A DNA stretch of 34,561 bases. Source: Planctomycetaceae bacterium (GTDB lineage Bacteria; Planctomycetota; Planctomycetia; Planctomycetales; Planctomycetaceae). The notes under the pieces are model-generated. The model had not been told where the DNA came from and ran no database searches. It was given only the letters and a program-made list of their open reading frames with translations. Positions 1 through 34,561 of the stretch are shown here, piece after piece. The stretch is from positions 1 through 34,561 of the forward strand of contig WFTL01000099.1 of assembly GCA_015485495.1 (NCBI GenBank), given 5' to 3'. Made by a program: the position numbers and the translations under genes. Position 1 is the stretch's first letter. Each line of letters opens with the position of its first letter.

Positions 1-2154
1 ATCGACGATGGTGGCTGAAACGGTGCCCGCAGCAGCATCGGACTGCTGGACCGGCTGAGACGAAATCGGCTGTTTCGGCGCCGATCCATCTGCCGACGAA
101 ATCGGGCGATCAGAGGCAGATGCCGAAACCGGAGAATCATCAGCCGTAACAGAACCCGCTGTAGTGCGGACCGCAGGGGCGTTGTTCGTGGCAGCAGCGA
201 TTTCAGCACTCGACGAGGTTCCGGGCCGAGCAGCTTCCGTCCGGTTTCGGCTGGCCGTTCCGAACTGCGCGGGGGCAGATGATGGTGTGCCGGAGAGAGT
301 CGGAATGTCCACGGCGGTCGTGGGTGGCCGGAAGACGGAAGGGGCCGGCAGCCCGTCTGCCGATGCGGTTCCTGGTGTTTCTGGAGGCGGTGAAGAAGCC
401 GAAACGGCCGGTGATTCGGAACCTGCCGTCGGTTGCTCGTTGGATGAACCGATGCCTGGAGTCGTTTCCGAAACCGGTACGGAGGCGGCTGGTGGAAACG
501 AAGGGGCCGGCACGCCATTCCCGGAAGGACGGATGTCCGGGTTACCGGTTGAAACCGTACGAGTGTGGTTGCGAACGACGGACGGGACCGGTTCGGAACC
601 AGATTCAATGTGACCGGATGACCCGACATTCTGTGCCGGCAGTGCAGCAGGCACCGAGTCAGCCGATGCGGAAATCGTCCGGGATCCGGAAACGCGATGT
701 GAGAATCCATCGACCGTGATTCTCACAGGAACAGCTGTTCCGTCCGGAAGAGTCAGGATCGATTCGGCTTCCACAGCACCGGCTGGAGAGTCTGAACGGG
801 AAACATCTGTCGTGTCGATGCTGAAAAGACCGGTGCTGTCCGTGGTGCGGCGGACGGCGGAAGGGGAACCATCAGCGGCTGCGGCGGGGGCAGGGTGTTC
901 CGCCGGTGAGAAACCTGACCTGTTTGGCAGCAAAATGGTTTCATCCGACTGCCTCCCTTCGGATGGTACCAACGGGAGACCGGAAACACGGGCCGGGTCG
1001 GAGGACGCGAAATCGACCGGACCAAAAGTGGTGTCCTGGGGCAGAACGGATTGCGTCAGGCCAGGAATGACAAAGGATGCCGTTGTTGTGAAGACCAGGG
1101 AATCCGGACGGCGGATGTCCTTTTCCTCAACCGAGTCCTGGGTGCCATCGACGGCCGAACGGACAGCGTGATCGGGCAGCGAACGGAACTCCGACGAATT
1201 TCCTTCCTGGGCCGTCGAGTGAATCAGGCGTTCGTCCGCTCTTCGGGCGGCATGGCGAACGGGCTGTTCTGCCGGCGGTCGATCCGTGTTTCGCTGCTGA
1301 CCGGGCGGACGGATCGTGCTGTCGTCGCGTGAAGTGATCCCCGAAGGAACGGACGACCGCTCGGCATCTGCCTGCGCTGAGACTGGGAAATGCGTGGTCG
1401 TCGATCGGGATGGCTCCGCAGCAGAAAGATTCAGAGCGTCTGTCTGGCCGGGATCATGCGTGATCGGGGTGTGGAGGCGGCCTTCCGAATCATGGGGGGC
1501 AGATGCCGTGTCGGCGGCAGGCAAGGGCTGGTCCGGGATCGTGTTCGCAGGGAGATCATCCGGAACGGTCACGCTGACATCAGAGGAGCCGGCGGCAGAG
1601 ACGATGAAAACAGAGCCGGACGGGGCTTTTGCGGAATGGTCCGGTGCTCCATGTTCGTTTTCAGTGCGTGTCGGAATATCCGGGCGTGTCGCAACGGTGT
1701 TGAGATCTGAGTTCCGCAGAAGCCGTGCCGGTTCGGACGGGCCGAGGCCGGGAGTGGTGACCGTCACAATGCCGGTGATCGACCGTCGGAATTCCGGCTG
1801 CGGTTCGATAGAAACGTCGGGGCGAGTTCCGGTCGTCACGACGACGGTGGAGATCCGAATGTCGACAGGGTCGGTGCCGAGCGCTGTCTGTTTTGCTGAA
1901 GTGACTGTCTGATTCGGAGAGGCCGACAGCGATGCGGCGCCGCCATTCGTCCCACCGCCCGGCCGCGGCGAGGTTCCGTCGGCCGGTGGAGACACGGGCG
2001 CCGCCTGCGCAGGGCCATCCTGTTCGACAGCCTGCCGCAGGTCAGCCAGAAACGGGCCGGCAGACGTCTGCTGATCAGATGACGGCGTCGACGCAGGTGG
2101 TGTTCCCGCTGCAGAAGGCACAACGGAAAACAGCGATACGGCAGAAGCGGACAT
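1..2154 (-). CDS. Partial long low-complexity protein, possibly FliK-like (N-terminal 718 residues; C-terminus outside window)
   Basis: An open frame reads without a stop from an ATG at 2154 to the left edge of the window, so the gene is cut there and its C-terminus is not seen. The visible part is extremely rich in Ser, Thr, Pro, Ala and Asp and has no predicted globular fold. It starts MSASAVSLFSVVPSAAG and has a short helical-looking piece (FLADLRQAVEQ) near residue 35. A hydrophobic stretch LPDGTAVPVRITVDGF lies about two-thirds of the way in. Flagellar hook-length control proteins (FliK) have such a long disordered N-terminus before a small C-terminal domain, so FliK is one possibility, but no diagnostic domain is visible. 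There is no clear Shine-Dalgarno sequence before the ATG; an in-frame GTG lies six codons upstream at 2172. The plus-strand frames here are antisense shadows. Confidence 0.6.
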   Translation of the reverse strand, partial: MSASAVSLFSVVPSAAGTPPASTPSSDQQTSAGPFLADLRQAVEQDGPAQAAPVSPPADGTSPRPGGGTNGGAASLSASPNQTVTSAKQTALGTDPVDIRISTVVVTTGTRPDVSIEPQPEFRRSITGIVTVTTPGLGPSEPARLLRNSDLNTVATRPDIPTRTENEHGAPDHSAKAPSGSVFIVSAAGSSDVSVTVPDDLPANTIPDQPLPAADTASAPHDSEGRLHTPITHDPGQTDALNLSAAEPSRSTTTHFPVSAQADAERSSVPSGITSRDDSTIRPPGQQRNTDRPPAEQPVRHAARRADERLIHSTAQEGNSSEFRSLPDHAVRSAVDGTQDSVEEKDIRRPDSLVFTTTASFVIPGLTQSVLPQDTTFGPVDFASSDPARVSGLPLVPSEGRQSDETILLPNRSGFSPAEHPAPAAAADGSPSAVRRTTDSTGLFSIDTTDVSRSDSPAGAVEAESILTLPDGTAVPVRITVDGFSHRVSGSRTISASADSVPAALPAQNVGSSGHIESGSEPVPSVVRNHTRTVSTGNPDIRPSGNGVPAPSFPPAASVPVSETTPGIGSSNEQPTAGSESPAVSASSPPPETPGTASADGLPAPSVFRPPTTAVDIPTLSGTPSSAPAQFGTASRNRTEAARPGTSSSAEIAAATNNAPAVRTTAGSVTADDSPVSASASDRPISSADGSAPKQPISSQPVQQSDAAAGTVSATIVD

Positions 2155-2403
2155 GAAACGGACTGACAACACATGAGAGGGAGGGAGACGCCGTTCTGTG
2201 TTGTGGCAGATACTGCCGGCGCAGACACAGGACGGACAGCATTCCTCGAATGCATTCGGCGTGCCGATGGCGCCGGGATGTTTCCGAACACGTCCGTTCT
2301 GACCGAAAAAACACGGCGAAAAAAATCTTCACGCCGGCAGCCGGTCGGACTGAGACTCGTTCGAACGTGAAATGTTTTCCTGCGGAGGGGAAGAAATTGA
2401 CCT

Positions 2404-2415
2404 GCCGGATCCGGC
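2404..2415. other. Short palindrome downstream of folP
   Basis: GCCGGATCCGGC is a perfect 12-base palindrome 28 bases past the folP stop codon. It has no T-run after it, so it is only a weak terminator candidate. Confidence 0.2.
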
Positions 2416-2443
2416 CGGTTCCGCCGACGGACACCCCGGACGG

Positions 2444-3334
2444 TCAGGCGCCGTTCGCACTTTCCGCCTGGACGGCATCCTCGGACGGCAGGCCGTGCTG
2501 CACGGCGGACCAGGCCACCAGAGCATCTCGGACGGTCCCCACATCGTGGACGCGCAGAACGCTGACGCCCTGCTCCGCCAGCGCCACGGAAATGCCGGTG
2601 GTTCCGGCGGTTCGTTCGTCCACCGGACGGCCCAGAAGGTGAGCCAGAAACCGTTTTCGGGAATGGCCCACCAGCAGTGGCCGCCCCAGTTCCTGCTGCA
2701 TTGTTCCAGCCGCGTTCAGAAGCTCCACATTGTGCCGGGCCGTCTTTCCGAAACCAATGCCGGGATCCACGCAGATCCGGTCCGGTTCGATCCCCTGCTG
2801 CTCACACGCATCGACGCGCCGCTTCAGCCAGTCTGTCACGTCGTGAACCACGTCATCGTACTGCGGATTGTTTTGCATCGTCTGCGGCGTGCCGATCAGG
2901 TGCATGAGACACACGCCGACCTGGCTGTCTCGACAGACTTCCACTATGTCCGGATCGAACGTCAGCCCGGAAATGTCGTTCACGATCACGGCACCGGCTT
3001 CGACCGCCTGCCGGGCCACCCGGGATCGGGTGGTGTCGATGGACAGGGGAACGCTGAGGGCGGAGGCCAGTTCCCGAATGACGGGAATCGTGCGCCGCAG
3101 CTCCTCCTCTTCTTCCACACGTGCTGCACCCGGACGTGTGGATTCTCCCCCCACATCGATGATGTCGGCCCCTTCCTCAGCCAGTTGCTGCGCGTGCCGG
3201 ACGGCCGCATCGACGGAGTTCCAGCGGCCTCCGTCTGAAAAACTGTCCGGCGTGACATTGAGAATCCCCATGATCAGAGGAATGCGCTTCGGACACAGCC
3301 GTCGGTTTCCACAGTCCCAGGTAAACCGCTCCAC
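2444..3334 (-). CDS. folP: Dihydropteroate synthase
   Basis: Condenses 6-hydroxymethyl-7,8-dihydropterin pyrophosphate with p-aminobenzoate to give dihydropteroate, the sulfonamide target step of folate synthesis in the cytoplasm. The 296-residue product has the family motifs in order: IMGILNVTPDSFSDGG (residues 21-36), GADIIDVGGESTRPG (55-69), SIDTTRSRVA (98-107), VNDISG (118-123), DPGIGFGKT (190-198) and LVGHSRKRFL (221-230). The start chosen is GTG at 3334, preceded by AAGGGGAG at a good distance. The frame stays open upstream to 3493, but those extra 53 residues are unlike the family. It lies between the DUF4340 gene and the partial gene on the same strand, but gaps of 469 and 289 bases argue against a tight operon. 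Confidence 0.95.
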   Translation of the reverse strand: MERFTWDCGNRRLCPKRIPLIMGILNVTPDSFSDGGRWNSVDAAVRHAQQLAEEGADIIDVGGESTRPGAARVEEEEELRRTIPVIRELASALSVPLSIDTTRSRVARQAVEAGAVIVNDISGLTFDPDIVEVCRDSQVGVCLMHLIGTPQTMQNNPQYDDVVHDVTDWLKRRVDACEQQGIEPDRICVDPGIGFGKTARHNVELLNAAGTMQQELGRPLLVGHSRKRFLAHLLGRPVDERTAGTTGISVALAEQGVSVLRVHDVGTVRDALVAWSAVQHGLPSEDAVQAESANGA

Positions 3335-3803
3335 GGAACGTTCTCCCCTTCCCCCTGCCGTTCGGAAATGCTGCCGCCGGTCAGCCCGCGAATCGCTCCG
3401 GCGACACGATCGGGCATCGGCTGTGTTCAGTGAAGGAAACCACAGAACGTCGCCGGAATCAGACCTGCCGGCACCTGGCCGACAATGTCCCACCGGCCGC
3501 AGCCCACCCGCGGGACAGCTTAACGAGTTTCCAGGACACGGTTCAGCCCGGTCGGTCCGAATCGTTTGCCGCTGCCGGGGCAGCCGCTTCCAGACAGGCC
3601 GATTTGTGTCCTGAAACGCCGGCGTGTCTCAGGACATCAGCAGCGACAGATGTCGGAAGACAATCGAGTGATCCTGTCGGAAGCGCAGGGCAGGCTGAAA
3701 CAGAACTGCTCTGCCGGCAGCTTTTCGGCGGCGTGGATGTCAGAAGGACAGTGACCGGATCCCGGCGGATCCGGTCACGGCAGCCGCAGGGGAAACAGCG
3801 TTG
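3335..3803. other. Intergenic region upstream of folP
   Basis: This 469-base gap lies between the folP start and the end of the DUF4340 gene. I see no recognisable gene in it. The only clear structure is the strong inverted repeat at 3751-3778. Open frames on both strands translate to Arg/Ser/Pro-rich sequence without motifs. Confidence 0.5.
3751..3778 (-). terminator. Strong hairpin after the ABC/DUF4340 operon
   Basis: GTGACCGGATC and GATCCGGTCAC form a perfect 11-bp stem around a six-base centre (CCGGCG) whose outer C-G can also pair. It begins 26 bases past the stop codon of the last gene of the ABC operon, where a terminator is expected. No proper T-run follows on the minus strand (TGTCCTTC), so it may act as a transcript-end stabiliser or need a factor. 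Confidence 0.5.
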
Positions 3804-5954
3804 TCAACTGCCGCTGCCGCTGTCCGAATCGCTCTGTGAAGAATCCGAGGAGGACGGAACGTCTGAATCGGTCGCTTCTGCGGACGGGCTCTCAGACGGA
3901 GCGTCGGTCGCAGCATCATCGGTCGGAGCGCTGTCTGACGGTGAAGACGCGGAATCGGATGATTCTTCAGAGGATTCCTCGGTGTCTCCTTCCGGGGAGG
4001 CGGACTCGTCGGAATCACTGGATTCTTCCTGAGAGTCTTCCTCGTCGGACGATGACGTCGATTCACCGCTGCCGGCGTCGGATGAGTCTGCGTCGTTGCT
4101 GTCGGCTTTGTCGTCGTCCTCTTTGGGTTTGACCAGATCGTCCCGGGACAGCCGGAGTTCGTCGAACGTGGATCCGGGAATCACATAGTACCAGTCTGCG
4201 AAACGGCGGCTGAGAGTCTCTGCCTTTTCGCGGCTGCTGCTGACTTTTTCATTCCATGCTTTCAGGTCGGATTCGTACTGAGACAGTTCGTCTTCGTACT
4301 TTTTCTTTGCGGCTTCGTATTCGGCCCGCAGATCCGCCAGGGGATCTTCATCGGGTTTGTCCTCTTCGCTGTCAGTCTGGCTGTCGGAGTCAGCGCTGCC
4401 TGAGCTGTCATCGGTGTCGGATGATCCGTCTGTATCCGTTCCGGATTCGGTCTGATCCGATGCATCGGTTTCGGAATCTCCGTTTTCAGCATCACTGCTG
4501 CCGGAATCGTCGTCGCCGGCATCGGACGGTGTGTCATCGGCCTGTTCGGCTTCCTCTTTCAGTTCCGGGGGCATCTCCGGTTCGACCGGTTTTTCCGGAG
4601 GCGGTTCCAGGTCGGATTCACTGAAATCAACGCGGATGAACAGATAGCGTCCCGGCTGCGATCCCTGAGAATCGCTGTCGGAATCTTCTTCGTCGTCGTC
4701 GTCCGAGCCTCCATCGCCGTTTTCGTCGGTCTTCTCGTTCTGTTCGGTGTCCGCCGCGGCATCATCGGGAGTGCCGGCCTCCCCGTCTTCGTCCGTGTCC
4801 GATTCTTCTGCAGAATCGTCTTTGCTGCTGAAACCGATTTCCAGTTCTTCCTGAGTGCCTGTGAAGGCACGTCCGAAGTACAGGTGGTAGGTGAGTCCGT
4901 CATCGGTGGTGGCGAACAGTTCTCCTTCGCGGGCGATCAGCTTCAGGGATCCGGGTGTTTCATCCGGCTGCAGCAGAAAGCCGCGTGCCATCAGGTCTGT
5001 CTGCAGGCGATCGACGTCTTCCTGAGACTGAATCGCGTTCCGGTCGAGCTTCAGGTCGGGTGTCAGGCCGGGCAGTTTCGGGCGGACACCGATGATTTCC
5101 ATACCCACAATGGCAGAAACCGCATCGTTCACTGCATCGGTGTTGACTTCTTCTGTGGATTCGTCGAGACCCTCCAGGGTCCAGGGATCGGACGCACTGT
5201 CGCGGCTCAGGACGCTGGTCACGCCCTGCGTGATGGTCCGCTGAAGCTCATCGAACGTGTAGTCGTTGATGGTCAGTCGGCGCACATCGCTGGAAAACAC
5301 GTCCAGCAGATCGGTGTCGATCCAGTCGGTGAATTTCGTGGACAGGTCGATGTCCAGACTGGCGATGTACACTTCGTCTTCGTCGGGATGCCGGACGTAG
5401 TATTCATCAGTCGAATCGGAATCGGCGCGGTTGCCGATGATGAAATCCGCCAGGACCGAATCACCTTCACCGGTCAGAATGATGCGTTTGCCCACTCCGT
5501 CGACTTCGTCGACTTTCAGAGAATCCTGCCGCGGGTTGACCACGCCGTAGCGGGCGTGATCGGCCGGCCAGCGGGTCACCAGAGCGCCGCGGCGGATGCC
5601 GATCAGCGAAGCGGCCGTGCGGCCCAGACGGTCTTCGGCATCGGCCGGGTAGTTGTGGTGTGAAGGAATCGTCCAGCGTCCGTTGGGCTGCCGCCGGACG
5701 ATGAATTCCTGCGGCAGAACTTCCTCCTTGTCGAAGGCATACACTTCCAGTCCCGTTGCCAGCGTGGGGTCGGTGAAGTCCGGATAAAACTCCTCACCGA
5801 CCCGGCCGAATTCCTGGATGGGGGCCGGGCGGCTGGCCAGTTCCACGGCCACGGTGATTCCCACGCACACCAGGGCGACCACGACGAAAGCCAGAGTGCG
5901 GCGAGTCGGACTGGCGGCGGCAGGCGATGCGGATGTCTGATCCGGGTGAGGCAT
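3804..5954 (-). CDS. DUF4340 domain protein with hyperacidic Asp/Ser linkers (gliding-type ABC partner)
   Basis: Last gene of a three-gene operon with an ABC ATPase and an ABC-2/GldG fusion; DUF4340 proteins commonly accompany such systems, which are linked to gliding-type or envelope transport functions. The 716-residue product has a short cytoplasmic N-terminus, one membrane segment at about residues 21-39 (LAFVVVALVCVGITVAVEL), then an extracytoplasmic part with DUF4340-like repeats. Several long Asp/Ser/Glu/Thr-rich tracts interrupt it, and a pure Asp/Ser/Glu tail ends it. A Lys/Glu-rich helical piece (ADLRAEYEAAKKKYEDELSQ) lies between two acidic tracts. The ATG at 5954 has AGAGGA seven bases upstream and places the membrane segment near the N-terminus. 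A longer form from a GTG at 6086, three bases after the upstream stop, would add 44 low-complexity residues. Exact transported substrate unknown. Confidence 0.85.
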   Translation of the reverse strand: MPHPDQTSASPAAASPTRRTLAFVVVALVCVGITVAVELASRPAPIQEFGRVGEEFYPDFTDPTLATGLEVYAFDKEEVLPQEFIVRRQPNGRWTIPSHHNYPADAEDRLGRTAASLIGIRRGALVTRWPADHARYGVVNPRQDSLKVDEVDGVGKRIILTGEGDSVLADFIIGNRADSDSTDEYYVRHPDEDEVYIASLDIDLSTKFTDWIDTDLLDVFSSDVRRLTINDYTFDELQRTITQGVTSVLSRDSASDPWTLEGLDESTEEVNTDAVNDAVSAIVGMEIIGVRPKLPGLTPDLKLDRNAIQSQEDVDRLQTDLMARGFLLQPDETPGSLKLIAREGELFATTDDGLTYHLYFGRAFTGTQEELEIGFSSKDDSAEESDTDEDGEAGTPDDAAADTEQNEKTDENGDGGSDDDDEEDSDSDSQGSQPGRYLFIRVDFSESDLEPPPEKPVEPEMPPELKEEAEQADDTPSDAGDDDSGSSDAENGDSETDASDQTESGTDTDGSSDTDDSSGSADSDSQTDSEEDKPDEDPLADLRAEYEAAKKKYEDELSQYESDLKAWNEKVSSSREKAETLSRRFADWYYVIPGSTFDELRLSRDDLVKPKEDDDKADSNDADSSDAGSGESTSSSDEEDSQEESSDSDESASPEGDTEESSEESSDSASSPSDSAPTDDAATDAPSESPSAEATDSDVPSSSDSSQSDSDSGSGS

Positions 5955-6089
5955 GACCGGTTCCTCTGTCAGTTGTCCAGAAGGTCTGTTTGCGTGTTGT
6001 GGCAGTTGATGGGAGACAGTCGGCTGCTGCAGGTTCTGTGATATCGCGACCGGGGCACCGGGGGGCGACTGCAGAACGGCAGCCACAGG

Positions 6090-8831
6090 TCACTGGCGTC
6101 GACGGCTGTCGATGACCAGACGTTTTTCATCGTTCCGCCGCTTGCCCAGGACCAGCAGGCCCAGAAAAACGGCCGGCAGCGGAGACAGAATCACGGCAGC
6201 GATCTGAGTCTGGATTTCGACGGCCCGGGTTTTGCGCCGGGTTTCCGCCTGGATCTTTCGGATCTCACGGTTCTTACGCTGTTCGATCTGAGCTTCCGCC
6301 AGGCTGAGACGCTGCTGTTCGGCTTCCTGAGCCTGCTGCACCATCTGTGCTTTGGCGATGGGGTCGAGATCTTCGTCCGCTTCGATTTCCTTCACCCGGG
6401 CCTGAAGCTGTTCCCGCCGCGCCTCCAGTTCCTGATCGGCGGCTGCGTCGGCTTCGGCCTCCTGGCGGGCGGCTTCTTCGATGAATCGCTTTTTCTGCCG
6501 GTCCAGGCGGGCCAGAGTCCGGTGCCGGGGACGCCGGCTGCGAAGCGGAATACAGGCTTCATCGCCGATCAGCACATCGACGGCGTTCAGAACGAACGTC
6601 ACGTTGTCCAGATCGAGATCCAGATCGCCGGACAGCCGCGACCGGAAGAAGAAATCGGAAATCATATCGATGTCGGCCACGAAGATGGCGTTGCGTTCAT
6701 CGCCTTCTTTGTCCGATGTGATGTGAGCGGCCAGCACATAGGAAAAGTCGTCCACCATGTGAAGAATCTGATTGTCCGGTTTCGGCACCACGGTCGGCTG
6801 TCGCGAAAAGAAGTCGAAGTTGTGCGACGTGAATTCGTCCCATTCCAGGCGTCCACTGTTGCCGCTGGTTTTCAGCAGATCCACGAATTTCGTTTCACGG
6901 CCGGCCGTGTCCCGTTCCCGGACGAAGCCCGTATAAATGCACAGCACTTCCTGCAGCCACCGCGTCACGGGACTTTGTTCGCTGAACGCGTGGGGATGTC
7001 CGTCGCGCGTGACGAACACATACTCGGCCGGCAGCTGGTCGTACTGCGGGTGCGGGTTGTTGTAGTCGAAGGCGATGCGGTCGTAGTCCCATTGCACGTC
7101 CAGGGCATTCAGCAGCCGCGTGGCCTTTCCGCCGTCGGCTTTGGGCGGCGGAGGCGGCTGGCCTCCGAACATGCCCATCCCCATGGGATTCTGCTGCGGT
7201 TTGGGCAGCCGCGGTGCATTGGTCACACCCATGCCGGTTCCCAGAGCGATCGGAAACGGGTCATCGAAAATCAGAATGGGATGACCGCCTTTGACGTAGG
7301 TGACCAGATGATCCATCTGTTCTGACGTGAGTGACGAAGGCATCACCGCCAGCAGCACATCGAAGGACGACGGATCGATTTCAGAATCGGCTGACACCGA
7401 TTCGACTTCATACTGTTTCTTCAGTTCCGTGACGATCTGCCATTCCTGAGAGGGACTCATGAGGCCGGCGTCTGTACTGAGAATGCCCACACGGTGGCGT
7501 TCTTCGCTGGCCACAGTGCGCACCGATCGCATCAGTTCATACTCGATCGGCAGACCGCGCCCGAAGAACGGGATGACCACCTTGTCATAACTGCTGATCA
7601 CCACGGCACCCAGGTAGACTTCCACTTCGGTGCGGCGGCCGTCGACTTCCGAGAGCAGGCGGGTCGGTTCGATCCCGAAATGCTCCGCTTCTTCGGCTTC
7701 TTTGCTGAATTCCTCCACCTCCACATAGCGGACTTCCAGATTGCTGCCGCCGATCTGATCGAACTGCCGCAGCAGACCGAGCAGGTTGCGACGCGTGTCG
7801 ACGTATTCCGCAGGAACCTCCGGACTCAAAAACGCCTGGATTTCGATCGGGCGGTCCGCCTGAATGTTCTTCAGAACGTCCCGTGTGGCCGGCGACAGGC
7901 TGAAAAGCTGTTCGGCCGTGGCATCGAAACGCAGGGCTGCGTAACCGGCCCACGCCGTGCCGCACAGCAGAATCGTCGCCAGACAGACGCCCCGAATCCC
8001 GTAGTGGACTCCCGTGCCCACAGCTTTCCCGGCGCTCCAGTGGCGTTTGGAAATGAACACGAGGTTCAGGTACAGCATCAGGATGGTGAAGGCGACGAAA
8101 TACATCACTCCGGACAGCGGTATGACGCCCAGTCCGAAGTCCCGAAGCTGTTCCTGCAGGCTGAGTTCCGAAAAGATCTGCTGGATTCCGGTGAGCCGAA
8201 CGGTGCCGGTCTCGCTGGTTCCGGAAAGCCCCGGAACACCCAGCCAGGCCAGAAATCCGACCGCCAGTTCAATCAGACGCGCGACGTATCCCAGAAAGAC
8301 GGGAATGCCGGCCATCAGAACGCCCAGAATGAAGGCGACGGTCGTGGTGCGGTTGAGAGCCGAAGCGAGCATGCCGGCGCTGAGCATCGCGGCTCCGGCA
8401 ATCCAGTAACCGAAGTAGGTGGTGAACAGCAGACCCCAGTCCGGATTGCCCAGAAACTGCAGCACCACGACATAGGCCAGAGAAAACAGCAAGGCCACCG
8501 AATACACCGCGACGACGGCCAGATATTTTCCCAGCAGCACTTCCAGATCAGTGACCGGCAGCGTGAACAGCAGTTCATCGGTGCCCTGTTTGCGTTCGTC
8601 GGCCCACACGGTCATCGTGATGGCCGGTACGATGAACAGAAGCAGCAGCGGATACTTTTCCGTCAGCTGGTCCAGCGTGGGCACATTGGCCGTGAAGAAC
8701 TCGGCATTGAATGCCAGAGCGGCTCCGGCGGCCACGAAGACGATGATGAACAGATATCCCAGGACTCCGGAAAAATAGCTGGAAAAGTTCCGGCGAAAAA
8801 TCGAGAGCACAACCTGGCTGCGAAGTGTCAT
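6090..8831 (-). CDS. ABC-2 permease fused to a GldG-type auxiliary domain
   Basis: Membrane subunit of the ABC transporter encoded by the operon. The 913-residue product has an ABC-2 permease at residues 1 to about 310, with six or more hydrophobic segments and the loop VWADERKQGTDELLFTLPVT typical of GldF-like permeases. A further membrane segment near 315-335 leads into a large extracytoplasmic GldG-type (ABC_transp_aux) domain with FSLSPATRDVLK and a later ILIFDDPF strand. Towards the end is a charged coiled coil rich in Glu, Gln, Arg and Ala, then one last membrane helix (AAVILSPLPAVFLGLLVLG). It thus joins what are separate gldF and gldG genes in Bacteroidota. The ATG at 8831 starts MTLRSQVVLSIFRRNF and has GAGG 11 bases upstream; an in-frame start at 8927 would add 32 residues unlike a membrane protein N-terminus. 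Confidence 0.9.
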   Translation of the reverse strand: MTLRSQVVLSIFRRNFSSYFSGVLGYLFIIVFVAAGAALAFNAEFFTANVPTLDQLTEKYPLLLLFIVPAITMTVWADERKQGTDELLFTLPVTDLEVLLGKYLAVVAVYSVALLFSLAYVVVLQFLGNPDWGLLFTTYFGYWIAGAAMLSAGMLASALNRTTTVAFILGVLMAGIPVFLGYVARLIELAVGFLAWLGVPGLSGTSETGTVRLTGIQQIFSELSLQEQLRDFGLGVIPLSGVMYFVAFTILMLYLNLVFISKRHWSAGKAVGTGVHYGIRGVCLATILLCGTAWAGYAALRFDATAEQLFSLSPATRDVLKNIQADRPIEIQAFLSPEVPAEYVDTRRNLLGLLRQFDQIGGSNLEVRYVEVEEFSKEAEEAEHFGIEPTRLLSEVDGRRTEVEVYLGAVVISSYDKVVIPFFGRGLPIEYELMRSVRTVASEERHRVGILSTDAGLMSPSQEWQIVTELKKQYEVESVSADSEIDPSSFDVLLAVMPSSLTSEQMDHLVTYVKGGHPILIFDDPFPIALGTGMGVTNAPRLPKPQQNPMGMGMFGGQPPPPPKADGGKATRLLNALDVQWDYDRIAFDYNNPHPQYDQLPAEYVFVTRDGHPHAFSEQSPVTRWLQEVLCIYTGFVRERDTAGRETKFVDLLKTSGNSGRLEWDEFTSHNFDFFSRQPTVVPKPDNQILHMVDDFSYVLAAHITSDKEGDERNAIFVADIDMISDFFFRSRLSGDLDLDLDNVTFVLNAVDVLIGDEACIPLRSRRPRHRTLARLDRQKKRFIEEAARQEAEADAAADQELEARREQLQARVKEIEADEDLDPIAKAQMVQQAQEAEQQRLSLAEAQIEQRKNREIRKIQAETRRKTRAVEIQTQIAAVILSPLPAVFLGLLVLGKRRNDEKRLVIDSRRRQ

Positions 8832-8981
8832 GACTGAATGAGCCTCAATGGTTCCGTTCTGGCAGAATGGCTGAATCTGATTCTGAATCGTGAAGCGAAG
8901 GTCAGGGAAACATGACGAAGAAATCACCGGATCCGGACAGACCCCGGAAAAAACCGGGCAGCACGGGGACGCAGCCGCCGT

Positions 8982-9719
8982 TCAGGCCACCGCTCCGGTC
9001 AGTTCATGGAACTTCTGTTCCATGGCCGTGCCTTCCGTTCCCAGTTCTTCAGTCGGACCGTCGAACACGATTCGGCCGTCGTTGATGAGAATCACGCGGC
9101 CGCAGACAGCGTGGACTTCCTGAAGAATGTGAGTCGACAGCAGGACGGTCTTGGTTTCTCCCAGACTGCGAATCAGGTCCCGAACGCCCCGCACCTGATT
9201 CGGATCCAGGCCGCTGGTCGGTTCATCCAGAATGAGGACATCCGGGTCGTGCAGCAGAGCCTGGGCCATGCCGACCCGCTGACGATAACCGCGGGACAGC
9301 TTGCCGATCGCCTTGCCCCACACATCACCCAGAGCACACTGTTCGGCGACGAAAGCCATCCGTTCCCGCAGCCGTTCGGGCGGCATCATGCGGGCTTCGC
9401 CCGTGTACCGCAGAAAGGTTTCCGGAGTCATTTCCAGATACAACGGACCGTTTTCCGGAAGGTAGCCCAGCAGTTCGGCCGCCTGAAGCCGTTCGGTGGC
9501 CACGTCGAATCCGCCGATCCGGGCTGACCCCTCACTGGGGGCCAGAAATCCGGTCAGCATCTTCATCGTTGTGGACTTGCCCGCTCCGTTGGGGCCGAGA
9601 AACGCGCAGACCTGACCGGCCGGAACGGTGAAGGACACGTTCTGTGTGGCTGCGAAATCGCCGTAGAATTTGCTGAGGCCGCAGGCCTCAATCATCGGTC
9701 GGCCGTCCTGGTCAGCCAT
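8982..9719 (-). CDS. ABC transporter ATP-binding protein (GldA/CcmA-like)
   Basis: Cytoplasmic ATPase that powers the ABC-2/GldG membrane protein encoded next. The 245-residue product has a complete nucleotide-binding domain: Walker A GPNGAGKST (residues 42-50), signature LSRGYRQRV (141-149, with R in place of the usual second G), Walker B VLILDEP (161-167), D-loop SGLD, and the switch His in LSTHILQEV (His197). Length is normal for a single-domain ATPase. It is the first gene of the minus-strand operon and is followed by 150 bases and then the permease. No substrate can be read from the sequence; context suggests a gliding-type or envelope export system. Confidence 0.93.
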   Translation of the reverse strand: MADQDGRPMIEACGLSKFYGDFAATQNVSFTVPAGQVCAFLGPNGAGKSTTMKMLTGFLAPSEGSARIGGFDVATERLQAAELLGYLPENGPLYLEMTPETFLRYTGEARMMPPERLRERMAFVAEQCALGDVWGKAIGKLSRGYRQRVGMAQALLHDPDVLILDEPTSGLDPNQVRGVRDLIRSLGETKTVLLSTHILQEVHAVCGRVILINDGRIVFDGPTEELGTEGTAMEQKFHELTGAVA

Positions 9720-9881
9720 AGATGCGGTACCTCACTGGAATTGCATGTTCAGGCGGGACTGCCGCACCCGGGCGGCAGCGAAAGATCCCGGGAATCGTCG
9801 CAGCGCATGTTGCCGGATCCGACCGGGACCGGGAAGAAATTCGAAATTTTCCGCGAAGTATTGTGCACCATCTTCGGGAAC

Positions 9882-12509
9882 TCAAGAGTCTCGATCGGCC
9901 GAAGTGCCGGATGCCGCTCGGAGGCACTGCCCGGTCCGGCTGTCCGCACAGGCGGCCACACGGTCCGGTGGTCCGCAGACCACCACGCGGCCGCCGTCTT
10001 CTCCCGGTCCCGGTCCCAGATCGATGATCCAGTCCGATGCCCGGATCACCTGCAGGCTGTGTTCGGTGACCACGACCGAATGACCGCGGGAAACCAGCGA
10101 ACGCAGCAGTCCCAGAAGTCGGGCCGTGTCGCTGCCATGCAGGCCGCGCGTCGGTTCATCCAGAACGTACAGGGTGGTCCCCGCATTCGGTTCCAGCAGT
10201 TCCGCGGCCAGCCGAACCCGCTGGGCTTCTCCGCCGGACCAGGAAGAACCCGGCTGTCCAAGCGTCAGGTACCCCAGTCCGACATCCCGAAAAGGCTGCA
10301 GGCGTCGCTGTACGGAGGCGATTTCGGAAAATACGTCCATCGCTTCATCGATCCGCAGTGCCAGGATTTTGTCGATCGAATAGCCCGCGAACTGAACCCG
10401 CAGCAGTGCGGGCCGGAAACGGCGGCCCTGGCAGGCCGGGCAGCGCACCGTGGCGTCCGGCAGCAGACGCATGCGAATGTTTTCGACGCCGGTTCCCCGG
10501 CAGGCCGGGCAGCGTCCCGGACCGGACGAGAAGCTGAAATGTCGAGGCGACAGGCCGTGGGCGCGGGCGGTTCGGGTGGCCGCGAACAGTCGCCGCACCT
10601 CATTCCACATCCCGCTGACGGTGGCGACACAGGATCGTCGGCTGCCGCGTCCTGCATGGTCGTCAACGAACACCAGACGCTGCAGGTGTTCCGTTCCCGA
10701 GAGGGATTCGCAGCAGCCGGCCGCTGCGCCGCGACCCGGATCGGTCAGAGCCGTCCGCACGGCGGGAACCAGGGAGTCGATCACCAGCGCGGATTTTCCC
10801 GATCCGCTGACTCCCGTGACACACGTGATGCCCCGAAGCAGAAAATCGGCATGAATGCCCTTCAGATTGTGCCGGACCGCTCCGCGAATACCGATCCAGG
10901 ACGCTTCGGACAGATCGGAATCCGTCGCGGGTCCCGTACCGGCGGATGGTTCGTTTCGTCTGAGAAACCTGCCGGTGGGTGTCTCCGGCGGAAGATCCTG
11001 CGGACGGCCCGAAAACAGAATGCGGCCGCCCTCCTGCCCGGCTGCAGGACCCATTTCAATGACATGGTCGGCGGCCCGCACGACTTCCGGACTGTGTTCC
11101 ACGACAACAGGGGTTGCACCGGCCTGTTTCAGTGCCCGCAGGTTTTCGATGAGCTGCTGTGTGTCGGCCGCGTGCAGGCCGGCTGTCGGTTCGTCCAGAA
11201 TGCAGCAGATGCCCTGGACATCCGTCGCCAGACAGGCCGCCAGACGGGCCCGCTGGTATTCGCCGCCGGACAGCGTTCGGGCTGTTCGGCTGAGCCGCAG
11301 GTATCCCAGACCGACGCGCTGAAGAGCCTGCAGACGGCGGACCAGATCGGGCAGAACCACGCGCGCTGCCGGAAGAGATCCCGGGCGCATCTGCGGGATC
11401 TCAGAAGGGCCGTCGGCAGACGTCCTGGAGTCAGTGGTTCGGAAGATGCTGTCCCGCCAGCGGCGCGCCAGAAGCAGTGCCTGGTCAACTGTCTGCTCGG
11501 AAAACCGGCCGATCGTCATCTGCCCGAACTGAACGGCGGAAGCGAACGGCTGCAGCCGGCTGCCCCGGCAGGCCGGACACGGCGTGTCGTCTGTTCCCCG
11601 GGAATCCGCATCGCTGTCGGCCGGACGACAGCCGGTGCCTCCGCACAGGCTGCAGGCGGCACGAGCGGATGAAAAACGGAACAGTCCCGGATCCGGATCG
11701 GGAAAATCCTGGTCACACTGTTCGCAGTGACAGCGCGTGTGGAACAGGTGATCCTGCCATTGGTCGTCATGCTGTACGCTGACGATGCAGCAGCCATCGC
11801 CTTCCCGAACGGCCAGGGAGATCGAATCGTACAGACGCGGACGGATTCCGTCTTTCAGAATGAGTCGATCGACGACCGCTTCCACCGACTGCACGGAATG
11901 GGACGAAGAAACGTCATCGGACGAAGGAATGTCCGGATCGTCGATGTCGAACACCTCACCGTCGATCCGTACACGGACCAGACCGCTGCGGATCACTTTC
12001 TGCAGACATTCCTGAAGGCCGTCGCCTGCCGGCAGGCCGACCGGAGCCAGAATCAGGAACTTCGTCCGATCCGGGAACTGTTCGACGTGTTCCACGATTT
12101 CTGAAACGGACTGACGCTGCAGCGCCCGTCCGCAGGACGGGCAGTGAATGATTCCGCAGCGGGCGTACAGCAGTCGCAGGTCATCGTGAACCTGCGCCGT
12201 GACAGACAGAGTGCTTCGCGAGGGAGCCTGTCCGGGGCGCTGGTCGAGATGCACGGCCGGAGGCAGACTCGTCACGGCATCCACGTCCGGTCGCACCAGC
12301 CGGCGGAGCAGATGGCGGGAACTGCCCCCGGACGCTTCCAGGAAACGGCGCTGACCTTCGGCAAACAGCGTGTCGACTGCCAGAGAACTTTTCCCGCATC
12401 CGCTGGGGCCGCTGATGACGGTGATCTGCCCGAGAGGAATGTCCAGACTGACATTCTTCAGGTTATGCGTCCGGGCCCCGCGAATCCCGATGCACAATGG
12501 ACTGTTCAT
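9882..12509 (-). CDS. UvrA-family excinuclease ATPase (divergent, 875 residues)
   Basis: DNA-damage-recognition type ABC ATPase of the UvrA family. It has two ATPase halves: Walker A1 GPSGCGKS (residues 34-41), signature LSGGE (413-417) and Walker B CILDEP (436-441); then Walker A2 GVSGSGKS (566-573), signature WSGGE (757-761) and Walker B YVLDEP (781-786). Zinc-type Cys pairs lie at 286/289 with 311/314 and at 667/670 with 690/693. The UvrB-contact region is recognisable (GLVRVRIDGEVFDIDD, 176-191). It is shorter than canonical UvrA (about 940), has CSLC in place of CPxC in the first zinc site, and lacks the usual GRTPRS stretch, so it may be a second UvrA paralogue. The ATG at 12509 begins MNSPLCIGIRGARTHNLKNV. 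Its first 47 bases overlap the end of the metallophosphatase gene, implying translational coupling. Confidence 0.88.
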   Translation of the reverse strand: MNSPLCIGIRGARTHNLKNVSLDIPLGQITVISGPSGCGKSSLAVDTLFAEGQRRFLEASGGSSRHLLRRLVRPDVDAVTSLPPAVHLDQRPGQAPSRSTLSVTAQVHDDLRLLYARCGIIHCPSCGRALQRQSVSEIVEHVEQFPDRTKFLILAPVGLPAGDGLQECLQKVIRSGLVRVRIDGEVFDIDDPDIPSSDDVSSSHSVQSVEAVVDRLILKDGIRPRLYDSISLAVREGDGCCIVSVQHDDQWQDHLFHTRCHCEQCDQDFPDPDPGLFRFSSARAACSLCGGTGCRPADSDADSRGTDDTPCPACRGSRLQPFASAVQFGQMTIGRFSEQTVDQALLLARRWRDSIFRTTDSRTSADGPSEIPQMRPGSLPAARVVLPDLVRRLQALQRVGLGYLRLSRTARTLSGGEYQRARLAACLATDVQGICCILDEPTAGLHAADTQQLIENLRALKQAGATPVVVEHSPEVVRAADHVIEMGPAAGQEGGRILFSGRPQDLPPETPTGRFLRRNEPSAGTGPATDSDLSEASWIGIRGAVRHNLKGIHADFLLRGITCVTGVSGSGKSALVIDSLVPAVRTALTDPGRGAAAGCCESLSGTEHLQRLVFVDDHAGRGSRRSCVATVSGMWNEVRRLFAATRTARAHGLSPRHFSFSSGPGRCPACRGTGVENIRMRLLPDATVRCPACQGRRFRPALLRVQFAGYSIDKILALRIDEAMDVFSEIASVQRRLQPFRDVGLGYLTLGQPGSSWSGGEAQRVRLAAELLEPNAGTTLYVLDEPTRGLHGSDTARLLGLLRSLVSRGHSVVVTEHSLQVIRASDWIIDLGPGPGEDGGRVVVCGPPDRVAACADSRTGQCLRAASGTSADRDS

Positions 12510-13470
12510 GAGAAGACCTGACTGGGGAACCGGCCTGCAGGCGACGGGACCGGGCGGGAACCCGCACCAGCCGGTCGGCCGACAGGACGGTTTCTCCGTC
12601 GAATCGGTAGGCACACAGAAAACCGTTTTTCGCGACACTGAGATCCAGGCAGGCCAGATTGGGACGCAGCAAAGGAATGTCGCTGCGCCGCAGCCAGTAA
12701 TGTCCCACGAAAAGCGGCGGATCGGTTTTCGGATAGGGGCGAGCCGGCACCCTGTCGGGAAGCGGCACGTGACGCAGGTCCGGCATTTTTGGAAACGCAT
12801 AGTCCCCGATGGATCGGCCGTCCGGAGATTCGAACCAGCGGATGCGGACATGTGTCCTGCAGCGGCCTTCCGCATCGGTGATGGTGTGTCCGTCCGGCAG
12901 CCGCAGCTCAGGGCCTTTCAGAACCGTGTCCAGGGCCTGGCCGAGCGGATCGTCGTGGGTCGTCAGAGCCCGATTGAGAAACGCGGTGCCGAACGGGTCG
13001 GTCGAATCGCAGGCGTCGCGAATCACGGAGATGCCGGCCGGATCCCAGCAGGCATGGACTACACGCAGCCCATTCAGGTCGACAGCCACCGGAAGGGTCC
13101 GGAACCAGGCGACGGCATCGGCGATTTCTGACGCGGTCATCTGATCGAGTGTCGCCTGATGCTGCCGCTGCCGGTGAGCTGTGTGCGATCGAAAAAACTG
13201 GTCGGAAGAATCCGGCCGGGGAGTGTGCCAGGCAATGGCGTTGAATTCATGATTGCCCATGACGGTGCGGGCCGCTTCCTGTTCCACCATCGTCCGGACA
13301 AGATGCAGCACGTCGGGAATCTGAGGTCCCCGGTCGATCAGGTCGCCGCAGAATACGGCCTGCCGTGCCGGATGCCGGTAGCAGCCGTGCTGTTCCCGGT
13401 AACCCAGCCGTTCCAGAAGCTGCACGAGTTCCTCGGCATGCCCGTGGATGTCTCCAATGATGTCGTAGAT
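12463..13470 (-). CDS. PPP-type metallophosphatase (diadenosine tetraphosphatase/PrpE-like) with apparent AUC start
   Basis: Metal-dependent phosphoesterase of the PPP fold, like bis(5'-nucleosyl)-tetraphosphatase or bacterial Ser/Thr phosphatases. With the start proposed here the 335-residue product begins IYDIIGDIHGHAEEL and carries GDIHG (residues 6-10), CGDLIDRGP (41-49), GNHE (72-75), a later VVHACWD His, and VGHYW. The frame has no ATG, GTG or TTG between its upstream stop (TGA at 13513-13515) and a GTG at 13425, and starting at that GTG would remove the metal-binding GDIHG. An ATC at 13470-13468 lies nine bases after a perfect GGAGG and sits where homologues begin MYDIIGDIHGH. It is therefore read as an AUC start, or a mutated ATG. 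It lies downstream of sigma-54 activator 1 and overlaps the UvrA-like gene by 47 bases. Confidence 0.8.
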   Translation of the reverse strand: MYDIIGDIHGHAEELVQLLERLGYREQHGCYRHPARQAVFCGDLIDRGPQIPDVLHLVRTMVEQEAARTVMGNHEFNAIAWHTPRPDSSDQFFRSHTAHRQRQHQATLDQMTASEIADAVAWFRTLPVAVDLNGLRVVHACWDPAGISVIRDACDSTDPFGTAFLNRALTTHDDPLGQALDTVLKGPELRLPDGHTITDAEGRCRTHVRIRWFESPDGRSIGDYAFPKMPDLRHVPLPDRVPARPYPKTDPPLFVGHYWLRRSDIPLLRPNLACLDLSVAKNGFLCAYRFDGETVLSADRLVRVPARSRRLQAGSPVRSSHEQSIVHRDSRGPDA

Positions 13471-13475
13471 GGCGT

Positions 13476-13485
13476 GAATCCTCCG
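13476..13485 (-). promoter_or_regulatory. Shine-Dalgarno GGAGG deciding an unusual start
   Basis: On the minus strand CCGGAGG is followed by nine bases (ATTCACGCC) and then ATC. An in-frame ATT touches the GGAGG directly, too close for normal initiation, so the ATC is the better-placed start codon for the metallophosphatase. Confidence 0.5.
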
Positions 13486-13611
13486 GCAGTCAGAATGTCC
13501 GCAGTGTCTGTTTCAGCGGCCGGCCTGACAGACGAATGCCCTGCCCTGTCGGTCCGGGTCCGCTTCGCGGCGTCCGGCGGCGGATGACGCCGGAACAACA
13601 CGTGTCCGCAC

Positions 13612-14655
13612 TCACCGCGCTTCTTCGTGCAGACCGTGTTCTTCGATCTTTTTGTGCAGCGTGTTGCGGTTGATTCCCAGACGGGCCGCTGTGCGCGTCT
13701 GCACCCCCTGACAGTGCCGCAGGACCTGCAGAATGACTTCCCGTTCCACCCGACTGACCACGCCGGCGTACAGGTCGCCGGCTTCGAGACCCAGTTCGGC
13801 GATGGTACGGCTGACCAGTTCCGTACACAGCGATTCGAGAGTTCCGGTCGCCGGCCGGACCGGTCCGGGAGACGGGACGCCGCGAACGTGGTCGGGAAGA
13901 TCGTCCACGTCGATCGATGGACGGGTGGACAGGACCTGAGCACGTTCCACGTAATTCTGCAGTTCGCGAACATTGCCCGGCCAGTGGTACGACCGCAGGA
14001 CATCCAGAGCCGCCCGGGTGAACGGACGAGCCGGCGCGCCATCCGGCGTCGCGCTCCGCTCGACGAAAAAATTCACCAGCTTGTCGATGTCTTCCGGACG
14101 TTCTCTCAAAGGCGGCAGGTTGATGGGAATGACGTTGAGTCGGTAGTACAGGTCTTCTCGAAATCGACCGTCCCGAATTTCGTTCACCAGATCGACATTC
14201 GTGGCGGCGATCACGCGGCAGTCCACCTGAATGGTCCGCGTGTCGCCGACCCGTTCGAATTCATGTTCCTGGAGCACGCGCAGCAGCTTGACCTGAAGCT
14301 GGTAACTGACGGAATTGATTTCGTCGAGAAAAATGGTGCCACCATGGGCCGCTTCGAACCGGCCTGTCCGTGACGTATGGGCGCTGGTGAAGGCCCCTTT
14401 GATATGTCCGAACAGTTCGCTTTCCAGAAGGCTTTCTGACAGAGCGCCGCAGTTGACGCGAACGAACGGTCCGGTGGCGCGGGGGCTGAGTTCATGCAGG
14501 GCGCGGGCGATGAGTTCTTTTCCGGTGCCCGTTTCTCCGGTGAGCAGCACCGTGGCATGCGACGGCGCAGCACGGCGCGTGATGGTGTACACCTGCTGCA
14601 TGGCAGGCCCGTCGCCGATGAGTCCGTCGATGAGATGACTGCTGGCTTCGACCAT
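13612..14655 (-). CDS. Sigma-54-dependent transcriptional activator, Fis family (1)
   Basis: AAA+ bacterial enhancer-binding protein that remodels sigma-54 RNA polymerase. The 347-residue product is a bare central domain plus DNA-binding domain with almost no N-terminal sensor. It has Walker A GETGTGKE (residues 40-47), a sigma-54 contact loop GAFTSA (87-92) where GAFTGA is canonical, Walker [10 protein letters not shown] (106-114), and the [14 protein letters not shown] segment. A C-terminal Fis-type helix-turn-helix reads [20 protein letters not shown]. The ATG at 14655 starts [20 protein letters not shown], right where the AAA+ domain begins. A longer frame to 14913 adds 86 residues without a domain and is not chosen. 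It is upstream of the metallophosphatase and UvrA-like genes on the same strand. Confidence 0.92.
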
Positions 14656-15018
14656 GTTCGGTCTGCTGTGATGGGAAACACGGCAGAAACCTGACCGGAT
14701 GCCGGTTTCTGCACCGTCAAATGGCGATGGAAATCCACCGACTCCAGACAGGTTGTCCTGTTGGGCCTGGCTGAGTGCTGTAAGTTGAGGCAGTTTTGAC
14801 TGCCTGCTGGGCAACCGATTTCGGTGAGGCGTGATTTTACAGATGATCGGCTGCAGGAGAAGAGTGCCCGGAACGACGAGCGAACAGATTTGTCTGTTTT
14901 CGCGGCAGTCCATCGATGCGGCAGGTGTCCGGGATGAAAGTGCCCGGGACGGGCGCTGCTGACGGGCGATGGATGGGGCGAAACCGATGGGAGTGGACGG
15001 CGGAGGAAGTCCGGTTTG
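14656..15018. other. Intergenic region upstream of sigma-54 activator 1
   Basis: This 363-base gap separates the activator start from the anti-sigma-like gene end. No gene is recognisable. It contains a perfect hairpin at 14788-14805 and an AT-richer patch near 14820-14850 where a promoter could lie, but no convincing -35/-10 or TGGCAC-N5-TTGC sigma-54 element was found. Confidence 0.4.
14788..14805. promoter_or_regulatory. Perfect hairpin in the activator 1 upstream region
   Basis: AGGCAGT and ACTGCCT form a perfect 7-bp stem around a four-base loop (TTTG), 133 bases upstream of the activator start. No T-run follows on either strand, so an operator or a terminator for the upstream gene are both possible. 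Confidence 0.3.
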
Positions 15019-15447
15019 TCAGGAGGGGGGTGAAGAGCCGTGGCCGAGATATCCGGCGGATGATTCGAAGATGCGGCGTCGCCGGTGCCGGGGGGCGTCG
15101 GGCTGTTCGAGGTGTTCCTGAAGATCCTGCAGGCTGGCCTGGCACATGCGGCAGCCGATGGTCATCAGATGGAATTCGATGTAGTCGGCGGCTTCCTGGG
15201 GGAGGGTTTCCAGAAGGTAGCCTCCCAGCTCACTGCGTGTGGGACAGCTCAGACGAGCCCGTCTCCAGATGTCGCCCACGGTGTGACCGCCCTGATCGCG
15301 GTGCCGGATGATCTGGGCCAGGCGATGGCGCAGGGCCTCATCGCTGCGCAGTTCCTTTTCCAGCCGGACCATCCGTTCCGGCGGCAGTTGTTCTTCCAGC
15401 CAGGCCGACAGTTCCTGATCGGTCCATGGGGAACGTGTTTCGGACAT
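15019..15447 (-). CDS. Small zinc-finger, anti-sigma-like protein
   Basis: The 142-residue product has an N-terminal helical part (DQELSAWLEEQLPPERMVRLE) resembling domains that count as 'zinc-finger' anti-sigma modules. A second module follows, with Cys68 (LSCPTRSELGGYLLETLP), His93, Cys99 and Cys102 (HLMTIGCRMC). The order C...H-x5-C-x2-C is close to the ZAS zinc-binding anti-sigma motif (H-x3-C-x2-C). No membrane segment is present, so it would be a soluble factor. No ECF sigma gene is adjacent in the window; the next gene downstream is a sigma-54 activator. The ATG at 15447 starts MSETRSPWTD; a GTG at 15474 could add nine residues. Exact partner unknown. Confidence 0.65.
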   Translation of the reverse strand: MSETRSPWTDQELSAWLEEQLPPERMVRLEKELRSDEALRHRLAQIIRHRDQGGHTVGDIWRRARLSCPTRSELGGYLLETLPQEAADYIEFHLMTIGCRMCQASLQDLQEHLEQPDAPRHRRRRIFESSAGYLGHGSSPPS

Positions 15448-15556
15448 ACGAAGCGGATCAGGCGACAGGCACACACCAGGGTTCAGCCTGCCCGCATCGG
15501 TGCCCGCCTGGATGGACGGGGGCTGAAGACGGGGCAGGCAACGGCAGTGTACCAGC

Positions 15557-15585
15557 TTGTCAGAGGAAATTGCGAGTGATACATT
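15557..15585 (+). promoter_or_regulatory. Possible housekeeping promoter for the GNAT gene
   Basis: TTGTCA (15557-15562), a 17-base spacer, then TACATT (15580-15585) fits a sigma-70-type promoter with five and four of six matches. It lies in the divergent region between the anti-sigma-like gene and the GNAT gene and would give a leader of about 150 bases. Confidence 0.3.
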
Positions 15586-15739
15586 TTGCGGCCCTGAGCC
15601 GGTGAAGGAGCCGCATGCTGTCTGGTCGGAGGACGCACATATGGCGAGAGCCTGTTTTCAGCGATCGGCCCGCACCGAACATTCCGGTCCTCTCATACGA
15701 CGGTTCGGCAGAACGGACTGATCGGGCAGCAGACAGCAC

Positions 15740-16708
15740 GTGGTTACGTATCGTACGTTTCATAATGCCGATCCCCCGCACCTGCTTCGCCTGTGGCATG
15801 TGTCCGATCTGGGGCCCAGTGCGGCCGAAGGGTTCCCCTGCGAGGTTCTGGAGCTGGCCGTCTTTTCCCGCCCCTACTTCGATCGCCGCGGCCTGATCAT
15901 CGCGGAAGCGGACGGGGCGATCGTCGGAATGGCCCATGCGGGGTTTTCCGCGACGGATGATGAAACGGCGCTCGATCGAAGCCGCGGGACGCTGTCGGCC
16001 ATCATGGTCCGGCCGGAATACCGCCGGCAGGGAATCGGGCGGGAGCTGCTGCGCCGCGCCGAACAGTATCTGGTGGCCCGGGGTGCCCGCGTGGTGACGG
16101 CCGGTGCCGGACCGAACGGCAACGGTTTCTACCACGCGATTTACGGCGGTGTGGAACCGTCCGGATTCGCGTCCGGTGCCGCTGCGTGGGACGATTTTTT
16201 CACGTCGGCCGATTATCGTCCGGGCATTCGAACCACGATCCTGCATCGGGATCTGGACATCGGTCGGGATCCCATCGATGCACGACTGATTCGCAATCGC
16301 CGCCGGCTGAACATGCTGATCACCGACCGCGTCTCGGATCATTCCTGGTGGTGGCATGCCCGGCACAGCCACCAGGACACACTGCAGATCGAACTGGCCG
16401 ACCGCGGAACCGGAAAAACGGTCGCCACAGGCCGCATTGTGGGGCTGGACATGTACATTCCCCGCTGGGGGGTGCGTGCCGTGGGCATTCGGGATGTCGT
16501 TGTGTCGGAAAACGAACGGCGGCAGGGCTATGCGTTTTCGCTCATCGTGGAAACCTGCCGGCAGCTTCGGGAACAGTCCATTCGGCTGGTGGAAGTGCAG
16601 ATTCAGGAAGACAACACGGCCGCGCGGGAACTGGTGACTGCCGCGAAATTCGAACCGGTGGCGGAACTTCGCACGTGGCAGCGTTCACTGAATTCCGACA
16701 CCACCTGA
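15740..16708 (+). CDS. Tandem GNAT-domain acetyltransferase
   Basis: The 322-residue product carries two GNAT folds in tandem. The first has an acetyl-CoA-binding motif A at about residues 88-110 (MVRPEYRRQGIGRELLRRA). The second has VVVSENERRQGYAFSLIVETC at about 253-273. Both have the RRxGxG/A phosphate-binding turn, although the second ends RRQGYA and may not bind acetyl-CoA. Such tandem proteins usually use one half for catalysis. The substrate (amine, antibiotic, peptide N-terminus or other) cannot be told. The start is GTG at 15740, giving MVTYRTFHNADPPHLLRLWH, a normal GNAT N-terminus. It is the first gene of a plus-strand run and ends 69 bases before the LOG-family gene. Confidence 0.88.
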   Translation: MVTYRTFHNADPPHLLRLWHVSDLGPSAAEGFPCEVLELAVFSRPYFDRRGLIIAEADGAIVGMAHAGFSATDDETALDRSRGTLSAIMVRPEYRRQGIGRELLRRAEQYLVARGARVVTAGAGPNGNGFYHAIYGGVEPSGFASGAAAWDDFFTSADYRPGIRTTILHRDLDIGRDPIDARLIRNRRRLNMLITDRVSDHSWWWHARHSHQDTLQIELADRGTGKTVATGRIVGLDMYIPRWGVRAVGIRDVVVSENERRQGYAFSLIVETCRQLREQSIRLVEVQIQEDNTAARELVTAAKFEPVAELRTWQRSLNSDTT

Positions 16709-16777
16709 CCAGGACGTGGCCGGCAGGCTGACAGAACACGGGACGTCACACGGGGCCGGATGACGGGAAGACGTTTC

Positions 16778-17347
16778 ATGGCATGCATTGCAGTGTTCTG
16801 AGGAAGCCGTGACGGGGAACGGGAAGCCTTCGGTTGCGCGGCCCGGCAGTTTGCGGTTCAGGCCGTTCAGCGCGGGCATCGCCTCGTGTATGGAGGCGGC
16901 AGCACAGGCATCATGGGGGCCGTCGCCGATACGGTTCTGCAGCACCAGGGAGTCATCACGGGGGTGATTCCCCGGTTTCTGGCCACTCGGGAACTGATGC
17001 ATCCGGAAGTGGCGGACATGAGAGTCGTGCCGGATATGCACGCCCGCAAGGAACTGCTGCATCGGCTGGCCGATGCCTATGTCGTCCTGCCCGGTGGTTT
17101 CGGCACGCTGGAAGAATTCTTCGAAGCGCTCACCTGGCGTCAGCTCGACATTCACCGGAAGCCGGTTGGAGTGCTCAACTGTGCCGGAGCATTCGCGGCA
17201 CTGGAACAGTTGTGCGATCAGCTGCTGGCAGACGGATTTGTGACGGAATCCTGCCGGCGTCTGGTATGCTTTCACACGGAGGTTCCGGATCTGCTGACAT
17301 GGCTGGACCGAACGATTGTGACGGTACCGGCCGGTTGTGACAGCTAG
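16778..17347 (+). pseudogene. LOG-family cytokinin riboside 5'-monophosphate phosphoribohydrolase with in-frame TGA at the FCGS cysteine
   Basis: LOG-type proteins split nucleoside 5'-monophosphates into base and ribose 5-phosphate. The frame runs from ATG at 16778 to a stop at 17347 (189 residues, the usual LOG length) with one internal TGA at 16799-16801. Around it the translation is MACIAVF, stop, GSRDGEREAFG; the family has FCGS here, so TGA replaces exactly one Cys codon (TGC to TGA is a single base). Everything after it is intact: VYGGGSTGIMGAVAD (residues 38-52), MHARKE (87-92) and PGGFGTLEEFFEALTW (105-120), which include the expected catalytic Arg and Glu region. The next possible start, GTG at 16886, would delete the first strand and nucleotide loop. 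It is either a fresh nonsense mutation, a sequencing error, or a selenocysteine/read-through codon. GGGAAG precedes the ATG by seven bases. Confidence 0.8.
16802..16831 (+). other. Possible hairpin just after the in-frame TGA
   Basis: Directly downstream of the TGA, CCGT (16807-16810) and ACGG (16819-16822) can pair around an eight-base loop (GACGGGGA). GAAG (16803-16806) can pair with CTTC (16828-16831) across an internal loop. Bacterial SECIS elements lie at about this distance, but this is a short, imperfect stem in GC-rich DNA. Confidence 0.2.
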
Positions 17348-17722
17348 CCGCGGCGGCGGCTTCCAATTCTCTGTTCCCGTACCGTCGCGGTTCGGCGGGA
17401 TGTTGAACCGGACTGAATCGCCGTTACGATTGGCATTTTGGGGTCTTTCGGGCGGCCAGGTTCCGGGGCGCAGGTGGCCAGGTTTTGAGCTTCGTGTGGA
17501 GCGGACCGGGGCCTGCAGACGCTGAAAGGCGGACCGCTGACCGAAACCCTGCGGAAACGGCGCGGGCGGGCGGAATCGGACGGGTACTGAATTTGCTGGA
17601 CCCACGAACATCACGCGTGGAACAACGGACGGACTGCCGGCTGCAGCACAGCGCATCCGATCGAACAGATTCTGCGCTGCCAGGAAGTCTGTGTTGCAGA
17701 GTGACACACAGTCTGATGCGTC
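17348..17722. other. Intergenic region upstream of the kinase gene
   Basis: This 375-base gap holds no recognisable gene. A candidate promoter lies at 17403-17430. The rest is GC-rich sequence without clear hairpins or repeats. Confidence 0.4.
17403..17430 (+). promoter_or_regulatory. Possible housekeeping promoter for the kinase gene
   Basis: TTGAAC (17403-17408), a 16-base spacer and TACGAT (17425-17430) resemble a sigma-70 promoter with four matches in each hexamer. It would leave a leader of about 285 bases before the kinase start. Confidence 0.25.
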
Positions 17723-19213
17723 ATGGTGCAGTTTAGTTCCAAAGAAGGTTTGAAGCGGTTTCTGGTTGGATCCCGGCTCGTCAGCGCCTCGGACTGGGAG
17801 GAGGTCGCCGGTCTGTTTCGGTCGAACAACAATGTCCGGGGCATTGTGGACAAGCTGGCCGAACGGGATCTTCTGACACCGCTGCAGCGCCACCGGATTC
17901 TCAGTGGCGAAGGCGAAAGTCTTCTGCTGGGCAATTACAAACTGCTGTACCGCAACGGGTCCGGCAGTTTCGCCCGCGTCTTTCGCGCGGCGACTCTCGA
18001 CGGCAGCCGCACGGTGGCTCTGAAACTTCTGCGGGACCGCTGGGCTCAGGATCCGAAGGCCGTGGAAGGATTCCAGCGGGAAGCCCGGATCTGTCAGCGG
18101 TTCAACCACCGGAACATCGTGCCCATCTATGACGTGGCATCGGACGGGGATCGGCATTTCATCACCATGGAATTCGTCGAAGGCGGCAATCTTCGCGATT
18201 TCCTGCGCATCCGATCCAGCGTGACACCGGTGGAAGCGGCCGAATGCATGTACGACATCTGTTCCGGACTCAGCTACGCCAATTCGCTGGACACGACGCA
18301 CCGCGATCTGAAGCTGACCAACGTGCTGATGAGCAGTGACGGGACGGCCAAACTGGTGGATTTCGGTCTGGCAGGAGCGGAAACGCCGACAGCCTCCTGC
18401 ATCAGCGACGACGTACATCGGGCACTCGAATATGCCTCGCTGGAAAAAGGAACCAATGCTCCGCGCAACGATCCGCGCACGGATATTTTCTTCGCCGGAG
18501 CGATCCTGTATGAGCTGCTCAGCAGCGAATCTCCCTGGCCGCGCACGCGCGATCGCGAAGAGCGGCTGCAGCTGAGCCGTTACACGCAGATTCGCCCGCT
18601 GCACACGTTTCGCCCGGATCTGCCGGATTCCATGATGGACATCACGGCCCGCATGATGGAAGTCAGCCCGAGTGCGCGGTATCAGACGGCCGATGAGGTG
18701 CTGGAGGATCTGAAAGGGGCGCTCATCGAGATGGACGCCTGGGATGAATCCTCACCGCGGGCCCGCGGCGGCAGTCCGCCTCCGGAGCCCCCGCCCGCGT
18801 CGCCGGCCGAATTCCATCTGCTCATCGTGGATCCGGTCGACCGCCGCCGGGAAGTGCTCGAACAGTACTTCGGAAAAAAACATGGATTTCGTCTCTCCTT
18901 CTGTCCGGATCCCCGGAAGGCACTCGATCGACTGCGCAGCAGCCGGCCGCCTGGCGGTGTCCTGTTCCTGGCCGATACGACGCGCGATGATGTGCTCGAA
19001 ATCTTCCCGCAGATGCAGGCCTGGGGCCGGTCGCTCAGGGTCCCCTGTCTGGCCGTGTTTCCCAAAGACGATGAATCCGTGATCCGGGCTGCCATCACGT
19101 CCACAAAGTACGGAACCACCATGTTCCAGCCGGCGACCATGCGGGATATTCGTCAGCACTTTGAAACGGTCGGCGGATTTGGTGCTGCCACCGAAGAGCC
19201 GGATGCGTCATAA
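17723..19213 (+). CDS. Ser/Thr protein kinase fused to a C-terminal receiver-like domain
   Basis: Hanks-type kinase, 496 residues, with no membrane segment. A short N-terminal helical region (residues 1-65, containing LAERDLLTPLQRHRIL) precedes the kinase. Kinase motifs are the glycine loop NGSGSFARVF (78-87), Lys101 in VALKLL, Glu120, HRDLKLTN (193-200, catalytic Asp195) and DFGLA (213-217). The usual APE is ALEYASLE. After a Pro-rich linker (350-362), residues 364-480 look like a CheY-type receiver: LLIVDPVDRRREVLEQYF, then VLFLADTT with Asp418 at the phospho-acceptor position, and a Lys near 448 in VFPKDD. Only one of the usual acidic-pocket Asp residues is evident at the start (Asp370), so it may be a pseudo-receiver. 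It may link protein phosphorylation to two-component input. The ATG at 17723 is the first of the frame. Confidence 0.9.
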   Translation: MVQFSSKEGLKRFLVGSRLVSASDWEEVAGLFRSNNNVRGIVDKLAERDLLTPLQRHRILSGEGESLLLGNYKLLYRNGSGSFARVFRAATLDGSRTVALKLLRDRWAQDPKAVEGFQREARICQRFNHRNIVPIYDVASDGDRHFITMEFVEGGNLRDFLRIRSSVTPVEAAECMYDICSGLSYANSLDTTHRDLKLTNVLMSSDGTAKLVDFGLAGAETPTASCISDDVHRALEYASLEKGTNAPRNDPRTDIFFAGAILYELLSSESPWPRTRDREERLQLSRYTQIRPLHTFRPDLPDSMMDITARMMEVSPSARYQTADEVLEDLKGALIEMDAWDESSPRARGGSPPPEPPPASPAEFHLLIVDPVDRRREVLEQYFGKKHGFRLSFCPDPRKALDRLRSSRPPGGVLFLADTTRDDVLEIFPQMQAWGRSLRVPCLAVFPKDDESVIRAAITSTKYGTTMFQPATMRDIRQHFETVGGFGAATEEPDAS

Positions 19214-19327
19214 TCGTCCGCCTGTCTGCTTTCCGAGGACCAGGCGCCGCAGGTTCTGCTGCCGGGCTGTGTGTTCCGGCTGCTGTGTCGTCTCTGTTCC
19301 GTCTCCGTATGAATCGAATGAGTCGTC

Positions 19328-20611
19328 ATGAATCTTCCGGTGTCCGGTGATCCGGTCGATTACTGCCCCGACACAGAAGGTCCGTGGGACGTGATCGTCA
19401 TTGGCGGCGGTCCTGCCGGTGCCACCACCGCCGCTCTGACTGCCGAATATGGACATCGCGTCCTGCTGCTGGAACGGTCGACCGTTCCCCGGTTTCATGT
19501 GGGCGAATCGCTCATCCCGGAAACCTGGTGGACTCTGCAGCGTCTCGGACTGATCGAGCAGATGAAGCAGTCCGCCTTTCCGCGCAAATACAGCGTCCAG
19601 TTCGTCAGCGACGGGTTTCGCGAATCGGCTCCCTTTTATTTCGACGAACATCGCCCACAGGAAAGCAGTGTGACCTGGCAGGTGGTTCGCAGTGAATTCG
19701 ACCGCATGATTCTGGAGCGGGCCCGGGAGCTGGGAGCGGCCGTTCATACGTCCGCTCATGTGACCGACGTCCTGTTCGAAAACGATCGGGCCGTCGGAGT
19801 GCAGGCGCAGATACGACGTCAGGGCGACACTCAGCGCGTTCGTCTGGCAGCGTCTGTGGTGGTCGATGCCACAGGGCAAAGTGCCTTTTTGAGCAGCCGC
19901 CGGAAAGACCGGCACCGCGATCCCCGTCTGCTGAAGGCGAGCATCTGGGGGTACTTTCGCGGGGCCCGGCGGGACCGGGGACGGGATGAAGGCGCCACGC
20001 TCATCATGCAGACGCCGGAAAAAAAGTCATGGTTCTGGTACATCCCGCTGCCTGATGACATCGTCAGCGTGGGATGCACGGCCGACCTGTCCTTTCTGTT
20101 CGGCCCTCAGCACGGCACCGCAGCGGATGTGTTCGCCCGGGAACTGAAACGCTGTCCGGCCATGCAGGAACGGCTGGCCAGAGCGGAACGGCTGGGCGAG
20201 TTCCTGACGACGAAGGATTTTTCCTGGTCCAGCGGACAGGGAGCCGGACACGGGTGGGTGCTGGTCGGCGATGCCTTCGGATTCATCGATCCGGTGTATT
20301 CCAGCGGTGTCTACCTGGCGCTGAAAAGCGGAGAGTTCGCTGCGGATGCCATTCACGAAGCGCTGTCCGACGGTGATCTGTCGGCCGAACGGCTGGGGCA
20401 CTGGCAGCCGATGTATCGCCGCGGAGTCGACAGTTTCCGCCGACTCGTGTATGCCTTCTACACCCCCGGATTCAGCTTCGCGACGTTCCTGAAGGAACAT
20501 CCGGAATACCATTCCAGCCTCGTCGATATTCTGATCGGCGACGTGTTTCGACCGGGCCTGGAAGACATGTTCGACGCCATGCAGCCGGAACAGCCGGCAC
20601 CGTCCGGCTGA
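19328..20611 (+). CDS. Flavin-dependent halogenase-like FAD oxidoreductase
   Basis: FAD-dependent enzyme of 427 residues with the dinucleotide-binding motif GGGPAG (residues 26-31) and FHVGESLIPETWW (56-68). The second FAD motif is WVLVGDAFGFIDP (310-322). Three signatures point to the halogenase branch, not to simple hydroxylases or geranylgeranyl reductases: WFWYIP (235-240), matching WxWxIP; FIDPVYSSG (319-327), matching the FxxPxxSxG pattern; and Lys87 in FPRKYSVQF, where phenolic halogenases place a conserved Lys. Halogenases use FADH2, O2 and halide to make a bound hypohalous species that halogenates an aromatic or carrier-bound substrate. No reductase or carrier protein gene is adjacent, so the substrate is unknown; some members of this family are not halogenases. 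The ATG at 19328 is 114 bases past the kinase gene. Confidence 0.85.
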   Translation: MNLPVSGDPVDYCPDTEGPWDVIVIGGGPAGATTAALTAEYGHRVLLLERSTVPRFHVGESLIPETWWTLQRLGLIEQMKQSAFPRKYSVQFVSDGFRESAPFYFDEHRPQESSVTWQVVRSEFDRMILERARELGAAVHTSAHVTDVLFENDRAVGVQAQIRRQGDTQRVRLAASVVVDATGQSAFLSSRRKDRHRDPRLLKASIWGYFRGARRDRGRDEGATLIMQTPEKKSWFWYIPLPDDIVSVGCTADLSFLFGPQHGTAADVFARELKRCPAMQERLARAERLGEFLTTKDFSWSSGQGAGHGWVLVGDAFGFIDPVYSSGVYLALKSGEFAADAIHEALSDGDLSAERLGHWQPMYRRGVDSFRRLVYAFYTPGFSFATFLKEHPEYHSSLVDILIGDVFRPGLEDMFDAMQPEQPAPSG

Positions 20612-20642
20612 CAGACCGCAGGGAGCCGGTCCTTCGGGCCGG
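20591..20642. terminator. Two hairpins between convergent genes
   Basis: CAGCCGG and CCGGCTG form a 7-bp stem (20591-20610) overlapping the oxidoreductase stop. A second stem (20626-20642) pairs CCGG and CC with GG and CCGG around a TTCG tetraloop, with one bulged T. Neither has a T-run. They lie between convergent genes and could serve transcripts from either side. Confidence 0.4.
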
Positions 20643-20751
20643 ACGCATCGAGTCGAGCCGGTGCGCACCCCGCCCGGCGGCTGTTCGTCCGCCATGGCCA
20701 TCCGAACAGGAGACGGTTTCCGGCGGGAACGGCGGCCGCGATGACCTCGGG

Positions 20752-22680
20752 TCAGACGAGGGCTTTGGCGGCCTGGAAGATTCCGTCGGAATCGAGTCCC
20801 TGGTAGCCCATCTGCTGCCACAGTCCGCCGGATCCTTCGCGGTTCGTTCCGATGTGGTTGTAGGCACCCCGGAAACCCCGCCGCAGCAGTTCCGTTCCGA
20901 AGCGGGAACCCAGTCCCGTGGTGACATTGAACGATTCGGCCACCAGCACGGCCGGACACTGCACCAGCCGTTCCATGACGGCTTCGTCGCAGACGTTCAG
21001 AGTGGATTTGCATACGAGGCCGAAATCGAGTCCCGATTCTTTCAGACGGATGACCGCATCCAGGGCCCGGCAGGTGGTTTCTCCGAAGGAAACGACGTAG
21101 CCGGCCGTTCCTTCCCGAATGATGTCGTCGCGCCCCGGGACGAATTCATAGTCGTCGTCAAAGAAGCGTTCGCCGTTTTCTTTGAGCAGATCGGGGACAC
21201 CGCTGCGGGTGGAAAACAGGAACCGCAGTCCGGGCTGAGGAAAAATGGTTTTCAGACAGGCCTGGAACTGATGCTGGTCCGCCGGAAAGTACAGACGGGT
21301 CGTATCCTTCCCGTCTTCCCACAGGCCATTGGCCGCGAACATATTGTTGATTCCGAAATGGCACGTGTTGTCGGCCATGTCGTCGCAGCCGGCATGACTG
21401 AAGTGTGCCAGCACGTTCGCCTGGTTGAGCCGGGCCATTGTGATTTCCGAAATCACCATTTCCAGAAACGCGCTGAATGTGGCAAACACCCCCTGGCGGC
21501 CCGGCTCGCTGCCGAATCCCGCTGCCGCGGAAAAGTTGCCGCGTTCCATGATGCCGCCGCGTACGAACACTTCCGGATGAGCGGCCCGGACATGGTTCAG
21601 GCCACAGCTTCCTTCCAGATCCGAATCGAAAACCCGGACCGTGGCGATGCGTTCGCTTTCCGGAATGGCATCGAGAATCTCATTGAGAATCCGTCCAAAC
21701 AGATCGCGGTTTTTTCCGACACTGCCGGAATCGGTGCCGGCACAGGTCGGGCCGGACGGACCTTTTTTCACTTCATTCAGGTACTCCACAGCCGCCGTCC
21801 GTCCCCGGGACGCCAGCCAGGCCTTTGCCAGATCCACGCTGATCACGTCGTGTCCTTTGGGGCTGCCTTCCAGCCCCTCGATGCCCACGCACATTTTCCG
21901 GCGGTTGATCAGAGCCACCGGGCCGTCCGTGGTGACCGCTGCGCACATGCGGGCGTACAGGCGGTCCAGATCTTCGCCGTCGCCGATGTCGACGGGCAGC
22001 CCGTGGCCTTCCAGAGTCTTCGCCACATCGAAGCCCGGCAGGTATTCCGACGGATGACCGGCGATCGTCACGTCGTTGTCGTCGATCAGCAGTTTCACAT
22101 TCAGATTCTGTGCCACGGCCAGGCGGGCGGCTTCCGCGTCATTGCCTTCCATCTGAGAACCATCGCTGCCCAGCAGAAACACGGCCTGTTCCGGATGGGC
22201 CATGGCCACCCCGTTGACGAACGGCCACAGATGCCCCAGCCGGCCGGATGAAAACTTCACGCCCGGGGTGAATCCGCGTTCCGGATGTCCGGGAAGGTGA
22301 GACAGGTACTCGCGGTAATGCAGCAGCCGTTCGGCATCCAGATCGCCTTCCAGCACGGCCATCAGGTACTGAGTCGCCACACGGTGGCCGGCTTCATCAT
22401 AGAACACCGGCACCACACCCGGCCGGCCGCCGCTGCGGCTGTGCAGCATGAAACCGTGCATGATGAGCGTTTCCGGAACCGTGTCGTAGGCTCCGCCCGT
22501 ATGTCCGCCCAGCCCCTTTCCGGCGGCCACCGCCGTGAAAAACACAATGGCATCCCGACACAGGCGAATATTGGCTTCCAGAATGTCCTTCTGGTCGGCC
22601 GTCAGTTCGGGAACAGACGGGTCCAGCGGCAGAGGCTTGTAATCGCTCAGAGGAATGGGAAACTGGGTGGCAACTGACAT
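20752..22680 (-). CDS. Transketolase-like thiamine diphosphate enzyme
   Basis: The 643-residue protein has the transketolase fold in one chain. The N-terminal part contains FTAVAAGKGLGGHTGGAYDT (residues 48-67) and the ThDP/metal motif GSDGSQMEG (171-179) followed by LLIDDNDVTIAG (197-208). This parallels GDG...MEG...DDNxISIDG of transketolases. The second half has FSAFLEMVISEITMARLNQ and a C-terminal domain with GLDFGLVCKSTLNVCDE. Residues that bind sugar phosphates in true transketolases are not obvious (HTGGAYD in place of the usual HxGxP), so it may be a relative acting on another acyl or ketol donor. The ATG at 22680 (MSVATQFPIPLSDYKPLPLD) has AGGAA six bases upstream. It diverges from the Fe-S protein gene, with a palindrome between. 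Confidence 0.85.
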   Translation of the reverse strand: MSVATQFPIPLSDYKPLPLDPSVPELTADQKDILEANIRLCRDAIVFFTAVAAGKGLGGHTGGAYDTVPETLIMHGFMLHSRSGGRPGVVPVFYDEAGHRVATQYLMAVLEGDLDAERLLHYREYLSHLPGHPERGFTPGVKFSSGRLGHLWPFVNGVAMAHPEQAVFLLGSDGSQMEGNDAEAARLAVAQNLNVKLLIDDNDVTIAGHPSEYLPGFDVAKTLEGHGLPVDIGDGEDLDRLYARMCAAVTTDGPVALINRRKMCVGIEGLEGSPKGHDVISVDLAKAWLASRGRTAAVEYLNEVKKGPSGPTCAGTDSGSVGKNRDLFGRILNEILDAIPESERIATVRVFDSDLEGSCGLNHVRAAHPEVFVRGGIMERGNFSAAAGFGSEPGRQGVFATFSAFLEMVISEITMARLNQANVLAHFSHAGCDDMADNTCHFGINNMFAANGLWEDGKDTTRLYFPADQHQFQACLKTIFPQPGLRFLFSTRSGVPDLLKENGERFFDDDYEFVPGRDDIIREGTAGYVVSFGETTCRALDAVIRLKESGLDFGLVCKSTLNVCDEAVMERLVQCPAVLVAESFNVTTGLGSRFGTELLRRGFRGAYNHIGTNREGSGGLWQQMGYQGLDSDGIFQAAKALV

Positions 22681-22828
22681 GAGTGTTCCTGTGAGGTGTT
22701 CGGCGCAGAACGGTTCTGCACCCGTGAAACGGTCCGCTCGACGGATTCGTCGGGCGGCCAGTATGCCGTGCCGTTCTGCGGGCTGCAACGAACCGGTTTT
22801 TGCTGCCCTGATTCCAGGAAACTTTTTT

Positions 22829-22847
22829 CACCAGAACGTTTCTGGTG
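22829..22847. promoter_or_regulatory. Perfect palindrome in a divergent promoter region
   Basis: CACCAGAA and TTCTGGTG form a perfect 8-bp inverted repeat around CGT, preceded on the plus strand by a run of Ts. It lies between the divergent transketolase-like and Fe-S protein genes, where a shared operator could sit. No T-run follows it in either transcription direction away from a gene, so it is not an obvious terminator. Confidence 0.4.
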
Positions 22848-22958
22848 CCTGTCAGGACGGCGGATGATCGTGTCTGCCGGGAAAAACGCATCCCTCACCG
22901 GCAGCGATCCCCTGCAACAGCACGGGGCAGCGCCGGTTGCCGATTTTCGGAACGAACG

Positions 22959-23996
22959 ATGACGTCAGCCAGAATCACCGTGGTCATCTGCCAGGCTCAG
23001 GGACGGCATCCGCAGCGCCGGTCGCTCGAAGAACACATTCTGCAAGCACTGCTGAACGAACCGGATGTCCACGCCACGTTCGTTCCGCATCTGTACGACA
23101 TGCACCAGAATCATTCGGGAATGCAGTTCCTGCGATCCGTGCAGGGCCCCCTGGTGGTGCTCGGGTGGCTGTACGAACGCGCCATCCGCTGGACACTCGA
23201 CCGGGCCGGAGTGCGCGGTCAGCCGGCGGAAACGCTTCTGAAGGCAGCCGATGATGAAGATCCGGATGCACAGGACGCATCGGAAGCGGCGAACGAACGG
23301 GGCATCGGCAGCGTGGATGTGCCGGACCGGAACCTGTACTGCATCGATCTGCGCGCTGCAGAAGAAGCAGATGCGTTCGTGGAGGAAATTCGCCGCATTC
23401 GGGATCTGGAAGACACACAGGCCTTCGATCTGCTGCAGTGGATTCAGGGCAGCCCGGATCCCGAACAGCTTCAGCGCTATCTGCACCCGCAGGACATGCT
23501 GGCCGCCCGTCAGGCTCAGGATGCCGGGGAAGCGGTGAGCAACGGGGACATTCTTCCGGAAGACACACGCCGCCGCTGGTACCCGGTCATCGATTACAGC
23601 CGCTGCACCAACTGCATGGAATGCATCGATTTCTGTCTGTTCGGCGTGTATGGACTGGATCGTCTGGACCGGATTCTTGTGGAAGAACAGGACAACTGCA
23701 AAAAAGGATGCCCGGCCTGCAGCCGCGTTTGTCCGGAACACGCCATCGTGTTTCCTCAGCACAAGACACCGGCCATCGCCGGAGCGGACGGAGATCTGGC
23801 CGGCGTCAAAATCGATCTGTCGAAACTGTTCGGAGGAGAATCCGGGCTGTCTCCGGTGGAACAGGCCGTGCGGGAACGCGATACGGAACTCATTCTGGAC
23901 GGTCGTCAGGCCGTGGGGATGACCGTTGGTGTCCGCCGGCGCGAACCGGATGAACTGGATGAGCTTCTCGACGCCTTCGACGCACTGGAATTCTGA
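22959..23996 (+). CDS. 4Fe-4S ferredoxin-type protein
   Basis: The 345-residue product has a short N-terminal domain (MTSARITVVICQAQG; LYDMHQNHSGMQFLRS; VVLGWLYERAIRWTLD at residues 66-81) that I do not recognise. A helical acidic middle section follows. Near the C-terminus are two Fe-S clusters' worth of Cys: CTNCMECIDFC (216, 219, 222, 226) and CKKGCPACSRVC (247, 251, 254, 258), the latter followed by PEHAIVFP as in bacterial ferredoxins. Electron transfer is inferred. The ATG at 22959 is chosen because the frame upstream of it (to 22845) is Arg-rich and unlike the protein. It is divergent from the transketolase-like gene, so a shared redox or carbon role is possible but unproven. Confidence 0.82.
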   Translation: MTSARITVVICQAQGRHPQRRSLEEHILQALLNEPDVHATFVPHLYDMHQNHSGMQFLRSVQGPLVVLGWLYERAIRWTLDRAGVRGQPAETLLKAADDEDPDAQDASEAANERGIGSVDVPDRNLYCIDLRAAEEADAFVEEIRRIRDLEDTQAFDLLQWIQGSPDPEQLQRYLHPQDMLAARQAQDAGEAVSNGDILPEDTRRRWYPVIDYSRCTNCMECIDFCLFGVYGLDRLDRILVEEQDNCKKGCPACSRVCPEHAIVFPQHKTPAIAGADGDLAGVKIDLSKLFGGESGLSPVEQAVRERDTELILDGRQAVGMTVGVRRREPDELDELLDAFDALEF

Positions 23997-24019
23997 TCGC
24001 AGCAGGTCTCCTTTGCTGT

Positions 24020-24116
24020 CAGGACGTCCTGCCTTCCAGACATGTTTCATCTTTTTTTTCTTCCAGTGCGCCGGCATCGGGCGGACCGCCGGCGCCCGTA
24101 CGCCCCGTGCGGGGCG
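24020..24116. terminator. Cluster of hairpins between convergent genes
   Basis: Between the Fe-S gene and the citrate-synthase-like gene lie a 12-base palindrome CAGGACGTCCTG (24020-24031) and a run of eight Ts (24052-24059). An 8-bp stem GCGCCGGC/GCCGGCGC (24068-24095) and a stem CGCCCC/GGGGCG (24101-24116) follow. Together they suit a two-way termination zone, though no stem is directly followed by the T-run. Confidence 0.4.
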
Positions 24117-24182
24117 CGTTTCCGAAGCGAATTCCGGTCGCACCGGGAGAACGCGTGAAAAAAGTGAACGCGGCAGAACAGT

Positions 24183-25349
24183 CTACAGGGCGTACTGAAG
24201 CTGCGGCATCAGAGACACACCGCTGGCGCTCTGTTCGATGGCCTGAGCCGCCCAGCCGGCCAGACGCGACAGAGCCACGATCAGAGACATGCGATCGACC
24301 GGAATGTCCAGCAGCGTGAGGACGACGCACGTATCCCAGTCCATCGTCGGATGCCACCCGGCCTGCGCCATGCGGGTTTCCAGACGGCGGGCGCAGGCGG
24401 CGATGCGAATGCGTTCCGGGCATCCCAGAAGCTGGTCGGCCGCCGTTTTCAGCAGAACGCAGCGGGGATCTGCCGCGGTGTCGGTGAACCCGAACGGCAG
24501 GGTGCCGTCAGGACGGCGGGACAGCCACTGTTCGGCGTCGGCCGGAGACGTCAGACGCCGCAGATGACGTCCGGTCCATTCGTACGGGTCGTTGCGAAGC
24601 TGTGCAACATACAGCGATGCGGCCGACCGCAGCGACGGCACGATGTCTCTGACAGTGCTGCCGAAGAAACGGGCCGCGAAACAGGCGGGGCGCAGTTCCG
24701 TCAGACACTGACAGATCAGAACCGTGTTCATGGCCCGTTCTTCCACCGGCGACAGTTCCTGCAGCGATCTGTGCGCTGACAAAGGACCGCAGGCCAGCCG
24801 GAAAAACGATGCGGCCAGAGATGCCGGAGGCGGTTCGCCGGAAACCGACGCGGAACGGCCGGTGCCATCCAGACCGCATGACAGCAGAACGGGAAGCTGA
24901 GCCAGAATCCGCCACACCTGCGACTGCGTGGCCGGAGCCGTGCGGTCTTCATCGGCCGGGTCGAAACAGGACAGCATCGCCACAGCCAGCGAGAGCATTT
25001 CCAGAGGACGCGTGCGCAGCGGCAGACTGCTCAGCGCATCAATGGCCGCCTGATCGACAGCGGCCGATTCGGCCAGAACGGCCATCACGTCCGCTTCGGC
25101 TTCCGGAGACGGCAGATCTCCTGTCAGCAGCAGCCACACGACCGCTTCGAACGAATGATCCTGGACCAGCCGGGCCACGTCGATGCCCCGGTATTCGACA
25201 CGGTCCCTGCCGAAGCCGGCCAGCCGCGAGGATCCGCAGACGATGTGGTCCAGACCGAACATCTCGCCGCCGGATGAAGCATCGATGTCCCGAACCAGCC
25301 GCCGCAGTCCGCTGGTGAGAAAATCCGCCGGGTCGGGTGATGGGGCCAT
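24183..25349 (-). CDS. Citrate-synthase-like protein lacking catalytic histidines
   Basis: The 388-residue product has the citrate synthase frame: VEYRGIDVARLVQDHSFEAVVWLLLTGDLP (residues 51-80) matches the large-domain opening, and CFAARFFGSTVRD (223-235) matches the ASTFxxR region. The length is typical. The active site is missing: HGGAN is absent where ASLYVAQLRNDPYEW occurs (244-258), and GHRVY is replaced in FGFTDTAADPRCVLLK (286-301). The NxDFYSG Asp region reads TMDWDTC (335-341), keeping one Asp. Citrate formation is therefore unlikely; it may be a regulatory, structural or binding paralogue. The ATG at 25349 (MAPSPDPADFLTSGLRRLVR) has AAAGGA eight bases upstream. It follows the LarA-like gene on the same strand after 227 bases. 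Confidence 0.8.
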   Translation of the reverse strand: MAPSPDPADFLTSGLRRLVRDIDASSGGEMFGLDHIVCGSSRLAGFGRDRVEYRGIDVARLVQDHSFEAVVWLLLTGDLPSPEAEADVMAVLAESAAVDQAAIDALSSLPLRTRPLEMLSLAVAMLSCFDPADEDRTAPATQSQVWRILAQLPVLLSCGLDGTGRSASVSGEPPPASLAASFFRLACGPLSAHRSLQELSPVEERAMNTVLICQCLTELRPACFAARFFGSTVRDIVPSLRSAASLYVAQLRNDPYEWTGRHLRRLTSPADAEQWLSRRPDGTLPFGFTDTAADPRCVLLKTAADQLLGCPERIRIAACARRLETRMAQAGWHPTMDWDTCVVLTLLDIPVDRMSLIVALSRLAGWAAQAIEQSASGVSLMPQLQYAL

Positions 25350-25576
25350 GGTCCGAATCCTTTCTGAAATCCGTTTCGTTCGGCGGCCGACGCATCCTGC
25401 ACACTCCTCAGATGCAGCCTGCCGTTCTAACCGGACAGCGAACGGCCGAAACGGCGCCGGTGCTGATTCTGAGTCTACGCAGGGGAAGCGGCGGAGCAAA
25501 CCGTCAGGCACCGTGCGAACGGGCTGATGGAGGAATTTCTTCCGCTTCCCGAAAACCGCACACCCGGTCCTTGCAG

Positions 25577-26833
25577 TCAGATGTCCGCCAGAGTACCGGC
25601 TTCATCGAACGGAAAATCGTACGGTTCTCCGTCGACCGTGCACGTTTCCGATGCCCGCACGTCTTCCAGACAGGACGTCGACACGCGCACGGTGTCCAGG
25701 TGCAGAGTGTCGGCAATCTGAACCACCCGGGCCTGCTGCGGATCGATCCGTCCGATCGTCTGCAGCGCCCGCCGGACCGCTTCCCGATCGGTCGGCAGCG
25801 TGATGGGAATCATGGCGCCTTCCGGGTGCAGGGCCGTGATGCAGTTGATGGCCGTTTTGTCCGCGTCGATCTGGTCGACACAGCTCTGCGTTGTGAATTC
25901 CGCCAGTCCGATTCCGCAGGCGTTGCCCTGAGTGGCTTCAGTCAGCGACCGCACGAGGATCCGCCGGCAGGAAGCCCGGTCGTCGGCCGTGGCCGTGTGA
26001 TCGAAAAACTTGCGGCCGATGACGTTCGTGTCCATGCCGGCTCCGCTGATGTCCTTGCCGATGCGGTCGACGATCAGCAGGTCGCACTGACGCACCGGCA
26101 GCGATGGCAGCCAGGCGTTCGCCTGCTGCAGAAGTTCCTGTTCCCGCTGTTCGAATTCTTCCGGCAGCACCGCTTCGATCAGAGCCGTTTCGTCGCGGCC
26201 GTTTTCCACCAGGGCCAGACCGCCGATGACGCGGCACTTTTCCAGAACCACCTGGGCCACGTCGGCCACGATTTCCGGGAAACTGTGATCCAGAATCGCC
26301 TGGTGATACACCGCCGCCCCGGCATGTTTGCCCAGGCCGATGAGCATCATTTTGTGCAGGCCGGATTCCACCGGTCCCACGAACCGCGTGTGCGGCTTGA
26401 TGCGGTTGACAACCAGAACATGATCCGCTTCGCTGGCGAAACGGTCGAAATGAACCGGGACTCCCGACGCGGTGTGCGTCACGATCACCGTGTCCATGCT
26501 CGAACGAATCGGTGCGCCGACGGATTCTTCCGTGATGCCCAGACTGGCCAGAACGGCCGTCTGTCCTTCCGCCGTTCCCCCGCCGTGACTGCCCATCGCC
26601 GGAACCACGAACGGATCCGCTCCCGCCTGGCGGGCGGCCTGCACGCAGGCGGCCGTGACGTCTGCAATGTGAGCGATGCCGCGGCTGCCGGCGGTGATTG
26701 CCACAGTCTGCCCGGGACGGATTCGTTCCGAAAACCGCAGCCGCTGCAGCGCCTGCTGAACGGTTCCCGCGATGTCCGTCACGGTGGGTGCATCGAATGT
26801 CTGATGCACGGTGACCATCTGAGGAAACTGCAT
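25577..26833 (-). CDS. LarA-like (DUF2088) protein
   Basis: Relative of the nickel-dependent lactate racemase LarA N-terminal domain family. The 418-residue product has AITAGSRGIAHI (residues 45-56), PAMGSHGGGTAEGQ (78-91) and NRIKPHTRFVGPVESGLHKM (143-162) followed by LIGLGKHAGA. These are the conserved LarA-family stretches, with Lys and His residues where the racemase binds its cofactor. No larB, larC or larE genes for making the Ni-pincer cofactor are visible here, so whether it is a racemase is unknown. Similar proteins are found beside unrelated sugar and acid genes. The ATG at 26833 begins MQFPQMVTVHQTFDAPTVTD; ATGs at 26851 and 26875 are alternatives. It lies 72 bases past the pterin dehydratase gene. 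Confidence 0.82.
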   Translation of the reverse strand: MQFPQMVTVHQTFDAPTVTDIAGTVQQALQRLRFSERIRPGQTVAITAGSRGIAHIADVTAACVQAARQAGADPFVVPAMGSHGGGTAEGQTAVLASLGITEESVGAPIRSSMDTVIVTHTASGVPVHFDRFASEADHVLVVNRIKPHTRFVGPVESGLHKMMLIGLGKHAGAAVYHQAILDHSFPEIVADVAQVVLEKCRVIGGLALVENGRDETALIEAVLPEEFEQREQELLQQANAWLPSLPVRQCDLLIVDRIGKDISGAGMDTNVIGRKFFDHTATADDRASCRRILVRSLTEATQGNACGIGLAEFTTQSCVDQIDADKTAINCITALHPEGAMIPITLPTDREAVRRALQTIGRIDPQQARVVQIADTLHLDTVRVSTSCLEDVRASETCTVDGEPYDFPFDEAGTLADI

Positions 26834-26905
26834 GGATCCGGTTCGTTCCATGGAACAGGACGGAAGACAGACCACTGCCAGGCAGGGTCGATCGGCAGCA
26901 GCCCG

Positions 26906-27268
26906 CTATGCCGTTTCGATGTCCAGTTCGTCGATTCGGGCGGCCAGAATGAAATCGTTCAGAGACAGCCCGCCGATGGCGTGCGTCCAGATTTCGATTT
27001 CCACGTTGCGGTACCCGTGCAGATGCAGATCAGGATGGTGCCCTTCTTCTTCTGCGATGGCCGCCACGCGGGAAAAGAAGTCTATTCCGGCCATGAAATT
27101 CTTCACCACCCAGGACCGGTGGATGCGGTCCGGATCCGGACGAAACTGCCAGCCTGTCACCAGCCGAAGCTGTTGTTCGATTTCTTCCGGGGTGAGTTTT
27201 GGAACGCCGCCTTCACACGGCACACAGCGAGACTTTCGCAGTTCTTCAGTTGTCGAAGGCTGATTCAT
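26906..27268 (-). CDS. Pterin-4a-carbinolamine dehydratase
   Basis: Dehydrates 4a-hydroxytetrahydrobiopterin (or related pterin) during pterin recycling. The 120-residue product has GHHPDLHLHGYRNVEIEIWT (residues 76-95) with the catalytic His pair 77/78, then HAIGGLSLNDFILAARID, which matches the family's THxxxGLTxxD ending. A Cys pair (CVPC, 15-18) near the N-terminus is common in bacterial members. No phenylalanine hydroxylase gene is in the window, so its partner is not seen; a molybdopterin or folate role is also possible. The ATG at 27268 (MNQPSTTEELRKSRC) has GGGGGAGG about 12 bases upstream. The gene lies between sigma-54 activator 2 and the LarA-like gene. Confidence 0.92.
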   Translation of the reverse strand: MNQPSTTEELRKSRCVPCEGGVPKLTPEEIEQQLRLVTGWQFRPDPDRIHRSWVVKNFMAGIDFFSRVAAIAEEEGHHPDLHLHGYRNVEIEIWTHAIGGLSLNDFILAARIDELDIETA

Positions 27269-27407
27269 GATGCCGACCTGCCTCCCCCCTGCCCTTTGAA
27301 AAACCGTCGCCGGCACAATGGTTCCGGCGTGTCCGCAGACAAATCGACCGACGCGTCCGTCACGCCGGTCGTTACGCCGCATTGTACCGGTGCGGCCGGG
27401 CAGTCGT

Positions 27408-28934
27408 CTATCGTTCGGGCATCATGTTGTACTTCTTCATCTTGTTGTACAGCGTGACGCGGCTGATGCCGAGCTGTTTTGCGGTGCGTGTCCGGCTGAA
27501 CCGGTTTTCCAGCAGGGCCTGTTCGATGATGTCCTTTTCCGTCAGTTCGATGCGGTTGCCCAGCGTTGCGGCCCGGTTGTCCGCATTCGGCAGCAGCACC
27601 GACGGATCGTTCGTCGGTCCGCTGACACCGCTGACGATGTGAGGCGGCAGCGTGGCGGCGCTGAGAACGCCGTTCTGGCTGTAGATCACCGCACTGCGGA
27701 TCGCGTTTTCCATTTCCCGCACATTCCCCGGCCAGGGATAGCTGACCAGAGCCTGGAGGAAGTCCTGGGTGATGGAAAGCGGTCCGATGCCGTGGCGCGA
27801 AGCATGCAGGTGCACGAAGTAACGGGCCAGCGGTTCGATGTCGGGCAGACGCCGACGCAGTGGCGGAATACGGAATGTCAGCGTATTCAGGCGGTAGTAA
27901 AGGTCCGGACGGAAACGGCCCTGCTCCACCAGCGGCTGCAGATCCAGATTGCTGGCGGCGATGATGCGGGCCTGAACATGCAGCGTCGTGTTGGATCCCA
28001 CCGGTTCGAACTGTCCCGTTTCGATCACCCGCAGCAGTTTCACCTGCTGTTCCGGTGTGAGAACGTCGATTTCGTCCAGCAGCAGCGTGCCGCGGCCGGC
28101 CGCCAGAAACTTTCCGTCCTTGTCCGTGTGAGCACTCGTGAAGGCTCCCTTCGTATGCCCGAACAGTTCGCTTTCAATGAGGTCTCCCGGAAGCGCACCA
28201 CAGGCGACCGTCAGAAACGCTTCTTTCGCCCTGTCGGACGCTTCGTGAATGAGACGAGCCAGATGGGTTTTGCCCGAACCGGTTTCGCCGATCAGCAGAA
28301 TCGTCACGTCGTGCTGAGCGGCCACCTGGAGACGTTCGAGCATGCGCCGCAGTTCGGGAGTATTCGTCCGAAACCGATCGACGATCGATATTCGGCCGTC
28401 GCCGGCGTTCGGCTGGCCGGTATGAGTGTTTCCGGCTGGGAGACTGCCGGTTCCGGAATCCGGTGCGTCCGACGACGGGACCGCCGCCATTGTGTCTGTT
28501 TCCGGCGGGGATTCGGAAGGTGCCGATGCGGGAATCGGTGAGGTTCCGATGGCGGCCGGATCGTTCAGCAGCTTCAGCACCGTTTCGCACACGGCGTTCA
28601 GATCGTCGTGATCCGCCGCCTGTTCGATGATGGCCGTGCGTCCGGCGATTTCCACAGGAACGGCCGTTTCGTTCAGGGTACCGGAATGCACGACAATCAG
28701 GCCGCGACAGTCGGAAACGTTCGCCAGCAGTGCCCACACGCGATCGAGCTGCCGTTTTTCCGCACGCCGCATATCGGCCACCAGAAACTGCGGCCGGTGC
28801 AGAGGAATCAACTGAGCGGCCTCGGCGATCGAATAACATTCCATCCGGCGGCAGTGGCCCGTCAGAGCCGCACTCATGCAGCGAATGAACCCGGGAATTC
28901 CACTGCAGATGACAGTCAGATCTTGTGTTTTCAT
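27408..28934 (-). CDS. Sigma-54-dependent transcriptional activator, Fis family (2), with receiver-like N-terminus
   Basis: The 508-residue enhancer-binding protein has a receiver-like N-terminal domain (residues 1-125, MKTQDLTVICSGIPGF; FLVADMRRAEKRQLDRV; LIVVHSG). The phospho-acceptor environment is partly kept (Asp54) and the early acidic pair is lacking, so phosphorylation is uncertain. A Ser/Pro/Thr-rich linker (130-180) follows. The AAA+ domain has Walker A GETGSGKT (216-223), the sigma-54 contact loop GAFTSA (263-268, G to S) and Walker B LLLDEID (284-290). The C-terminal Fis helix-turn-helix reads TRTAKQLGISRVTLYNKMKK. The ATG at 28934 begins MKTQDLTVI; a frame reaching 29012 adds 26 residues unlike a receiver. 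It is upstream of the pterin dehydratase. Confidence 0.92.
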   Translation of the reverse strand: MKTQDLTVICSGIPGFIRCMSAALTGHCRRMECYSIAEAAQLIPLHRPQFLVADMRRAEKRQLDRVWALLANVSDCRGLIVVHSGTLNETAVPVEIAGRTAIIEQAADHDDLNAVCETVLKLLNDPAAIGTSPIPASAPSESPPETDTMAAVPSSDAPDSGTGSLPAGNTHTGQPNAGDGRISIVDRFRTNTPELRRMLERLQVAAQHDVTILLIGETGSGKTHLARLIHEASDRAKEAFLTVACGALPGDLIESELFGHTKGAFTSAHTDKDGKFLAAGRGTLLLDEIDVLTPEQQVKLLRVIETGQFEPVGSNTTLHVQARIIAASNLDLQPLVEQGRFRPDLYYRLNTLTFRIPPLRRRLPDIEPLARYFVHLHASRHGIGPLSITQDFLQALVSYPWPGNVREMENAIRSAVIYSQNGVLSAATLPPHIVSGVSGPTNDPSVLLPNADNRAATLGNRIELTEKDIIEQALLENRFSRTRTAKQLGISRVTLYNKMKKYNMMPER

Positions 28935-29444
28935 CGGACACATCGTTTTCAGGACAGAACGTGCTTTCAGAACGGAATGCAGGGACGTCGGAAAACTCCC
29001 TGACGGCCACACCGGCCCGGCCGCATCGCGGATGCCTCCGTGCGACCCTGATGAACAAATGGGATGCCGGACTGTTCAGAACTGCATACAGCCGACAAAA
29101 CACGGGCACGCCGCCGGGCGGGCCCGGTTCGCCTGTCGGTTCCCGGCAGCAATTGTTGCCCGAAAACAACATGGAGCCGGTGACCCGCCGATCCGGCCCG
29201 GCAGGTGCATCCGGCGCCGAATCGGTCAGCTCAGGCCCGTGCGGAAGAATCTCGCCGGAAGCGGCAGCAGGCGGCTGGCGGGGGCATGAACGGGCACAGG
29301 GGACAGGGATGAAGCGACCAGATCGACGCCAGTATCGACGGGACCGTCGCGGCCCGGTAAGGTGACTTTCGGGCAGGCACTTCGCGTCCGACCGAGCGGT
29401 GGAGACCGTGTGGCGAAACCGGCAGAACGAAACGGGGGAAGCTG
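28935..29444. other. Divergent intergenic region upstream of sigma-54 activator 2 and the sulfatase
   Basis: This 510-base gap between divergent genes holds no recognisable gene. It contains a 16-base near-palindrome at 29145-29160. No convincing -35/-10 or sigma-54 promoter was found in it. Confidence 0.4.
29145..29160. promoter_or_regulatory. Near-palindrome in a divergent promoter region
   Basis: GGCAGCAATTGTTGCC is self-complementary over 16 bases apart from one G-T pair. It lies between the activator 2 start and the sulfatase start and could be an operator. Confidence 0.3.
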
Positions 29445-30893
29445 ATGAAACGGCTGGTGGTGTGGGCTGTGGCGCTGGTCTGGTTGAGTGTGGCCGGCGC
29501 TGAAACGATTCCGCGGCCGCACATCGTTCTGGTGATGACGGACGATCAGGGCCGGGCCGACGTCGGGTGGAACGGTCATCCGGTTCTGAAGACGCCGCGG
29601 CTGGACGAAGCTGCGGCGGCCGGCGTGCGTTTCGATCGATTCTACGCGGCCGCTCCTGTCTGTTCCCCCACCCGGGCCAGCGTGCTGACCGGACGGCATC
29701 CGAACCGTGCGGGCGTGTTTCAGTGGGGGTATCCTCTGCGCCAGCAGGAAACGACCATCGCGGAACTGCTCCGCTCAGCCGGTTACGTCACGGCGCATTT
29801 CGGGAAATGGCATCTGGGATCTGTCCGTCGCCGCAGTCCGGTTCATCCCGGGCATCACGGGTTCGACGAATGGCTGAGTGCACCGAACTTCTACGACAAC
29901 GATCCGATCCTGAGTCACCGGGGAACGGCGGTGCCGCTGACCGGGGAGAGTTCCATGGTGACGGTCGATGCGGCCATCGACTGGCTGCGCGCTCAGGATC
30001 CCACGAAGGCTCCTCTGTTTGCTGTCATCTGGTTCGGGTCTCCCCATCTCCCTCACCGGGCGTCGGAAACGGATCGGCGGCTGTATGCCGACCAGCCGGA
30101 ACGGCTGCAGCATTTCTACGGGGAAATCACGGGAGTCGATCGGGCTTTCGGAAAACTGCGGGACACTCTGGACGAACTGGGCCTCCGAGACAACACGGTC
30201 CTGTGGTTCTGCAGCGACAATGGCGGTCTGCCGCGGGTGGGGGCGGCCGGAGGACTGCGGGGACGCAAGGGAAGCGTCTATGAAGGCGGTCTGATGGTAC
30301 CGGCATTCCTGGAATGGCCTGCTCAGATTCCCTCCCCGCGACGCATCGCCATGCGCTGCAGCACCTGCGATATTTTTCCCACACTGCTGGACATTGCGGG
30401 AATTCGGGATGCGGTTTCCTTTCCTCTGGATGGAATCAGTCTGCTTCCCTGGCTGACGGCTGAGAACCGGCCCGAAGAGGATGCATCGGTGCGTTCCGGC
30501 GGACGCCCCAGGCCGATGGGATTCTGGCATCACCCAGTTCCCGGCATTCGGACTCCGAGCGCGGAGTGGATGGCGGAACTGCTGGCCGCTCAGCGAGCCG
30601 GAGGCGATCTGCCGCCGCATAATGCAGACCGGCGTGCGGGACAACTGCCCGATCCGCCGTACCCGATCGATTTCTGGCCGGGACACGCCGCATGGATCGA
30701 CGGCGACTGGAAACTGCACCGCATTCAGAACGGGACGCAGGTCCGCTGGGAACTGTATGATCTGAAGGCCGATCCGGCGGAAACGGAAGATCGATGGCCG
30801 AAAGAACCGGATCGCGCCCGGCCGATGCAGCACGCTCTGGAAACCTGGCTGCGATCCGTCGTGCACAGTTACAACGGCAAAGACCTGCCCTGA
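29445..30893 (+). CDS. Sulfatase (formylglycine type)
   Basis: Secreted or periplasmic type I sulfatase, 482 residues. The first 19 residues form a signal peptide (MKRLVVWAVALVWLSVAGA). Active-site Cys73 lies in CSPTRASVLTGRHP, the C-x-P-x-R sequence converted to formylglycine. TDDQGR (32-37) supplies metal-binding Asp residues; GKWHLG (120-125) adds Lys121 and His123; SDNGG adds later metal and substrate contacts. No anaerobic maturase is adjacent; formylglycine-generating enzyme must be encoded elsewhere. Planctomycetes carry many such enzymes for sulfated algal polysaccharides, but the substrate is unknown. The ATG at 29445 has GGGGAAG four bases upstream. It stands alone on the plus strand, divergent from sigma-54 activator 2, and is followed by a hairpin and the first repeat copy. 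Confidence 0.93.
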   Translation: MKRLVVWAVALVWLSVAGAETIPRPHIVLVMTDDQGRADVGWNGHPVLKTPRLDEAAAAGVRFDRFYAAAPVCSPTRASVLTGRHPNRAGVFQWGYPLRQQETTIAELLRSAGYVTAHFGKWHLGSVRRRSPVHPGHHGFDEWLSAPNFYDNDPILSHRGTAVPLTGESSMVTVDAAIDWLRAQDPTKAPLFAVIWFGSPHLPHRASETDRRLYADQPERLQHFYGEITGVDRAFGKLRDTLDELGLRDNTVLWFCSDNGGLPRVGAAGGLRGRKGSVYEGGLMVPAFLEWPAQIPSPRRIAMRCSTCDIFPTLLDIAGIRDAVSFPLDGISLLPWLTAENRPEEDASVRSGGRPRPMGFWHHPVPGIRTPSAEWMAELLAAQRAGGDLPPHNADRRAGQLPDPPYPIDFWPGHAAWIDGDWKLHRIQNGTQVRWELYDLKADPAETEDRWPKEPDRARPMQHALETWLRSVVHSYNGKDLP

Positions 30894-30923
30894 ACGACCC
30901 GCCTCGGCCGAGTCATCCCGGAA

Positions 30924-30947
30924 CAGGGACGTTCAGGAAACGTCCTG
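30924..30947 (+). terminator. Hairpin downstream of the sulfatase
   Basis: GGACGTT and AACGTCC form a perfect 7-bp stem (30927-30945) around CAGGA. The stem extends to nine pairs if one G bulges. It starts 31 bases past the sulfatase stop and has no T-run after it. Confidence 0.4.
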
Positions 30948-31114
30948 GCGTGCTCGTCCAAAACGGGTCCGGATGCCATGAGATTCTCAACGTCCCAATC
31001 GGGCAGGGAGCGGGCAGCGAGACTTTTCTGAAACGCAGACGATAAAGCTCGGAGCAGAGCATCCAGAAGCTTCGGGAAGTGGATGCGATCCTGGCAGCCG
31101 GCGGCGTGTCGGGG

Positions 31115-31307
31115 CCTGGCGACGCGAGCTGTTGTTCGTTCATGCAGGCGGGGATTGCCAGGAGCGTGAAGGCAATGACTTTCGCGGGCTGCCGGGCAGC
31201 CCCTGCGGGATTCCTCTTCGGTGACCTGTGTCGTCAGACAGCGTTCGACCAACGACGCGGCGACATCCGGTCTCTCGACAATCCCCGCCGCACCGTCCAT
31301 GATGCAT
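31115..31307. repeat. Structured direct repeat, copy 1
   Basis: This 193-base segment recurs at 32057-32250 in the same orientation with three substitutions and one one-base insertion by eye (about 98% identical). It contains CCTGGC/GCCAGG at 31115-31120 and 31157-31162, and GCGGGGATTG/CAATCCCCGC at 31148-31157 and 31279-31288. A nested palindrome GGGCTGCC-G-GGCAGCCC lies at 31186-31202. A weaker match to the other copy continues about 55 bases further, to about 31363. The two copies bracket the DUF433/DUF5615 genes. Confidence 0.9.
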
Positions 31308-31386
31308 TCTGCAGAACCAGCCGTGCGCAATCCGCCAACACCGATCTCCGGAAGGCTGAATGGTTCCGATGAAAGAAAGGTGAACG

Positions 31387-31626
31387 ATGACCGAAATCAA
31401 TTGGCGAGATCGCATTACGGTCGATCCACATGTGCTGGTGGGTAAGCCGGTGATCAGGGGGACTCGGATATCTGTCGAGTTCATTATCGATCTGCTGGCC
31501 AGAGGCTGGACGTTTGACCAGATTCTCCATGAATACGATCATTTGACGGCGGACGACATCCGGGCGTGTCTGGCTTATGCCAGCGAGATGCTCAAAACGG
31601 AAAAAGTGTATCTCGTACCCCGGTGA
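31387..31626 (+). CDS. DUF433 protein, likely antitoxin
   Basis: The 79-residue product has the DUF433 hallmarks GKPVIRGTRI (residues 19-28) and LTADDIRACLAYA (53-65), a winged-helix-like small DNA-binding fold. DUF433 genes are commonly found directly before DUF5615 PIN-like genes and are thought to act as the antitoxin, possibly repressing the pair. The ATG at 31387 has AAAGG eight bases upstream and the next gene begins 11 bases after its stop, so they are co-transcribed. The pair lies between two long direct repeats. Confidence 0.88.
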   Translation: MTEINWRDRITVDPHVLVGKPVIRGTRISVEFIIDLLARGWTFDQILHEYDHLTADDIRACLAYASEMLKTEKVYLVPR

Positions 31627-31637
31627 GATCGCACACG

Positions 31638-32021
31638 ATGAGGATGATCGTCAACGAGAACGTGACCCGCACGGTGATTGAGCGGTTGCGGCAGAACGGC
31701 CATGACGTGATTTCGGTCAGGGAAACGATGCGGGGCCAGACTGACCGGCAGGTGCTGGCACGGGCAGAACTGGAACAACGTCTGGTTGTCAGTCACGACA
31801 AGGACTTCGGAGAACTGGCTTTCCGGCTGCAGCTTCCCGCAGCCTGCGGTATTGTGCTGTTTCGTCTGTCCGGCACGAACCCGGATTCAGACAACCAACG
31901 AGTCCTGACGGTATTGGAGAGCCGCAGAGACTGGACCGGCCATTTTTCGGTCGTGACCGATGACCGTGTACGGATGCGCCCGTTGCCGGGGGCGACGGCA
32001 GAAAAGGACGAAGAAAGTTGA
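31638..32021 (+). CDS. DUF5615 PIN-like protein, likely toxin
   Basis: The 127-residue product matches the DUF5615 PIN-like family: an N-terminal strand with acidic residue (MRMIVNENVTRTVIERLRQ), Asp36 in GQTDRQVLARA, and the motif VVSHDKDFGELAF (residues 50-62) with Asp54 and Asp56. PIN-type proteins cut RNA through a cluster of acidic residues. The first motif reads NEN where DEN is usual, so one carboxylate may be lost. The ATG at 31638 is chosen because the product then begins right at the first strand; a longer frame overlapping the DUF433 gene is less likely. Toxicity is inferred from the family pairing. Confidence 0.85.
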   Translation: MRMIVNENVTRTVIERLRQNGHDVISVRETMRGQTDRQVLARAELEQRLVVSHDKDFGELAFRLQLPAACGIVLFRLSGTNPDSDNQRVLTVLESRRDWTGHFSVVTDDRVRMRPLPGATAEKDEES

Positions 32022-32414
32022 GACGAATACACCGAGAAATGACGGACGTGCTGGATCCTGGCGACGCGAGCTGTTGTTCGTTCATGCAGGCGGGGATTGC
32101 CAGGAGCGTGAAGGCAATGACTTTCGCGGGCTGCCGGGCAGCCCCTGCGGGATTCCTCGTCGGTGACCTGCGTCGTCAGAACAGCGTTCGACCAACGACG
32201 CGGCGGCATCCGGTCTCTCGACAATCCCCGCCGCACCGTCCATGATGCATCCGGCAGAAGCAGTCTTCGCGAACCTGGCGACACGAATTCGCGGCAGGCT
32301 GAAGTGTACGTCTCAGAGCTGATCCGGGTGAGAACGTCAGGCAGCAGCCAGCGGCCGGAATGCGGTCCGGAGCCTGACTGACGAACTCTGCGGGCTGAAA
32401 GGGCGTGACAGGAC
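32022..32414. other. Region after the toxin-antitoxin-like pair
   Basis: This 393-base non-coding stretch is mostly repeat copy 2 (32057-32250) and its less-conserved continuation to about 32306. The remaining bases up to the Tat-type metallophosphatase gene show nothing recognisable. Confidence 0.5.
32057..32250. repeat. Structured direct repeat, copy 2
   Basis: Near-identical to 31115-31307 (offset 942 bases before the indel), with the same internal dyads; the nested palindrome is at about 32128-32144. It begins 36 bases past the DUF5615 stop. The less-conserved continuation (to about 32306) matches the continuation of copy 1 at roughly 60-65% by eye, so the repeat has a sharply conserved core and a drifting edge. 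Confidence 0.9.
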
Positions 32415-33305
32415 ATGAAACGAGCAGAAGAACGCGTCCTTTCAGGACGCCGAGCCTTCCTCAGGAATGGGGCGCTGGTGCTGACCGCCGCGGGTATGGA
32501 CGTGTCAGCGGTCTTTGCCGCTGAGAAGGAACCGTCTCTCGAAGTCGGACTGGTCACAGACCTGCACTACGCTGACAGGCCGCCCGCCGGGTCGCGCCAC
32601 TACCGAGAGACGCTCAGCAAGCTGGCTGAGGCGGCCGAACACTTTGGCAGGGTCGCACCGGCGTTCCTCGTTGAACTGGGCGATTTCATCGACGCTGCCG
32701 ACAGTGTCGAAGCTGAACTCGGCTACCTGAAACGGATCAACCGAGAGTTTTCCGCCATCTGCGAACAGCGCCATTACGTGCTGGGCAATCACTGCGTCTA
32801 CACACTCACGAAGCAGGAGTTCCTCGACGGCGTTGGGCAGAGAGCATCGTACTACTCTTTCGACTCCGGAGACTACCACTTCGTCGTGATGGACTCGTGT
32901 TTTCGCAGTGACGGAGAACCGTATGGTCGGAGGAACTTCGAGTGGACGGATCCGAACATTCCCGCCGCTGAACTCGAATGGCTCACCGCCGACCTGAAGG
33001 CAACGACGAAGAAGACGATCGTGTTTGCCCACCAGCGGCTTGATGTCAGCAGTCATTACGGCGTCAGGAACGCTGCTGACGTGCGGAGGGTGCTGGAAGA
33101 GTCCGGTAAGGTCCTGGCTGTGTTTCAGGGGCACAGCCACAGGAACGATCACAAAGACATCGGCGGCATTCACTACTGCACGCTGGTCGCCATGGTCGAA
33201 GGGTCGGGGGCCGAGAACAACGGCTACTGTGTGATGAGCCTTGACAGCGAAGGAACGATCATCATCAGGGGATTTCGCAGGCAGGCGGATTACAGGTGGT
33301 CATGA
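32415..33305 (+). CDS. Tat-exported calcineurin-like metallophosphatase
   Basis: The 296-residue product has a twin-arginine-type leader (SGRRAFLRNGALVLTAAG, residues 10-27) and a cleavage-like AVFAAE. It is likely exported folded. The metallophosphatase motifs are TDLHYAD (48-54, Asp49 and His51), LGDFID (88-93), GNHC (124-127, where GNHD/E is usual), FAHQRLD (204-210) and GHSH (239-242). The TDLHYAD opening resembles the ADP-ribose/CDP-alcohol pyrophosphatase-like branch, but the substrate is not known. The start ATG at 32415 gives MKRAEERVLSGRR. It follows repeat copy 2 and precedes a 318-base gap. Confidence 0.9.
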   Translation: MKRAEERVLSGRRAFLRNGALVLTAAGMDVSAVFAAEKEPSLEVGLVTDLHYADRPPAGSRHYRETLSKLAEAAEHFGRVAPAFLVELGDFIDAADSVEAELGYLKRINREFSAICEQRHYVLGNHCVYTLTKQEFLDGVGQRASYYSFDSGDYHFVVMDSCFRSDGEPYGRRNFEWTDPNIPAAELEWLTADLKATTKKTIVFAHQRLDVSSHYGVRNAADVRRVLEESGKVLAVFQGHSHRNDHKDIGGIHYCTLVAMVEGSGAENNGYCVMSLDSEGTIIIRGFRRQADYRWS

Positions 33306-33623
33306 CAGACAATCGGCGTCCTGGCGAACCTGTCCGATGATCTCCGGCCAGCCTGGCCAAAGAACTCGTCGAGTCTCTCGCAGAGAACAAACGGATCCGA
33401 ACTGAACGGATTGTTTCCATCGCAGAGCCTGGGAAAACGGTTTCTGCGATGGACCATCGACGAGGCGCGAAGCTACGATTCGAGGCGGTATGGGCTGCAT
33501 ACGTGCAGGCCACACCGTCCCGTTGCCGTGTGCGGCTGTAGGAAGGCCGGGTTGCTGCCGTTCAATCGGGAACAGATCCGCAGGGGACTGTGAGACTGCT
33601 GTGCCGACGATCGGAAAGAGCGG
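33306..33623. other. Intergenic region before the hemerythrin gene
   Basis: This 318-base gap holds an 11-bp stem at 33416-33453 and otherwise nothing recognisable. A short open frame across it has no family motifs. Confidence 0.4.
33416..33453. terminator. Long hairpin between the metallophosphatase and hemerythrin genes
   Basis: TCCATCGCAGA and TCTGCGATGGA form a perfect 11-bp stem around a 16-base loop, 110 bases past the metallophosphatase stop. There is no T-run, so it may be a transcript-end structure or a regulatory site. Confidence 0.4.
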
Positions 33624-34163
33624 ATGAAATCAGTTGACCGTCTCGTCAAAGAACACGATCTCATCGAACGGGGACTCGCTCTGCTCGAAACATTCGTCAG
33701 GCGGATCGAATCCGGTCAGCCGGTTCCCGACGTCTTTCCTGCATGGGCCTCCGGCTTCTTCGCCCGGTTTGCCGACGAATGCCACCACGCGAAAGAGGAA
33801 GACCTGTTCTTTCCGCTGCTGAAGGAGAAGGGTATTCCTGAGGATGGCGGTCCGATTGGTGTCATGCTTCACGAACACGACGCTGGCCGTGACTGCGTTC
33901 GACGAATGCTGGAAGCGAGTGAAAGCGATGAATTCGATGCCGTCAGATTTGCGACGGCCGCAAAGGAGTTTGTCCCGCTTCTGCGTCAGCATATCTTCAG
34001 GGAAAACAATGTCCTGTTCCGGATGGCCGGGAACGTGATGAGTGACTCCGACGACGCCGAGATGGACGTCAGGTTCCGTCAGGCCGAACAGGAGCGTGGT
34101 CTGGCGGGGATGCACGAGCGGTTTGAATCTGAGGTCGCTGGCTGGGAAGAGAAACTGACATGA
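33624..34163 (+). CDS. Hemerythrin HHE domain protein
   Basis: Cytoplasmic hemerythrin-like protein, 179 residues, a four-helix bundle expected to bind a di-iron site and sense or handle O2 or NO. Candidate ligands are His11 (KEHD), His54 and Glu58 (HHAKEED), His83/85 (LHEHD), and His123 with Glu127 (QHIFREN). The spacing of these pairs matches the HHE family. The ATG at 33624 begins MKSVDRLVKEHDLIERGLA. Its stop overlaps the cupin start by four bases (ATGA), so the two are translated together, suggesting one oxidative or nitrosative stress function. Confidence 0.93.
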   Translation: MKSVDRLVKEHDLIERGLALLETFVRRIESGQPVPDVFPAWASGFFARFADECHHAKEEDLFFPLLKEKGIPEDGGPIGVMLHEHDAGRDCVRRMLEASESDEFDAVRFATAAKEFVPLLRQHIFRENNVLFRMAGNVMSDSDDAEMDVRFRQAEQERGLAGMHERFESEVAGWEEKLT

Positions 34164-34480
34164 GCAGCAGTTACACACGCATTGCTGATCCTGCCAGGGA
34201 AGTTGAACCGCCCGACGACGGCATTCTTACCCGCACGTTGTTCAGCGATGACGATATGAAGATGGTGGTCTTCGGCTTCGCGCAGGGTGAGGAACTGTCG
34301 GAACATACGGCGTCCATGCCCGCCATTCTCCAGTTCATTACGGGGGAAGCGACGCTGACACTGGGGGACGAAACGGTGGAGGCCGGTCCGGGGACGTGGA
34401 TTCACATGGCACCGGAGCTGAAGCACAGCATTCGGACGAAAACGCCCGTCGTCATGCTCCTGCTTCTGCTGAAAAAATAG
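34160..34480 (+). CDS. Small single-domain cupin
   Basis: The 106-residue product is one cupin barrel: FAQGEELSEHTASMPAILQF (residues 40-59) matches cupin motif 1 with His49 but lacks the second usual His, and GTWIHMAPELKHS (78-90) matches motif 2 with His82 and His89. Metal binding is therefore possible through three His. The function is unknown; cupins beside hemerythrin genes often accompany stress or iron proteins. It begins at an ATG four bases before the hemerythrin stop. A 7-bp hairpin lies 43 bases past its stop. Confidence 0.9.
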   Translation: MSSSYTRIADPAREVEPPDDGILTRTLFSDDDMKMVVFGFAQGEELSEHTASMPAILQFITGEATLTLGDETVEAGPGTWIHMAPELKHSIRTKTPVVMLLLLLKK

Positions 34481-34522
34481 CTGCGGGGTGTTTCTGCGGA
34501 GTCGCTTCTGCCGGACACGTGA

Positions 34523-34540
34523 CTGCGGCAGCAGCCGCAG
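34523..34540 (+). terminator. Hairpin downstream of the cupin gene
   Basis: CTGCGGC and GCCGCAG form a perfect 7-bp stem around AGCA. It lies 43 bases past the cupin stop near the right edge. No T-run follows within the window. Confidence 0.35.
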
Positions 34541-34561
34541 CACCGATGGACGATTGCTGAA

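Follow-up and report, generated by a model that had tools for sequence, protein, structure and literature searches.

An otherwise intact gene of the LOG family (TIGR00730 / PF03641), broken at codon 8, lies at positions 16778..17347 on the forward strand of the window, by which we mean the whole stretch of 34,561 nucleotides analysed here. The translated frame begins with the ATG at 16778 (translation could also begin at an in-frame ATG at 16760), reads MACIAVF, then a TGA at 16799..16801 (+), then GSRDGEREAFG, and runs for 189 codons to a terminal TAG. Only seven residues precede the TGA, which is the single in-frame stop; an open frame of 181 codons follows it (16802..17344, +), and homology is present on both sides. 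The 189-codon frame and its one TGA had been described in the first-pass annotation and were reproduced here, the frame after the TGA scoring 143.9 bits against TIGR00730 (cut-off 96.35). The same part scores 128.8 bits against PF03641 (cut-off 27) but does not reach the NF058542 (CtkRMPhLog) equivalog (109.2 bits vs 300). When Cys is entered at residue 8 the predicted structure is a confident LOG fold (pLDDT 93.3) with a strand at residues 3-7 and a helix at residues 16-31, and its nearest structures are 1YDH, 5ZBK and 5ITS (TM by query length 0.88-0.91). The protein is 39% identical both to CgLOG (Cg2612, 5ITS) and to the Pseudomonas type-I LOG (5ZBK), and it resembles these enzymes in predicted fold, in the PGGxGTxxE motif and in having counterparts of Arg99 and Glu122. 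Unlike known LOG genes, the window gene has a stop as its codon 8. Judged by profile and fold, the window gene encodes a LOG protein, with the predicted activity of a nucleotide 5'-monophosphate phosphoribohydrolase.

The source genome is a marine, Fuerstiella-like planctomycete draft of 4.67 Mb in 180 contigs, 98.19% complete. With the LOG protein as query the window gene is the sole match in this genome; a second, weaker PF03641 match (94.8 bits) is found on contig C34. Upstream of LOG lies a GNAT acetyltransferase gene (15740..16708, +) and downstream a protein kinase gene (17723..19213, +). Both occupy the same place in two congeners, G001 (L254) and Fuerstiella sp. ALOHA_ZT_14 (L087, treated here as G002), in which the syntenic LOG copies are intact. 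Downstream of the kinase, window positions 19328-20611 (+) encode an FAD-dependent oxidoreductase / tryptophan halogenase-like protein; neither congener stretch, L254 or L087, has a match to it, though L087 ends shortly past the kinase.

The cysteine column and the stop among relatives

The TGA falls in the column of the FCGS cysteine. In an alignment of 138 homologue rows, repeats included, 129 rows are distinct, and at this column 123 of these have Cys, five Leu and one Thr. The first-pass annotation was thus correct that homologues have Cys here. It had worded the change as TGC to TGA, of which the single TGA at a Cys column stands; TGC as the earlier codon is an assumption, because both congeners have TGT. 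Since six of the 129 homologues have Leu or Thr, a thiol at this position is not strictly required. The five Leu residues belong to Desulfovibrio-like LOG homologues (L127, L138, L152, L154 and L157).

Catalysis in CgLOG has been proposed to rely on Arg99 and Glu122, with Ser19 and the PGGxGTxxE motif binding the nucleotide; in the available part of that paper's text no word starts with 'Cys' (PMC4979012). Mapped through the same motif (PMC4979012), which lies at residues 105-113 of the window protein, Arg90, Glu113 and Ser10 would be the equivalents of Arg99, Glu122 and Ser19, and all are intact. This bears out the earlier remark that the downstream motifs are undamaged. It had also been remarked that the FCGS cysteine is not known to be catalytic, and indeed the text available does not list it as a catalytic residue of LOG (PMC4979012). 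Tolerance of Leu and Thr at the column, in a protein for which an Arg and a Glu have been proposed to act in catalysis, is in keeping with an ordinary nonsense mutation and argues against a selenocysteine (Sec) at codon 8.

The first-pass annotation had proposed aligning the codon across close relatives, and the outcome is clear. We searched 170 genomes of the family, 142 of which have a LOG match, all of them listed, and a stop at the codon-8 column is unique to the source genome. The other 139 family genomes with a match covering the column all lack a stop there; in G094 and G185 the match starts after it and says nothing on codon 8. A stop flagged in G065 (L078) was rejected, being the natural terminal stop of its LOG gene. 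Searches of the phylum (183 of 392 genomes with a match) and of the class (241 of 397) gave no other stop at this column among the matches listed, and a TGA flagged in G522 is not the codon-8 site, its match beginning at residue 43. A UGA confined to one assembly, when the syntenic gene of both congeners reads TGT at this codon, is what a nonsense mutation would leave and counts against a Sec codon. No LOG match at E 1e-15 was obtained in 28 of the 170 family genomes, some of which are incomplete assemblies, and for this reason loss of the LOG enzyme seems tolerable in the family.

Selenocysteine decoding in the source genome

The first-pass annotation had noted that a TGA at a Cys position with a possible hairpin after it is also the pattern of a Sec codon, and that absence of the Sec genes would count against this. 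That refutation does not apply, as the apparatus is complete: tRNA-Sec (selC), selA, selB and selD were all found in the source genome. The tRNA-Sec gene (L041 8467-8559, G000:C138, minus strand) scores 72 bits, above the gathering score of 47, and has the anticodon tca. It lies on a contig other than that of the sel genes, and none of the eight frames scanned around it is a sel gene. On contig C174 selB, selA and an oxidoreductase-SelD fusion stand in a row. SelB is above its cut-off with 300 bits (333 with the neighbouring stretch), and the profile scores of SelA and SelD are 487 and 221 bits. In the fusion (L086, G000:C174, 5303-7468, minus strand) SelD follows a pyridine nucleotide-disulphide oxidoreductase domain, and the SelD part has GCGC near its start and is without an in-frame UGA. 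SelA is present in 70 of the 170 family genomes, the source genome counted and both congeners among them. Some planctomycetes are already known to have Sec machinery and candidate selenoproteins, two of them, P1 and P2, with full sets of Sec-insertion genes in the part of the report available (PMC4807772). By its gene content, then, the source organism decodes Sec.

The same genome encodes a SelW-like (Rdx, PF10262) selenoprotein of 75 residues with the motif CVMU (L258, G000:C14:50926-51150, minus strand; PF10262 72.1 bits). All 35 SelW rows of the family with E 1e-22 or better have an in-frame TGA, compared with three of 25 weaker rows, which are partial matches and probable paralogues, and all 20 loci that were read have the TGA at the CxxU position. 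The SelW rows share a hairpin with the loop [AG]GU[CU]U, which lies about 21 nt downstream of the UGA. In the hairpin alignment of 19 rows, 17 of them distinct, 91.6% of the pair cells are paired and two pairs have changed on both sides. The loop resembles the one in E. coli fdhF. Scans of 0.99 Mb and 1.35 Mb by coding score and hairpin gave SelW as the only selenoprotein of the source genome under the criteria applied, the many TGAs next to Cys in the 1.35-Mb scan having been read through only briefly; the family also appears in the table of a 2026 inventory of prokaryotic selenoproteins, as far as its text was available (PMC13188914).

With the machinery and a SelW-like selenoprotein in the genome, the prior for Sec at the LOG codon is therefore real. 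The LOG gene resembles the SelW gene in having one in-frame TGA in a Sec-decoding genome, its UGA stands where homologues conserve a Cys, and the frame after it is intact. These features sit uneasily with a plain nonsense mutation. The real selenoprotein nevertheless differs from LOG in each of its hallmarks, having a UGA common to the family rows, the CxxU motif and a conserved, covarying [AG]GU[CU]U hairpin. TGA is moreover the common stop of this genome, ending 233 of 285 long ORFs, and a nonsense mutation to TGA would be in line with this.

RNA downstream of the TGA

A bacterial SECIS would sit in the stretch 16802..16881 (+). Here generic hairpins are possible, and the [AG]GU[CU]U hairpin of the lineage is missing. 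We took the bacterial SECIS rule from the available part of PMC13188914 and looked for a hairpin 16-37 nt downstream. LOG fits the rule with a hairpin of -8.2 kcal/mol, loop AGCC and offset 23, and a second hairpin with a 6-bp stem and an 8-nt loop at offset 36 fits as well. Taken by itself this fit would speak for Sec and, to that extent, against a mere nonsense mutation. The rule is, however, also passed by 102 of a sample of 300 Cys codons from the source genome, 87 of the 300 at least equalling LOG; by stem length alone 2262 of the 3208 Cys codons pass and 679 equal or beat the 6 bp of LOG. A generic SECIS rule passed by a third of the sampled Cys codons calls for caution in a GC-rich genome.

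The hairpin that the first-pass annotation had suspected thus exists in the sense of the generic rule. It folds no better than shuffled sequence (z 0.34, with 128 of 200 shuffles folding as well), by a measure that is also blind to the SelW hairpin of the same genome (z 0.02). Four SelW stretches gave z-scores of -3.07, the only clear one, 0.02, -0.44 and -0.78. Because the SelW hairpin of this very genome fails too, we dropped fold-energy z-scores as a test. A scan of 1.35 Mb found 15,842 TGAs with at least 40 open codons after them. Ten combine a GU-type hairpin with a positive coding score; SelW scores highest among these, and in the same scan LOG is without a GU-type hairpin. A covariance model built from 19 SelW hairpins, and hence from one protein, finds nothing at the LOG site. 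Run genome-wide, with 150 of 8776 candidates scored, it gives SelW 64.4 bits, the model deriving partly from that sequence, and the next candidate 20.3 bits (E 0.24). Ten of the model's 12 matches were examined, and no convincing gene besides SelW was found among them. The RNA results are weak evidence against Sec in LOG, since the model comes from one protein, many bacterial SECIS elements are unlike each other according to the part of PMC13188914 available, and the z-scores miss the genome's own SelW hairpin.

The literature points the same way. In the available text of the 2026 inventory, which covers 119 prokaryotic selenoprotein families and subfamilies, a word search for LOG names, PF03641 and TIGR00730 gave no hit (PMC13188914). 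Among the best-ranked papers on selenoproteins or selenocysteine with LOG names, none describes a LOG selenoprotein. Reading of the UGA as Sec, giving a 189-residue LOG selenoprotein with FUGS, is in our view improbable. It would amount to a recent Cys-to-Sec change beside the phosphate-binding loop in one Fuerstiella-like planctomycete, with a SECIS unlike that of SelW, and if true it would be a further family of selenoprotein, lying beyond known redox chemistry and seen soon after it arose. Between a Sec codon, a nonsense mutation and a sequencing error the first-pass annotation had not chosen. Its Sec reading has gained from the genomic machinery, which could not be seen from the sequence it had read, and has lost through the uniqueness of the UGA among relatives, the lack of a lineage-type SECIS and a column tolerant of Leu and Thr. 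From these comparisons LOG is probably not a selenoprotein. Calling one takes more than Sec machinery and a TGA that falls on a conserved Cys.

Age and origin of the stop codon

The coincidence of the stop with a conserved Cys has to be weighed against chance. Besides codon 8 and the start there are 45 one-base routes to a stop in LOG, 17 of them to TGA, so that codon 8 is one of 46 single-base nonsense targets. A random nonsense change would land on it with a probability of 1.2-2.2%, or 3.7-5.6% if TGA is required. For a gene picked blindly this is suggestive, and it is a point against an ordinary nonsense mutation; the figure loses weight because, among the many windows read, this gene was chosen for the coincidence.

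The rest of the gene is undecayed, as in a working protein. Among the 38 columns conserved at 90% or more in the 129 rows, with codon 8 entered as Cys, the sole departure is Met94 to Leu. In a tree of 29 sequences, a single tree without support values, the branch from the genus ancestor is 0.40 for the window LOG and 0.50 and 0.57 for the intact congeners. The earlier judgement that such preservation is unusual for an old pseudogene agrees with both results. One departure in 38 columns and a branch no longer than those of the congeners suggest that the change is recent, or is an assembly error, or that the protein is still made.

The first of these is the reading we prefer, with a probability of roughly one half, namely that a LOG gene which used to work has recently acquired the TGA as a true nonsense mutation. 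The odds of the four readings considered here are judgements. A one-letter change, the base being real, would have made codon 8 a TGA, ribosomes would terminate at the UGA after seven residues, and the LOG enzyme would be lost by an ordinary event. A re-start at the GTG at 16886 (codon 37) would not rescue the protein because the product would begin past the first strand and the first helix of the Rossmann fold. The absence of any sign of long decay fits a recent event of this kind, and equally leaves a gene that looks as if it were still in use.

A consensus or base-calling error in the assembly, the LOG gene of the organism itself being normal and having a Cys codon, is a serious possibility to which we give somewhat less credence. 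One substitution would account for everything, the frame is otherwise intact apart from Met94, the branch is no longer than those of the congeners, and the genome is a draft of many contigs. TGC or TGT to TGA is a transversion, and it is C to A if the codon was TGC, which makes up 1957 of the 3208 Cys codons in long ORFs of the source genome. C to A is a common oxidation artefact. Against an error, in-frame stops look rare in the assembly. Stops occur in 18 alignment rows of the comparison with G001, and by eye LOG alone has its stop inside a well-aligned gene; the other 17 resemble, again by eye, gene ends, leaders, low-identity paralogues or shadow frames. This comparison comprises 144 near-full-length matches, taken by length and identity from the longest frames, so shadow frames are possible, and LOG was included by design.

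The UGA might also be leaky, with near-cognate tRNA reading or an internal re-start giving some working protein. An open frame with intact motifs past the TGA and start-like codons at 16886 and 16913 would allow this. The first in-frame start is, however, codon 37, downstream of both the strand at residues 3-7 and the helix at residues 16-31 in the predicted structure, and we consider leaky expression very unlikely.

In having one disabling base in a gene that is otherwise intact, the window LOG resembles ordinary single-stop pseudogenes and draft consensus errors alike, and it is unlike them in that its stop falls on a conserved Cys. The likely reading, one broken or mis-sequenced metabolic gene, matters little.

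One observation runs counter to the absence of decay, in that LOG is less conserved towards the congeners than its neighbours are. Identity to the congeners is 70% for the GNAT acetyltransferase, 68-70% for the kinase and 58-64% for a small gene nearby, and it is lower for LOG, at 54-56%. In the comparison with G001 the LOG value is 53.7%, where the quartiles over the 144 matches are 47, 60 and 71%. The tree puts more of the divergence between LOG and its congener copies on the side of the congeners. The small gene (window 15019-15447, minus strand) is without a Pfam match and is conserved at the same 58-64% in both congeners and in L090.
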